Source of the DNA: Nitrosomonadales bacterium
GTDB lineage: Bacteria > Pseudomonadota > Gammaproteobacteria > Burkholderiales > Gallionellaceae
Length of the DNA: 64,000 nt
Direction: 5' to 3'
NCBI GenBank assembly: GCA_016214695.1
Contig: JACRNY010000001.1
Coordinates: forward strand, 186,001-250,000
Position 1 is the first letter of the stretch. The number at the start of each line of letters is the position of its first letter. The position numbers and the translations under genes were made by a program. The notes under the pieces were generated by a model, which had not been told where the DNA came from, did not search any database, and was given only the letters and a program-made list of their open reading frames with translations. Shown here in pieces: positions 1 through 64,000 of this stretch.

Positions 1-2
1 CG

Positions 3-752
3 CGCGGCGAGGAGCCGGTGATCTGGCTGTCGCCCAAAGCCAAGTTCGCCACTGGCAAATCCATACGCGGCGGCGTGCCGATCTGCTGGCCCTGGTTCGG
101 CCCGCACAAGTCCGACAGCAAATTGCCCGGCCACGGCTATGCCCGCACCGTGCCGTGGGATGTGCTGGAAACCAGGGCATTGGCGGACGGCTCCACCTTC
201 CTGCGCTTCGGTCTGGTCGAGAGCGACGCCACGCGTGCGCAATGGCCGCATGCCTCGACCGTGCAACTCGAAGTGACCGTGGGCAAAGCGCTGCGCGTGG
301 AGCTCGTCACCACCAATACCGGCAAGGCCGCGTTCGAACTCGGCGAGGCGCTGCACACCTATTTCCAGATCAGCGACGTCGCCAACATGACCATCCGCGG
401 GCTGGAGAACTGCGAGTATCTGGACAAGGTGAAGGATTTCGCGCGCTTCACGCAACAGGGCGGCATCGTCATCGAAAGCGAAGTGGATCGCGTGTATGTG
501 AACACCGGCGCTGACTGTGTCATCGAGGACAAAGGCCTGAAGCGCGCCATCCGCATCACCAAGCAGGGCAGCCGTTCCACCGTGGTGTGGAATCCGTGGA
601 CAGAGAAGGCCGAGAAGATGGGCGATTTCGGCCCGGCACTGCACCGCGACATGGTGTGCGTGGAAAGCGGCAATGCGCTGGAGAATGTGGTCACTCTGGC
701 GCCGGGCGAGACGCACAAGCTGGTGGCGGTGTATAGCGTGGAGAAACTGTAA
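3..752 (+). CDS. D-hexose-6-phosphate mutarotase (YeaD-like), 5' end missing
   Basis: Aldose-1-epimerase-like enzyme expected to interconvert the alpha and beta anomers of hexose 6-phosphates in the cytoplasm. The reading frame is open at the window edge: codons before the first in-frame GTG (base 18) still read RGEEPV, so the true start lies upstream. Family signatures are visible: SIRGGVPICWPWFG and GHGYARTVPW near the N-terminus, and VVWNPW...MGDFG...MVCVESGN near the C-terminus. About 249 residues are visible, while the family usually has about 290-300, so roughly 45 are missing. It ends in TAA and is followed by an inverted repeat and a terminator shared with efp. The family assignment is strong; the exact sugar phosphate is not known. 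Confidence 0.88.
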   Translation, partial: RGEEPVIWLSPKAKFATGKSIRGGVPICWPWFGPHKSDSKLPGHGYARTVPWDVLETRALADGSTFLRFGLVESDATRAQWPHASTVQLEVTVGKALRVELVTTNTGKAAFELGEALHTYFQISDVANMTIRGLENCEYLDKVKDFARFTQQGGIVIESEVDRVYVNTGADCVIEDKGLKRAIRITKQGSRSTVVWNPWTEKAEKMGDFGPALHRDMVCVESGNALENVVTLAPGETHKLVAVYSVEKL

Positions 753-761
753 ACCCAGCAA

Positions 762-847
762 TCCGCAGATTGCACAGATTCACGCCGATCAAACCCAACC
801 ATGCAGCCCTGGTTTTTGAAATCAGTTTAATCTGCGCAATCTGCGGA
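762..847. repeat. Dispersed inverted repeat (TCCGCAGATTGC type)
   Basis: The two arms are 762-780 and 829-847. The left arm reads TCCGCAGATTGCACAGATT and the right arm is its reverse complement except for one base. About 48 bases separate them. The arrangement resembles the short palindromic intergenic repeats found in many copies in betaproteobacterial genomes. It lies just before the mutarotase/efp terminator. Confidence 0.6.
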
Positions 848-853
848 CAAAAC

Positions 854-884
854 AAAAGAGCCGCTTCACAGCGGCTCTTTTTAT
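854..884. terminator. Bidirectional intrinsic terminator between the mutarotase gene and efp
   Basis: A perfect stem AAAGAGCCGC / GCGGCTCTTT with loop TTCACA is followed by a T-rich run on both strands. It sits between the convergent mutarotase and efp genes and can serve both. Confidence 0.85.
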
Positions 885-902
885 TGCTTCAGCGAAGCAG
901 GC

Positions 903-1469
903 TCAGTTGGCGCGCTTCTTGAACTCGTTGCTGCGGGTGTCGATCTCGATCCTGTCGCCGATCTCGATGAACGCAGCCACCGGCAGCTCAAAGCCGGAAC
1001 CCTTCAGTTTGGCCGGCTTCATCACCTTACCGGAAGTGTCGCCGCGCACGGCTGGCTCGGTGTATTCCACTTCGCGCACGATGGTGGTGGGCAGCTCGAC
1101 CGAGATGGCCTTGCCTTCGTAGAAGGTCACTTCGCACTTGTCTTCCATGCCGTCCATCAGGTAGTTCACCACGTCGCCGAGGTTCTCCTTCTCGACTTCA
1201 TACTGGTTGTACTCTTCATCCATGAACACGTACATCGGATCGGCGAAGTAGGAATAGGTGCACTCCTTCTTGTCGAGGATGATCTGGTCGAACTTGTCGT
1301 CGGCGGAATAGATCGCCTCGCTGGGTGCGTCGGTCAACAGGTTCTTGAACTTGAACTTCACCACCGAGCCACTGCGACCGGAACGGCTGTATTCACATTT
1401 CTGCACGACCAGCGGCTGGTCCTTGACCATCACCACGTTGCCGGCACGGAGTTCTTGAGCGATTTTCAT
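903..1469 (-). CDS. efp: Elongation factor P
   Basis: EF-P binds ribosomes stalled on polyproline stretches and stimulates peptide-bond formation. The 188-residue length is normal for the three-domain, tRNA-shaped family. The tip loop of domain I reads SRSGRSGS with Arg at position 32. This is the type that is rhamnosylated by EarP, not the Lys34 type that is beta-lysylated by EpmA. The earP gene lies 39 bases upstream on the same strand, so enzyme and substrate are probably co-transcribed. The C-terminal oligonucleotide-binding domain ends [19 protein letters not shown]. Transcription should stop at the hairpin at 854-884. Confidence 0.97.
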
Positions 1470-1508
1470 TTGAGTCTGCCTGAATGCTGGATTTCGAAGG
1501 CGCGCATT

Positions 1509-2648
1509 CTATGCAACTTGCCTGGAAAAAGCCAGCAAATTCAACGCAAGATTATTCTGCGCCAGCTGTTGTGCCCATGCCTTGCTACGCCCGGCCAGCA
1601 GGGCACGCTGCCCGATGAATCGCCGCCAGGCCCCGGCGATGTCAGCCCCGCCGTTCCAGGCCTGCCAGAGGTCGCGCACCGCCTGCGCCGCTTCGGGGGG
1701 CAAGCCTTCCGCATAACGCGCCCGCAGGGCCTCCAGTTTCTCCAGATGCACCCCGTCGTGCTGCGGATATATCTGCCAGATGAAGGGCTTGGCCGCCCAT
1801 TGCGCACGCACGCAGGAATCCTCCCCGCGCACGAAATTGACGTCGCAAGCCCACAACAACTCGTCATAGCGCTCCTGCTCGACGAAAGGCAATACATGCA
1901 CGCGCAGCTTGCCACGCTGCCAGACCTCGCCCGCCTTGCCGTCCCGCAATCCGAAATAGCCTGCCACCTGCGGTAGCGAGCGGCCTTCCGGCAACAGGCA
2001 GGTCACCAGGTGCGCGTCCTGCTCCCAGGTACGCAGCAATTCCACCATCGCCTCGTTCTCGTAACCGAACAGCGAGACCCGCAACTCGCCCGCCACGCGC
2101 TCCGGCACCCCCAGACCTTGCCAGTAACGTCCTTGCGCCCCGCTATCGGAAATAAAGGCATCGCGCCGCTCCAGCAGACCGCGCTCCAGCAGCAATCCGC
2201 CGGTCTTTTCCGTGAATCCCGGAAAGAAGAAATACTTTGTCAGCGGCAGTACCGGATGCGGCGAAGGCAAGCCGTGCACGCCATCCACCCAGCCCTCGGC
2301 GGACAGGTATTCAAGATTGAGCCAGACGGGCTTTTGCTGTTGCGCCGCCATCGCCATGACATAGCTTTCAGGCAACTTGCAGGCGAACGCCTCGATCACC
2401 AGATTGGCCGGGACGACCGCCCGGAGATCGGCGCCCCAGTGCCGCACCTCCACACCGCGACGATGCTGCGTCCCCAGAGCTGCATCCACCTCCGGACACA
2501 ACTTGCCGAAGCTGCGCAGGTCGTCCACCCAGAGCCTCACGTTCAAGCCATGCTCGTTCGCCAGTTGCCGCGCCAGACGCCAGCACACGCCGATGTCGCC
2601 GTAGTTATCGACAACCTTGCAGAAGATGTCGCAGGACTCACTCCGCAT
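1509..2648 (-). CDS. earP: EF-P Arg32 rhamnosyltransferase
   Basis: EarP transfers rhamnose from dTDP-L-rhamnose to Arg32 of EF-P, activating it. The N-terminus CDIFCKVVDNYGDIGVCWRLA carries the family signature, with Asp14 and Asp18 matching the two conserved aspartates. The C-terminal FVRGEDSCVRAQWA carries the conserved Glu and nucleotide-binding region. The protein has 379 residues from this ATG, normal for the family. An in-frame extension upstream (to base 2699) has no family similarity, so this start was chosen. The start overlaps the stop of the upstream permease gene by 11 bases, suggesting translational coupling. efp follows, matching the Arg32-type loop. Confidence 0.95.
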   Translation of the reverse strand: MRSESCDIFCKVVDNYGDIGVCWRLARQLANEHGLNVRLWVDDLRSFGKLCPEVDAALGTQHRRGVEVRHWGADLRAVVPANLVIEAFACKLPESYVMAMAAQQQKPVWLNLEYLSAEGWVDGVHGLPSPHPVLPLTKYFFFPGFTEKTGGLLLERGLLERRDAFISDSGAQGRYWQGLGVPERVAGELRVSLFGYENEAMVELLRTWEQDAHLVTCLLPEGRSLPQVAGYFGLRDGKAGEVWQRGKLRVHVLPFVEQERYDELLWACDVNFVRGEDSCVRAQWAAKPFIWQIYPQHDGVHLEKLEALRARYAEGLPPEAAQAVRDLWQAWNGGADIAGAWRRFIGQRALLAGRSKAWAQQLAQNNLALNLLAFSRQVA

Positions 2649-3837
2649 GCAGCGCCTCCACCGGATCGAGACGCGCTGCGCGCATGGCCGGGGCGACACC
2701 GGCTGCCAGTCCGATGGTAATGGCGGTCAGTTCCGCCAGCACGGCATACAGCCAGGGCGTATGCACCGGCAACGCCGGGAACAGCAAGTGCAGCCCCTGC
2801 GCGATACCGACGCCGAGCAACAATCCCAGCAGCCCGCCCAGCGCGGAGAGGAACATGGCTTCGCTCAGGAACAGCACCAGCACCTGCTTCTCGCGTGCAC
2901 CCAGTGCGCGCAGCAGGCCGATCTCGGCGGTGCGTTCGGTGACGGCCATGGTCATGATGGTGAGGATGCCGACCGCACCGACCAGCAGCGAGATGCCGCC
3001 CAGCGCGCCAACGGCGAAGGTGAGGATATCGAGCACCGAGCTCAGCACTTCCAGCGCCTGCTCCTGCGAGATGATGGTGAAGTCCTCGCGCCCGTGCCGC
3101 TCGATCATGCGCTCCTTGATCAGCCGGATCATGGTGTCTGCAGGCACGTCCGCGCGGTAGCTGACGTTGACCTCCATCAGCCCGGAGCGGTTGAACAACT
3201 CCATCGCGCGCGCCGCCGGGATGAACACCGTATCGTCCATGTCCATGCCGAGGATCTGCCCTTTCGACTCCATCACGCCGACCACGCGATAGCGCTGGCC
3301 GCCGATGCGCAGATAGGTGCCGAGCGGACTTCTGCTTCCATACAGCTCTTGCTGAATCTTGGCGCCGATCACCACCTGCGCACGCGCCTGTTCATCGTCG
3401 GCATCGGTCCAGAAACCGCCGCTCTGCACCTTCATGGTGAACGCCTTGCTGAAATCGCGCCCTTCGCCCAGCACCATGGTGCGCCGCGTCCGCCCCTCGA
3501 AGCGCACCTCGGCGTTACCGACCAGACCGGGGATCACGTACTGCACATAAGGCAGACGGCGCAGGGCATCGGCATCCTCCAGCGTCACCTGGCGCACCGA
3601 ACCGAAGATGCCGACGTTGCCGCCCTGGGTCTGCGTCTTGCCCGGCTGCACGCTGATGATGTTGGTGCCGAACTGCGAGAACTCGGCCAGCATGAACTGA
3701 TGCAACCCTTCGCCGATGGAAGTGAGCAGGATGACCGCCGCGATACCGATGGCGATGCCCAGCCCGGTGAGGAAACTGCGCATCCGGTAGGTGAGGAAAC
3801 TTGAACTGGTCAGCGTGATGAGGTCGCGCAGGTACAT
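2638..3837 (-). CDS. MacB-like ABC transporter permease (second of pair)
   Basis: FtsX/MacB-type permease of 399 residues. There is one N-terminal membrane segment (about residues 22-42), a large periplasmic MacB_PCD domain, and three C-terminal membrane segments. The cytoplasmic coupling motif AEIGLLRALGAREKQV and the C-terminal RAARLDPVEALHAE are typical. It follows the sister permease by 3 bases and probably forms a heterodimer with it, driven by the separate ATPase encoded upstream. The adaptor gene in the operon points to a MacAB-type tripartite pump rather than a LolCDE lipoprotein sorter. The substrate is unknown and no TolC-like outer-membrane gene is in view. Confidence 0.9.
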   Translation of the reverse strand: MYLRDLITLTSSSFLTYRMRSFLTGLGIAIGIAAVILLTSIGEGLHQFMLAEFSQFGTNIISVQPGKTQTQGGNVGIFGSVRQVTLEDADALRRLPYVQYVIPGLVGNAEVRFEGRTRRTMVLGEGRDFSKAFTMKVQSGGFWTDADDEQARAQVVIGAKIQQELYGSRSPLGTYLRIGGQRYRVVGVMESKGQILGMDMDDTVFIPAARAMELFNRSGLMEVNVSYRADVPADTMIRLIKERMIERHGREDFTIISQEQALEVLSSVLDILTFAVGALGGISLLVGAVGILTIMTMAVTERTAEIGLLRALGAREKQVLVLFLSEAMFLSALGGLLGLLLGVGIAQGLHLLFPALPVHTPWLYAVLAELTAITIGLAAGVAPAMRAARLDPVEALHAE

Positions 3838-3840
3838 GGC

Positions 3841-5049
3841 TTACTTCCCCGCCAATGCGGCCACCGGATCGAGTCGCGCCGCACGCCGCGCCGGCCATAC
3901 ACTGAACAGCACCCCGGTGCCAAGTGCGGTCAGGGTCGCCGCCAGCACCGCCCACCACGGCGGCGACACCGGCAGCATCGGATAGACCTTGCCGATGATG
4001 AAACTGCCCATGTAGCCCAGCGCCAGTCCGGCCACGCTGCCAACGCCGGAGAGCAGCACCGCCTCGGCGAAGAACAGGTGACGGATCTGTCTGGCGGGCG
4101 CACCCAGCGCCTTGAGCAGGCCGATCTCCCTGATGCGCTGCGCCACGGCGATCAGCATCACATTCATGATGAGTACACCGGCTACGGCCAGGCTGATGGC
4201 GGCGATGCCGCCCACCGCCATGGTGAGCGCGGTGAGGATGCGGTCGAAGGTCTGCAATATCGCATCCTGGGTGATGACGGTGACGTCGCGTTCGCCGCTG
4301 TGGCGCTGCACCATGATCTTTTCCGCCTCGCTCACGGCAGCCTCGATGGCGTCGCGGTTCTTGGCCTCGATCAGCACGCGGAACAGGCTGGTTGTGTTGA
4401 ACAACTGGTGCGCGGTGGCGACCGGGATGATCACCAGGTCGTCGGTGCGCATGCCCATGGATTCGCCCTGCGAGGCCAGCACGCCGATGACGCGGAAGCG
4501 CCGGTCGCCGAGCCGCACCGATTGGCCGACCGCCTGCTCGTTGCCGAACAGTTCGCGCTTGATCGCGTTGCCCAGCACGCATACCGAAGCGCTGTCGTGC
4601 AGGTCGCCCGGCGGCAGGAAACTGCCGACCGCGATGCTCATGTGGCGTATCCCGAGCATGTCGGAGGATGAGCCCGCCACCACCACTTCGCGATTGAGCG
4701 CACCGCGCGAGATGGTGGCGGAACCGACGGTCAGCGGCGCGATGCGCTTGATGGCGCGGCTACGCAGCAGCGCCTGCGCATCGTCCAGCGTGATGTCGCG
4801 CGGCGTCTGCCCGGACATCAGGCCGGGGCCGACGCCGGCGGTCTCGGTGCGCCCCGGCAGCACGATGACGAGATTGGTGCCGAGGGAGGAGAACTGGTCG
4901 ATCACATAACGGCGTGCACCCTCCCCCAATGCGGTGAGCACCACCACCGCGGCGACACCGATGGACATCGCCAGCATCATCAGCAGCGTGCGCGTCGGGC
5001 TGCCGCGCAGGCTGCCGGACGCAAACTGCAATGTGTCGGCGAGTTTCAT
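3841..5049 (-). CDS. MacB-like ABC transporter permease (first of pair)
   Basis: This 402-residue FtsX/MacB-type permease has the same layout as its downstream neighbour: an N-terminal membrane helix, a periplasmic core domain (about residues 45-270) and three C-terminal helices. The coupling motif REIGLLKALGAPARQI and the end RRAARLDPVAALAGK are family hallmarks. It is clearly diverged from the neighbouring permease, so this looks like an old duplication giving a heterodimer. Its start overlaps the ATPase stop by four bases (ATGA). Export through the inner membrane, with energy from the ATPase, is inferred from family and context. Confidence 0.9.
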   Translation of the reverse strand: MKLADTLQFASGSLRGSPTRTLLMMLAMSIGVAAVVVLTALGEGARRYVIDQFSSLGTNLVIVLPGRTETAGVGPGLMSGQTPRDITLDDAQALLRSRAIKRIAPLTVGSATISRGALNREVVVAGSSSDMLGIRHMSIAVGSFLPPGDLHDSASVCVLGNAIKRELFGNEQAVGQSVRLGDRRFRVIGVLASQGESMGMRTDDLVIIPVATAHQLFNTTSLFRVLIEAKNRDAIEAAVSEAEKIMVQRHSGERDVTVITQDAILQTFDRILTALTMAVGGIAAISLAVAGVLIMNVMLIAVAQRIREIGLLKALGAPARQIRHLFFAEAVLLSGVGSVAGLALGYMGSFIIGKVYPMLPVSPPWWAVLAATLTALGTGVLFSVWPARRAARLDPVAALAGK

Positions 5050-5726
5050 TTTTCCTGGCGTTCGTCCGAGATGATGCGCCCGTCCAGCATGTGGATGCAG
5101 CGGTGCGCACGCGCCCCGATCTCGGCGTCATGGGTCACCAGCACCAGCGTGATGCCCTGTTCCAGCAAGCCTTCCAGCAGCTTGAGCACCTCCCAGCCGG
5201 TGTTGCGGTCGAGATTGCCGGTGGGTTCGTCGGCGAGCAGCACGGTGGGGTTCATCACGGTGGCACGCGCGATGGCCACGCGCTGGCGCTGGCCGCCGGA
5301 GAGCTGGTCGGGCTTGTGGTCGGCACGATCCGACAAGCCATAGTTCTGCATCAGCACCCGCACCCGCGCATTGCGTTCCTCCGCGGGGATGCCGGCAAGG
5401 ATCATCGGCAATTCGACGTTCTGTGCGGCAGTAAGGCGCGGCACCAGATGAAAGGACTGGAACACAAAGCCGATCTTCTCGCGGCGCACCCGCGCCTGCT
5501 GTTCGTCGTTCAGTTCGGTGACATTGCCACCATCCAGCAGATAGGTGCCGGAACTCGGCCGGTCGAGCAGGCCGAGCATGTTGAGCATGGTGGACTTGCC
5601 GGAGCCGGACGGCCCCATGATGGAGATGTACTCGCCCGCGTCGAGACGCAGGTCGATATCGCGCAGCGCCGCGACTTGCTGGTCGCCGACGGTGAAGGTG
5701 CGGCAGACGTTCTGCAGTTCGATCAT
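5046..5726 (-). CDS. ABC transporter ATP-binding protein (MacB/LolD type)
   Basis: Cytoplasmic ATPase of 226 residues. Visible motifs are Walker A GPSGSGKS (38-45), the Q-loop in FVFQSFHL, signature LSGGQ, Walker B LLADEPTGNLD and the H-loop VTHD. In classical MacB the ATPase is fused to the permease. Here it is a separate protein serving two permeases. It overlaps the adaptor stop and the first permease start by four bases each (ATGA), so the four exporter genes are tightly coupled. Confidence 0.95.
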   Translation of the reverse strand: MIELQNVCRTFTVGDQQVAALRDIDLRLDAGEYISIMGPSGSGKSTMLNMLGLLDRPSSGTYLLDGGNVTELNDEQQARVRREKIGFVFQSFHLVPRLTAAQNVELPMILAGIPAEERNARVRVLMQNYGLSDRADHKPDQLSGGQRQRVAIARATVMNPTVLLADEPTGNLDRNTGWEVLKLLEGLLEQGITLVLVTHDAEIGARAHRCIHMLDGRIISDERQEK

Positions 5727-6904
5727 TGCGCGGGTTTGGCTTCTTCCGGCACGACGCGCACACCCGCTTTCACGCCCGGCCTGTCCAACGAAGACACGAT
5801 GCGATCCCCCTCCTCCAGGCCGGAGGCCACCTCGACATATTCCCAGTTGGACAGGCCGGTGGTCAGCTTGCGCTCTTCCAGCACGCCCTTGCTGCCATAC
5901 AGCAGCACACGATTGCCTTCCAGCAAAGTCTGGGTCGGAATGCGCGGCACCTGGGTGCGCACATCGTGGATGATCTCGACGTCGGCGCTGTAGCCCACCA
6001 GCAGATTGTCGCTCTTGGCGAGCTTGTCGAATTCGACTTCCACTTCGACGGTGCGCGCCTGTTTCTCCAGATCGAGTACATAGGGCGCGATGCGCCGCAC
6101 CTTGCCGCCAAAGGTGCGTCCCTTGATCGCATCCAGCGTGATGCGGCTGCGCTGTCCGACCTTGAGTTTGGACGCGTCCACTTCATCGATGGGCGCACTC
6201 ACATACAGGCAGCTGTCGTCGATCAGGTCGATGGCGGGCAGGGTCAGAATGCCGGGCGGAGACGGCGTGGCGTATTCGCCGAGTTCGCCGCTGATGTCGG
6301 CCACGATGCCGTCGAACGGCGCGCGCAGCACCATGCGCTCCAGCCCGGCACGCGCCAGCGAGATGCGCGACCTGCTCTGCTCGATATCGCCCTTGGCCGA
6401 GGCGCAGGCGGACTGGCGTGCCGAGGCATCTGTGAGCGCGCGGTCGAGCTGTTGCGCCGAGATGAAACCCTTGTCGCGCAGTTCCTGCGAACGCACGGCA
6501 TCGCGTTGCGCGGCATCGGCCAGCGTGCAAACCTCATCCACCCGCGTCAGCGAGACCTTGAGCTGTTCCTGGGCTAGGCGTTCCTGAGCATGCAGGTCGT
6601 TGTCCCACAGCTCCAACAACACCGCGCCCTTCTTCACGCGGTCTCCCTTCTTCACTTTCAGCTTGGCGATCTGCCCGCCCGCCGAGGGCGACATCTTGGC
6701 GCGGCGGCAGGCATTTACCGTGCCCGCACGTGTGTTGCTCACCGAAGCTTCGACGGTGCCGCGCTCCACTGTCTGCAACACGACGGTGATCGGTTTGCTG
6801 CGCGTGAGGAAGCCGACCGCTGTCACGATGGCGACTGCCGCAAGTGCAATGATTCCGATCTTTTTGAAATTGCGAGGAAGCTTGCTGAGTTGCGGGAAAG
6901 TCAT
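5723..6904 (-). CDS. Periplasmic adaptor subunit (MacA/HlyD-like)
   Basis: Membrane-fusion protein of 393 residues. It has an N-terminal anchor helix (about residues 15-34), a biotinyl-lipoyl-like half-motif (AGGQIAKLKVKKGDRVKKG), an alpha-helical hairpin rich in Gln/Arg/Ala, the second half-motif (VLRAPFDGIVADI), then beta-barrel and membrane-proximal domains. It would link the inner-membrane permeases to an outer-membrane channel. The ribosome site AGGAG lies a few bases before the ATG. It is the first gene of the exporter operon that runs on into earP-efp, and tRNA-Thr lies just upstream on the same strand. Confidence 0.92.
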   Translation of the reverse strand: MTFPQLSKLPRNFKKIGIIALAAVAIVTAVGFLTRSKPITVVLQTVERGTVEASVSNTRAGTVNACRRAKMSPSAGGQIAKLKVKKGDRVKKGAVLLELWDNDLHAQERLAQEQLKVSLTRVDEVCTLADAAQRDAVRSQELRDKGFISAQQLDRALTDASARQSACASAKGDIEQSRSRISLARAGLERMVLRAPFDGIVADISGELGEYATPSPPGILTLPAIDLIDDSCLYVSAPIDEVDASKLKVGQRSRITLDAIKGRTFGGKVRRIAPYVLDLEKQARTVEVEVEFDKLAKSDNLLVGYSADVEIIHDVRTQVPRIPTQTLLEGNRVLLYGSKGVLEERKLTTGLSNWEYVEVASGLEEGDRIVSSLDRPGVKAGVRVVPEEAKPAQ

Positions 6905-6946
6905 TGAAGCTCCTGACTGTTCGCTGCCTGAGTGGGAAAACGAAAA

Positions 6947-7022
6947 TGGTGCCGACGACCGGGATCGAACTGGTGACCTACGCGTTACGAGTGCGTTGCT
7001 CTACCTACTGAGCTACGTCGGC
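6947..7022 (-). tRNA. tRNA-Thr (anticodon CGT)
   Basis: The reverse strand folds as a cloverleaf. Acceptor GCCGACG pairs with CGTCGGC. The D arm is in AGCTCAGTAGGTAGAGC, the anticodon loop is CTCGTAA (anticodon CGT, reading ACG), and the T arm contains GTTCGATCC. The CCA end is encoded. The last pair of the anticodon stem (31-39) is A-C rather than Watson-Crick. The gene lies 42 bases upstream of the exporter adaptor gene and may share a transcript with it or with thiO. Confidence 0.95.
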
Positions 7023-7066
7023 GTTCCGGGGAAATTATAAGCGGAGAGCTCCCGGCGCAGCAATGT

Positions 7067-8107
7067 TTAACGCCAAATATAAGGCGATACATCGAATGGC
7101 TGTGCGGTGCCATTCATGGTGTTCAACAGCGCCTCGACGCTCGCCGGCGACATGGTCACGCCGTAACGGAAATGCCCGCTATTGATGTACAGGTTCGGCA
7201 GTTCCGGGTGGCGGCCGATGGTGGGGATGCTGGCGGGAGAAGCGGGCCGCAGCCCGGCCCAATGCTTGATGACCGGCATGCCGCGCAAGGCTGGCAGCAG
7301 CACTTCGGCGCGCTGCCGCAACATGGCATGCGCCTCTGCGGTGGTGCTCTTGTCGAAACCGACATCCTCCAGCGTGCTGCCGACCAGCAGATGACCATCC
7401 TGGCGCGGGATCAGATAGAGGTTCTGCTGCAGCAGGATGTGCGGCAACGGCGGTGTGTCGAACTTGAACAGCAGCATCTGCCCGCGGACCGGCTTGATCT
7501 CGACATGCAGGGCATGCTCGCCCAGCAATTTCCGACTCCAGGCCCCGGCAGTCACGACATAGGAGCCAGCGCTGAAATCCCCCTGTGTCGTCGCCAGATG
7601 GTCGACCCTTCCGGCTTTGGCGACGATCTCGCTGACTTCGCACTGCTCGACGATGCGCCCGCCCAGCATTTCCACCCTGGCACGCAACGCCTGCAGCAGG
7701 CGCGGATTGCGCGCCTGGGCGACTTCCGGCAGCAATATGCCGCCCTCGCGTTCTTCCGCCCTCATCCCGTGCGCCGCACACCAGCGCAACGCGGCCGGCA
7801 CGTCGAACGGCGGCAACACCAGCATGCCGCAACGCCGATACTGCGGGTCTATGCCCGTGGTCTGCTGCAGCATCCCGGCCATCTCGCCAAACATCGCCAT
7901 GCCGCGCATGGCCAGCCGGTTCAATTCGTCGGGGTAGTCCCAGGGACACAACGGTGACAGGATGCCACCTCCCGCCCAGGAGGACTCCCGCCCGACCGAA
8001 CCCTGCTCCAGCAGGGTCACAGACCTGCCCTGGCTCAACAGCGCCCCTGCCGTCGCCAGCCCAAGAGCCCCGCCGCCCACCACAATGCACTCGGAATCCA
8101 AAATCAC
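7067..8107 (-). CDS. thiO: Glycine oxidase ThiO (FAD-dependent)
   Basis: DAO-family flavoenzyme of 346 residues. It is expected to oxidise glycine to the imine needed for the thiazole ring of thiamine. The N-terminal Rossmann motif VVGGGALGLATAGALL binds FAD. The segment ESSWAGGGILSPL and the C-terminal HWAGLRPASPASIPTIG and GHFRYGVTMSP are typical of ThiO. The start codon is GTG (V-I-L-D), next to the FAD motif. No other thi gene and no TPP riboswitch is visible nearby. It is divergent from the pilin operon. Confidence 0.9.
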   Translation of the reverse strand: MILDSECIVVGGGALGLATAGALLSQGRSVTLLEQGSVGRESSWAGGGILSPLCPWDYPDELNRLAMRGMAMFGEMAGMLQQTTGIDPQYRRCGMLVLPPFDVPAALRWCAAHGMRAEEREGGILLPEVAQARNPRLLQALRARVEMLGGRIVEQCEVSEIVAKAGRVDHLATTQGDFSAGSYVVTAGAWSRKLLGEHALHVEIKPVRGQMLLFKFDTPPLPHILLQQNLYLIPRQDGHLLVGSTLEDVGFDKSTTAEAHAMLRQRAEVLLPALRGMPVIKHWAGLRPASPASIPTIGRHPELPNLYINSGHFRYGVTMSPASVEALLNTMNGTAQPFDVSPYIWR

Positions 8108-8153
8108 TTACCCTTCACTGCCGCTGGTCTGGCAAAATGTCCGCTCATCGGTT

Positions 8154-8180
8154 TTGACTGGCCGCACCGATACCTATTGT
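8154..8180 (+). promoter_or_regulatory. Possible sigma-70 promoter of the minor-pilin operon
   Basis: TTGACT (8154-8159) and TATTGT (8175-8180) are separated by 15 bases, which is shorter than ideal. It lies in the 108-base gap between thiO and the first pilin gene. No good sigma-54 (GG-N10-GC) element was seen, although many pilin genes use one. Low confidence. Confidence 0.3.
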
Positions 8181-8215
8181 TTTAACTTTCGTATTACAAA
8201 ACCTGGGAGTGCAAC

Positions 8216-8644
8216 ATGAAACTGCAATCTGGCTTTTCGCTTGTTGAATTACTCATTGTCGTCGCCATCGTCGGCGTCCTGGCATCGGTGGCGTTGCCCG
8301 CCTATCAGGACTATATCATCCGCGGGAACCTGGTAGAAGCCACGTCGGCACTCTCCGAGGCCCGCATCAAGATGGAACAGTACTATCAGGACAACCGGAC
8401 ATATGACACCGGTGATGGAACGACCTGCCCGGCGACCATCGTCGCCGCCACCACGAACTTCGATTACACCTGCTCCGCACTTACCGCAACGACCTATACG
8501 ATCACGGCGACCGGCAAGAACTCCGTGTCCGACTTCGCTTTCACTATTGACCAGCGCAACGCCAAGAGAACGACCGCGCTCAAATCGGGCTGGGGAACTC
8601 CGCCGATGGATTGCTGGGTCGCAAAGAAAGGAGATGCGTGTTGA
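8216..8644 (+). CDS. pilE: Type IV pilin PilE-like (minor pilin)
   Basis: Prepilin of 142 residues with a short leader MKLQSG cleaved before Phe, then the class IVa N-terminus FSLVELLIVVAIVGVLASVA with Glu5 of the mature form. The globular domain has four cysteines, including a C-terminal pair (DCW...DAC) that could form the D-region disulphide. Ribosome site GGGAG precedes the ATG. It opens the minor-pilin operon and overlaps the start of the next gene. Its position suggests a minor or accessory pilin rather than the bulk pilin, but that cannot be decided from sequence alone. Confidence 0.85.
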   Translation: MKLQSGFSLVELLIVVAIVGVLASVALPAYQDYIIRGNLVEATSALSEARIKMEQYYQDNRTYDTGDGTTCPATIVAATTNFDYTCSALTATTYTITATGKNSVSDFAFTIDQRNAKRTTALKSGWGTPPMDCWVAKKGDAC

Positions 8645-9162
8645 GCGCTTGCTTGAAATCCGCATCGCGGGGATTCACACTGATCGAACTGATGATCAGC
8701 GTCGCCCTGCTGGCCTTGTTGCTCGGCATCGCCGTGCCGAATTTCCAGACATGGGCCCTCAACGCTCAGGTCCGCAACGCAGCCGAGTCCGTCGCCAACG
8801 GATTGCAACGCGCCCGCGCGGAAGCGGTGGCGCGGAACACCGATGTCGAGTTCGTTCTGGGGGCGGATTCCTCCTGGACGGTCAAAGTTGTTGGCGACCT
8901 GACTCCGATCGAATCCAGAGCCAGCAGCGAGGGTTCCAAGAACGTCACTATCGAAGCGCTGGCTGCCGACCTGGCGACCGTTGCGACCACCATCACCTAT
9001 AACAATCTTGGCGGCGTGAAGCCGGCGGCGGATTCACTTACGCGGGTGAACGTGAGCATAAGCGGTGGCACCAGGATTCTGCGAGTGCAGGTCGGCACCG
9101 GCGGCAATGCCAGGATGTGCGACCCCACCCTGGCCACAGGCTCCAGCCCGCGCGCATGTTAA
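8638..9162 (+). CDS. fimT: Minor pilin FimT/GspH-like
   Basis: Pseudopilin of 174 residues with leader MLSACLKSASRG and mature start FTLIELMISVALLALLLGIA, followed by a GspH/FimT beta-rich domain (QRARAEAVARNTDVEFV). The chosen start is GTG at 8638 (TTG at 8641 is possible), with AAAGGAG at 8627-8633. An ATG at 8611 would lie before this ribosome site and is less likely. The gene overlaps the stop of the preceding pilin gene. FimT-type minor pilins help prime pilus assembly and in some species bind DNA; DNA binding here is not shown. Confidence 0.85.
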   Translation: MLSACLKSASRGFTLIELMISVALLALLLGIAVPNFQTWALNAQVRNAAESVANGLQRARAEAVARNTDVEFVLGADSSWTVKVVGDLTPIESRASSEGSKNVTIEALAADLATVATTITYNNLGGVKPAADSLTRVNVSISGGTRILRVQVGTGGNARMCDPTLATGSSPRAC

Positions 9163-9176
9163 TCGGAGAACAGATC

Positions 9177-9548
9177 ATGCACAGACCATCCATCCCCCAA
9201 TACGATCCCGCACAACGCGGCGTCGTCCTGATCGAAGCGTTGATCGCCATCCTGATCTTCTCGATAGGCATCCTGGGTATCGTGGGCATGCAGGCCAACA
9301 TGCTCAAGAACACCTCAGACTCGAAATTCCGTGCCGATGCCGCCTATATCGCCCAGCAAAGGATAGGCCTCATGTGGGCCGAACCGGACAACATCCTCAA
9401 CTATGTCCGCACCGACAACATCAATGAACTGCCCAATGGGCAAGTGACTGTCGTTCAACCTGCGATCGGGCAGTTCCAGGTGACGGTCTCCTGGCAGCAG
9501 CCGGGGGAAGCGGCGCACTCCTATACCACTCTGGCCTACATAAACTGA
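9177..9548 (+). CDS. pilV: Type IV pilus modification/minor pilin PilV
   Basis: Minor pilin of 123 residues. The leader ends QRG and the mature helix is VVLIEALIAILIFSIGILGIVGMQA, the classic PilV N-terminus with Glu5. The ATG at 9177 has GGAG upstream; earlier in-frame ATGs lack a leader of sensible length. PilV joins PilW, PilX and FimT/FimU in the priming complex at the pilus tip. It follows fimT by 14 bases. Confidence 0.88.
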   Translation: MHRPSIPQYDPAQRGVVLIEALIAILIFSIGILGIVGMQANMLKNTSDSKFRADAAYIAQQRIGLMWAEPDNILNYVRTDNINELPNGQVTVVQPAIGQFQVTVSWQQPGEAAHSYTTLAYIN

Positions 9549-9553
9549 ACATC

Positions 9554-10582
9554 ATGCCTACCAATCACTATCGCCTTCCAGCGCAACGGCCCGCAGCCGG
9601 ATTCTCCCTGATCGAGATCCTGATCGGTTTGGCCATCGGCATGCTCGCCACAGTGGTCATCATGCAAGTCTTGTCAGTCTTTGAAGCACAAAAGAGCACG
9701 ACCACCGGCACAGCCGATGCGCAGACCAACGGCAGCATCGCGCTCTACAACATAAGCCGGGACATGCAGATGGCCGGTTACCCGTTGATGCCCACATCCG
9801 GCTCGCCATTCAATTGCACGGCATTCACCATCCTCAGTCCCGGCATCACGGACGTGTTCCCGGTCTTGATCAACGATAGCGACAGCGTCAATGGCACCAG
9901 CGATTCGATCACCATTCGCTATGGCGGATCAGGCATGGGCGGCGTTCCCTCCAAGATCACGGCCGGACCGGTAGGCAACGATGTGACCCTGGAAAGCAAT
10001 TTCGGATGCCAGGCAGGCGACCTCACGCTAGCCATCGACGGCACCAATTGCGCAATCTCGACCGCCAGCGCGGTAGCCGCTCCCCCTGCCACCAGTGTGA
10101 CGCTGAATGATCCGACCGGAGCCGTCGACGGTGCGCAACTGTCCTGCCTGGGAAAATGGAGTGAGATCACCTATCAGGTCAGCAACGGTACCCTGACACG
10201 CCGGGACACCAAGGACTCTGCCGCATTCGTCCCCAGCGTACCGGATGTCGTCAGTCTCCAGGCGCAATATGGAGTCTCCGCCACAGCAGCCTCGAACCAG
10301 GTCACCGAATGGGTCGATGCGACCGGCGGCACCTGGGCGGTACCTTCTGTCGCCGACCGTAAACGCATCAAGGCCGTTCGTGTCGCGGTCATCGCACGCA
10401 ACGCCAAGATGGAGATAAACAATGTGACGGCCGCCGTGACCTCCTGGACCGGAAGCGCTTCCGACCCGGCACCGACCGTGGATCTGAGCACTTACCAGGA
10501 CTGGCAGAAGTACCGGTATCGGGTGTTCGACACCATCATCCCCTTGCGCAACGTGATCTGGTCGAGAGGTGTACTGCTATGA
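9554..10582 (+). CDS. pilW: Minor pilin PilW
   Basis: 342-residue PilW-family protein. The leader ends RPAAG before FSLIEILIGLAIGMLATVVIMQV, followed by QTNGSIALYNISRDMQMAGYPL, the conserved PilW segment. A long beta-rich Ser/Thr/Ala region follows. The stop overlaps the pilX start by four bases (ATGA), so synthesis is probably coupled. It acts in the envelope as part of the minor-pilin tip complex with PilV, PilX and PilY1. Confidence 0.88.
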   Translation: MPTNHYRLPAQRPAAGFSLIEILIGLAIGMLATVVIMQVLSVFEAQKSTTTGTADAQTNGSIALYNISRDMQMAGYPLMPTSGSPFNCTAFTILSPGITDVFPVLINDSDSVNGTSDSITIRYGGSGMGGVPSKITAGPVGNDVTLESNFGCQAGDLTLAIDGTNCAISTASAVAAPPATSVTLNDPTGAVDGAQLSCLGKWSEITYQVSNGTLTRRDTKDSAAFVPSVPDVVSLQAQYGVSATAASNQVTEWVDATGGTWAVPSVADRKRIKAVRVAVIARNAKMEINNVTAAVTSWTGSASDPAPTVDLSTYQDWQKYRYRVFDTIIPLRNVIWSRGVLL

Positions 10583-11220
10583 GATCAGCCCCCTTCCGTT
10601 TCGAACGCCTGAAGATGCTGAAGCAGCAAGGCGTGGTGCTATTCTTCGCATTGGTGGCATTGCTGGCCATGTCGCTGGCCGCTGTAGCCCTGATACGCTC
10701 TGTAGATACCAGCACCATGATCGCCGGCAATCTGGCGTTCAAGCAGGCCGCCACGCGTTCCGGCGATGCCGGGATCGATGCCGCCATCGGCTGGCTGCAG
10801 GCCACCCAGCTCGCCAATGCCAGCTTGAACGTCTTTGCAGATGCCACCCATCCTTTCAATATCACCGACACCGCCACCAGGCCCGGGTATCACTCCAGTA
10901 TCGATCCTGCGCTAAGCCTCACCGCCGCTGCCACATGGAACGCCGCCAACAGCAGGACTCTGGCTACAGACGCCACCGGAAACACTGTGAGCTACATCAT
11001 CCAGCGGATGTGCCGCACTCGAGACGCGGTGGTGCCAGCGGCAGGCTGCCTGTACGGGATCGACCCGAGCAACCCGAATCCGACCAGCATCCCGCTCCCA
11101 TCGGACATCTGCGATGGCTTGGGCTGCCCTCCTGCCGGGCAAAGCCCCATCTTCCGCATCACCGCCAGAACACTGGGGTTGAAAAACTCCGTCAGCTACG
11201 TACAAGTATTCGTCAATTAG
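10579..11220 (+). CDS. pilX: Minor pilin PilX
   Basis: 213-residue PilX family protein. Its leader ends KQQG and the mature N-terminus is VVLFFALVALLAMSLAAVALIRSVD. The Glu5 typical of pilins is absent, as is usual for the PilX/GspK-like class. The segment STMIAGNLAFKQAATRSGDAGI is conserved in the family. The stop codon overlaps the ribosome-binding site of pilY1. The predicted role is to connect PilY1 to the minor-pilin complex. Confidence 0.87.
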   Translation: MRSAPFRFERLKMLKQQGVVLFFALVALLAMSLAAVALIRSVDTSTMIAGNLAFKQAATRSGDAGIDAAIGWLQATQLANASLNVFADATHPFNITDTATRPGYHSSIDPALSLTAAATWNAANSRTLATDATGNTVSYIIQRMCRTRDAVVPAAGCLYGIDPSNPNPTSIPLPSDICDGLGCPPAGQSPIFRITARTLGLKNSVSYVQVFVN

Positions 11221-11229
11221 GAGGCTCGC

Positions 11230-14200
11230 ATGAAAATGCATTCTGAAAGTCACTCTATCCCTCGCACCCTGTCTGGCTTGATGCTTGCTGCAGGGCTTGC
11301 GCTGCCGTTGACGTCTCTGGCTGCCTCCATCTCGCTGGCGACGACGCCACTGGCAACATCGACCACCTCCACGGTGAAACCCAACGTGATGTTCATACTG
11401 GACGACTCGACCAGTATGGAGTGGGACTACATGCCGGACTGGGCTGACGACAACCATCCGGTCTCGGCCACTGCCACCAGTTACAAGAATTTTCCCGAAC
11501 TCTTCAGGAACGGCGGTTTCAACGCTGTCGCCTACAACCCGGCGATCACCTACACGCCACCGGTCCTTTACAACGCGGATGGCACGCTGAACACCACCAC
11601 CTACCCCAACATCGGCTCCCCGTGGACGAGCGTGAAAGATGATGCCTACGGCATCCAGTCGACCGCCACCAGCAATCTGGTCGGCAATGCTTCCTATTAC
11701 GTCTTCATCCCGGGAGAATATTGCTCGTCGGACAAGATGAATAGCTGCGTGACCGCCACGGCGCCGACGACAGTAGGCGGCATTTATTACTATAAACCGG
11801 CCACCGTGCGCTGGTGCAACAGCGCAGCCCTGACCACTTGCCAGAGCATCAACAACACCACCTACAAATACCCGCGCTATCCGAAGCCAGCCAGTGCCAC
11901 CATCAAGGTGACCAGTTCCTCCGCGACCGCCACGGTCACCCAGATCACTGTCAACGGCCAGAACATCATGTCAGGCGCTGCTGTCGGCAGCACCACCCAA
12001 TCCATCACGGCGACCAACATCAGGGACAAGATCAATGCCTGCACCGCCGCCATCACCGGCAGCTGCACCGTGGCAGGCTACAGCGCCACCATCTATCCGG
12101 GCTTGACCACAACCGTGGTCATCAATGCCCCGGCAGGGAGCGGCGCGATCACCTATACCCCGGTCAAATCCGGCACCGCCACCACCACCATCACGGCGTT
12201 CAGCGGCTACGCCCCGGGCTCGCTCCTGTACACCAATATCGTCTCCACCACGACCAGCTATCCCTATCCCGGCTCGGCCACCAAGGCCTCTACCCGTACC
12301 GACTGCGCCGGCACGACCTGTACCTACACCGAGGAGATGACCAATTACGCCAACTGGTGGACGTATTACCATACCCGTATGCAGGCGATGAAGACCTCGG
12401 TGAGCCGGGCCTTCCAGACGCTGGACAATCGCTTCCGCGTGGGGTTTTCCACCATCAGCTACACCGGCGCAACCGATGGCACCGACTTTCTGGGCAACAA
12501 CACCTTCGAGCTGGCACACAAGAACAGCTGGTTCACCAAGCTGTTCTCCACCTCCCCCAGGAGCAGTTCCGGCGGCATCCAGTACACCCCGCTGCGCGGC
12601 GCACTGTCCAAGTCTGGACGCTACTACGGCAAGAAACTCACCGGCCAGGTGGATCCGGTGCAGTACTCCTGCCAGCAGAACTTCACCATCCTTTCCACGG
12701 ACGGTTACTGGAATACGGACTCCGAAACGGCCAGCTACAAAAACCTTAACCTGTCCGGCGGCCTGATCGGCAACCTGGACGGCACCGGCACCGCACGCCC
12801 GATGTACGAAGGCCCCACCGCGACCTCCGGCAGCCTGGCCGATATCGCCAAGTATTATTACGACACGGATCTGCGCACCAGCACCCTGACCAACTGCACC
12901 GGCGGGACCAGCACCGACTTCCCGTCCGGCAATCCGGATGTCTGTACGAACAACGTGTTCGTCAGCCCGTCCGACAGCAACGTCCAGCAACACATGACCA
13001 CCTTCACCATGGGGCTGGGTGCCGACGGTACGCTGGTCTACACCTCCGATTACGATACGGCCACGTCGGGAGATTTCTATAACCTGAAGGAAGCCTTGGG
13101 AACTCCCACGGCGAACTGGCCCGACCCGATAACCTACACTGCGGGCGAGCGCATCGACGATCTCTGGCATGCCGCGGTCAACGGCAAGGGGACATACTTC
13201 AGTGCAAGCAACCCGAGCCAGATCATCACCGGCCTCAACAAGGCCCTTTCCGCCATCACCGCCAAACTGGGTTCCGCTGCTGCTGCCGCCACCAGTACGC
13301 TGAACCCGGTCGCGGGCAACAACTTCGCCTATGTCGCCAGTTACACCACCGTAAAGTGGACCGGCAACCTTGAGTCGCGCAGCATCGACACGGACACCGG
13401 CATAGTCAGCGAGACCGCGACCTGGTGCGTGGAGAACATCAAGGCGGAGACCTGTGCATCGCCGGGCGTCGTCGTCGCCGACACCAGCGGCTCCAGCACC
13501 GTGTACAACTGCGTGGTTTCCGGATCCACCTCTGCAACCTGTACCGCTCCCGGGGTGTTCGACGTAGTCACATCGGAGTGCGTGACGCAGATCGCCAATT
13601 CCTGCACCGGCAGCATGCCCGGCAAGGTGGGCCAATACACCGACACCCGCAACATCTACACGGCAAACAACGCAGGCACTGCGCTGACGCCTTTCGATGC
13701 CGCCTATGCCACAGCCAACCCGACGAATTTCGCCGCCGCTCATATCAACGGTCTCAACCAGTGGGGCAGCCTGTCTCTCCCGCAACAAGTGGCGGCCGAA
13801 GGTGTGAACCTGATCAATTATCTGCGTGGCCAGAACGGTTATGAGATGCGCGCCTCCAATCCCAGCCTCGACCAGATCTACCGCGCGCGCGAAGCCGTTC
13901 TGGGCGATGCGCTGGAATCGCAGCCTTCTTTCATCAGCAAGCCGGTGTTCAGCTATCCCTACCCCGGGTACAGCGACTACAAGACCGCGCAAGCCAGCCG
14001 GGCAGGCTCCGTCTTCATGGGGGCGAACGACGGCATGATGCACGCCTTCAATGCCAGCACCGGCGCCGAGCGTTGGGCCTATGTGCCCACCATGGTGATC
14101 CCCAATATGTGGAAGCTCGCCAGTACCAACTACAGCACCTCGCACACCAACTTCATCAACGGCAGCCCGATCATCTCGGATGTGTGCACAGCCAATTGCA

Positions 14201-15420
14201 CGAACAGCGCAACGGCAGTGTGGAAGACCATCCTGGTGTCAGGCCTGAATGGCGGCGGTCGCGGCTATTTCGCCCTGGATATCACCATTCCGGACTCGCC
14301 GGTCCTGTTGTGGGAATTCACCCCCAGCACAGTCAGCAGTACCAGCACCGGCACCGGCATCAGAAAAGACGATGATCTCGGCTTCAGCTACGGTCGTCCC
14401 GTCATCGCCAGAAAGGCCGACGGCACCTGGGTCGTGCTGGTCACTTCGGGTTACAACAACACCAGCCCGGGCACCGGCAAAGGCTTCCTGTATGTACTCA
14501 ATGCCGGCAGCGGCGTCATCATCAGCAAGATCGCCACCGGCGTCGGCAGTACGACCACACCGAGCGGCCTTGGCCAGATCGCTGTATGGAACGACGAGTC
14601 CTCGGGCAACAAAGCCGGCTATATCTACGGCGGCGACCTGCTCGGCAATCTCTGGCGCTTCGACATCAACAGCAGCACTGCCGCCGCCATCGGCACAGGA
14701 TCGGTCCTGAAATTCGCCACGCTCTTTTCTGATGCGGCGGGAACTCTGCCCCAGCCGATCACCACGACACCCATCCTGGCAACTGTCGCCACTAAGCGGG
14801 TCGTCATCGTCGGCACCGGGAAATATCTGGAGCAGAGCGACCTGATCGACACTCAACGACAAAGTCTGTACGCCATCAAGGACGATAATGCCACGACAAC
14901 ACTGGTCAACCCGCGTACGCAGACAGTGGCGCCGAAGATGATCCAGCAGACCATCACCCAGAACGGGTCGGTCCGTGAACAAGCCACCTCGAACACCGTC
15001 GATTTCAGTGTGGATCGCGGCTGGTACATCGATTTCCCTGACGGCGGTACAGGTGGCGATGGTTCCGAGCGGATGAACATCGACGGCCGTCTGGTGCAGG
15101 GGACACTGATCATCCCCACCATCGTTCCGTCTTCCACCGTTTGCTCGCCGGGTGGTTATGGCTGGCTCAATTATTTCGACTACCAGGACGGCAGCCCCAC
15201 TACAGACAGCACGACAGCGGGTTCCACCAACATCAAAGTCTCGGTGAAATACGACACCACCATCGTCGGTATCAATGTCATCTATATCGCGGGTAAACCG
15301 GTCGTCGAAGTCGTGACTTCCAACAATCCGACCCCCACCAAAGAGGGGGCTGTGCTCTTCCGTGGACCACCAGGAAAATTCACCGGGAACAGGGGACTAT
15401 GGCGTGAGATATTGCAATAG
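11230..15420 (+). CDS. pilY1: Type IV pilus tip adhesin/assembly protein PilY1
   Basis: Large exported protein of 1396 residues. A signal peptide (about 1-32) precedes a von Willebrand A-like domain with the metal-site motif DxSxS (Asp58-Ser60-Ser62, in FILDDSTSM). The conserved ANWWTYYHTRMQAMKT segment follows, then a C-terminal PilC-type beta-propeller (GANDGMMHAFN, GYFALDI, LGFSYGRPVI, GYIYGGDLLGNLWRFD). AGGAGG at 11219-11224 gives a strong ribosome site. Two unusual insertions are visible: a Ser/Thr-rich domain (about 223-328) inside the vWA part, and a Cys-rich stretch (Cys733-Cys792) before the propeller. PilY1 regulates pilus extension and retraction and adheres to surfaces; the ligand here is unknown. 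Confidence 0.93.
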   Translation: MKMHSESHSIPRTLSGLMLAAGLALPLTSLAASISLATTPLATSTTSTVKPNVMFILDDSTSMEWDYMPDWADDNHPVSATATSYKNFPELFRNGGFNAVAYNPAITYTPPVLYNADGTLNTTTYPNIGSPWTSVKDDAYGIQSTATSNLVGNASYYVFIPGEYCSSDKMNSCVTATAPTTVGGIYYYKPATVRWCNSAALTTCQSINNTTYKYPRYPKPASATIKVTSSSATATVTQITVNGQNIMSGAAVGSTTQSITATNIRDKINACTAAITGSCTVAGYSATIYPGLTTTVVINAPAGSGAITYTPVKSGTATTTITAFSGYAPGSLLYTNIVSTTTSYPYPGSATKASTRTDCAGTTCTYTEEMTNYANWWTYYHTRMQAMKTSVSRAFQTLDNRFRVGFSTISYTGATDGTDFLGNNTFELAHKNSWFTKLFSTSPRSSSGGIQYTPLRGALSKSGRYYGKKLTGQVDPVQYSCQQNFTILSTDGYWNTDSETASYKNLNLSGGLIGNLDGTGTARPMYEGPTATSGSLADIAKYYYDTDLRTSTLTNCTGGTSTDFPSGNPDVCTNNVFVSPSDSNVQQHMTTFTMGLGADGTLVYTSDYDTATSGDFYNLKEALGTPTANWPDPITYTAGERIDDLWHAAVNGKGTYFSASNPSQIITGLNKALSAITAKLGSAAAAATSTLNPVAGNNFAYVASYTTVKWTGNLESRSIDTDTGIVSETATWCVENIKAETCASPGVVVADTSGSSTVYNCVVSGSTSATCTAPGVFDVVTSECVTQIANSCTGSMPGKVGQYTDTRNIYTANNAGTALTPFDAAYATANPTNFAAAHINGLNQWGSLSLPQQVAAEGVNLINYLRGQNGYEMRASNPSLDQIYRAREAVLGDALESQPSFISKPVFSYPYPGYSDYKTAQASRAGSVFMGANDGMMHAFNASTGAERWAYVPTMVIPNMWKLASTNYSTSHTNFINGSPIISDVCTANCTNSATAVWKTILVSGLNGGGRGYFALDITIPDSPVLLWEFTPSTVSSTSTGTGIRKDDDLGFSYGRPVIARKADGTWVVLVTSGYNNTSPGTGKGFLYVLNAGSGVIISKIATGVGSTTTPSGLGQIAVWNDESSGNKAGYIYGGDLLGNLWRFDINSSTAAAIGTGSVLKFATLFSDAAGTLPQPITTTPILATVATKRVVIVGTGKYLEQSDLIDTQRQSLYAIKDDNATTTLVNPRTQTVAPKMIQQTITQNGSVREQATSNTVDFSVDRGWYIDFPDGGTGGDGSERMNIDGRLVQGTLIIPTIVPSSTVCSPGGYGWLNYFDYQDGSPTTDSTTAGSTNIKVSVKYDTTIVGINVIYIAGKPVVEVVTSNNPTPTKEGAVLFRGPPGKFTGNRGLWREILQ

Positions 15421-15441
15421 CATCTTGTGATGTCCCACATG

Positions 15442-15467
15442 AAAGCGGCCTCCGGGCCGCTTTCTGT
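15442..15467 (+). terminator. Intrinsic terminator after pilY1
   Basis: Stem AAAGCGGCC / GGCCGCTTT with a 4-base loop is followed by TCTGTTTG on the plus strand, 21 bases after the pilY1 stop. It ends the minor-pilin operon. The remaining bases up to the ispH stop show nothing recognisable. Confidence 0.8.
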
Positions 15468-15572
15468 TTGGCACTCAACAATCTGCCGAGACACCCCCTC
15501 CCTGGCAGAAAGGTCAGGCGAAATTCAGCAATATCGGAAAAAGGAAACTGCCAGAGATTCCAGAGAGGGATA

Positions 15573-16508
15573 TCAGCGCGAGGGATTCTCGCTCAACGAC
15601 TTCGGCAAGGGGAACACCACATTCTCCTGTATCCCCTCTGCTTCCTGCACACTGGCCGCGCCCAGTTCCTTCAGCCGCGCGATGACTTCCTGTACCAGCA
15701 CTTCTGGTGCAGACGCACCGGCAGTGATACCGACACGCGGCTTGTTCTGCAGCCACTCCGGTTTGAGTTCGCCGGCATTGTCGATCAGATAAGCCGGGAT
15801 ACCCAGGTTCTTCGCCACCTCTCTCAAGCGGTTGGAGTTGGAGCTGTTGGGAGAACCGACCACGAGCACGAGGTCGCACTGCGCGGCCAGCAGCTTGACC
15901 GAATCCTGGCGGTTCTGCGTGGCGTAGCAGATGTCGTCCTTGCGCGGGCCGGTGATGAATGGGAAACGGGTCTTGAGTGCGCTGATAATCGTGCTGGCGT
16001 CGTCCACCGACAACGTGGTCTGCGTCACGTAAGCCAGGTTCTGTTCGTCCTGCACCTCCAGCTTCGCGACATCCTCCGGCGATTCGACCAGATACATGCC
16101 GCCCTCGCTCTGCCCCATGGTGCCTTCGACTTCGGGGTGGCCCTTGTGGCCGATCATGATGATCTCCTTGCCCTGCTGGCGCATGCGCGAGACTTCGATG
16201 TGCACCTTGGTCACCAGCGGGCAGGTGGCGTCGAACACCGTCAGGTTGCGCGCTTCAGCCTCGCGCCGCACAGATTGCGGCACGCCGTGCGCGCTGAAGA
16301 TGAGGATGCTGCCGGGCGGCACATCAGAAAGGTTCTCGATGAACACCGCACCCTTGGCCTTCAGTCCCTCCACCACGAACTTGTTGTGTACCACCTCGTG
16401 GCGCACATAGATGGGCGCACCGTGCAGTTCCAGTGCGCGTTCGACGATGGCGATGGCACGGTCCACGCCGGCGCAGAATCCGCGCGGGTTAGCGAGCAGC
16501 AGCTTCAT
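15573..16508 (-). CDS. ispH: 4-hydroxy-3-methylbut-2-enyl diphosphate reductase
   Basis: IspH is the last enzyme of the MEP isoprenoid pathway and reduces HMBPP to IPP and DMAPP with a 4Fe-4S cluster. 311 residues. The three cluster cysteines are visible in [19 protein letters not shown] and [11 protein letters not shown] with its preceding [17 protein letters not shown] and AHGVP are conserved active-site segments. The ATG before KLLLANPRG was chosen; upstream codons lack family similarity. It overlaps the end of lspA by 20 bases, giving the familiar order ribF-ileS-lspA-ispH. Confidence 0.97.
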
Positions 16509-16965
16509 GTTGTTTACCTTTGAAACCATCCCAGATGAGCAAAGCGGCACCGCAGGTGATGGCGGAGTCGGCCACATTGAAGGCAGCAAAGTGATAGCCC
16601 GCCCAGTGGAAGTCGAGGAAATCCACCACATAACCGTAGGCGATGCGATCGATCAGATTGCCCAATGCCCCGCCAAGGATGAATGCCAGCGCGAAACTGA
16701 ACAGCTTCTCCTGCTGGTGTTTACGCAACAGCCAGACGATCCACACCGAGGCGACGATGGCGATGATGCTGAACAGCCAGCGCTGCATGCCGCCCGCATC
16801 GCTGAGAAAACTGAACGCCGCACCGGTGTTGTGCGCCAGAACCAGATTGAAGAACGATGTCACCGCCATGCTTTCGCCATAGACGAAATGACTGTTGATC
16901 GCCGCCTTGCTCAACTGGTCGAGCACGATGACGACCACGGCGAGCAGCAGCCAGCGCTTAAGCAT
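16489..16965 (-). CDS. lspA: Lipoprotein signal peptidase (signal peptidase II)
   Basis: Inner-membrane aspartic peptidase of 158 residues that cleaves prolipoprotein signal peptides. Four membrane helices are visible. The conserved boxes include [27 protein letters not shown], the catalytic Asp115 in GYVVDFLD and Asp133 in FNVADSAI. It overlaps the stop of ileS by 8 bases and the start of ispH by 20, so translation is probably coupled. Confidence 0.97.
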
Positions 16966-19768
16966 ATTTCCTTGCCTCGCCCGCGCCGTACAGGTTGCTC
17001 ACGCAGCGACCGCACAGCGTCGGATGGTTGGCATCGCTGCCGACATCATCGCGGTAGTGCCAGCAGCGTTCGCATTTCTGCTGTGCGCTAGGCGTGACCC
17101 TGATCTCCAGCTCACCCTCGCGCTGGTGCATGATGGCGCGCGAAGTGATGAACACCAGACGCAGGTCGTCGCCCAGGCGCGAGAGCAACTCGAACGTCGC
17201 TTTCGGCGCATAGACATCGACCTCTGCCTGCAGCGCAGAACCGATGGCTCCCGTGGTGCGCTGCTCTTCCAGTTTTTTGTTCACCTGTTCGCGCACGGCA
17301 CGGATGTCGCTCCATGCGCTCACCGCCGCGCCGCTCAAACCGGCGTCCGGCAATTTGTACCAGAGTTGCTCGAACACGCTCACATCATCTTTCCCTGCCA
17401 GCGTTGCCCACACCTCTTCGCCGGTGAAGCTCAGGATGGGGGCGATCAGGCGCGCCAGCGACTGGGTGATGTGGTACAGCGCGTTCTGTGCCGAGCGGCG
17501 TGCCTTCGAGTTCTCGCCCGCGGTGTAAAGACGGTCTTTCAGGATATCGAGGTAGAAGCCGCCCAAGTCTTCCGAGCAGAAACCCAGCAGCTTCTGCACC
17601 GCGAAGTGGAACTCGTAGCGCTCGTAGTCGCCGCACATCTCGTCCTGCAGCTTCTGCGCGAGCGCCAGCGCATAGCGGTCGATCTCCAGCCATTGCTCCA
17701 CCGGCATGGCATCGCGCTCGATGTCGAAATCGGCGATGTTGGCCAGCAGGAAGCGCAGGGTGTTGCGGATGCGGCGGTAGCTTTCCACCACGCGCTTGAG
17801 GATCTCGTCGGAGATGGTCAGCTCGCCCGAGTAATCGGTCGAGGCCGTCCACAGGCGCAGGATGTCCGCGCCCAGTGTATCGATCACCTTCTGCGGCACG
17901 ATAACGTTGCCCTTGGACTTCGACATCTTGTGGCCGTGGCCGTCCACCACGAAGCCGTGCGTGAGCAGGGCATCGTAAGGGGCGCGGCCGTTGATGGCAC
18001 AGCCGGTCAGCAGCGAGGACTGGAACCAGCCGCGGTGCTGGTCGGAACCTTCCAGATACAGGTCGGCGGGCGAACGCAGTCCTGCGCGCTTCGCCAGCAC
18101 GGCATAGTGCGTCGCGCCGGAATCGAACCACACGTCCAGCGTGTCGGAAAGCTTGCGGTAATGCGTTGCATCCTCGCCCAGCAGTTCGGCGCTGTTCAGC
18201 GAGAACCAGGCCTCGATGCCCGATTTCTCCACGAGTTTGGCGACCTGCTCCAGCAGTTCAGCCGTGCGCGGATGCAGTTGCATGGTCTCCTTGTGCACGA
18301 AGAACGGCATCGGCACGCCCCAGTTGCGCTGGCGCGACACGCACCAGTCGGGACGATTCTTGATCATCGCTTCCAGGCGGGCGCGCCCCCACGACGGGTA
18401 GAACTTCGTATCGGCCACCGCATCGTTGGCCAGCTGGCGCAGACTGACGCCCTCTTCCCCCTGCTCCATGCCGATGAACCACTGCGGCGTGGAACGGAAG
18501 ATGATCGGTGTCTTGTGACGCCAGCAATGCGGATAGCTGTGCTCGACCTTCTTCTGGCACAGCAGGTGTCCGCTCGCTTCGATCGCCTGCAACACGATGT
18601 CGTTGGCCTTCCACACGAACACGCCGGCCAGCGGTGTGCCGCCGACTGCGGGCGTGGTGGAGATGAACTTGCCGTCGTCGCCGACCGGATTCTCGTTCGG
18701 CAGGTTGTAGCGCTGGCCGACCACATAGTCGTCCACGCCGTGTGCCGGTGCGGTATGCACCAGTCCGGTACCGGCTTCCAGCGTGACATGCTCGCCGCAG
18801 ATGACGGGCACGATGCGGTCGTAGAACGGATGCTGCAAGGGCAGACCTTCCAGCGCCGCGCCGTAGCAGCTGGCGGCGAGACCGTCGCCGCGGTCGTTGT
18901 GACCGGCCAGCTGGTAACGCTTCAGGCAATCGGCCGCCAGATCGAACGCCAGGATCAGGTAGCCCTTGTCGGTGCGGATCAGGTCGTATTCCAGTTTGGG
19001 ATGCACGCTCACGCCCTGATTGGCCGGCAGCGTCCACGGTGTGGTGGTCCAGATCACGGCATACACTTTGGCAGAGCCCGGCAGCGACACACCGAAGGCT
19101 TTTTCCACCGCGTGCCTGTCCTTCACCTCGAAGCCGACGTCGATGGCCGCGGAGACCTTGTCCTCGTATTCCACTTCCGCCTCGGCCAGCGCCGACTGGC
19201 AGTCCAGACACCAGTTCACCGGCTTGCGGCCCTGATACAGATAGCCCTGCGCATGGATCTGTCCGAGCGCGCGGATGATGTCGGCCTCGGTCTGGAAGTC
19301 CATGGTCAGGTAAGGCTTGTCCCAATCGCCCAAAACGCCGAGGCGGATGAAGTCCTTCTTCTGCCGCTCCACCTGTTCCTTCGCGTAATCGCGGCACAGT
19401 TGGCGGAACTGCGACGGCGGGATGGCCTTGCCGTGTTTCTTCTCCACCTGCAGTTCGATCGGCAAGCCGTGGCAATCCCAGCCCGGCACATAGGGCGCAT
19501 CGAAGTTGCTGAGCGTCTTGCTCTTGATGATGATGTCCTTGAGCACCTTGTTCACCGCGTGGCCGATGTGGATGTCACCGTTCGCATAGGGCGGACCATC
19601 GTGCAGGATGAATTGCTTGCGCCCTTTGGCTGCGGCGCGGATGCGCTGGTAGCGCTGCTGCGCCTGCCATTGCGCCAGCATCTGCGGCTCGCGCTTGGCA
19701 AGGTCGCCGCGCATGGGAAAACTGGTATCCGGGAGATTCAGCGGGTATTTCTTCTTGTCTTCACTCAT
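16958..19768 (-). CDS. ileS: Isoleucyl-tRNA synthetase
   Basis: Class I aminoacyl-tRNA synthetase of 936 residues. The HIGH motif is in [11 protein letters not shown] and the KMSKS loop in HKMSKSKGN. There is a full editing domain (CP1, for example [13 protein letters not shown]) and a C-terminal zinc finger CERCWHYR...[10 protein letters not shown]. The start is the ATG before [20 protein letters not shown]; codons further upstream belong to the ribF end. It overlaps the ribF stop by 8 bases. Confidence 0.98.
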
Positions 19769-20687
19769 GTTCGATAAACCATCTCTTTGCATTATCAACA
19801 TCCAACGCGATCTGCCGCGTCAGTTCATCCAGCCCATTGAACTTCTGTTCGTCGCGCAGTTTCTGCAGGAACTCCACGCGCAGGTGCTTGCCGTAGATCT
19901 GCTGGGCGAACTCGAACAGATGCACTTCGAGCACCGCCTTCGCATCGTCTTTCAGTGTCGGACGCACACCCAGACTGGCCACCCCCTGCAGCACGCCCAG
20001 GTTCTCGGCATGCGCCAGCACCACATACACGCCCTTGAGCGGCGCCAGGTTGTGCTTCATCTGCACGTTCGCCGTGGGATAACCGAGCTTGCGCCCCATC
20101 GCATCGCCATGCACCACACGTCCGCTGATGCTGTAAGGGCGACCCAGATATTCCTTCGCCATGCGGATCTGTCCGTCCGCCAGCGCCGCGCGGATCGCGG
20201 TGCTGGAGATGCGCACGCCGTTGTGCAACACGCTGTGCACCGCGGCCACATCGAAACCGCGCTCCAACCCTATCTTCTGCACCAGCGCGAAATCGCCCGC
20301 ACGGCCGCTGCCGAAACGGAAATCGTCGCCGATCAGCACAAATCTGGCGTGCATCTTCTCGTGCAGCGCCTGGATGAAATCCGCCGCCGATTTCTGCGCG
20401 AACAAGGCGTCGAAGCGGCACACATGCACGCGATCCACCCCCATGGTGCGGAACAGTTCCAGTTTCTCGCGCAGACTGGTGAGTCGCGCCGGGGCCTGCT
20501 GCGGCGTGAAGAATTCGCGCGGGTGCGGCTCGAAGATCACCACGGCAGTCTGCAGACCGCGCTGCTGCGCGACTGCGCGCAACTCTTTGAGAAGCGCCTG
20601 ATGGCCGAGATGTACCCCGTCGAAGTTGCCGATGGTGACCGCAACCGCCCGGGTATCGTTAGAATAGAGTCCGCGTAGAATCTGCAT
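19761..20687 (-). CDS. ribF: Bifunctional riboflavin kinase / FAD synthetase
   Basis: 308-residue cytoplasmic enzyme that converts riboflavin to FMN and then FAD. The N-terminal nucleotidyltransferase half has [12 protein letters not shown] and [13 protein letters not shown]. The C-terminal kinase half has [20 protein letters not shown] and the active-site region VLEVHLFEF. The start MQILRGLYS is the family norm. A perfect reverse-strand TATAAT lies only nine bases before the ATG, so the transcript may be almost leaderless. It is the first gene of ribF-ileS-lspA-ispH. Confidence 0.97.
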
Positions 20688-20696
20688 AGGGCGCGG

Positions 20697-20702
20697 ATTA
20701 TA
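20697..20702 (-). promoter_or_regulatory. Possible -10 element of ribF
   Basis: The reverse strand reads TATAAT ending nine bases before the ribF ATG. No matching -35 hexamer was found at 16-18 bases. If used, transcription would begin only two or three bases before the start codon. Confidence 0.35.
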
Positions 20703-20746
20703 CCGTGAGATACCCCTTCGCTGCCCGCCACTCATAAGGAAAAACG

Positions 20747-21151
20747 ATGTTGGACTACCCCCAGGTCGCCCTGGATTTCATGAACCGCGACCACGCCGAA
20801 TTCGTCGGATTGCGCGCACAACTGCTGGAACTGATCGCAACCGCACCACCCGATGCCCGTGTAGACAAGCTGCTGGACGAGTTGCTGGAACACACCCGCC
20901 ACCACTTCGCCGCAGAAGAACGCCTGATGCAGGAGGTCGGCTTCCCGCCCTACGCCATGCACAAGGGCGATCACGACAGCGTGCTGGCGAACATGACGGC
21001 AAAGGTCGAACGCTGGAGACAGGGACATGATGCCGCATTGCTGCGGGAATGGCTGGAGCGCGATGTCGGCGACTGGTTCGTCAACCACGTCAGCACCATG
21101 GATTTCGTCACGGCGGGATTCATCAAAGCACAAGGTGGAGGCCGGGTATGA
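20747..21151 (+). CDS. Hemerythrin-like protein with complete di-iron ligand set
   Basis: 134-residue four-helix-bundle protein of the bacteriohemerythrin family, which binds O2 at a non-haem di-iron site. All expected ligands are present: His16, His53 and Glu57 (HFAAEE), His72 and His76 (HKGDH), His114 and Asp119 (HVSTMD). AAGGAA precedes the ATG. It overlaps the next hemerythrin gene by four bases (ATGA), so the two are co-translated. O2 storage, delivery or sensing are all possible; no signalling domain is attached. Confidence 0.88.
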   Translation: MLDYPQVALDFMNRDHAEFVGLRAQLLELIATAPPDARVDKLLDELLEHTRHHFAAEERLMQEVGFPPYAMHKGDHDSVLANMTAKVERWRQGHDAALLREWLERDVGDWFVNHVSTMDFVTAGFIKAQGGGRV

Positions 21152-21549
21152 GCCAAACCGTGGATACCGCCCGCCTGTTCGACCACAGCCTCTTCGCCGA
21201 ACTGCTCAACGCCCTGCTCGACCTGCTTGACGACCAGGCGCCCGAAAGCAGGATAGACACCCAACTGCTGCGCCTGCAGAAGCACTTGCAGGGCCAGTTT
21301 GCCGCCGAGGAAGAAGCCATGAAGGCAGCCGACTTCCCCGCCCTGGAGGGCCACACGCGGCATCACAACCAGGCACTGGACAAGCTCGCACAGCGCATCG
21401 CGCAGTGGCAGCAAGGGCACCACCGCAAGGTGTTGCAGGACTATCTGGAGAGCGAACTGGCCGAGTGGTTCGTCAGCCATGTGAACGTGCGCGATTTCGT
21501 CACCGCGCAACACCTGTCGCTGCCGCGACAGGAAGCGGATCAATCTTAG
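21148..21549 (+). CDS. Hemerythrin-like protein lacking one His ligand
   Basis: 133-residue paralogue of the preceding protein. Ligands His13, Glu54, His69, His73, His111 and Asp116 are in register. The His of the HFxxEE motif is Gln50 (GQFAAEE), whereas the upstream paralogue has His53. Loss of one of the five His ligands could change O2 binding or the metal used. The start overlaps the upstream stop (ATGA), which suggests equal production and perhaps a heteromeric complex. A palindromic repeat follows before convergent tldD. Confidence 0.85.
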   Translation: MSQTVDTARLFDHSLFAELLNALLDLLDDQAPESRIDTQLLRLQKHLQGQFAAEEEAMKAADFPALEGHTRHHNQALDKLAQRIAQWQQGHHRKVLQDYLESELAEWFVSHVNVRDFVTAQHLSLPRQEADQS

Positions 21550-21557
21550 AGATTACA

Positions 21558-21588
21558 GCGTGGGCACATGTAACGTGCCCACCCTACG
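21558..21588. repeat. Palindromic repeat between hemerythrin-like gene and tldD
   Basis: GTGGGCAC (21560-21567) and GTGCCCAC (21575-21582) flank a 7-base loop and are followed by CCTACG. It fills the 34-base gap between two convergent stop codons. The GTGGGCAC...GTGCCCACCCTAC pattern resembles a dispersed repeat common in proteobacterial genomes. It could also stop transcription from both sides, although there is no T-run. Confidence 0.55.
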
Positions 21589-23020
21589 CCGTTCCACCCA
21601 CCGTCAGCCCGTCGATGCGCACCGTCGGCTGTCCCACGCCCACCGGCACGCTCTGCCCTTCCTTGCCGCAGGTACCGACGCCGGGATCCAGCGCCATGTC
21701 GTTACCTATCATGCTCACGCGCGTGAGCGCTTCCGGACCGTTGCCGATCAGCGTCGCGCCCTTGACCGGGTAGGTGATCTTGCCGTCCTCGATCATGTAG
21801 GCTTCGGTGGTGGAGAACACGAACTTGCCGCTGGTGATGTCCACCTGGCCGCCGCCGAAGTTGGCTGCGTACAGGCCGTACTTGACCGAGGCGATGATCT
21901 CTTCGGGCGTCTTGTCGCCGTTCAGCATCATGGTGTTGGTCATGCGCGGAATGGGCAGATGGGCGAAAGATTCGCGCCGCGCGTTGCCGGTGACGGGCAC
22001 TTTCATCAGGCGCGCGTTCATGCTGTCCTGCAGATAACCACGCAGGATGCCGTCCTCGATCAGCACGGTGCGCTGGGTCGGGTTGCCCTCGTCGTCCATG
22101 TTGAGCGAGCCGCGCCTGTCCTTGATGGTGCCGTCGTCCACCACGGTGACACCCTTGGCCGCCACGCGCTGGCCGACGCGGCCGGAGAAGGCCGAACTGC
22201 CCTTGCGGTTGAAGTCGCCTTCCAGACCGTGCCCCACTGCCTCGTGCAGCAAGATGCCGGGCCAGCCGGAGCCGAGTACCACGGTCATGTTGCCGGCCGG
22301 GGCGGGACGCGCTTCGAGTGCGACGGTAGCCTGGTGCACCGCCTCTTTGGCATAGCGTTGCAGTATCTCTTCGCTGAAATAGTCGTAGCCGAAACGCCCG
22401 CCGCCGCCCGCCGAGCCCTGCTCGCGGCGACCGTTGCTCTCGACAATGACCTGCAGCGACACGCGCACCAGCGGACGGATGTCGGCATTGAGCAGGCCGT
22501 CGCTGCGCGCCACCAGCACCACGTCGTATTCGCCCGCCAGATTCGCCATCACCTGCGTCACGCGCGGGTCGAGCGAGCGCGCCATGCGTTCCAGCTTTTC
22601 CAGCAGTGCGACCTTGTCGTCGGCCTTGAGCGTGGCGATAGGGTCATGCGGCAGATAGAGCGCGTGGGCTTTGCCGGCATGCAGATGCGCCGCCACCTGT
22701 TTGCCGCCCTGGCGCGCGATGGCGCGGGTAGCCAGTGCCGCATCTTCCAGCGCGGCGAGGGTGATATCGTCGGAATAAGCGAAGGCGGTCTTCTCACCGC
22801 TCACCGCGCGTACACCCACGCCCTGGTCGATGCTGAAGCTGCCGGATTTGACGATACCTTCTTCCAGCGACCAGCTCTCGGCACGGCTGTACTGGAAATA
22901 CAGGTCGGCGTAATCGACGCGGTGCGCGAACATTTTGCCGAACACCTGCTCCAGATGGCGTGCATCCAGACCGTGCGCAGTCAGTAGCGCCCCTTGCGCC
23001 AATTGCAGGGCAGAACTCAT
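21584..23020 (-). CDS. tldD: Metalloprotease TldD
   Basis: 478-residue TldD/PmbA-family zinc protease, normally acting as a heterodimer with TldE/PmbA. The metal-binding motif is [11 protein letters not shown]. Other conserved segments are [24 protein letters not shown] and the C-terminal [14 protein letters not shown]. The start is the ATG before SSALQLAQG; upstream in-frame codons belong to the nitrilase gene in another frame. It overlaps the nitrilase gene stop by four bases (ATGA). pmbA is not in the window. Confidence 0.95.
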
Positions 23021-23877
23021 CGATCGCAGGAGAAAGTGCGATGCGACAGCGCGGGCAGGCTCTTGCGCAGACTGGCCTGATAGCTCGGGTTCACTTCGGA
23101 GATGACCACGCCGGAGCCGCGCTGCAATTCGTCCATGATGCGCCCCCAGGGATCGACGATCATGCTGTGGCCGTGCGTCTCGCGGCCGCTCACATGGTAA
23201 CCGCCCTGTGCGGCGGCGATGACATAGGACAGGTTCTCGATCGCGCGTGCGCGGATCAACGGCTCCCAGTGCACCTTGCCGGTGGTCGCGGTGAAGGCGG
23301 AAGGCAGCACGATGATGTTGACGTCCTTCATGGCACGGAAGATCTCGGGGAAACGCAGGTCGTAACAAACGGCCAGGCCGATACGGCCGAACGGACTGTC
23401 GACCACGACGACCTTGTCGCCTGCCTCTATGGTCTGCGCCTCGTTATAGCTCTCGTTGCCCAGCGTCAGGTTGAACAGGTGGATCTTGTCGTAACGCGCC
23501 ACCTGCGCGCCGGTCTCGTCGAACACCAACAGACTGTTGCGCACCTTGTCCGGCGTGTTCGCCACCAGCGGCAGCGAACCCATCAGCCATATCTTGTGTT
23601 TGCGCGCCGTCTCGCTGAGGAAACGCTGGATAGCGCCCTCGCCCGGCTTTTCGCACACCTTCACCTTGTCCTGCTCAGTCATCCCCATGATGGCGAAGAA
23701 CTCGGGCAGCACCACCAGTTTCGCCCCCTGTGCGGCTGCATCGGCGACCAGACGTCTGGCCTCGCTCAGGTTGCCCTCGACGTTGGGGCCGGAAGCCATC
23801 TGGATGGCGGCGACCTTGAAGGCGTTCTGCTGCGCGGCGATGCGGGACTGGGTGTTATCGAGATCGGACATGGTCAT
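23017..23877 (-). CDS. Carbon-nitrogen hydrolase, Nit1-like (probable deaminated-glutathione amidase)
   Basis: 286-residue nitrilase-superfamily amidase. The catalytic triad is visible as Glu in LPEFF (Glu59), Lys in RYDKIHLF and Cys in VCYDLRFPE. The segments VIAAAQGG and [12 protein letters not shown] match the Nit1 branch, which removes deaminated glutathione formed by transaminase errors. The start could also be the second ATG at 23871. It lies between yhdP and tldD in a leftward run, a neighbourhood common in Betaproteobacteria. Confidence 0.85.
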
Positions 23878-23925
23878 ATGGCTTTCTGTTGTTCGGTTGT
23901 TCGGGTGCTACGATACCTGATTGAT

Positions 23926-26900
23926 TCATTCCGCGGCGGTTTCCCCGCTCTGAGCCGGCGCGGACTGGCCGACTTTCTCCACTTTGGGATCGGCCCAGCT
24001 TCCGCTGACATTGTATTCAAACGACACCAGCTTATCGAGCGGATCGCGCAAAATCTTGTTGGTCAGCAACACGCCCACCCCGACCACCGGTCCGGCGGCG
24101 AACGACAGCAGCGAGACGTTGTCCCCTATGGTCGGCAATATCCGCACCTTGAGGTCCTGCGTCTCGCGGTTCATGTCGACCTGCCCGGACAGGGTGACCT
24201 TGGCCGCCGCCCCGGCCAGCTTCATGTCGCTGGTCAGCAACAGACCGTTCACGATCTGGGCGCTGCCGGTGATGCTCTCGAACTGGAAACCGCCGCTGAA
24301 CACATCGGTAAAGTCCAGCGAGATGCGGCGCGGGATGGATTGCAGGCTCAGCACGCCGAGCAGCTTGGCAGCACCGGCATCGACCTTGAGGAAGCGCCCC
24401 TTGCCGACCTTGAGATTGAGCATGCCGTTCAGCTTGTTCATATTGAAGGTGTCCGGCGCCCCCGACCAGTACAGGTTGCTTTCCAGCGTACCGCTGCCGT
24501 CCTTGAGGCTCTCCGGGTAGCCGGAACGCGACAATATCTTGCCGGCATCGCTGATGTCGATGCGCAGATTGACCTGGGTCTGCTCGGGCACGGCCTGCCA
24601 CTTGCCGGTCATGTTGAGCACACCGTCCGGATTGGTAAGGCGCAAGCTGTCCAGAGTCACGTTTCCGTCCGCCTGGCTGACTTCCAGCTCCAGCTTGCCG
24701 AGCTGACGCCCCTTGTATGTGAGCTTCTCGACGGCGACATCCACTTCCGGAAACCCGCTGTTGTCGGTCGGTTTGCGATTATCCGTTGCCACCGCTACTG
24801 CCGGAACGGATTCTGCCGTGCCCTCGCCCACCATCGCACTCTTGAAACGGCCAAGCAGCTTGCCATTGCCTTGCGGTTGCCAGATCACATCTCCGTTAAG
24901 TTCGCGCGAGGCCAGCCGCAGACTGAGCAGCCCGTTACGTCCGCTGCCCTTGATGTTGAGCGCGTTCACGGTGCTGCCATAGCCGGTCAGTTTATCCAGC
25001 GTGACATCGATGCCGGCGATGTTGGGCAGCATGGCATCGCTCCCCGAGGCCAAGCCGGCCCCGGCCCAGCCCTCGAGCGAGACCGGCGGCAGCCTGCCGG
25101 CGATCCAGATACCCTCCTTGCCGCCCGGGGATGCCGCACCACCCAGCCCGATACGGCCGCGTCTGACGGCCCAAGTCCCATCCGCCGCCTTGTAACTCGT
25201 CAGTCTTGCATCGAGCAGCGCACCGTAGCGCAAACCCAACTCCTCCTGGCGCAAAGAGATGCCTTTCTGCTCGAAATGCAGCGGGATGCGCTCGCCGGCT
25301 GCTTTGGCGAAAGGTGCCGGCAGGTCAGATACGATGCCCTGCAACTCGGAGTCCACTTTCACATCGACCAGCTTGTTCTGCACGCGGATATCCGCACTCC
25401 AGTCCGTGCTGCCATGCACCCGGCGCAACAGCGGATGCGGCGACAAACGGTTCAGGTTTTCCAGATCGAGCCGCCCGCGTGCCCTGGTCACCAGCGCCCC
25501 CTTCTCGCTCAACACTGTCAGGTGCGCGGCACCGCCGAGTATCTGCGCACCGATGTCACCAGCATTCACCGCCGATTCGGTGAACAACAGGGTGCCGTTG
25601 ACGTTTCGCAACAGCGGCACGTTCTCGCCGAGATCGACTTCGTTGTTGATGAAGCGGTAGTCGCCGCGCACCTTGACCGGCGCATCGCCGGTCAGCGGGA
25701 TGTCCAGTTGCAGATTGAGTTTGCCGTCGCCGCGTGCGCTCACCCCTTCGGTGAAACCATCGAGGTAGCCGTTGACCGGGCTCTTGCCGATGTAATCCAG
25801 GCAGCGTTGGGTCGCATCTGCCGCTTCACCGCGCACTTGCAGCACCAGATCGTTATCCAGCAGGTCGGAGATGCCCACCTTGACGTTCTGCAGGTGCGCT
25901 CCCGCGGTGGTCGCCGTTGACGCGACGATCTCCAGCTTCTTGCCCTCGATCAGCAACTGGGTCTGCGCTTCTTCGAGGCGCGGCCAGCCCTCGACGAATT
26001 CCATCACCACCCCTTTGGCGCGCGCCTCCAGGCGGAAGATGCCGCGTTCGTTGCCGACGAAAGGAAAGTCGCGCAGGTCGCCGCGCAGGCGCACACGGAA
26101 CTTGTCCGCCTCGCCGCCCTGCAAGGCGGCCTTCAGCCAGTCGCGCGTCTCCTGGTTCACCGCGGGGACAGGGGTGTAGTGGCCCGCCATCTTCACGGCG
26201 ACGCGTTTCATGTCCACCGTGGCATCCACCGAGCCCGGACCTTCCGCTTCCGTCTGGTAGCTGCCGTAGAGCGTGCCCGCCAGGTCGGCGTTGGCCAGAT
26301 CGACATTGCTGAGCTTGAACTCCAGGCCGCGCGAATTGCGCTGCCAGCCAAGCTGGGCTCTGAACGTGTCGAACACCACGGGTTGCGAGAAAAGTTGCGG
26401 TGCATCGAGCATGAATTTGCGGCTGTCGAGCTTGACCGCGCCACCGCTGGCGCCGCCATCCACCTCGCCGCTCAAACCGGAGAAACCGGGGTTGTCGCCG
26501 ATCCGATTCAGGGCCAGACCGTCGAACCTGGCTTTCACATCGAATCTGAGCGTATCGTCCGCCCTGATGCGCCACTGCACATCCAGGCCGCTGACCCTGC
26601 CTTGCGGCGACGCAGTGGATATCTTCGACTTCAGCTCATCGCTCAACGGCAGATACGAGGCCAAAGTCACCAGGTCGCTCAATTCCAGGGCATTGGCGCG
26701 GATCTCGCCTGCATCGTTCTTTCCTTCCGCACCATCCGCCAAGCGCAGATAGAAATCGGTCGGTTTCAACTTGAAGCCGCCCCTCATCTGCAAGGCCAGG
26801 CGGTCCGCTGAAATCTCGAAGCCGCGCTCGGTGACGCGCCAGCCGATGCGCCCGCGCAGTTCGCTCAGATCCAGTTGCGGCAACTCCTCCGCCAGACGTG

Positions 26901-27771
26901 CACGCACGCTGGCCAGCGCCACATCCGCATCCAGGCTGCGCACCCGCCCGGCATCGAAACCCAGCCACAGCCGCAAGGCTCCCTGACCGCGCTTGAACAT
27001 CCGCGGCAACGGCAGCCATGGTTTCCACGCCAGCACATCGGCATAATCGAGCTGGGTGTAGAGCTGGCCGCGCCAATCGCTCATGTCGGAGAAACTGTCG
27101 CCGTAGAAACGGCCGCGCACGTCCAGACGCGAAGCCAGCTTCTCCGGCGGCGAGGCGCGCAAGGCGAACCGGTGACGCCCGCGCCGGTTCTCGATGTTCA
27201 GATCGACCTGCTTCAGCTCCAGCAACGGCGCCGCGCGCATCTCATCCTGCCAGGTGATCCGCCCGTTGCGGATGATCATGCTGGACTGATGCAACAGCCA
27301 GTCGGCGCTATCCTGCCCTGCGGCGGATCGACCTTCCAGCGGTATCCCGGCCACATACAAGCGCCCCTGCCCGTCCCGCCGCACCGACAGATCGGGACTG
27401 TCGATCAGCAGGCTGTGGAAGCGCAACTCCGCCGTGGGCAAGCTCGTCCACGCCACCGTGTTCTCGATACGCGGCAGACTCAGCGCGACCCGCCCCTGCT
27501 GATCCAGTATCTTCACATCGGTGAACAGCAGGCGCGGGCGCAATCCGTCCCAGTCCGCCTCGATCTTGCCTATGGTCAGCGGCTGGCCGACCGCCATGAC
27601 CGCAGCGGCGGTGATGTCTGCGTGATAACGCTCGATATCGGGCAATATGCGATAGCGCAATGCCAGCAACAACAACGCCCCCGCAAACGCCAGCAGCAAC
27701 GAAAGCTTGAGCGTGATACGGGTCAATCTGCCCATGCCGCGCCATGCCAGAAGAATGGGAGCCTTCAGCAT
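23926..27771 (-). CDS. yhdP: YhdP family (AsmA-like) envelope lipid-transport protein
   Basis: Very large protein (about 1281 residues) with one N-terminal membrane anchor (LKLSLLLAFAGALLLLAL) and a long periplasmic beta-rich body of the DUF3971/AsmA-like type. It ends in the conserved LLSFAAGPVVGVGVLLTNKIL and FEYNVSGSWADPKVE. In Escherichia coli YhdP helps move phospholipid to the outer membrane along a bridge-like structure. The start is uncertain: an ATG at 27771 was chosen, an in-frame TTG lies at 27807 and another ATG at 27735. No clear ribosome site is seen. Divergent from glnE. Confidence 0.9.
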   Translation of the reverse strand: MLKAPILLAWRGMGRLTRITLKLSLLLAFAGALLLLALRYRILPDIERYHADITAAAVMAVGQPLTIGKIEADWDGLRPRLLFTDVKILDQQGRVALSLPRIENTVAWTSLPTAELRFHSLLIDSPDLSVRRDGQGRLYVAGIPLEGRSAAGQDSADWLLHQSSMIIRNGRITWQDEMRAAPLLELKQVDLNIENRRGRHRFALRASPPEKLASRLDVRGRFYGDSFSDMSDWRGQLYTQLDYADVLAWKPWLPLPRMFKRGQGALRLWLGFDAGRVRSLDADVALASVRARLAEELPQLDLSELRGRIGWRVTERGFEISADRLALQMRGGFKLKPTDFYLRLADGAEGKNDAGEIRANALELSDLVTLASYLPLSDELKSKISTASPQGRVSGLDVQWRIRADDTLRFDVKARFDGLALNRIGDNPGFSGLSGEVDGGASGGAVKLDSRKFMLDAPQLFSQPVVFDTFRAQLGWQRNSRGLEFKLSNVDLANADLAGTLYGSYQTEAEGPGSVDATVDMKRVAVKMAGHYTPVPAVNQETRDWLKAALQGGEADKFRVRLRGDLRDFPFVGNERGIFRLEARAKGVVMEFVEGWPRLEEAQTQLLIEGKKLEIVASTATTAGAHLQNVKVGISDLLDNDLVLQVRGEAADATQRCLDYIGKSPVNGYLDGFTEGVSARGDGKLNLQLDIPLTGDAPVKVRGDYRFINNEVDLGENVPLLRNVNGTLLFTESAVNAGDIGAQILGGAAHLTVLSEKGALVTRARGRLDLENLNRLSPHPLLRRVHGSTDWSADIRVQNKLVDVKVDSELQGIVSDLPAPFAKAAGERIPLHFEQKGISLRQEELGLRYGALLDARLTSYKAADGTWAVRRGRIGLGGAASPGGKEGIWIAGRLPPVSLEGWAGAGLASGSDAMLPNIAGIDVTLDKLTGYGSTVNALNIKGSGRNGLLSLRLASRELNGDVIWQPQGNGKLLGRFKSAMVGEGTAESVPAVAVATDNRKPTDNSGFPEVDVAVEKLTYKGRQLGKLELEVSQADGNVTLDSLRLTNPDGVLNMTGKWQAVPEQTQVNLRIDISDAGKILSRSGYPESLKDGSGTLESNLYWSGAPDTFNMNKLNGMLNLKVGKGRFLKVDAGAAKLLGVLSLQSIPRRISLDFTDVFSGGFQFESITGSAQIVNGLLLTSDMKLAGAAAKVTLSGQVDMNRETQDLKVRILPTIGDNVSLLSFAAGPVVGVGVLLTNKILRDPLDKLVSFEYNVSGSWADPKVEKVGQSAPAQSGETAAE

Positions 27772-27829
27772 CGCATTTGCAGGCCGGGGGACAGATCGAA
27801 GTTGCAAGGCAAGAGGGGCATGGAGAACC

Positions 27830-27835
27830 TATAAT
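27830..27835 (+). promoter_or_regulatory. Possible -10 element of glnE
   Basis: A perfect TATAAT lies 45 bases before the glnE ATG in the gap between divergent yhdP and glnE. No convincing -35 at 16-18 bases was found. Confidence 0.4.
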
Positions 27836-27880
27836 GCAGCGAGAGACACAGTGTGTGCATTTTAACCCGAAGCCATCGCC

Positions 27881-30583
27881 ATGAATACCGCCGCCACTCC
27901 CGTTCCCGCCAGTTTCGACGAACTGGTACGCCACGCCAGACATTGCAGCCACTATCTCGGACGATTGCTCGATGCAGAGCCGGAGTTGCAGGCCTGGTTG
28001 CAGCAGCATCACCAGACGCCCTGCGACGCCAGGGTCATGGAACTCTGGTCCGACGCGCTTCCCGCCGACAGCGAAGAGCAGCTGTCACAGGCATTGCGCT
28101 CCCTGCGCAAGCGCGTGATGCTGCATGTGCTGACGCGCGACCTGAACGGACTTTCCGGGCTGGACGAGGTGATGCGCAGCATGACGGCACTGGCCGAGAT
28201 CGCCGTGCGGCGCGCACAGTCTTTCATCATGCGCGCCATGACGGAACAGTTCGGCCACCCGGTCGGCAACGAGAGCGGAACGCCGCAGGAACTGCTGGTG
28301 ATCGGCATGGGCAAGCTGGGCGGCGGCGAATTGAACGTCTCCTCCGACATCGACCTGATCTTCGTCTATCCGGAAGACGGCGAGACCGATGGCGCGCGCA
28401 CCCTGAGCAATCAGGAGTTCTTCAGCCGCCTCGGGCGCAAGCTGATCTCGCTCATCAACGACCTCACCGCCGACGGCTATGTGTTCCGCGTCGACATGCG
28501 ACTGCGTCCTTACGGCGACAGCGGCCCCCTGGTGATGAGCTTCGCCGCACTGGAGGAATATCTGGTGGCGCAAGGGCGTGAATGGGAGCGCTATGCCTGG
28601 ATCAAGGCGCGCGTCATCTCACCGGCCGACAGCCTTCTGGCCGGCGAACTCGAGAAACTCGCGCAGCCGTTCGTGTTCCGCAAATATCTCGATTTCGGCG
28701 CCTTCGATTCCATGCGCAAGCTGCACGCACAGATACGCAGCGAAGTGGCACGCCGCGAACGCCACAACAACATCAAGCTCGGCCCCGGCGGCATCCGCGA
28801 GATCGAGTTCATCGCGCAGGTGTTCCAGCTGATCCGCGGCGGCCGCGAAGCGGCACTGCGCATACGCCCGACGCAACGGGTACTGCGCCGGCTGGCCGTC
28901 GACGGCGAGCTGAAGGACGACGTCGTGGCGCGACTGGATGAAAGTTATGTCTTCCTGCGCAACCTCGAACACCGCCTGCAATATCTCGACGACCAGCAGA
29001 CCCAGGAACTGCCCGAAAAACCGGAGCATCAGGCCATCATCGCGGAGGCGATGGGCTATGCCGGTTACGACGCCCTGCTCGCCGCGCTCGCTCCCCTGCG
29101 CGCATTCGTCAGCCAGCAGTTCGACACCGTGTTCGGCGTGAAGCAGGAGAATGGCAGCAGCAGCTGGTGGCGGGAAGACACCACCGCCGACGAGTTCGCA
29201 ACTGCGCTCGCCGCGCTGGGATTCGAGGATGTCTCCGGCCTGGCCGGCGTATTGCTGCAGTTCCGCGACGGCAGCCGCTACCGGCAGTTGCCCGACATCA
29301 GCCGCCAGCGCCTCGATGCGCTGTTGCCGCGCATCGCCGAACTTTGCGCGGAAAGCGACAACCGCGACGATGCCCTGCGCCGCACGCTCACCCTGCTGGA
29401 AGCCATCGCCCGCCGCGCCTCCTATCTCGCCTTCCTGGCCGAATATCCGCAGGCGTTGCCGCGCCTGGTGCGGCTGCTGGCCGCCAGTGCCTGGGCCGGG
29501 GATTTCCTGACGCAGCACCCCATCCTGCTCGATGAATTGCTGGATACGCGCGAACTGTATGTCGCGCCGGACTGGTCCGCCCTGGACGCACGCCTCGCCG
29601 GCCAGCTCGAAACCCATGTCGGCGACATCGAACGCGAGATGGATGCACTGCGCCAGTTCCAGCAGGCGCAGACCTTCCACCTGCTGGCGATGGACCTGCA
29701 AGGATTGCTGCCGCTGGAGAAACTCAGCGACCACCTTTCCGACCTCGCCGACCTCATCCTGCGCCATGCGTTGCGCCTGTGCTGGCGTGACGCGCGCAAG
29801 AAGCACCGCGATGAACCGCGCTTCGCCATCATCGCCTACGGCAAGCTGGGCGGGCGCGAACTGGGCTATGCCTCAGACCTCGACCTGGTGTTCCTCTACG
29901 AGGACGAGCATCCCGAAGCGGGCGAGATCTACGCGCGACTGGCGCAACGCATCAACACCATGCTCTCCAGCCATACCTCGTCCGGCCGCCTGTACGAAGT
30001 CGACCTGCGTCTGCGCCCGAACGGCGAGAGCGGCCTGCTGGTCAGTTCGATCGAGGCGTTCGAGGACTATCAGCGCCGGCATGCCTGGGTGTGGGAACAC
30101 CAGGCGCTGACGCGCGCCCGTTATTGCGCCGGCGATGCCGCGACAGGCGCGCAGTTCGAGCGTATCCGCAGCGAGGTGCTGCGCCTGCCGCGCGAAACGG
30201 CCAAACTCAGGCAGGATGTGCTGGAGATGCGCCAGAAGATGCACGACGGCCACCCGAACAGGACTTCACTGTTCGACATCAAGCACGACAAGGGCGGCAT
30301 GGTGGATATCGAGTTCATGGTGCAATTCCTGGTGCTCGCGCATGCCGCAGCCCACCCGGAACTGACCGCCAACAGCGGCAACCTTGCCCTGCTGGCAAGT
30401 GCCGCCAGTCTGGGGCTGATCGATGCGGAAACAAGCGGGAAAGTCCGCGAGACATACCGGGAACTGCGGCGCATCCAGCACCAGATGCGGCTGAACAACC
30501 AGAACGCCTGCCGCATCGAAGCGGACAGACTGGACACCGCTGCGGTAAGAACGCTCTGGCAGGAGTTGCTGGAACAGCCCTAG
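27881..30583 (+). CDS. glnE: Bifunctional glutamine-synthetase adenylyltransferase / adenylyl-removing enzyme
   Basis: 900 residues, slightly shorter than the E. coli enzyme. It adjusts glutamine synthetase activity by adding or removing AMP, under control of PII proteins. The N-terminal deadenylylase half carries the nucleotidyltransferase motif GGGELNVSSDIDLIFVY (about 148-163). The C-terminal half repeats it as GGRELGYASDLDLVFLYED. The start follows a TATAAT element. Its stop codon shares a CTAG with the stop of the convergent cyclase gene, so the two 3' ends overlap by four bases. Confidence 0.96.
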   Translation: MNTAATPVPASFDELVRHARHCSHYLGRLLDAEPELQAWLQQHHQTPCDARVMELWSDALPADSEEQLSQALRSLRKRVMLHVLTRDLNGLSGLDEVMRSMTALAEIAVRRAQSFIMRAMTEQFGHPVGNESGTPQELLVIGMGKLGGGELNVSSDIDLIFVYPEDGETDGARTLSNQEFFSRLGRKLISLINDLTADGYVFRVDMRLRPYGDSGPLVMSFAALEEYLVAQGREWERYAWIKARVISPADSLLAGELEKLAQPFVFRKYLDFGAFDSMRKLHAQIRSEVARRERHNNIKLGPGGIREIEFIAQVFQLIRGGREAALRIRPTQRVLRRLAVDGELKDDVVARLDESYVFLRNLEHRLQYLDDQQTQELPEKPEHQAIIAEAMGYAGYDALLAALAPLRAFVSQQFDTVFGVKQENGSSSWWREDTTADEFATALAALGFEDVSGLAGVLLQFRDGSRYRQLPDISRQRLDALLPRIAELCAESDNRDDALRRTLTLLEAIARRASYLAFLAEYPQALPRLVRLLAASAWAGDFLTQHPILLDELLDTRELYVAPDWSALDARLAGQLETHVGDIEREMDALRQFQQAQTFHLLAMDLQGLLPLEKLSDHLSDLADLILRHALRLCWRDARKKHRDEPRFAIIAYGKLGGRELGYASDLDLVFLYEDEHPEAGEIYARLAQRINTMLSSHTSSGRLYEVDLRLRPNGESGLLVSSIEAFEDYQRRHAWVWEHQALTRARYCAGDAATGAQFERIRSEVLRLPRETAKLRQDVLEMRQKMHDGHPNRTSLFDIKHDKGGMVDIEFMVQFLVLAHAAAHPELTANSGNLALLASAASLGLIDAETSGKVRETYRELRRIQHQMRLNNQNACRIEADRLDTAAVRTLWQELLEQP

Positions 30584-31881
30584 TTGGAGACCGGCGTGCC
30601 GCTCGTCGGCAGATGATAGATGTTGCCGCTTGCCTGTCCGATGCGTCCGACCAGACGATACGAGACCATCTCGCCCTTGCCCTTGACGTTGAGCACGTTG
30701 GGCGGCTCGAACAGGAATTCCTGGCGCAGGCGGTTGTAGGTCAGCTTGTCGGTGAGGATGTTGCCCTGCTGGGCATCGTCGGTCAGGCGGCTGGCGATGT
30801 TCACCGTGTCGCCCCACAGGTCGTAGATGAAGCGTTTGGTGCCGATCACCCCGGCCACCACCGGCCCCGTCGCGATACCGATGTGGATGCCGAGATCGCG
30901 CCTGACCAGGGCCGGGTGCTTGGAGACGAAATCGAGCATCTCGATGGCCATGTTGGCCATGTCTTCGACATAGTCCGGACGCTCACGCGACAATCCGCCC
31001 ACCACCATATAGGCGTCGCCTATGGTCTTGATCTTCTCCAGACCGTATTTCTCGGAAAGTTCGTCGAAGCCTGAGAACACGGTGTTGAGCAGACCGACCA
31101 TCTGCTCCGGCGACATCTGTTCGGTCAACTGGGTGAAATTCACCAGATCGGCGAACATCACGGTGACGTCGGCATAACCGTCGGCGATCAGCCCCTGGTT
31201 GTTCTTCAGACGCTCGGCGATGTTGGACGGCAGCACATTGAACAGCACGCGCTCGGATTTCTTCTGCTCTTCCGCCAGCAAGGCATGCTGCTGGTCGAGC
31301 TGGGTCTTGATCTTCTCGGTCTCGATGACGAAATAGCGCACGAGGAAATACAGGATGGAGGACATCGCCGCAAAGTTCAGCGCGAAGAACAGGCCGATGG
31401 TGTTCATCGGGATGCCGGTCGTCGTGCCTGCGCCCAGGTAGTAATCGAAGAAACCCGATACCGCAGTCAGCACGATGTAGGCGAAGAACCAGGGGATGGA
31501 TTCCTTCCAGCTCGACACCACCAGCGCCCCGATCGGCGCCAGCAGCGCCCACAGGGCCACACCGCTGGAGGTGATCGAACTGCCGATGCTCCATTGCATG
31601 ATGAAGGGAGCGAACAGGAACAGGGTGAGCTGGATGAAACGGAACACTTCGAAGTTGCGGGTGCGCATGTAGTAGATCAGCGAACCGACGGAGATCGCCT
31701 GATAACCGAGCGGCACGTTGCTGGAGAAGTTCAGCCCCATCATCCAGTAGATGGCCAGCCACAGCATCACTGCGAACGTCATGAAGGCGCTGGCGAAGAT
31801 CAGCAAGCTCTTGCGCAGCTTCTCTTCCTGACTGTCCATGACCTCGGCACCGATCTCCGGCAACCGCTTCCCCTCCTCCAT
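30580..31881 (-). CDS. Membrane-bound class III adenylate cyclase
   Basis: 433 residues. The N-terminal half has about six hydrophobic helices and no known ligand-binding domain. A short coiled-coil linker (ETEKIKTQLDQQHALLAEEQ) leads to a cyclase catalytic domain. The metal-binding Asp residues are in VTVMFADLVNF and IGDAYMVV. The base-selecting Lys (KTIGD) and Asp (YDLWGDTVN) favour ATP over GTP, and the transition-state Asn/Arg are in TVNIASRL. It is expected to make cAMP from a membrane signal. ATG at 31881 with GGGGAG close upstream was preferred; 31839 is an alternative. Confidence 0.88.
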   Translation of the reverse strand: MEEGKRLPEIGAEVMDSQEEKLRKSLLIFASAFMTFAVMLWLAIYWMMGLNFSSNVPLGYQAISVGSLIYYMRTRNFEVFRFIQLTLFLFAPFIMQWSIGSSITSSGVALWALLAPIGALVVSSWKESIPWFFAYIVLTAVSGFFDYYLGAGTTTGIPMNTIGLFFALNFAAMSSILYFLVRYFVIETEKIKTQLDQQHALLAEEQKKSERVLFNVLPSNIAERLKNNQGLIADGYADVTVMFADLVNFTQLTEQMSPEQMVGLLNTVFSGFDELSEKYGLEKIKTIGDAYMVVGGLSRERPDYVEDMANMAIEMLDFVSKHPALVRRDLGIHIGIATGPVVAGVIGTKRFIYDLWGDTVNIASRLTDDAQQGNILTDKLTYNRLRQEFLFEPPNVLNVKGKGEMVSYRLVGRIGQASGNIYHLPTSGTPVSN

Positions 31882-32021
31882 ACTCCCCCCAGTCGTGCAA
31901 TTCTTCACAAATCAACACCATCCGAATCATTACATGAACCGCAGACAAAGAAAATATGCCAAACGGCCTATATTTCGAGCGCCCGGGCCGGACGGGCGAG
32001 TTCGTCCCGTCATGTCCGAGC

Positions 32022-32050
32022 TTCATAAAGTGTCCGGGAAAGGCTAGAAT
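32022..32050 (+). promoter_or_regulatory. Candidate sigma-70 promoter of ilvE operon
   Basis: TTCATA (32022-32027) and TAGAAT (32045-32050) are spaced by 17 bases, 39 bases before the ilvE ATG. The match is 4/6 and 5/6. It lies in the 207-base gap between the divergent cyclase gene and ilvE, where nothing else was recognised. Confidence 0.5.
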
Positions 32051-32088
32051 CACGGCCTTCGCAACAACCATCATCAAGGAAAACCATC

Positions 32089-33009
32089 ATGTCCATGTCC
32101 GACCGCGACGGCTTCATCTGGTACGACGGCAAGCTCGTACCCTGGCGCGAAGCCACCACCCACGTGCTCACCCATACCCTGCATTACGGCATGGGGGTGT
32201 TCGAGGGCGTGCGGGCATACAAGACCACACAAGGCACCGCGATCTTCCGCCTCAAGGAACATACCGACCGCCTGTTCAATTCGGCCTACATCTTCAAGAT
32301 GAAGATGCCGTACGACAAGGAGACGTTGCTGGAAGCGCAGAAGGAAGTGGTGCGCGCCAACAAGCTGGAATCCTGCTACATCCGCCCCATCGTGTTCTAC
32401 GGCTCCGAAGCCATGGGCATCGCCGCCACCAAGATCAGCACCCATGTCGCGATCGCGGCATGGCCGTGGGGCGCCTATCTGGGCGAGGAAGGCATGGCCA
32501 AGGGCATCCGCGTGAAGACCTCCAGCTTCACCCGCCATCACGTCAACATCAACATGTGCCGTTCCAAATCGGTCGGCACCTACACCAACTCCATCCTGGC
32601 GCACCAGGAAGTGGCGCATGACGGCTACGACGAGGCGCTGCTGCTGGACGTGGACGGTTACGTCGCCGAGGGTGCGGGCGAGAACATCTTCATCGTGAAG
32701 AAGGGCAAGCTGTACACGCCCGACCTGACCTCCTGCCTGGAAGGCATCACGCGCGACTCCATCGTCACGCTGGCCAAAGACATGGGTCTGGAACTGATCG
32801 AGAAGCGCATCACGCGCGACGAGGTGTATTGCGCCGAAGAAGCCTTCTTCACCGGCACTGCCGCGGAAGTGACGCCGATCCGCGAACTGGACAACCGCAC
32901 CATCGGCATCGGCAGTCGCGGCCCGGTCACCACCAAACTGCAGGCAGCGTTCTTCGACATCGTCGGCGGCAAGAATCCGAAGTACGCCGACTGGCTGGCG
33001 CACGTCTGA
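32089..33009 (+). CDS. ilvE: Branched-chain amino-acid aminotransferase
   Basis: 306-residue class IV PLP aminotransferase catalysing the last step of Ile, Val and Leu synthesis. [16 protein letters not shown] marks the N-terminal domain. The PLP Lys is in [14 protein letters not shown], and [13 protein letters not shown] and ITRDSI are family blocks. AAGGAAAA lies just before the ATG; a second ATG at 32095 is possible. It begins a rightward run with a zinc-finger protein, waaF and a phosphomannomutase gene. Confidence 0.95.
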
Positions 33010-33029
33010 CAACGATACCGGGAGAGAGC

Positions 33030-33224
33030 ATGTCCATCGAGAACCAGCGTTACGTCGAAGTCACCAAGGAAGCCCTGCCGCTGTTCTGCCCCACCCCGGC
33101 GGTCAGCCTGTGGAGCGCGCACCCGCGCGTCGCCATTCCGGTAGACAAGCTGGGTGAAGCGCGCTGCCCCTATTGCGGCACGCTGTACAAGTTCAAGGGC
33201 GAACTGCCGCGCGGCCATCACTGA
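33030..33224 (+). CDS. Small zf-CHCC zinc-finger protein
   Basis: 64-residue protein with the pattern Cys20-x10-His31-x14-Cys46-x2-Cys49 (ARCPYCGTLYKFKG). This fits the zf-CHCC family, related to the NDUFS6 subunit of mitochondrial complex I. GGGAGAG precedes the ATG. It sits 20 bases after ilvE and 21 before waaF, a neighbourhood common in Betaproteobacteria. Its function in bacteria is not known. Confidence 0.88.
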   Translation: MSIENQRYVEVTKEALPLFCPTPAVSLWSAHPRVAIPVDKLGEARCPYCGTLYKFKGELPRGHH

Positions 33225-33245
33225 TATCCGGCCGGCACAGACCTG

Positions 33246-34259
33246 ATGCAGAAAATCCTCGTCATCGCGCCCAGCTGGGTCGGCGACTGCATGCTGATGC
33301 AGCCCATGCTGCATCGCTTGCAGCAACGCCATCCCGGCGTGCGCATCGACGTTCTGGCGCCCCCCTGGACCGAGAAGCTGCTGCGCCAGATGCCCGAGGT
33401 GAACGACGTCATCATCAACCCCTTCCCGCACGGCATGTTCGGCCTGCTCGCCCGCCGCCGCCTGGGCCTGCAGCTGCGCGCTGCCGGCTATGACCAGGCC
33501 ATCGTGTTGCCCAATTCCTGGAAATCGGCGCTGGTGCCGGCTTATGCCGGCATTCCGGTCCGCACCGGTTTCACCGGCGAGATGAGATACGGCCTGCTCA
33601 ACGATGCACGCCGGCTGGACAAGAAGAGATGGCCGTTGATGGTGGAGCGCTTCGCCGTCCTCGCTGAAGCGACCAAGGCCGACATCGCCCGGCCGCTCGC
33701 GTCTCCCGCATTGCAGGTGAGCGAGGCGCAACGCGCTACTGCACTGTCCAAATTCGGCCTGACGCTGGAAAAGCCGGTCGCCATCTTCTGCCCGGGGGCG
33801 GAATATGGCCCGGCAAAACGCTGGCCGGCGCACTACTACGCCGAACTGGCACAGTATCTGCGCACGCATGGTTATGCAGTGTGGCTCATCGGCTCCCCCA
33901 AAGATAAAGAGGTCGCCGACAAGATCGTCGCCCTGGGCAACGAGCCCTGCCGCAACCTGTGCGGCGTGACCGACCTCAGCGAAGCCATCGCCCTGCTGTC
34001 CTGCGCCGACCTGGTGGTGAGCAACGATTCCGGCCTGATGCATATCGCAGCCGCACTCGACCGTCCGATGCTGGCGCTCTTCGGTTCCAGCAGCCCGCAG
34101 TTCACCCCGCCGCTTTCGGACAAGGCACAGGTGCTCAAGCTCGACATCTCATGCAGCCCCTGTTTCAAGCGCGAGTGCCCGCTCGGGCATTTCAACTGCA
34201 TGATCCAGCTGACACCGAAAGACGTCGCGAGCCATATCCGGATACTTCCCGAGAGATAG
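33246..34259 (+). CDS. waaF: ADP-heptose:LPS heptosyltransferase II
   Basis: 337-residue GT9-family glycosyltransferase that adds the second heptose to the inner core of LPS at the cytoplasmic face. The motifs APSWVGDCMLMQPML, FCPGAEYGPAKRWP and VSNDSGLMHIAAAL are diagnostic, as is the C-terminal CSPCFKRECPLGHFNCM. It follows the zinc-finger gene by 21 bases and is followed 4 bases later by the phosphomannomutase gene, so a shared transcript is likely. Confidence 0.93.
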   Translation: MQKILVIAPSWVGDCMLMQPMLHRLQQRHPGVRIDVLAPPWTEKLLRQMPEVNDVIINPFPHGMFGLLARRRLGLQLRAAGYDQAIVLPNSWKSALVPAYAGIPVRTGFTGEMRYGLLNDARRLDKKRWPLMVERFAVLAEATKADIARPLASPALQVSEAQRATALSKFGLTLEKPVAIFCPGAEYGPAKRWPAHYYAELAQYLRTHGYAVWLIGSPKDKEVADKIVALGNEPCRNLCGVTDLSEAIALLSCADLVVSNDSGLMHIAAALDRPMLALFGSSSPQFTPPLSDKAQVLKLDISCSPCFKRECPLGHFNCMIQLTPKDVASHIRILPER

Positions 34260-34263
34260 ACAC

Positions 34264-35640
34264 ATGACCAGCGTTCCCAAAGAGATATTCAAAGCCTATG
34301 ACATCCGCGGCATCGTCGGCAAGACGCTGACCGACGGGATCGTCGAAGCCATCGGCCACGCCCTCGGTTCCGAAGCGGTCGCGCGCAAACAACACTCCAT
34401 CGCCATCGGCCGCGACGGTCGCCTGTCCGGCCCCGATTTCGCCAAGGCGCTGGCGCGCGGCATCCGGAAGAGCGGCATCAACGTCATCGACGTCGGCATG
34501 GTCGCCACGCCGATGACCTACTTCGCCGCCTTCCAGCTCAAGACCGACTGCGCGGTGATGATCACCGGCAGCCACAACCCGCCCGACTACAATGGCCTTA
34601 AGATGGTGCTGGCGGGCGAAACGCTGTCCGGCGATACCATCCAGAAACTGCGCACACGCATCGAGACGAACGACCTCGCGCACGGCAGCGGCAGTTACTC
34701 GCAATACGACATCGCGCCGGAATACCTTGCGCGCATCATCGGCGACATCAAACTGGCGCGCCCACTGAAGATCACCGTGGATTGCGGCAACGGCGTGGCC
34801 GGCGATTTCGCTGCCAGGCTGTATCGCGGCATCGGCTGCGAAGTGACCGAGATGTTCTGCGAGGTGGACGGCCATTTCCCCAACCACCATCCCGACCCGT
34901 CCGACCCGCACAACCTGGAAGACCTCATTGCAGCGCTGAAGGACAACGACAGCGAACTGGGGCTGGCCTTCGACGGCGACGGCGACCGCCTCGGCGTGGT
35001 CACCAAGGACGGCAAGATCATTTTCCCCGACCGCCAGCTGATGCTGTTCGCGGCCGATGTATTGAGCCGCAACGCGGGCGCCGAGATCATCTTCGACGTG
35101 AAATCCACGCGCAACCTGTTCGCCTGGATACGCAGCCACGGCGGCAAGCCCACGCTGTGGAAGACCGGACATTCGCTGGTGAAGGCCAAGATGAAGGAGA
35201 CCGGCGCCTTGCTGGCGGGCGAGATGAGCGGCCATGTGTTCTTCAAGGAGCGCTGGTACGGCTTCGACGACGGCCTCTATGCCGGCGCGCGCCTGCTGGA
35301 GATATTGAGCAGGGTCGCCGATTCCAACACCACCCTGAATGCCTTGCCGGACGCGGTGTGCACGCCGGAACTGCACATCCAGACTGTGGAAGGCGTGAAC
35401 CACAGCCTGATCGCGCGCCTGCAAAAAGAAGCCCGTTTCAGCGCTGCCAAAGACATCATCACCATCGACGGACTGCGCGTGGAATACGCCGACGGCTTCG
35501 GACTGATGCGCCCTTCCAACACCACGCCGGTGATCGTGCTGCGCTTCGAAGCAGACGATGCCGCCGCACTGCGACGCATACAGGATGACTTCAGGAAAGT
35601 ATTGCTGGGTGCCGCCCCCGATCTGTCGCTACCCTTCTGA
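34264..35640 (+). CDS. Phosphomannomutase/phosphoglucomutase (AlgC-like)
   Basis: 458-residue alpha-D-phosphohexomutase. The catalytic phosphoserine lies in TGSHNPP, the metal-binding loop is DGDGDR and the sugar-binding loop GEMSGHVFF. The C-terminal phosphate-binding loop is RPSNTTPVIVLR. It supplies mannose 1-phosphate or glucose 1-phosphate for LPS or exopolysaccharide, consistent with waaF upstream. The substrate split cannot be decided from sequence. Confidence 0.92.
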   Translation: MTSVPKEIFKAYDIRGIVGKTLTDGIVEAIGHALGSEAVARKQHSIAIGRDGRLSGPDFAKALARGIRKSGINVIDVGMVATPMTYFAAFQLKTDCAVMITGSHNPPDYNGLKMVLAGETLSGDTIQKLRTRIETNDLAHGSGSYSQYDIAPEYLARIIGDIKLARPLKITVDCGNGVAGDFAARLYRGIGCEVTEMFCEVDGHFPNHHPDPSDPHNLEDLIAALKDNDSELGLAFDGDGDRLGVVTKDGKIIFPDRQLMLFAADVLSRNAGAEIIFDVKSTRNLFAWIRSHGGKPTLWKTGHSLVKAKMKETGALLAGEMSGHVFFKERWYGFDDGLYAGARLLEILSRVADSNTTLNALPDAVCTPELHIQTVEGVNHSLIARLQKEARFSAAKDIITIDGLRVEYADGFGLMRPSNTTPVIVLRFEADDAAALRRIQDDFRKVLLGAAPDLSLPF

Positions 35641-35662
35641 GCGGTGCTGATCAGCCGCCGGC

Positions 35663-36130
35663 TCAGCGCGGTATGGACTGGGGAGGGGATTGTTTCAGGC
35701 CCTTGCTGCTCAACCAGCCAAGGTCTCCAAGCTCCCGCAGAAGCTGGGTGAATTCGCTCAGGTTCGTGGGTTTCTTTACAAAGCTGTTGGCCCCGATCTG
35801 GTAGCTCAACACGACATCGGACGGTTCATGCAGCTCGGAAAACACCACGATGGGCACATCCTGCAGACGCATATCCATGCGCAAAGTACGCAGCACCGCA
35901 AGACCCGCCAGCTTGGGTAACTTCAGATCGAGCAGGATCATACGGGGCATCGCATAGCCGCGCCGGGCGGTGTCGCTCAGCCATTCCAGCGCCTCGCTCG
36001 CATCGCGCACCACGGTCAGATGCAGGCCGCCCGGGCAACTGGCGACCGCCTGCTGCACCAGCAACACCTCGGCCTCGCCATCTTCTACCAGCAGTATCGT
36101 TTCATTCGCTTGTCTGAGCATCGACCGCAT
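35663..36130 (-). CDS. Single-domain response regulator (CheY/Rcp1-like)
   Basis: 155-residue receiver domain with no output domain. The phospho-acceptor is Asp68 (MILLDLKLP), the acidic pocket is VEDGEAE, and the switch Lys is in SFVKKPTN. The longer insert in the middle (WLSDTARRGYAMPR) is typical of Rcp1-type regulators that pair with phytochrome-like or hybrid kinases. No kinase is nearby. It may start at the fourth residue (Met). It lies downstream of alaS and converges on the phosphomannomutase gene. Confidence 0.88.
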   Translation of the reverse strand: MRSMLRQANETILLVEDGEAEVLLVQQAVASCPGGLHLTVVRDASEALEWLSDTARRGYAMPRMILLDLKLPKLAGLAVLRTLRMDMRLQDVPIVVFSELHEPSDVVLSYQIGANSFVKKPTNLSEFTQLLRELGDLGWLSSKGLKQSPPQSIPR

Positions 36131-36277
36131 CGCCCTATGAATTTTCGGAAGCCCCGCACTGCATGTCCGGCAACAGCCGGTTTCGCAGCACCGCCCCCTT
36201 GCGCCTGCAACCCTACACTAGCGGCACTCGCCCTGGCAACCAGAGCGGGTGCGACATACCGCGCCGACTGCCCCTTC

Positions 36278-38899
<2,622 letters not shown>

Positions 38900-39000
38900 C
38901 TGGGCACCGGACGTTGGCGTTATTCGAACTGGCAAGCCGCTTTTCAATGCGGCATCAAGCGCGAATCATACCATTTGGCGCCCATCTCCGGCATAGCGGG

Positions 39001-39451
39001 TCAGTCCTCCCCCTCCTCCGTTGCGGAGGATAGTTTCAACACCTTGAGGACTATCCCCGTGGAGAACCCGCGCGATTGCAGGAAACGGATCTGTCTGCCC
39101 TTTTCCTTCTGGTCTTGCGGCAGTACGCCGAACCTCTTCTGCCAGACCGCGCTTGCCGCCTCCAGCTCCGTCTCCTTCAACTGCGGCATGGCGCCAGCGA
39201 TCAGGTTTTCGGCGATACCTTTCTGGCGCAGTTCGTGGGCGATGCGCTGGCTGCCGAAACGTCCGCGCTTGCTGTCCACCAGCATGGTTGTGGCACGCAC
39301 GTCGGACAGCCAGTTCTTTTTCTCCAGCTCGTCCAGTACGGCCTCGAGGTCTTCGCCCTCCTGCACATAGGGCTGCAGTTTGCCATGCAGCTCGGCCCGA
39401 CTGTGCTCGCGCCGCGCCAGATAACGCATGGCACGGACGCGCAGGCTTAAC

Positions 39452-39474
<23 letters not shown>
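39001..39474 (-). CDS. recX: Regulatory protein RecX
   Basis: 157-residue RecX, which binds RecA filaments and limits recombinase activity. Conserved helices include [25 protein letters not shown] and [12 protein letters not shown]. The start chosen is GTG at 39474, inside the recA end (23-base overlap). The first ATG (39429) would remove the family N-terminus. It follows recA directly, the usual order. Confidence 0.88.
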
Positions 39475-40477
<1,003 letters not shown>

Positions 40478-40512
40478 TTTGTTCCCCTTTCAGAAAATTC
40501 GATGGGGCGGAT

Positions 40513-40551
40513 TGTGGCACAACAATTCTGACTTGTACAGAACGTTCGTTC
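40513..40551 (-). promoter_or_regulatory. Possible recA promoter with GAAC-N4-GTTC box
   Basis: On the reverse strand TGTACA, 17 bases, CACAAT could be a sigma-70 promoter. Immediately upstream lies a GAAC-N4-GTTC palindrome-like box (40540-40551). No CTGT-N8-ACAG box, the usual enterobacterial LexA site, was seen in this gap. LexA binding to the GAAC box is speculative. Confidence 0.35.
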
Positions 40552-40561
40552 TCTTTTTGCT

Positions 40562-41101
40562 CTAGGCTTCTTTTGTTATTCCATTCAGCAGGTTGAGCAC
40601 TCCCTGCAGGGCGATCTGCACCGCTTTTGCGCGAATGGCATCGCGATCGCCGGAGAGATGATGACAGGCCACCTGCACCTTATCGCCGGTCGCCCAGGCG
40701 AACCAGACCATGCCGACCGGCTTCTCCGGCGTGCCGCCGGTGGGACCGGCGATGCCGCTCACCGACAAGGCCACGCTGGCACGGCTGTATTCGAACGCAC
40801 CAGCGACCATCTCGCGCACGGTCGCTTCGCTCACCGCGCCGTGCTGCTCCAGCGTCTCCGGCGAGACGCCCAGCATCTCCTCCTTGGATTCGTTCGAATA
40901 GGTGACGAAACCGCGATCGAACCAGCCAGAGCTGCCCGAGATGCGGGTGACTGCCTGCGCAACGCCCCCCCCGGTGCAGGATTCCGCCGTCACCAGCGTC
41001 ATGTCATGCGCCATGAGCGCCTCGCCGACCTGTCGCGCCAGCAGACCCGATTCCGGCACGCTGACGGCGACAGGACGTGCAACTCGTTTGGCGCGCCGCA
41101 T
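40562..41101 (-). CDS. pncC: Nicotinamide-nucleotide amidase (CinA C-terminal family)
   Basis: 179-residue protein equal to the C-terminal CinA domain. It is expected to convert NMN to nicotinic acid mononucleotide in pyridine-nucleotide salvage. VTAESCTGGGVAQAVT, GFVTYSNESKEEMLGV, VSGIAGPTGGTPEKPVG and the active-site Ser/Lys region are visible. The ATG lies two bases after the metZ stop (TGAGGATG), so metZ and pncC are probably one transcript and share the SAM-II control. recA follows. Confidence 0.92.
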   Translation of the reverse strand: MRRAKRVARPVAVSVPESGLLARQVGEALMAHDMTLVTAESCTGGGVAQAVTRISGSSGWFDRGFVTYSNESKEEMLGVSPETLEQHGAVSEATVREMVAGAFEYSRASVALSVSGIAGPTGGTPEKPVGMVWFAWATGDKVQVACHHLSGDRDAIRAKAVQIALQGVLNLLNGITKEA

Positions 41102-41103
41102 CC

Positions 41104-42270
41104 TCACAGCCCGCGCGCCAGATCGTTCTGGATATCGATGACCGCCTCCAGGCCGACCGCGACACGCAACAAGCCGTCGCTGATGCCCGCTGCCGCACGC
41201 GCTTCCGGCGTGATGCGCGCATGGGTGGTGGTCGCCGGATGGGTGATGGTGGTCTTGGTGTCGCCCAGGTTGGCGGTGATGGACAGCAGCCTGGTGTTGT
41301 CGATCACCTTCCAGGCTGCTGCCTTGCCACCCTTCACCTCGAACGCGACGATGCCGCCGCCGCTCTTCTGCTGCTTCATCGCCAGCGCATGTTGCGGATG
41401 CGATTTCAATCCGGGATAGAACACGCGCGCCACATTGGGCTGCTTTTCCAGCCATTGCGCCAATTGCAGGGCGTTGGTGCTGTGCGCATCCATGCGCAGC
41501 TTGAGCGTCTCCAGTCCTTTCAGGAACACCCAGGCATTGAATGCGCTCATGGTCGGTCCGGTGGTGCGCAGGAAACCATACACCGGCTCCATCAGCTTCT
41601 TGCTGCCCAGCACCGCGCCGCCCAGCACGCGGCCCTGCCCGTCGATGTACTTGGTGGCGGAATGGATCACGATGTCCGCGCCCAGTTCCAGCGGGCGCTG
41701 CAGGATGGGCGTGCAGAAACAGTTATCCACCGCCAGCAGGGCGCCGCAAGCTTTCGCCACGGCCGCGATGGCCGCGATGTCGGAGATCTCGGTGAGCGGA
41801 TTGGACGGCGTCTCCAGGAAGAACAACTTCGTGTTCGGGCGCACCGCCGCCTGCCACTCGGCGACATCGGTGGCGGAAACGTAAGTGGTCTCCACGCCGA
41901 ACTTCTTGAAGTAGTTGTTGAAGGTGTTGATGGTGGCGCCGAACAGACTGCGCGAGGCGACGATATGGTCGCCCGCCTTCAGCAGACCCATGCAGGTCGC
42001 CAGGATGGCGGCCATGCCGGAAGCCACAGCCACGCATTGCTCCGCGCCCTCCAGCGCGGCCAGGCGCTCTTCGAACATGGTCACGGTGGGGTTGGTGAAA
42101 CGCGCGTAGATGTTGCCCGGCTCTTCGCCGATGAAGCGCTTGGCGGCTTGCTCGGCATTGTCGAAGGTGAAGCTCGACGTCAGGAACAAAGCTTCGCTGT
42201 GCTCGTGGAACTGGCTTTGTACGCCGCCCGCGCGCACCGCCAGCGTCTCTGGTTGATAGGTATCGCTCAT
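41104..42270 (-). CDS. metZ: O-succinylhomoserine sulfhydrylase
   Basis: 388-residue Cys/Met-metabolism PLP enzyme that makes homocysteine from O-succinylhomoserine and sulfide. The PLP Lys is in HSATKYIDGQG. Other conserved blocks are YARFTNPTV, VAVASGMAAI and SLGDTKTTITHPATTTHA-like NLGDTKTTITHP. The start is the ATG before SDTYQPETLAVRAG. The leader contains a SAM-II riboswitch and an intrinsic terminator, consistent with methionine/SAM feedback. The substrate could also be O-acetylhomoserine. Confidence 0.92.
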   Translation of the reverse strand: MSDTYQPETLAVRAGGVQSQFHEHSEALFLTSSFTFDNAEQAAKRFIGEEPGNIYARFTNPTVTMFEERLAALEGAEQCVAVASGMAAILATCMGLLKAGDHIVASRSLFGATINTFNNYFKKFGVETTYVSATDVAEWQAAVRPNTKLFFLETPSNPLTEISDIAAIAAVAKACGALLAVDNCFCTPILQRPLELGADIVIHSATKYIDGQGRVLGGAVLGSKKLMEPVYGFLRTTGPTMSAFNAWVFLKGLETLKLRMDAHSTNALQLAQWLEKQPNVARVFYPGLKSHPQHALAMKQQKSGGGIVAFEVKGGKAAAWKVIDNTRLLSITANLGDTKTTITHPATTTHARITPEARAAAGISDGLLRVAVGLEAVIDIQNDLARGL

Positions 42271-42310
42271 TCTCTTCGTCCCTGCGGCCTGTCCACGCCG
42301 ACATGCCGCC

Positions 42311-42346
42311 AATAAAAAACCCGGAAAGCTTAGCGCTAAACCGGGT
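42311..42346 (-). terminator. Riboswitch-associated terminator before metZ
   Basis: On the reverse strand ACCCGG ... CCGGGT closes a hairpin with inner TTAGC/GCTAA pairing, followed by TTTTTTATT. It lies between the SAM-II element and metZ, as expected for transcriptional attenuation. Confidence 0.8.
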
Positions 42347-42353
42347 CTCCCTC

Positions 42354-42406
42354 GCTTTAGCTGAATTTGTAACGCGCCCGCAAGCTGTTCCTCAAATCGG
42401 CGCAGA
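42354..42406 (-). promoter_or_regulatory. SAM-II riboswitch (metZ leader)
   Basis: The reverse strand carries the conserved SAM-II elements in order: GCGCC (P1 5' strand), GATTTG, GCTTGCGG, GGCGCG (P1 3' strand), TTACAAAT and the pseudoknot strand GCTAAA. P1 pairs 42399-42403 with 42374-42378. SAM-II elements were described mainly in Alphaproteobacteria ahead of metA/metX/metZ genes. The downstream terminator arm contains UUUAGC, complementary to the GCUAAA strand, which suggests an antiterminator when SAM is absent. Confidence 0.85.
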
Positions 42407-42440
42407 CGGAAAGTAGCACCACCCGCGGCAAGCCGTCAAC

Positions 42441-43967
42441 TCACATCGAGCTGGCGCTCATGACGAGATCCAGCTCGAGCTGGTCCTCTTCCGGGAGCTT
42501 GTTGGCCTTGCCGCCGGCACGCGCGGCTTCGACGCGATCCAGATATTCGGCGGTGATGTCGCCGGTGATGTATTCGCCGTCGAAGCAGGAACAGTCGAAC
42601 TTGGCGATCTTCGGGTTGCACTTCTGTACCGAAGCCTTCAGGTCTTCCAGATCCTGGTAGATGATGCGGTCGGCGCTGATCTCGCGGCAGATCTCCTCAT
42701 CGGTACGCCCGGTGGCGATGAGTTCCTTGCGGCTGGGCATGTCGATGCCATAGACGTTGGGGAACTTGACGGGAGGCGCGGCGGAAGCGAAATAGACCTT
42801 GCGAGCGCCGGCATCGCGCGCCATCTGCACGATCTCGCGGCTGGTGGTGCCGCGCACGATGGAATCGTCCACCAGCAGCACGTTCTTGCCCTTGAATTCG
42901 ACTGCGATGGCGTTAAGTTTCTGGCGCACCGATTTCTTGCGCATGGCCTGTCCCGGCATGATGAAGGTACGGCCGATGTAGCGGTTCTTGACGAAGCCTT
43001 CGCGGAACGGGATGCCCAGTCGGTTGGCCAGTTGCAGCGCGCTGGGGCGGCTGGAATCGGGGATGGGGATCACCACGTCGATATCGTGATCCGGCCACAC
43101 GCGCTTGAGCTTGTCGGCCAGATACTCGCCCATATTGAGGCGCGTCTCGTATACCGAGATGCCGTCGATCACAGAATCCGGGCGCGCGAAATAGACGTAC
43201 TCGAAGATGCAGGGATTCAGCTCCGCTGCTTCCGCGCATTGCTGGCTGTGGAAGTTGCCGTCGAGATCGATGAACAGCGCCTCGCCCGGCGCGATATCGC
43301 GCAGGTATTTGAAGCCCAGCGTATCCAGCGCCACGCTCTCGGAGGCCACCAGGTATTCCACGCCCTTCTCGGTCTGGTTGCTGCCGACCATCAGCGGGCG
43401 GATGCCGTGCGTGTCGCGGAACGCCAGCAGACCGTAGCCGGCGATCATCGCCACCACGGCGTAAGCGCCGCGGCAGCGGCGGTGCACGGCAGAGACCGCG
43501 GCGAAGATGGTTTTGGGATCGAGCCGATAATGCTTGGCCTTGGCCTGCAGTTCATGCGCCAGCACGTTCAGCAGCACTTCCGAATCGGAACTGGTGTTCA
43601 CATGACGCATGTCGTCGAGGAACAGCTCCTTCTGCAGCTGCTCGGTATTGGTCAGGTTGCCGTTGTGGCCCAGCACCAGGCCGAACGGCGAGTTCACATA
43701 GAACGGCTGCGCCTCGTTATGGTCCACGGCGGAACCGGCGGTCGGATAACGCACATGGGCGATGCCCGCATTGCCCTTGAGTGCGCGCATGTTGCGGGTG
43801 CGAAACACGTCGCGCACCATGCCGTTGCCCTTGTGCAGGTGAAAGGTACTGTGTTCCAGCGTGGCGATGCCCGCGGCATCCTGCCCGCGATGCTGCAACA
43901 CTTGCAGGCCGTCATACAGCAACTGGTTGACGGGGGTTTGTGCTACGACGCCGAGAATGCCACACAT
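42441..43967 (-). CDS. purF: Amidophosphoribosyltransferase
   Basis: 508-residue first committed enzyme of purine synthesis. It transfers ammonia from glutamine to PRPP. Cys2 (MCGILGVV) is the glutaminase nucleophile after Met removal. [18 protein letters not shown] and SSDSEVLLN lie in the glutaminase domain. The PRPP loop [14 protein letters not shown] lies in the phosphoribosyltransferase domain. C-terminal cysteines ([15 protein letters not shown]) are like the Fe-S-type enzyme. cvpA lies 27 bases upstream. Confidence 0.97.
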
Positions 43968-43994
43968 GATCTGTTCCGCTTAGTTAGTCCGGTT

Positions 43995-44474
43995 TTACTT
44001 CTTCGCCGCATCCTGCGGCAGATAATCTTTTGCATACAGCGCCGCTTCCTGTAGCGGCTTGCTCGACAGCGCATCGCGCCAGAACGGCAGCTGCGGCAGG
44101 TCGGTCAACCCGCCCAGCCACACCAGCGCGATCACCACCAGTATGCCGCGCAGCATGCCGAACATCGCACCGAACTTGCCGTCCATGCCGGACAGTCCGG
44201 CGAACTTCGCCAGCCGCGCCAGGAACCAGGCGAACAGGGCGCCGACGATCAGCGTCGCGATGAACAGTGCCGCGAACGCCGCCGCCTCGCGGATGTTGGC
44301 TGCACCCACCGCTTCCGGCACGTACGGCAGTGCCTGTGTGGAGAACGTGCGCGCCACGATATAAGCCGCCAGCCAACCGATCAGCGAGAACAGCTCATAC
44401 ATGAACCCGCGCCACCAACCCACCAGCGCCGACAGTACGATGACCGCAATGACCGCGTAATCGAACGACGTCAC
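43995..44474 (-). CDS. cvpA: CvpA family membrane protein
   Basis: 159-residue inner-membrane protein with four predicted helices. The start codon is GTG with AAAGGT upstream. The N-terminal FDYAVIAVIVLSALVGWWRGF and the middle GMLRGILVVIALVW match CvpA. In E. coli cvpA lies beside purF and is required for colicin V production; its real role is unresolved. It sits between dedD and purF, the usual order. Confidence 0.9.
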   Translation of the reverse strand: MTSFDYAVIAVIVLSALVGWWRGFMYELFSLIGWLAAYIVARTFSTQALPYVPEAVGAANIREAAAFAALFIATLIVGALFAWFLARLAKFAGLSGMDGKFGAMFGMLRGILVVIALVWLGGLTDLPQLPFWRDALSSKPLQEAALYAKDYLPQDAAKK

Positions 44475-44484
44475 CGGCTGACCT

Positions 44485-45135
44485 TTATTCGAGACTGACC
44501 ACGTTGGCCTGTGTCCCCTGTGCTTTCAGCCTGGCCTGCACCTTCTCCGCCGCTTCTCTGGTCGGATAGCTGCCGATGCGCACACGCGTGACGTTGCCGG
44601 CCTTCTCGGTGTAGGCGTGATAACCCTGCTTTCCCAGCTTGGCCTGCATGGCCTTGGCGGTATCGGCATTGGCGAACGCGCCGGCCTGCACCCCCCAGCC
44701 CGTCTTCGGCACGGCAGCCTGCGGCTTGGCGGCTGGCTTGCTCTCGACTTTGGGTTTCACTTCAGACTTGGGTTTGGTCTCGGTTTTTGGTTTGCTCACC
44801 ACAGGAGCCGCCGCCTTGACCTCCGGTACCGGGCTGAGCACTGCGACTGGCGCACTGGCAACCTCGGGAACGCTCTCTGCGGCCGGTGCGGCTGCCACTT
44901 CGGACGCCATCTTGTCGATCTCGGGCAAATCGATCTTTGGCTGGAATTCGGCTGCCTTGTCCTTGTCGGGGATGCGCAGCTCGATGTTGTCGCCCGCAGT
45001 CGGCGCCGGCTCGCTATCGAACACGATCGGCAGGAAGATCACCACCAGCAGGACCAGAGCCACCGCACCGATCAGACGACGGCGCGACTGCCGTTTGATA
45101 TTGAATTCTTCTTCAGTAGATATTTGTTTAGTCAT
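44485..45135 (-). CDS. dedD: SPOR-domain cell-division protein (DedD-like)
   Basis: 216 residues: a short cytoplasmic tail, one membrane helix (RLIGAVALVLLVVIFLPIVF), a long Pro/Lys/Glu/Ala-rich periplasmic linker, and a C-terminal SPOR domain (TGWGVQAGAFANADTAKAM ... VRIGSYPTREAAEKV). SPOR domains bind denuded peptidoglycan at the septum. It lies between folC and cvpA in the classic gene order. Confidence 0.9.
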   Translation of the reverse strand: MTKQISTEEEFNIKRQSRRRLIGAVALVLLVVIFLPIVFDSEPAPTAGDNIELRIPDKDKAAEFQPKIDLPEIDKMASEVAAAPAAESVPEVASAPVAVLSPVPEVKAAAPVVSKPKTETKPKSEVKPKVESKPAAKPQAAVPKTGWGVQAGAFANADTAKAMQAKLGKQGYHAYTEKAGNVTRVRIGSYPTREAAEKVQARLKAQGTQANVVSLE

Positions 45136-45153
45136 CGTGCCGTACCGGGAAGA

Positions 45154-46497
45154 TCAGCCGCCGCGCAGGCCGCGCACACGCATCACTTCCGCCACTGTGT
45201 AAAAGGAACCGAACGCCGCGATTCTATCATTTTCAGATGCGCGATTGCTCGCCTCATGCAGCGCCCCCCCGATGGAGTCGCACACCCGGACCGCACCGCC
45301 GACCCGGTTATCCTGCAACACTTGCGCCAGTTCGGCAGCCGTCGCACCGCGCGGCGCATCTATGCCGGCAACGAACCATTCGTCGATGCGCGCATCCAGC
45401 GCCTGCACCACCCCGGCCATATCCTTGTCCTTGAGCATGGCGAACACCGCATAAGTCTTTGCCGGCGGCAGCTCGCCGAGATTCTGCGCCAGCGAACGCG
45501 CAGCATGCGGATTGTGTGCCACATCGAGGATCAACTGGGGGCGGCCCGGCACAAACTGGAAGCGCCCGGCGAGCTCAACTTCCACCAGCCCGCGCCGGAT
45601 CGCCTGCATATTCACGGGCAACCCGTCCTTGAGCGCATCCAGCGCCGCCAGCACGGCGCTGGCGTTATGCAACTGGAAGGCGCCGCGCAGGGCCGGAATA
45701 GGCAAGGCGCTGCGCGCGCCGGTCATGCTGCGATAGTCCCACTGCCCCTGGTGCGGGGTGAAGCCGAACTCGCTGCCTATGCACCACAGCTCTGCACCGA
45801 TCTGCCGCGCGTGCTGGCGCAGCGCCTGCGGCACCTCGCTGTCCGCGCAGATCGCCACATGTCCCCGGCGGAAGATGCCGGCCTTCTCGAACGCGATCTT
45901 TTCGCGCGTATCGCCGAGGTAATCGACATGGTCGATGTCCACGCTGGTCACCACCGCCACATCGGCATCGAACACATTCACCGCATCCAGCCTGCCGCCC
46001 AGCCCGACTTCAAGGATGGCGACATCCACCTTGTGCGAGATGAAACACTGCATTGCCGCCAGCGTGCCGAATTCGAAATAGGTCAAGGGAATATCAATCG
46101 CTTCTTGCGATTGCCCCTTCTCCCTCTGGGAGAGGGTTGGGGTGAGGGATGAATTGCCAGAATCCTGCGGCCCTTTGCGAGCCAACTCGATCGCTTCGAA
46201 CGAGGCGCACAACTCGGCATCGCTCGCCTGCTGTCTGGCGATGCGCACACGCTCGTTGTAGTCCAGCAGATGCGGCGAGGTATAGCAGCCTACCTTGTAT
46301 CCGGCGGCATGCAGGATGGCTTCCAGCATCGCGCACACCGAGCCCTTGCCATTGGTGCCGCCGACGATGATGACGGGAAAATCGGGCTGGAGGTTCAGCC
46401 GCTGCTTGACTTGCGCCACGCGCTCCAGACCGAGTGCGATGGTTTTGGGGTGCAGGGATTCGAGGTAGGTTAGCCAGTCGGCCAGGGAAGTGGGCAT
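45154..46497 (-). CDS. folC: Dihydrofolate synthase / folylpolyglutamate synthase with in-frame repeat insertion
   Basis: 447-residue Mur-ligase-family enzyme. It makes dihydrofolate and adds glutamate tails to folates. The P-loop is VGGTNGKGSVCAML. The segments TSPHLLDYNERVRI, YFEFGTLAAMQCF and LEVGLGGRLDAVN are conserved, as is VLDVAHNPHAA-like LILDVAHNPHAARSL. Between FEAIELARKG and DIPLTYFEFG an extra stretch of about 25 residues contains LTPTLSQREKG, encoded by a palindromic repeat. The frame is intact, so the enzyme is probably functional. Confidence 0.94.
   Translation of the reverse strand: MPTSLADWLTYLESLHPKTIALGLERVAQVKQRLNLQPDFPVIIVGGTNGKGSVCAMLEAILHAAGYKVGCYTSPHLLDYNERVRIARQQASDAELCASFEAIELARKGPQDSGNSSLTPTLSQREKGQSQEAIDIPLTYFEFGTLAAMQCFISHKVDVAILEVGLGGRLDAVNVFDADVAVVTSVDIDHVDYLGDTREKIAFEKAGIFRRGHVAICADSEVPQALRQHARQIGAELWCIGSEFGFTPHQGQWDYRSMTGARSALPIPALRGAFQLHNASAVLAALDALKDGLPVNMQAIRRGLVEVELAGRFQFVPGRPQLILDVAHNPHAARSLAQNLGELPPAKTYAVFAMLKDKDMAGVVQALDARIDEWFVAGIDAPRGATAAELAQVLQDNRVGGAVRVCDSIGGALHEASNRASENDRIAAFGSFYTVAEVMRVRGLRGG
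46114..46149. repeat. Palindromic repeat inserted in frame within folC
   Basis: The plus strand reads CCCCTTCTCCCTCTGGGAGA then GGGTTGGGGTGAGGG. CTTCTCCCTCTGGGAGAGGG is a near-perfect inverted repeat. This class of repeat, which encodes LTPTLSQRE when read in the right frame, is widely scattered in proteobacterial genomes. It lies inside the folC coding region without breaking the frame. Confidence 0.8.
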
Positions 46498-46516
46498 TTC
46501 GTCACCGACTACAGAA

Positions 46517-46544
46517 CGACAGGCCGGGAATCCCCGGCCTGTCG
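46517..46544. terminator. Strong hairpin between accD and folC
   Basis: CGACAGGCCGGG / CCCGGCCTGTCG form a long perfect stem with a short loop in the 60-base gap. There is no T-run on either strand, so it may mark attenuation or mRNA processing between the co-directional accD and folC rather than full termination. Confidence 0.45.
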
Positions 46545-46557
46545 CTTGAACTGGAAG

Positions 46558-47442
46558 TTACGCCGCCTCCAGCCGCGCCACCGCATCCTGCTTGGTCAGC
46601 AGGGTGATCAGCGTAGCCAATTGGTCTCGCATCTCGCGGCGGTCGACGATCATGTCGATGGCACCGTGCTCGAGCAGGAACTCGGCACGCTGGAAGCCGT
46701 CCGGCAGGGTCTCGCGCACGGTCTGCTGGATCACGCGCGCGCCGGCGAAGCCGATCAACGCACCGGGTTCGGCGATGACCACGTCACCGAGGAAGGCGAA
46801 GCTGGCCGAGACACCGCCCATGGTCGGGTCGGTGAGCACGGAGATGAAGGGCAAGCGGGCTTCGCTCAACTGGGTGAGCGCGGCACTGGTCTTGGCCATC
46901 TGCATCAGCGACAGCAGGCCTTCCTGCATGCGCGCGCCGCCGCTGGCGGAGAAGCAGATGAAGGGGCATTGCTGCTCCAATGCGACCTGCACGCCGCGCA
47001 CGAAACGCTCGCCCGCGACGGAACCCATCGACCCGCCCATGAAGGTGAACTCGAACGCCGCGGCGACGACCGGCAAGGCATGGATGCTGCCCTGCAGCAC
47101 GATGACGGAATCGTCTTCGCCGGTATTGCGTTTGGCATCGTTCAGACGGTCGCTGTATTTCTTCTGGTCCTTGAATTTGAGGGTATCGACCGGCAACACT
47201 TCGGAACCGATCTCGAAACGGCCCTCGTTGTCCAGCAACCAGTCGAGACGGGTACGCGCGGTGATGCGGTGATGGTGGCTGCACTTGGGGCAGACGCTGT
47301 GGTTCTTCTCCAGGTCGGCGTGATACAGCACGGCCTGGCAGGACGGACATTTGTGCCACAGACCATCCGGCACGCTCTTCTTGGCGTCGTCCTCTCCCCT
47401 GCGCTTGATCTTGGGCGGTAACAGTTTTTGGAACCAGCTCAT
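46558..47442 (-). CDS. accD: Acetyl-CoA carboxylase, carboxyltransferase subunit beta
   Basis: 294 residues. An N-terminal zinc ribbon ([17 protein letters not shown], then CPKCSHHH) precedes the carboxyltransferase fold ([35 protein letters not shown]). It pairs with AccA to make malonyl-CoA for fatty-acid synthesis. trpA lies 13 bases upstream and folC downstream, a standard proteobacterial order. Confidence 0.97.
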
Positions 47443-47455
47443 GGTGCTCTCCTCT

Positions 47456-48253
47456 TTATTGATCTATCGCCTGACGTAATTCTTTCACCAATTTGCCCAC
47501 ATTGGCGACTACATTTTTTTCGCTCGAATCCTCGACTTCCTGCACGATGCGGCTGCCCACCACCACGCCGTCGCATAGCTTGGCTACCGCCCTGGCCGTC
47601 GCGGCATCGCGGATGCCGAAGCCGACGCCGATGGGCAGCTTGATGTGCTTGCGCAGTAGCGGCAGTTTCTGTTCGATGGCAGACAGGTCGAGGTTGCCCG
47701 CGCCGGTGACACCCTTGAGCGAAACATAGTACACATAGCCACGCGCCAGCTTGGCGACCTGCTCTATGCGCGCTTCGTTGGTGGTCGGCGCCAGCAGGAA
47801 GATGGGCGCAATGTTGTGACGCTGCAGATGCTCGAACGCCTCATGGCTCTCTTCCGGCGGGAAATCCACGGTCAGCACGCCGTCCACGCCGACTTCGGCG
47901 CAGCGTTGTGCGAACGCTTCCCAGCCCATGGCCTCGATCGGGTTGCCGTAGCCCATCAGCACCACCGGCGTGGTCGCATCCTGCTTGCGGAACTCCGCCA
48001 CCATGCCCAGCACGCCGCGCAGCGACATGCCATTTCTGAGCGCACGCTCGGAAGCGCGCTGGATAGTGGGGCCGTCCGCCATCGGGTCGGAGAAGGGCAC
48101 GCCGAGTTCGAGCACATCCGCGCCTGCCGCCACCAGACCATGCATCAGCGGCACGGTGAGCTGCTGCGAGGGATCGCCGGCAGTGATGAACGGGATCAGC
48201 GCCTTGCGCTGTTGCTGCTTGAGTTTCCCGAAGGTCGTATCGATGCGGCTCAT
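47456..48253 (-). CDS. trpA: Tryptophan synthase alpha chain
   Basis: 265-residue TIM-barrel subunit that splits indole-3-glycerol phosphate. The catalytic Glu is in [15 protein letters not shown] and the Asp in [13 protein letters not shown]. The phosphate-binding [12 protein letters not shown] and VVGSRIV are visible. The ATG overlaps the trpB stop by four bases (ATGA). The indole channel partner is TrpB. Confidence 0.97.
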
Positions 48254-49449
48254 AGCGTGATTCCCTTGATACGCGCCACGGTGTTCATGTCCTTGTCGCC
48301 GCGACCGGACAGATTCACCAGCAGCACCTTGTCCTTGTCCATGCCCGGTGCGATCTTGATCGCATGCGCCAGCGCGTGGCTGGATTCGAGCGCGGGGATG
48401 ATGCCCTCGAAGCGGCACAGCGAGTCAAATGCATTGAGCGCTTCGTCATCATTGATGGCGACATATTGCGCACGACCGAGATCCTTCAGCAGGCAATGCT
48501 CGGGACCGACGCCGGGGTAATCCAGTCCGGCCGAGATGGAATGAGTCTCGATGATCTGGCCGTTCTCGTCCTGCATCAGATAGACCTTGTTGCCGTGCAG
48601 CACGCCGACCTTGGCGTTGCCGGTGAGCGGCGCGGCATGCTTGCCGGAGGTGATGCCGTGGCCGCCGGCTTCCACACCGATGATCTGCACGCCTTTCTCT
48701 TCGATATAGGGGTAGAACATGCCGATGGCATTGGAACCGCCGCCGACGCAGGCGATCACGACATCCGGTTGGCGCCCGATCATTTCCGGCATCTGCACCT
48801 TGGCTTCGTTGCCGATCACGCACTGGAAGTCGCGCACCATCATGGGATAAGGGTGCGGGCCTGCGGCGGTGCCGAAGATGTAGAAGGTGTTCTCGACGTT
48901 GGTGACCCAGTCGCGGATGGCTTCGTTGCAGGCGTCCTTGAGCGTCTTCGATCCGCTCTCCACCGGCACCACGGTCGCGCCGAGAAGCTTCATGCGGAAC
49001 ACGTTGGGCGCCTGGCGCTGGATGTCCTCAGCGCCCATGTAGACGATGCACTCCATGCCGAAGCGCGCGGCCACGGTGGCGGTCGCCACGCCATGCATGC
49101 CCGCGCCGGTCTCGGCGATGACGCGCTTCTTGCCCATGCGCTTGGCCAGCAGCGCCTGGCCGATGGCGTTGTTGATCTTGTGCGCGCCGGTGTGGTTGAG
49201 GTCTTCGCGCTTCAGGTATATCTGCGCGCCGCCCAGGCTCTCGGACAAACGCCTGGCGTGATAGATGGGGCTGGGGCGACCGACATAGTGCTTGAGTTCG
49301 TAGGCGAACTCGGCCTTGAATTCGGGATCGTCGCGGAAACGCAGGTACTGCTGGCGCAGCTCTTCCACGGCGGGAATGAGCGTTTCGGCCATGTAGATGC
49401 CGCCGAACTGCTCGAAGTGGCCGCTGCTGTCTGGGTAGTTATAACTCAA
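48250..49449 (-). CDS. trpB: Tryptophan synthase beta chain
   Basis: 399-residue PLP enzyme that condenses indole with serine. The PLP Lys is in [10 protein letters not shown]. The phosphate-binding loop is [12 protein letters not shown] and the catalytic Glu lies in [12 protein letters not shown]. The start is probably TTG at 49449, which gives [13 protein letters not shown] and the family length; the first ATG (49392) would cut the N-terminus. AGAGG lies upstream of the TTG. It overlaps the trpF stop by 11 bases. Confidence 0.95.
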
Positions 49450-50059
49450 TGCTTTTGACCTCTTTGATGAACGCGGCGACCTTCGCCGCATCCTTGATTC
49501 CCTTGCTCGCCTCCACGCCGCTGGACACGTCCACCGCGTAAGGCCGCACTTGCCTGATGGCTTGCGCCACATTTCCCGCATGCAGCCCGCCTGACAGGAT
49601 CACCGGCAAGGACAGGTTCTGCGGGATCAGCGCCCAGTCGAACGACTCGCCGGTGCCGCCCTGCGTCCCTTCGACGTAGGCGTCCAGCAACAACCCCTGG
49701 GCGTCGGCATAGCGAGCCGCGCATTCTACCAAATCCACCCCAGTCTTGACCCGTATCGCCTTCAGGTAGGGCCTGCCGAACTGGCGGCAGAACTCCGGGG
49801 ATTCTTCGCCATGGAACTGCAACACATCCAGCGGCACTTTTGCCAGCACTTCGCGCACATAGGCGACAGTTGGGTTCACGAACAAGCCGACCACCGTCAC
49901 AAAAGGTGGCACGGCCTGCGCCAACTTCGCGGCTTGCAGCACGTCGACATGGCGCGGGCTTTTCTCGTAGAACACCAGGCCGAGTGCATCCGCACCGTTG
50001 CCGGCGACGGTTGATACATCCTGTTCGCGGGTGATGCCGCAGATCTTGATCCGTGTCAT
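49439..50059 (-). CDS. trpF: Phosphoribosylanthranilate isomerase
   Basis: 206-residue TIM-barrel enzyme of tryptophan synthesis. The catalytic Cys is in IKICGITRE, and the general-acid Asp lies in [30 protein letters not shown] and [13 protein letters not shown] are family blocks. It lies 16 bases after truA and overlaps trpB. trpC, trpD and trpE are not in the window, so the pathway genes are split. Confidence 0.96.
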
Positions 50060-50075
50060 GGGGCTATTCTACCTG

Positions 50076-50843
50076 CTAATCGAACTTCAGCTGCGGCAGC
50101 CCCCACTTGGGATCGTAGTGGATGCGCTTGAGGTAGAGCCCGTCCGGCGCAAAGGTCGGCGCGGCATGCTTGCGGTTGCGGTGTTCCAGCACCTCTTTCA
50201 TCCACGACGGCGGATGTTTGCCCTTGCCGACATACACCAGACAGCCGAGGATGTTGCGCACCATGTGGTGCAGAAAAGCGTCTGCAGTAAGATCGAAGAG
50301 GAGGGTATCGCCCTGCTGGCGGATATCCAGGCGCGCCATATTCTTCATCGGCGTCCTGGCCTGGCATTCGGCGGCACGGAAGGAACTGAAATCGTGCTCG
50401 CCAAGCAGGTGCTGGGCGGCCTTGCGCATCGCTTCCACATCCAGCGGCAAATGGAACCAGCCTACCTTGCCATGATGCACGCCGACCCGCGACGCGCGAT
50501 TGACCAGTACATACTGGTAGCTGCGCGCCTGCGCCGAGAAGCGCGCATGGAACTCGTCCGGGACCGGGTGCGCCCAAAGTACCGCGATATCTCGGGGCAA
50601 CAATGCGTTCACACCGCGCACCCAGGCACCGAGCGGTCGCTCGATGCCGCTGTCGAAATGGACGACCTGCTCCAGCGCATGCACGCCGGTATCCGTGCGT
50701 CCCGCGGCCGTAATGGAGATGTCCGTGCCCGCGATGCCGCTCAGCGCCGCCTGCAGCGCGTCCTGCACATTGGGCACGTCTGGCTGGCTCTGCCAGCCGT
50801 TATAGGCGCCACCATCGTACTCGACTCCCAGCGCGATCCTCAT
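50076..50843 (-). CDS. truA: tRNA pseudouridine(38-40) synthase
   Basis: 255-residue enzyme that makes pseudouridine in the anticodon arm. The catalytic Asp51 is in AAGRTDTGVHAL. FHARFSAQARSYQYVL and FLHHMVRNILGCLVYVG are conserved. An ATG at 50849 lies too close to GGGAG; the one at 50843 fits the ribosome site and overlaps the upstream stop as ATGA. The order truA-trpF is a betaproteobacterial hallmark. Confidence 0.95.
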   Translation of the reverse strand: MRIALGVEYDGGAYNGWQSQPDVPNVQDALQAALSGIAGTDISITAAGRTDTGVHALEQVVHFDSGIERPLGAWVRGVNALLPRDIAVLWAHPVPDEFHARFSAQARSYQYVLVNRASRVGVHHGKVGWFHLPLDVEAMRKAAQHLLGEHDFSSFRAAECQARTPMKNMARLDIRQQGDTLLFDLTADAFLHHMVRNILGCLVYVGKGKHPPSWMKEVLEHRNRKHAAPTFAPDGLYLKRIHYDPKWGLPQLKFD

Positions 50844-51457
50844 CGCCATGCTCCCGCCAGCACAGCGACGCCGGCAGCCAGCAACAGCAAATCCGGCCAG
50901 CCGTAAGCTTGCCGCTGAAGCTCGATGTGCTGCGTGCCTGTTTCAGTTGATTTCATCGCCTGCTCTATCGTGGTGCGCCAATCCGTGGCGGTATCGTGCA
51001 TGGTCCTTTCGGCGTATTCCAGCGTCAGCGCCAGCCGGACCGCAAAACGCTCGCGCGACAGGCCGAACAGTTTCAACGGATACGCCAGGGTATACAAGCC
51101 GCTGATGAGACGAACTTGCGACAGCGTGACCAACAGGATGGCCAGACCCGCGAGCGCGCACAACAGGCGCCCCAACTGCAACATGCCATCCAGCAAGCCT
51201 TCATGGCTGGGCGACAAGCCCCCCCAGGCACTCACCACCGCCCTGCCCGGCGTCGCCCAGGCATAGATCAGCAATAGTGAGAGGGCGATCCAGCGCGTAC
51301 GCCGCAGCAGGCGCAGGAATTGTGCCGAATCCAGCCGCAACGCCACCGCGCAACTCAACAGACACACCCCCAGCAGCAAGGCCGGCTGACAGCGTTGCGC
51401 CAGCAACACCAGCATGACCCAGAGCAATATCTGCGCGGTCGGATGTACCTGTCTCAT
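50840..51457 (-). CDS. CbiQ/EcfT-like membrane protein (tentative)
   Basis: 205 residues with about five hydrophobic segments. The C-terminal half (YPLKLFGLSRERFAVRLALTLEYAERT) recalls the transmembrane T-component of energy-coupling-factor transporters (CbiQ/EcfT). No ATPase or substrate-binding partner is encoded beside it, so if the family is right it is an orphan. The gene starts only 14 bases after the fimV terminator, so it needs read-through or a promoter within that region. It is coupled to truA by an ATGA overlap. Confidence 0.55.
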   Translation of the reverse strand: MRQVHPTAQILLWVMLVLLAQRCQPALLLGVCLLSCAVALRLDSAQFLRLLRRTRWIALSLLLIYAWATPGRAVVSAWGGLSPSHEGLLDGMLQLGRLLCALAGLAILLVTLSQVRLISGLYTLAYPLKLFGLSRERFAVRLALTLEYAERTMHDTATDWRTTIEQAMKSTETGTQHIELQRQAYGWPDLLLLAAGVAVLAGAWR

Positions 51458-51470
51458 TGCATGTTCACCA

Positions 51471-51503
51471 AATAAAAACGGCAGCCTGAGTTGGCTGCCG
51501 TTC
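51471..51503 (-). terminator. Intrinsic terminator after fimV
   Basis: On the reverse strand AACGGCAGCC / GGCTGCCGTT forms a 10-base stem followed by TTTTATTT, 17 bases beyond the fimV stop. Confidence 0.85.
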
Positions 51504-51519
51504 GTTCCGCATACGCGGT

Positions 51520-54171
51520 TTACAACTGTTGCAGCAGAGTCTGCGCGGTCTCTTTCTGCTGTTCGTCGCCGTCGCGCAGCACTTCTTCCAGGATCTCGCG
51601 CGCTCCGGCCGCGTCCCCCATCTCCTGATAGGCCTTGGCCAGATCGAGCTTGGTGGCGACCTCATGCCATTGCTCGCCCTTGGAATCAGCAGAACCTGCG
51701 GCCCCGGCTGGAGCGCCCAGGTTATCCAGATCCAGACTGATCGCACCCAGCCCGATGTCCGGAACCGATGCCGGCGATTTGGCAGTTGCCGACGTCTCAG
51801 TCTGGATTTCCATCGGGAAATCGAGTGTGAATGCCATACCGCCATCATCTGCCGGAGCAGCGGCAGGCGCCGCCTTCGCCGCTTCGACCACCGGCACCTT
51901 GGGGTGGGTCGCCGTCACATCGAATACCAGATCATCCATGCTCAACACGGCCGTTTCATCGGAGGCGGCGCCCGCGCCAACCACGCCCGGGTTGGTGCCG
52001 GTGATATCGAAATCCATCGGCGTCGACTGGACAGCTGCGCGCAGATCTTCCGCTGTCAGTGTGGTGGTCTTCTCCTGCGAAGAGTTCTCCATCACTACGG
52101 TACTCTGGCTGCTGAAGCCAGCTGGCGCAGGTGTGCTCGCGCCAAAGCCCAGATCGAAGTCCACCGCCGGAGCCGCCGACTGTGCGGATCGATTGCCCGT
52201 CGTATCAGGGGCTGCTCCGCTCCCGCCGTAGAAGGGATTGCTCGGCTCCAGTTCGCGCCCCATCGCAGCGGCCTGCTCCCATGCCGTCTCGTCGCCGGAC
52301 TCCTTGATCTCCTGGGCATAGCCGAAGAACGAGTTCGTATCCTTGCGCGTGACATAGATCGACAGCAGCTTGAGCTTGACCGGAATGTTGTTCGGGTTCT
52401 TCTTCAGCGCTTCTTTTAGCACCTCCTCGGCCTGGGCATCACGGCCGAAGGTCAGGAACAGATCGGCTTCGCCGATAGGATCCACTTCTTCAGCATCGGA
52501 ACCTGCCGCCGGAGCGGCCGGGGCCGCTGCCGCTTGCGTAAAGTCCCCGGTTTCAGGCGATGGCGCGACTGGCGCCGCGATGCGGCCCGTGGAACTGCCC
52601 TCGTCTTCTGCCGGCTTTTTGGCTTTTTCTTCCTTCTTGCCCCCGCCCAGCTTGTTGCGGCGGGCCACCATGAATCCTGCGCCGCCCAAAAGGATGAGCA
52701 CAACAGCTCCGCCAGCGAGGTAGATCGGATCCCCGAGCAATTGATCGGCCAAAGAAGGTTGCTCGACAACCTTGGGCTCGGCGGCCTTGGGTTTGACGGC
52801 CGCCACGCTGCTCGCTGCAGCTGGTGCAGAAGCTGCCAGAGTAACGGCGCCGGACGGAGCTGATGCGGCAGCCTCCTTCTTCAGCTCTGCCAGTCGCTGC
52901 ATGTCCTTAACGTTCTTTTCCAGGATCGCGGTACGTTGCTCGGCCTCTTTCAAGGCCTTGTTCTTGGCGATCGCTTCTTCTTCCTTGGCGATGGCCTTTT
53001 CCTGAGCCGTGGTCTTGCCGCCGCCCACCGCCTTGTCGTTAGGCGCCTCGCCCTTGGACAGCTTCAGAACTTCCTTGGCGGGCTCCTTGTCAGCCGCAGC
53101 CTTGTCTGTCACTGCAGCACTGATCTTGCCAGCCGCCTCCTGCTTGTCAGCACGCTCCTCCGCGACGGTTCGAGCTGCGGCCAGCTTCTGGCGATAGACG
53201 TTCCAATCGGCTGCCTGGGCGCGGATCTCTTCTTCCGCATCGGCTTGCGGCAACATCTGCAGCGCTTCGCCTTGCGGAACGTTCAGGATCTTGCCCGCGC
53301 GGATGCGGTTCATATTGTGCGCATCGAACGTGCCGGCATTCTCGCGATACAAGGCGACCAGCATACGCTCCAGACTGACATCGGCCGGCTTGATGCGGGC
53401 TGCGATCTTGCTCAGCGTGTCACCGCGTTTCACAACGATCGGCTCGGAGGTCATCTGAGGTGCCGCCTCGGCAATGGCCTCCTCTTTGCTCAGCGCGTCC
53501 TGCGCCAGAGAGGTCGTCTCAACCGGTGCGCTTTCCTGCATCGACGCCTGCTCAGCGGGCGCTTGTTCGGCGGGAGTGGTTTGTTCAGGTGCGGCAGCTG
53601 CAACTGCGCTCTCTGCCACAGCAGCGGCTGCCGGCATTGTTTCAGCAGCAGCGGGAGTCTCCACCGCAGGAGTGACTGCCACGGGAGCAGGCACTGGCTC
53701 GACCGCCGCAACAGGCGCAGCCAGCACTGGCTCGATCGGCTTCACTTCTTCCGCCTTCGGCTGCTCCGGCTGGTAATCCACGGGATCGAGCAGGAAAGTA
53801 TATTCACGCAACAATTTGCCGGAAGACCAGACCAGCTCGACCAGAAGTGTGACGAACGGCTCGTTCACCGGCTGCGCAGATGTCAATTTGACATACGACT
53901 CGCCATTGTCACGGTTCTCGATCTGGAATTTCAGTTTGGGGAGGGTATAGGGATAGTCCAGACCCGCGTTCTTGAAGGAATCTGCAGAGGCCAATCTGGC
54001 TGTCAGCGTGGATTTTTCGGCCTTGTCCACGGAGACCAGCTCGATCTCCGCTTTAAGTGGCTGCCCCAGCGAAGATGTGACGTTGATCCCGCCCAAACCC
54101 GCTGCGCAGGTGACACCCGCCCAAGCCAGGCAGGCCATGTAAACAGACGCTTTTAGAATTGATTTCAGCAC
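51520..54171 (-). CDS. fimV: Pilus assembly / polar hub protein FimV
   Basis: 883 residues. A signal peptide (about 1-24) is followed by a conserved N-terminal domain (INVTSSLGQPLKAEIEL) and a Pro/Ala/Glu-rich linker. A LysM domain spans about 244-298 (IVVKRGDTLSKIA ... ILNVPQG). A Lys/Ala/Glu-rich coiled-coil region precedes one membrane helix (LAGGAVVLILLGGAGFMVA, about 487-505). The acidic cytoplasmic tail contains TPR-like parts and ends in the FimV C-terminal domain (KLDLAKAYQEMGDAAGAREI). It links peptidoglycan to pilus assembly and cAMP signalling in Pseudomonas. Located between asd and the truA run, as in many Proteobacteria. Confidence 0.93.
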   Translation of the reverse strand: MLKSILKASVYMACLAWAGVTCAAGLGGINVTSSLGQPLKAEIELVSVDKAEKSTLTARLASADSFKNAGLDYPYTLPKLKFQIENRDNGESYVKLTSAQPVNEPFVTLLVELVWSSGKLLREYTFLLDPVDYQPEQPKAEEVKPIEPVLAAPVAAVEPVPAPVAVTPAVETPAAAETMPAAAAVAESAVAAAAPEQTTPAEQAPAEQASMQESAPVETTSLAQDALSKEEAIAEAAPQMTSEPIVVKRGDTLSKIAARIKPADVSLERMLVALYRENAGTFDAHNMNRIRAGKILNVPQGEALQMLPQADAEEEIRAQAADWNVYRQKLAAARTVAEERADKQEAAGKISAAVTDKAAADKEPAKEVLKLSKGEAPNDKAVGGGKTTAQEKAIAKEEEAIAKNKALKEAEQRTAILEKNVKDMQRLAELKKEAAASAPSGAVTLAASAPAAASSVAAVKPKAAEPKVVEQPSLADQLLGDPIYLAGGAVVLILLGGAGFMVARRNKLGGGKKEEKAKKPAEDEGSSTGRIAAPVAPSPETGDFTQAAAAPAAPAAGSDAEEVDPIGEADLFLTFGRDAQAEEVLKEALKKNPNNIPVKLKLLSIYVTRKDTNSFFGYAQEIKESGDETAWEQAAAMGRELEPSNPFYGGSGAAPDTTGNRSAQSAAPAVDFDLGFGASTPAPAGFSSQSTVVMENSSQEKTTTLTAEDLRAAVQSTPMDFDITGTNPGVVGAGAASDETAVLSMDDLVFDVTATHPKVPVVEAAKAAPAAAPADDGGMAFTLDFPMEIQTETSATAKSPASVPDIGLGAISLDLDNLGAPAGAAGSADSKGEQWHEVATKLDLAKAYQEMGDAAGAREILEEVLRDGDEQQKETAQTLLQQL

Positions 54172-54296
54172 GCCGCCACCCTTTTATTGTCCCGTACGTT
54201 ATTCAGATTAACATCATAGGGTTAGTGATGCAAGCTCATCTTTCCCTTAAGTTCCTGCGTTAACCACCAGTTAAAAACCGGATTTACCCTGCCCGA

Positions 54297-55400
54297 TCAC
54301 TTGCCCAGCAGGATGCGCAGCATGCGGCGCAATGGCTCAGCCGCCCCCCACAGCAGCTGGTCGCCACATACGAAAGCGCTGACATACTCTGGCCCCAGCT
54401 CCATCTTGCGCACGCGCCCCACGGCGATATCCAGCTTGCCGGTCACGGCGACCGGAGTCAGCTCGCGCACCGAGATGCTGCGCTCGTTGGGCACAAACTT
54501 GACCCAGGGATTGCCGCCCTTGATGAGCTTCTCGATCTCCGCCAGCGGCACATCCTTCTTCAGTTTGAGGGTCAGCGCCAGGCTGTGGCAGCGCATCGCA
54601 CCGATGCGCACACACAGGCCGTCAACGGGAATGACGGAAGTCGTGCCCAGGATCTTGTTGACCTCGGCTTTGCCCTTCCACTCTTCCTTGGACTGGCCGT
54701 TGTCGAGCTGTTTGTCGATCCACGGGATCAGGCTGCCCGCCAGCGGCGCGCCGAAGTTCTCGGTCGGCATCTCTGCTGAGCGCAGCTTCTCCGCCAGACG
54801 GCGGTCGATATCCAGAATGGCGGATTTCGGATCGGCCAGCAGGTCGGCCACGCAGGCGTGAGCCACACCCATCTGGCTCAGCAGTTCGCGCATGTTCTGC
54901 GCACCAGCGCCGGATGCGGCTTGATAGGTCATGGACGACACCCACTCCACCAGCCCCGCATGGAACAGGCCGCCCAAGCCCATCAACAGGATGCTGTTGG
55001 TGCAGTTGCCGCCGATGAAATTCTTGCCGCCGTTGGCCAGTGATTTCTTGATGAGGTCGAGGTTGACCGGATCGAGGATGATGACTGCATCCTTTTCCAT
55101 GCGCAGCGTGGACGCCGCATCGATCCAGTAGCCGTTCCAGCCGGCTGCGCGCAGCTTGGGGAACATCTCGGTGGTGTAGTCGCCGCCCTGGCAGGAGATG
55201 ATGGCATCCATCGCCTTCAGCTCGTTGATATCCATCGCGTCTTTCAGCGGCACGCCCTTGCCCTCGGCAGGCGCTGCGCCGCCGACGTTGGAAGTGGTGA
55301 AGAACACCGCATCGATGAGTTCGAAATCCTTTTCTTCGCGCATGCGTTGCATGAGCACCGAACCCACCATACCGCGCCAACCGATCAGACCTACTTTCAT
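54297..55400 (-). CDS. asd: Aspartate-semialdehyde dehydrogenase
   Basis: 367-residue NADP enzyme of the aspartate family, feeding Lys, Thr, Met and cell-wall diaminopimelate. The N-terminal [17 protein letters not shown] binds NADP, and Cys133 (GGNCTNS) is the nucleophile. The length and [10 protein letters not shown] are typical of the gamma/beta-type enzyme. leuB lies 23 bases upstream. The 125-base gap to fimV shows no terminator, only a short TTAAC..GTTAA palindrome. Confidence 0.97.
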
Positions 55401-55423
55401 GATTCTTCCTTAAGCTTCGAAAA

Positions 55424-56488
55424 TTACAGCGCCGCGACCACCGCGTCGCCCATCGCGGCACAGCCGACCTTCTGCTTGCCGTCCTCATAGATATCGCCGG
55501 TGCGCAGGCCCTGCTGCAGCACCTTGCGCACCGCCGCCTCGATGCGTTGCGCGATGTCGGCGCGAGCGAAGGTGTATTGCATCATCATCGCCACCGACAG
55601 GATGGTCGCCAGCGGATTGGCGATGTCCTTGCCCGCGATGTCCGGCGCGGAACCGTGGCAGGGCTCGTACAGACCCTTGTTGTTCTCGTCCAGCGATGCC
55701 GACGGCAGCATGCCGATGGAGCCGGTCAGCATCGAGGCTTCGTCCGACAGGATGTCGCCGAAGATGTTGCCGGTGAGGATCACGTCGAACTGCTTGGGCG
55801 CGCGCACCAGCTGCATGGCGGCGTTGTCCACATACATGTGCGACAGCGCGACCTCAGGATATTCCTTCGCCACCTCGGTGACGATCTCGCGCCAGAACAT
55901 GCTGGTGTCGAGCACGTTGGCCTTGTCCACCGAGCACATCTTTTTATTGCGCTTCATCGCGATCTGGAAACCGACATGCGCCACGCGGCGCACTTCCGAT
56001 TCACTGTAGTGCATGGTGTCGAAGCCCTGGCGCTCGCCGTTCGGAAGCTCGCGGATGCCGCGCGGCTGCCCGAAGTAGATGTCGCCGGTCAGTTCGCGCA
56101 GGATCATGATGTCCAGACCGGACACGATGTCCGAGCGCAGCGTGGAAGCATTCACCAGTTCCGGATAGACCATCGCCGGACGCAGGTTGGCGAACAACCC
56201 CAATCCTTTGCGGATACGCAGCAGGCCCTGTTCGGGACGCATCGGCCGCGGCAGGTTGTCGTACTGGTAACCGCCCACGGCACCGAGCAGCACCGCATCG
56301 GAAGCCTTGGACAGATTCAAAGTCGCTTCCGGCAACGGATCTTTCGCCGCGTCGTAACCGGCGCCGCCGATGTGCGCATGCTCCATCTCGATCTTGAGGC
56401 CGTCGCTGCGCAAGGCCTCCAATACCTTCACCGCCTGTGCGACGATCTCCGGTCCGATGCCGTCACCCGGCAATACTGCGATCTTCAT
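55424..56488 (-). CDS. leuB: 3-isopropylmalate dehydrogenase
   Basis: 354-residue Mg/NAD enzyme of leucine synthesis. [33 protein letters not shown] and [18 protein letters not shown] are diagnostic. The ATG before KIAVLPGDG is the family start. It lies between leuD and asd in a compact leftward cluster. Confidence 0.97.
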
Positions 56489-56516
56489 AACTCTCTTCCA
56501 GTCTTGATTGAATTTG

Positions 56517-57155
56517 TTATGCGAACAACCACGGCTGTGCCGCGCGATGCTTCGCCTCGAATGCCTTGATCTCGTCGACATGCTGCAAGGTCAGGCCAAT
56601 GTCGTCCAGCCCGTTCAGCAGGCAATGCTTGCGGAAGGCATCCACCTCGAACGGATATGCCGCACCGTCCGGCGCGCCAATGGTCTGCTGTTCCAGGTCG
56701 ACCTTCAACTTGTAGCCGGCATTCGCCTCCACCGCCTTGAACAGCACATCGACCTTTTCCGCAGCCAGTTTGATCGGCAACAGACCGTTCTTGAAACAGT
56801 TGTTGAAGAAGATATCGGCAAAGCTCGGCGCGATGATCACACGGAAGCCGTAATCTTCCAGCGCCCAAGGCGCGTGCTCGCGCGAGGAGCCGCAGCCGAA
56901 GTTCTCGCGCGCCAACAGGATCTGCGCGCCCTGATAGCGCGGCTGGTTCAGCACGAAGTCCTGGTTGAGCGGACGCTTGCTGTTGTCCATGCCCGGTTCG
57001 CCGTGGTCGAGATAACGCCACTCGTCGAACGCATTGGGACCGAAGCCGGAACGCTTGATCGATTTCAGGAACTGCTTGGGAATGATCGCGTCGGTGTCCA
57101 CGTTGGCCCGATCCAGCGGCACCACCAATCCATCCAGTAATGAGAACTTACGCAT
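56517..57155 (-). CDS. leuD: 3-isopropylmalate dehydratase small subunit
   Basis: 212 residues. It completes isopropylmalate isomerase together with Leu[20 protein letters not shown] and the substrate-binding [15 protein letters not shown] are characteristic. The ATG shares its last base with the stop of the small exported-protein gene upstream (TGATG), suggesting coupled translation. Confidence 0.96.
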
Positions 57156-57388
57156 CACTTGCTCGCCTTTTCCAGTTTTTCGCCGCCTTTTTGCGCTTTC
57201 CTGCCGATCCACTCGCCCGCCTTCTTGAGTCCCTTGACGGTCGCTTTGGCGCCTTTCTCAAGCCCGCGCCCGGTGGCTTCCACACCCTTTTCGACTGCCG
57301 CGCCGGCTTTCTTGGCAGTGCTTTTCTCTTCCGCCAGCGCGCCTTGCGCCGTCATCAGCATTGCCAGCAATATGAGGATACGTCTCAT
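57155..57388 (-). CDS. Small exported protein between leuC and leuD (entericidin-like, tentative)
   Basis: 77 residues. A cleavable signal peptide ([15 protein letters not shown], then EEKS) has no lipobox Cys. The mature part (about 60 residues) is Lys/Ala/Gly-rich and helical, with a repeated pattern of the kind [18 protein letters not shown]. It resembles entericidin-type peptides, which often lie between leuC and leuD in Betaproteobacteria, but those are usually shorter and lipidated. It starts two bases after the leuC stop and its own stop overlaps the leuD start, so it is translated with the operon. Function unknown; membrane-active or envelope-stress roles are possible. Confidence 0.75.
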
Positions 57389-57390
57389 GA

Positions 57391-58794
57391 TCACCCCTTG
57401 CTTACATCCACGAAATGTCCGGCAATGGCCGCCGCCGCCGCCATCTCCGGGCTCACCAGATGCGTACGCCCGCCCTGCCCCTGCCGCCCCTCGAAATTGC
57501 GGTTGGAGGTGGCCGCGCAACGCTCGCCCGGCGCCAGCCGGTCGTCGTTCATCGCCAGACACATCGAACAGCCCGGATCGCGCCATTCGAAGCCTGCGGC
57601 GATGAGTATCTTGTCCAGCCCTTCCTGCTCTGCCTGCTGCTTCACCAGACCGGAGCCGGGAACCACCATCGCCAGCTTCACGTTCGCGGCAACTTTCTTG
57701 CCCTTGGCCACCGTTGCGGCCGCGCGCATGTCTTCGATGCGCCCGTTGGTGCAGGATCCGATGAACACCTTGTCGATCTTGATATCGGTGATCGGCGTAT
57801 TCGCCTGCAAACCCATATAGGCCAGTGCACGCTCCCAGTCGCCGCGCTTCACCGCATCGGGTGCGGATGCCGGATCCGGCACGCGCCCGTCCACCGCCAC
57901 CACCATCTCCGGCGAAGTACCCCAGGTCACTTGCGGTTTGATCTGCGCGGCATCCAGTTCCTCCGTCGCGTCGAACTTTGCCCCGGCATCGCTGTGTAAT
58001 GTCTTCCAGTAGGCTGCGGCCTTGTCCCAATCGCTCCCCTTGGGTGCAAACGGACGGCCCTTCACATAAGCGATAGTCGTGTCGTCAGCCGCCACCATGC
58101 CGGCGCGCGCACCCGCCTCGATAGCCATGTTGCACAGGGTCATGCGGCCTTCCATGCTCAAGGCGCGAATCGCACTGCCCGCGAACTCGATGGCATAGCC
58201 GGTGCCGCCAGCCGTGCCGATCTTGCCGATCACCGCCAGCGCGATGTCCTTGGCGGTCACGCCTTTACCCAGCGCGCCCTCGACCTTCACCAGCATCGCC
58301 TTGGATTTCTTCGCCACCAGACACTGGGTCGCCATCACATGCTCGACCTCGGAAGTGCCGATACCGTGCGCCAACGCCGCGAAGGCGCCGTGCGTGCTGG
58401 TATGCGAGTCTCCGCATACCACGGTCATGCCCGGCAAAGTCGCACCCTGCTCGGGGCCGATCACGTGCACGATGCCCTGACGGATGTCGTTCATCTTGAA
58501 TTCGAGCACACCGTACTCGGCGCAGTTGGCGTCCAGCGTCTCCACCTGCAGGCGCGAGATCGGATCGGCGATACCCGCCGCGCGGTTGGTGGTCGGCACG
58601 TTGTGGTCCGGCACAGCCAGCATCGATGCGGTGCGCCAGGGCTTGCGCTGCGCCAGCTTCAGGCCTTCGAAGGCCTGCGGGCTGGTGACTTCGTGCACCA
58701 GTTGACGGTCGATATAGATCAGCGCGGTGCCGTCGGCATCCTGCCGCACCACGTGAGAATCCCAGAGTTTGTCGTATAAGGTTTTTGCGCTCAT
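57391..58794 (-). CDS. leuC: 3-isopropylmalate dehydratase large subunit
   Basis: 467-residue aconitase-family protein with a 4Fe-4S cluster. The cluster cysteines are in IGSCTNGR and [26 protein letters not shown] and [12 protein letters not shown] are conserved. It is followed after two bases by the small exported-protein gene and then leuD. The MFS gene lies 24 bases upstream. Confidence 0.97.
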
Positions 58795-58818
58795 TGCTGT
58801 TCCCGATTGAGCGGGCGA

Positions 58819-59988
58819 TTATGCCACAGGGGCGCGGCTCTCCGCCATGTTGCGCAGCTTCCACCACATCAGCAACAGCCCCAGCAAAGCCATTCCCGCG
58901 CTGAAGGTGTACAGGACGGACGCGCCCCAGTGCTGCCAGATCGGGCCGCTCGCCAGCCCCCCCAGCATGCCGCCCGCGCCGTAGGTCACGCTGCCGAACA
59001 GCGCCTGCCCCCTGGACTGGTGCCGCCCCTGGAAGAACTGGTGCACCAAGCCCACCGAGGCGGCGTGGTAGGAGCCGAAGGTGAGCGCGTGCAACACCTG
59101 CGCGAACAGCAGAATAACGACGATATCCACCGCCCAGCCGATGAACAGAAAGCGCAGCACCGCCGCCGCGAAACTGGCCAGCAGGATGCGCGTGAAGCCG
59201 AAGCGCTTCACCAGCGCCGGCATCAGGAAGAACACGCCGATCTCGCAGATCACCCCCAGCGCCCACAACATGCCGACCACCCCCTTGCTGTAACCGTGCT
59301 CGACCAGATAGATGGAATAAAAGGTGTAGTAAGGGCCATGCGCTACCGCCATCAGGAAGCAGGCGCCGAACAGCGCCAGCACGCGCGGTTGCAGCACGAT
59401 CTGTTTGATCGGCAGATGGTCGGTGTGATGCGCCAGCACTTCGGCCTTCGGGATCTGGCGCGCAAAGATCAGGATGCCGACCTCGCACACCAGCCCCGCC
59501 CACAGCAGCCAGGCGATGGCGATGTGGTCGAAGGCATAGCCCAGCCCGACCACCGAAACGATGAAGCCGATGGAACCCCAGGAACGCAGGCGGCCGTAAT
59601 GGGCGGTGTTCTTGCCCAGCCAGCTCAGCGTGGTCGCCTCCACCAGCGGCATCGAGGCGCTCCAGAAGAAGCTCATCAGGGTCAGCACCAGGAACAGACC
59701 CCAGAAACTGGTGGTGGCGAACACCCCCAGATAGAACAGGGCGCTCAGGCTGGCTGCCGCGACCACCACCTCCCTGCTGCGCCCCGTATGGTCGGCCAGC
59801 CACCCCCATATGCCGGGTGCGACCATGCGCATCACCGGCTGGATCGACATCAGGATGCCGATCTCGATGGCGCCGAATCCGATGGATTGCAGGTACAGGC
59901 TCCAGTAGGGCGAGAACATCCCCACGAAGGCATAGTAGAAAAAATAGAAGCCGGCGATGCGCCAGTGGTAGTTCTTGGTGGTGGACAT
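58819..59988 (-). CDS. MFS transporter, HcaT-like family
   Basis: 389-residue inner-membrane protein with about 12 helices. The start [28 protein letters not shown] and the loop [13 protein letters not shown] match the MFS_1-like branch that includes HcaT (phenylpropionate) permease. The substrate is unknown. It is divergent from grpE and its stop is 24 bases before leuC, so the leu genes may be read from its transcript. Confidence 0.85.
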
Positions 59989-60050
59989 ACGCAGACGGGC
60001 TACAGAACGGCACGCATTATCTCATGCGGAAAAATATTTTCTGCATGGCA

Positions 60051-60077
60051 CTTGAAATCGACGATCCCACCCCAATT
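60051..60077 (+). promoter_or_regulatory. Sigma-32 type heat-shock promoter of grpE
   Basis: CTTGAA (60051-60056), 13 bases, CCCCAATT (60070-60077). This matches the sigma-32 consensus CTTGAA-N13-CCCCATNT almost fully. It lies 28 bases before the grpE ATG. Confidence 0.85.
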
Positions 60078-60105
60078 AGCCTCAAGTCGAAAACAGGAGA
60101 GCAGC

Positions 60106-60621
60106 ATGGAACAGAACGATACCCCGCAAACCGAACAATCCGCCGCCGCACCTGAGGCCATGCCCAGCATGGAGGAGATGCTGAAAGCAGCCGAACTCAA
60201 GGCGCAGGAACACTACGATGCCTGGATGTATGCAAAGGCCGAGGGCGAGAACATCCGCCGCCGCGCTGCCGAGGACGTGAGCAAGGCGCAGAAGTTCGCC
60301 GTGGAGCGCTTCTCCAACGAGATGCTGGCGGTGAAAGACAGTCTCGAAGCCGGTATGGCCGTGCAGACCGAGAATATCGAGAGCTTCAAGAGCGGCATGG
60401 AACTGACCCTGAAGCAACTCTCCAGCGTGTTCGAGAAGTTCAACATCGTCGAGATCAACCCCGTGGGCGAGAAGCTGGACCCGCACAAACATCAGGCCAT
60501 CGGCATGATAGACAGCGACCAGCCGGCCAATACCGTGGTCAATGTGATGCAGAAGGGCTACAGCCTGAACGACCGCATCCTGCGCCCGGCGCTGGTGATG
60601 GTGGCAAAAGCCAAGGAATAA
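60106..60621 (+). CDS. grpE: Nucleotide exchange factor GrpE
   Basis: 171-residue co-chaperone that releases ADP from DnaK. It has a long N-terminal coiled coil (about 20-85; [19 protein letters not shown]) and a beta-wing with [21 protein letters not shown] and [20 protein letters not shown]. The ATG has AGGAG upstream and is preceded by a sigma-32 promoter. An in-frame stretch upstream runs through the MFS gene on the other strand and is not part of grpE. Confidence 0.97.
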
Positions 60622-60623
60622 GA

Positions 60624-60650
60624 CTTGAAATATCCAATCCCGCCCACATG
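60624..60650 (+). promoter_or_regulatory. Second sigma-32 type promoter, ahead of dnaK
   Basis: CTTGAA (60624-60629), 13 bases, CCCACATG (60643-60650). The -10 part is slightly less perfect than the grpE one. It lies in the 88-base gap before dnaK. Confidence 0.7.
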
Positions 60651-60709
60651 TTAGGCGGCGAGGCAGCAAAAGCATTCATACTCGCGAATTCAACTGAAAG
60701 GAAAGCATC

Positions 60710-62635
60710 ATGGGAAAAATCATCGGTATCGACCTGGGCACGACGAACTCTTGCGTGGCCATCATGGAGAACGGCAAGACCAAGGTGATCGAGAACGCCG
60801 AGGGCGCCCGCACCACCCCGTCCATCATCGCCTACATGGAAGACGGCGAAGTGCTGGTGGGTGCGCCCGCCAAGCGTCAGGCCGTGACCAATCCCAAGAA
60901 CACCCTGTACGGCGTGAAGCGCCTGATCGGCCGTCGCTTTGAAGAACCGATGGTGCAGAAGGACATCAACATGGTCCCCTACTCCATCGTCAAGGCCAAG
61001 AACGGCGACGCCTGGGTGAAGGTGCGCGACAAGGAGATCTCCGCGCCGGAAATCTCCGCGCAAGTGCTGGCCAAGATGAAGAAGACCGCCGAGGACTACC
61101 TGGGCGAGCCGGTCACCGAAGCCGTCATCACCGTTCCGGCTTACTTCAACGACAGCCAGCGTCAGGCCACCAAGGACGCAGGCCGCATCGCCGGTCTGGA
61201 AGTGAAGCGCATCATCAACGAGCCGACCGCGGCCGCATTGGCGTTCGGTCTGGACAAGCAGGAAGGCGACCGCAAGATCGCGGTGTATGACCTCGGCGGC
61301 GGTACCTTCGACATCTCCATCATCGACATCGCCGAGATCGACGGCGAGCACCAGTTCGAGGTGATGTCCACCAACGGCGACACCTTCCTCGGCGGCGAAG
61401 ACTTTGACATGCGCGTGATCGAGTTCCTCGTGGAAGAATTCAAGAAAGAAAGCGGCGTGGACCTGAAGAAGGACATGCTGGCCCTGCAACGCCTGAAGGA
61501 CGCGGCAGAAAAGGCCAAGATCGAACTGTCTTCCGCGCAGCAGACCGAAGTGAACCTGCCTTACATCACTGCTGATGCCACCGGCCCGAAACACCTGGCC
61601 GTGAAGATCACTCGTGCAAAATTGGAAAGCCTGGTGGAAGACCTGGTCGCGCGCACCATCGAGCCGTGCAAGATCGCGATGAAGGATGCGGGTGTTTCCA
61701 ACGCCGACATCGCCGACGTGATCTTGGTCGGCGGCCAGACCCGTATGCCGATGGTGCAGGAGAAGGTGAAGGCGTTCTTCGGCAAGGAAGCGCGCAAGGA
61801 CGTGAACCCGGACGAAGCCGTGGCTGTTGGCGCAGCCATCCAGGGTGGCGTGCTGCAGGGCGAAGTGAAGGACGTGCTGTTGCTGGACGTGACCCCGCTC
61901 AGCCTGGGTATCGAGACCATGGGCGGCGTGATGACCAAGCTCATCAAGAAGAACACCACCATCCCGACCAAAGCGTCGCAGGTGTTCTCCACGGCCGACG
62001 ACAACCAGTCCGCGGTGACCATCCACGTGCTGCAGGGCGAGCGCGAGATGTCTTCCGGCAACAAGAGTCTGGGCCAGTTCAACCTGTCCGACATCCCGCC
62101 GGCACCGCGCGGCATGCCGCAGATCGAAGTGACCTTCAACATCGACGCCAACGGCATCCTGCATGTGAGCGCGAAGGACAAGGCCACCAACAAGGAAGCC
62201 AACATCACCATCAAGGCCAGCTCCGGCTTGAGCGAGGAAGAGATCAACCGCATGGTGGCCGATGCCGAGGCGCACGCCGACGAAGACAAGAAGGCCATGG
62301 AACTGGTGACCTCGCGCAACCAGCTGGATGCGCTGATCCACTCCACCAACAAGTCGATGAAGGAATACGGCGAGCAATTGTCTGCTGACGAGAAGGCCGC
62401 CATCGAGGCTGCGGTGAAGGATGCCGAAGGCGTGGTGAAGGGCGACGACAAGGCCGCCATCGACGCCAAGGCCGAAGCACTGGCCACCGCCGCGCAGAAG
62501 CTCGGCGAAAAGATGTACGCCGCCGAGCAGGCCAAGGCGCAGGCAGCAGGCGGTGCACAGCCCGGCAACGAAGCCAAGGCGGACGACGCCGACGTGGTTG
62601 ATGCAGAGTTCACCGAAGTAAAAGACAAGAAGTAA
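60710..62635 (+). CDS. dnaK: Chaperone protein DnaK (Hsp70)
   Basis: 641-residue ATP-dependent chaperone. The phosphate loops [12 protein letters not shown] and [12 protein letters not shown], the hinge [15 protein letters not shown], and the substrate-binding domain ([17 protein letters not shown]) are intact. The C-terminal lid ends in the acidic [26 protein letters not shown] lies just before the ATG. It works with GrpE (upstream) and DnaJ (downstream). Confidence 0.99.
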
Positions 62636-62644
62636 AACCTATTA

Positions 62645-62711
62645 GCCACAGAGAACACAGAGCACACAGAGAAAGTCGTTACATGCACCACGCTCTCTGT
62701 GATCTCTGGTG
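62645..62711. repeat. Inverted repeat in the dnaK-dnaJ gap (CACAGAGA type)
   Basis: GCCACAGAGAACACAGAG... on the left pairs with CTCTCTGTGATCTCTGGTG (62693-62711). The left arm also contains a short tandem ACACAGAG. The same arm, GGCCACAGAGATCACAGAGA, reappears at 63981-64000 after dnaJ. Confidence 0.65.
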
Positions 62712-62783
62712 AAACAACTAGCCATTCGACTAAGCTGGCAAAAGACGCCAGCAAAGTCGCTGGTTATGTGGCAAAAAAGGTTT

Positions 62784-62828
62784 TGTAGTGATAAACGATG
62801 GGTTTCGCGGCGCGAAACCCATCCTACA
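62784..62828. repeat. Perfect palindrome in the dnaK-dnaJ gap (GATGGGTTTCGC type)
   Basis: GATGGGTTTCGCG (62797-62809) and CGCGAAACCCATC (62811-62823) are perfect complements, and TGTAG/CTACA form an outer pair. It ends about 20 bases before dnaJ. It resembles a dispersed proteobacterial repeat. A smaller hairpin (GCTGGC/GCCAGC, 62734-62752) lies between it and the CACAGAGA element. Confidence 0.7.
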
Positions 62829-62848
62829 TTCAGCGGTTAACTGAAGAC

Positions 62849-63973
62849 ATGTCAAAAAAAGACTACTACGAAGTCCTCGGCGTCAATCGCGACGCGTCGG
62901 AGGAAGAGATCAAGAAGGCTTATCGCAAGCTGGCGATGAAGCACCATCCCGACCGCAACCCGGACAACCCGAAAGCGGAGGAACAGTTCAAGGAAGCGAA
63001 AGAAGCCTACGAGACCCTGTCCGACGGGCAGAAGCGCGCAGCCTACGACCAGTACGGCCACGCGGCATTCGAGGCGGGCGGCATGGGCGGCGGCAATCCG
63101 TTCGGCGCCGGCGGCGCGCAGGGTTTCGACTTCGGCGACATCTTCGGCGACATCTTCGGCGGCGGACGCGGCGGGCGCTCGCAAGCGCACCGCGGCGCCG
63201 ACCTGCGCTACAACATGGAGATCACGCTGGAGGAAGCCGCGCGCGGCACCGAGAAGCAGATCCGCATCCCGGTCATGGAAGAGTGCGAGACCTGCAGCGG
63301 TTCCGGCGCCAAGCCCGGCACCAGCGCCACCACCTGCCAGACCTGCGCCGGCCACGGCCAGGTGCGCATGCAGCAGGGATTCTTCTCGGTACAGCAGACC
63401 TGCCCGCGCTGCCACGGCAGCGGCAAGCAGATCAGCTCGCCGTGCAAGGACTGCCACGGCACCGGCCGCGTGAAGCAGCACAAGACGCTGGAGATCAAGA
63501 TACCCGCCGGCATCGACAGCGGCATGCGCCTGCGCCACAGCGGCCACGGCGAGGCCGGTTCGCACGGCGCTCCGCACGGCGACCTGTACGTGGAGATCCA
63601 CATCAAGCCGCACAGTGTGTTCCAGCGCGACGGCGACGACCTGCATTGCGAGATGCCGATCAGCTTCTCCACCGCGGCCCTGGGCGGCGAGATCGAGATC
63701 CCCACGCTGGACGGTGCGGCGCGCATCAAGATCCCCGCCGAGACCCAGAGCGGCAAGCAGTTCCGCCTGCGCGGCAAGGGCATCAAGGGCATGCGCACCC
63801 ACACCCACGGCGATCTGCATTGCCATGTCATCGTGGAGACACCATCCAACCTGACCGAGCGCCAGAAGGAGCTGCTGCGCGAGTTCGAGGCCATCAGTCA
63901 GGAAGATACGGGTCGCCACAATCCGCGCGCCAAGTCGTGGATGGGCAAGGTGAAGGATTTCTTCGGGCAATAA
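62849..63973 (+). CDS. dnaJ: Chaperone protein DnaJ (Hsp40)
   Basis: 374-residue co-chaperone. The J domain carries HPD (MKHHPDRNP), followed by a Gly/Phe-rich linker ([21 protein letters not shown]). Four CxxCxGxG zinc repeats follow ([32 protein letters not shown]), then two substrate-binding barrels. The ATG before [11 protein letters not shown] is the family start. No promoter of its own was recognised in the repeat-rich 213-base gap. Confidence 0.98.
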
Positions 63974-63980
63974 ACCAATC

Positions 63981-64000
63981 GGCCACAGAGATCACAGAGA
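63981..64000 (+). repeat. Partial CACAGAGA-type repeat arm after dnaJ
   Basis: GGCCACAGAGATCACAGAGA matches the left arm of the element at 62645-62711. The window ends here, so the partner arm is outside. Confidence 0.55.

Follow-up and report, generated by a model that had tools for sequence, protein, structure and literature searches.

A SAM-II riboswitch with a putative strand-exchange antiterminator upstream of metZ in a Gallionellaceae bacterium

The leader of metZ in a Gallionellaceae genome is, with a probability that we put at about 0.84, a SAM-II riboswitch that would serve metZ, and through read-through also pncC, as a transcriptional OFF switch. It lies in a 64,000 nt stretch of one contig, here called the window. 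Aptamer identity, conservation, mutually exclusive pairings and recurrence in relatives are all seen by computation, and together they suggest the following course of events. A promoter directly after purF would start the leader a few bases before helix P1. Without SAM, the nascent P2 3' strand GCUAAAGCG would pair with CGGUUUAGC once the latter has emerged; this pairing would occupy the 5' half of the terminator, and the polymerase would read on. Once SAM is bound, the P2 3' strand would be held in the pseudoknot P2 (GCUUGC with GCUAAAGC), leaving the terminator free to form, and transcription would end 43 nt short of the metZ start codon, at the U-run. Since the completed terminator is predicted to be the more stable form, kinetics must decide between the two outcomes. 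SAM binding, termination, the direction of control and its timing are what we infer from the models.

The metZ leader and its aptamer

Along the minus strand, purF is followed by the leader, metZ, pncC and recA, the last named by us from its sequence. The features of the locus, all on the minus strand, are as follows.

42410..42439: probable promoter TTGACG, 18 nt, TACTTT, spanning from just past the purF stop to a few bases short of P1 (sequence and conservation)
42336..42413: extent of the match to Rfam SAM_alpha (SAM-II, RF00521), 34.4 bits with a cut-off of 36, E 2.9e-6, full model 1-79
42399..42403: P1 5' strand GCGCC (sequence, covariance match, leader and order alignments)
42393..42398: loop 1 motif GAUUUG (sequence, leader alignment)
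42380..42385: P2 5' strand GCUUGC (sequence, leader and order alignments)
42374..42378: P1 3' strand GGCGC (sequence, leader and order alignments)
42353..42361: P2 3' strand GCUAAAGCG, pseudoknot strand and putative antiterminator 5' strand (leader alignment, growing-RNA folds)
42335..42343: putative antiterminator 3' strand CGGUUUAGC, also part of the terminator 5' half (paired to the P2 3' strand in 98.7% of cells over 47 distinct leaders; minimum free energy, MFE, of the growing RNA)
42314..42346: predicted intrinsic terminator ACCCGG...CCGGGU with an inner AGC/GCU stem and a U-run at 42319-42314 (99.8% of cells paired; -16.6 kcal/mol)
41104..42270: metZ, O-succinylhomoserine sulfhydrylase (TIGR01325, 607.7 bits, cut-off 510)
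40562..41101: pncC, nicotinamide-nucleotide amidase family, 2 nt after metZ (TIGR00199, 163.1 bits, cut-off 68.9; junction sequence)

The motifs GCGCC, GATTTG, GCTTGC, GGCGC and GCTAAA follow one another in SAM-II order from 42403 to 42314 on the minus strand and are succeeded by a hairpin and six U, just as a first-pass annotation of the sequence had described. GCTAAA occupies 42361-42356 (minus strand) within the P2 3' strand; which of its bases pair in P2 we take from the published SAM-II structure.

SAM_alpha is the best Rfam match by E-value in 42200-42560, and the same place is recovered when the whole genome (2.66 Mb, nine contigs) is searched, with E 5.1e-6. The annotated SAM-II identity therefore holds, as the RF00521 match is significant and of full length, though its 34.4 bits do not reach the curated gathering score of 36. 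For that reason an Rfam search of the whole window at gathering thresholds lists tRNA alone. Does the low score set this RNA apart from SAM-II? It looks instead like a limit of the model that applies to the whole clade, because in the host's order a match at E<=1e-3 is present in 88 of 200 sampled genomes and one over the cut-off in 36 of the 200, whereas the best matches outside the order reach 50-88 bits in a phylum sample (both sets of genomes being even samples). The cut-off is reached by at least one SAM_alpha match in 15 of 41 genomes searched, the host's own among them through a second copy, upstream of metX (36.6 bits). This suggests that the curated cut-off would hide more than half of the match-bearing genomes in the order, as 52 of the 88 are without a match over it. 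The annotation's statement that SAM-II was described mainly in Alphaproteobacteria thus understated its range, but the location ahead of methionine or SAM genes is borne out, with metZ here and metX at the second copy.

Like the SAM-II RNAs already known (RF00521; metA of Agrobacterium tumefaciens, metZ of Sinorhizobium meliloti), the element combines P1 with an H-type pseudoknot P2, carries GAUUUG, UUGC and GCUAAA, precedes methionine genes and is followed by an intrinsic terminator. It departs from the consensus in a score just under the cut-off and in its P1 arms GCGCC/GGCGC with a short P2a extension, in contrast to the GGCC arms of alphaproteobacterial members. SAM-V (RF01826), which the annotation had named for contrast, has a similar pseudoknot and virtually the same SAM-binding mode, as excerpts of PMC6061858 describe it, but it is a translational switch, and its model has no match in 42200-42560 even at E 10; a SAM-V identity was rejected on that account.

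Of 546 MetZ relatives the best 80 share 97% to 84% identity with the window protein; they are led by a groundwater Nitrosomonadales MAG (97%) and by Gallionellaceae, Sideroxyarcus and Sideroxydans MAGs (94-96%), from which we take the host to be a Gallionellaceae-like betaproteobacterium. Counts on these 80 therefore describe close kin. The element is upstream of metZ in 52 of the 81 loci formed by the window and these 80, one of the 52 (L040) being counted although a contig end cuts it. In an alignment of 49 metZ leaders (47 distinct), which omits L040 and two leaders with long terminator-loop inserts (L057 and L072), mean column identity is 93%, and the strands of P1 and P2 hardly vary and pair in 99.2% of cells. 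Variation appears across the order: in 77 aptamers 95.9% of P1/P2 cells are paired, a level reached by none of 500 shuffles, and 26 cells, all in P1, have changes on both sides. Among the 76 distinct order aptamers, P1 is paired in 97.4% of cells, with double changes in three of its pairs, and P2 in 94.5%, with its outer pair broken in 19 of the 76. As four of the six P2 pairs never vary, P2 shows conservation, not covariation. There is comparative support, then, for both the P1 stem and the P2 pseudoknot of SAM-II. The covariance match, conservation in relatives and P1 covariation support the identification of the metZ leader element as a SAM-II riboswitch, one that would bind SAM.

Several relatives depart from the common arrangement. 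In L017, L022, L025 and L085 the SAM-II element stands about 730 nt upstream of metZ; in the first of these a 206-aa open reading frame (L017:1869-2489), which would come under the same control, lies between the switch and metZ. It has no NCBIfam family at E<=1e-30, and we take it to be PaiB/FMN-binding-like. UUUAGC is missing from the hairpin of L026, which does have the aptamer, and in L023 one pair is broken. The inserts in L057 and L072, both upstream of metZ, measure about 55 nt and separate UUUAGC from AAGCUUUCCGGG within the terminator loop, with both arms intact.

Terminator and antiterminator pairings

Of the 51 metZ elements whose upstream DNA reaches far enough, 49 have a sequence of the form TTGAC-N16-19-TANNNT just upstream of P1. 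The promoter is proposed on the strength of this conservation, because a stricter consensus scan for promoters and terminators flagged neither the promoter nor the terminator of the metZ leader; the hairpin has an internal loop. Its arms are ACCCGG at 42346-42341 and CCGGGU at 42324-42319 (minus strand).

UUUAGC, the exact complement of GCUAAA that the annotation had pointed out in the terminator 5' arm, is indeed present at 42340-42335 (minus strand), inside the 5' half of the hairpin. Over the 47 distinct leaders, GCUAAA(G)CG and CG(G)UUUAGC can pair in 98.7% of cells, compared with 12.6-50.8% when one strand is slid along the other. The three U of UUUAGC face the internal loop in the predicted terminator, yet they are kept in 47, 45 and 46 of the 47 leaders; because they are unpaired there, their conservation goes beyond what the terminator alone explains. 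No antiterminator pair has changed on both sides within the 47 distinct metZ leaders, and a common A-to-G change (13 of 47) suits both the antiterminator and the terminator hairpins.

The annotation had also proposed that the leader be folded. Plain folding gives 42300-42440 no stability beyond that of its shuffles (z -0.33), and as such programs cannot show a pseudoknot, the whole-leader fold is uninformative; the alternation does appear, however, when the growing transcript is folded in 3-nt steps (MFE). From 72 to 87 nt the MFE structure consists of P1 and the antiterminator (-23.5 to -24.7 kcal/mol), and the terminator takes over at 90 and 93 nt (-27.6 and -29.7), with P1 replaced by another pairing. 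Barring the P2 strands from other pairs, to mimic bound SAM, preserves P1 and brings the terminator forward to 87 nt. In the full-length leader the terminator conformer is predicted to be more stable whether P2 is held or free. The predicted structure is that of an OFF switch: an antiterminator in competition with the aptamer uses the 5' arm of the terminator. Conservation in 49 metZ leaders, the growing-RNA folds and the order-wide tests with controls described below make the GCUAAA/UUUAGC antiterminator, as the annotation proposed it, a well-supported candidate for the pairing that would compete with the aptamer.

Recurrence in the order and alternative explanations

A second SAM-II copy is present on the same contig (L089, 36.6 bits). 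The protein encoded after it passes the model for MetX, homoserine O-succinyltransferase, and the next open reading frame we take to be metW from its position. As the two copies precede metZ and metX, both homoserine-to-homocysteine steps have a SAM-II leader, and a known riboswitch class is thereby extended to Gallionellaceae ahead of both. The metX copy has a different upstream gene and the same build of aptamer, terminator and antiterminator, and its strands GCUAAAGCG and CGCUCUAGC match at eight of nine places.

SAM-II RNAs with putative terminators were described in 2005 (PMC1273637), with a value of 10 uM reported for SAM binding by one SAM-II aptamer, and a 2007 account links them most often to terminators in alpha- and betaproteobacteria (PMC2258182). 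For the SAM-II of S. meliloti metZ transcription termination is predicted, and its RZ sRNA rises under high SAM (PMC9373788), all three as given in excerpts of these papers. Excerpts of Leyn et al. (2014; PMC4239095) report SAM_alpha in Rhizobiales and Rhodobacterales only and present a novel metXZ element ahead of metX or metZ in betaproteobacteria, consisting of a pseudoknot and then terminators, found once in each genome, for which the authors assume a shift from metX to metZ in some lineages. As described there, the metXZ element resembles the metZ-leader RNA in its place before metX or metZ in betaproteobacteria, its two-helix pseudoknot and its consistent downstream terminator; it differs in being called novel, in occurring once per genome and in the antiterminator guessed for it. 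Since gene, clade and build agree with the SAM-II matches found here, the metXZ element of the published excerpts is probably a SAM-II riboswitch, a second name for one RNA. Both metX and metZ copies occur in 14 of the 103 order genomes from which elements were taken, and duplication with loss therefore fits at least as well as a move from metX to metZ.

Is the antiterminator peculiar to metZ and its close kin? The elements collected number 169 (67 loci from genome searches, 100 further places, L089 and the window), a subset of all matches from which G017:C7 was left out, and a terminator is predicted in 159 of them. Within the order, the complementarity of each aptamer strand to the terminator 5' half was compared with shuffles of that half. 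The 9-nt P2 3' strand gives p<=0.05 in 62 of 134 elements and p<=0.01 in 42 of 134; the five other aptamer strands give p<=0.05 in 2-9 of 134, where 6.7 are expected by chance, the P1 5' control strand having a weak family-level signal (t 2.01). The P2 3' result persists without the host's family (p<=0.05 in 37 of 109) and when averaged by family (mean z 2.01 over 31 families, t 5.57), and a control in which the strand is permuted and not its target gives 51 of 133, with a family t of 3.86. TTTRGY, the complement of GCUAAA, is the commonest of its 120 permutations in the terminator 5' half (30 of 133) and ranks 33 among them downstream of the terminator. In nascent MFE folds 93 of 133 elements pair four or more of the nine P2 3' bases with the terminator half, against 29.1 expected from shuffles, and pairing exceeds a family's own shuffles in 27 of 31 families; it is absent in 40 of the 133 elements, and families f5, f10, f13 and f27 are not above their shuffles. 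L115 and L150 are the same place, counted twice in the 134-element strand tests; L115 was removed for the 133-element tests and for the sorting of elements into metX and metZ copies. L246, which lacks GCTAAA, is probably a false match.

The generalization is limited to the host's order, because elements outside it give 3 of 24 with the 9-nt strand (24 of 25 elements, omitting one that the segment search did not parse); 12 nt gives 3 of 24 and 16 nt 6 of 21, and nascent MFE pairing is found in 14 of 25, against 7.8. In L148, from a different order of the same class, a changed strand is accompanied by a matching change (GCUAAACAG with CUGUUUAGC). The evidence leans towards a wider picture in which metXZ is SAM-II and the SAM-II RNAs of the order have one platform: the terminator 5' half would imitate the P2 5' strand and compete for the P2 3' strand, and this direct strand-exchange kinetic switch would have been kept in most of the 31 sampled families while the rest of the terminator diverged. 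Such a picture offers a testable switching mechanism for many terminator-carrying SAM-II RNAs.

Could the hairpin simply be the terminator of purF, with a real SAM-II aptamer beside it, an incidental UUUAGC, and control exerted through RNA stability or translation? On the same strand, purF ends only about 95 nt short of the hairpin, and excerpts of PMC9373788 report that the terminator of the S. meliloti metA SAM-II is predicted to be unaffected by SAM binding. A promoter-like sequence stands upstream of P1 in nearly all metZ elements, however, the metX copy repeats the whole build behind a different gene, and the complementarity recurs across the families of the order, clear for the P2 3' strand only. 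A purF terminator thus appears improbable. The antiterminator might also be formed as Leyn et al. guessed for metXZ; in the published excerpts available, no strands other than those of their speculation (PMC4239095, section 10) are put forward as the antiterminator of such an RNA. With the regions named in those excerpts mapped by us onto the aptamer strands, p<=0.05 is obtained for the P2 5' strand in 2 and for the P1 3' strand in 5 of the 134 elements (6.7 expected), as against the 62 for P2 3', and we give that arrangement very little weight.

A drift of the RNA to another ligand, or to none, is equally hard to credit. The score is under the Rfam cut-off, and SAM-I variants sensing spermidine, as described in excerpts of PMC10853860, attest to a ligand switch in another SAM class. 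Against this, GAUUUG, UUGC and GCUAAA are kept, metZ and the metX of the sister copy are known kinds of SAM-II targets, and the SAM-II RNAs of the order score low as a group.

Gene neighbourhood and other SAM-related RNAs

The annotation placed pncC two bases after metZ, which is correct (metZ TGA, GG, pncC ATG), and co-transcription of the two genes is likely. The link it drew between NAD salvage and SAM fares less well. pncC follows metZ within 150 nt in 79 of the 80 relatives, in 50 of 51 with the element and also in 29 of 29 without a detected switch, and because adjacency is kept in the latter it reflects operon structure and is not evidence for an NAD-SAM connection. A link of the switch to NAD through pncC is weakly supported and would be passive at most. 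The pncC-recA neighbourhood is common in other bacteria, and the position of pncC before recA may be older than the switch. Between pncC and recA, upstream of recA, is the site GAACGAACGTTC of the form GAACN4GTTC (40540-40551, minus strand); 70 of the 77 relatives whose recA start could be read have it. It resembles the Gram-positive type of LexA box more than the E. coli type.

Of the elements collected from the order, 35 are classed as neither metX nor metZ. SAM-II is found ahead of metH at L107, L116, L164, L181, L184 and L202 (metH is the best NCBIfam match in six of six proteins picked, which are partial and under the full-length cut-off) and ahead of metK at L097 and L148 (two of two picked are over the NCBIfam cut-off). 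At L211 it precedes a threonine ammonia-lyase gene.

Of further interest is a second SAM-II-like pseudoknot RNA in the host's order, situated outside the window, of the form CGCC-GAUUUAAnnnACAACUUGC-GGGGCG...CCGCUAAAGCGUCG. Its strict pattern is found in 31 of 200 order genomes, compared with one for a reversed-pattern control. The loci are L249-L260 and L262-L268, with tandem cases such as L170:326-382 and L197:1327-1383. It lies ahead of a MetK-like open reading frame in 12 of 12 listed loci by eye (10 of 12 by pattern); the other 18 of 30 examined copies have SAM-II or GCTAAAG just upstream and look tandem. P1 of this RNA covaries and P2 is invariant. The RNA was not found in the metK leader of the host genome, and Rfam assigns no family to it in the six loci scanned closely (L170, L249, L251, L255, L258 and L260); it is possibly an unlisted relative of SAM-V or SAM-II. 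SAH riboswitches (RF01057) at L251:61-144 (minus strand, 55.4 bits) and L255:64-148 (minus strand, 52.3 bits) follow metK, about 1.3 kb downstream of the metK element on the same strand, and SAM- and SAH-type RNAs thus share one neighbourhood.
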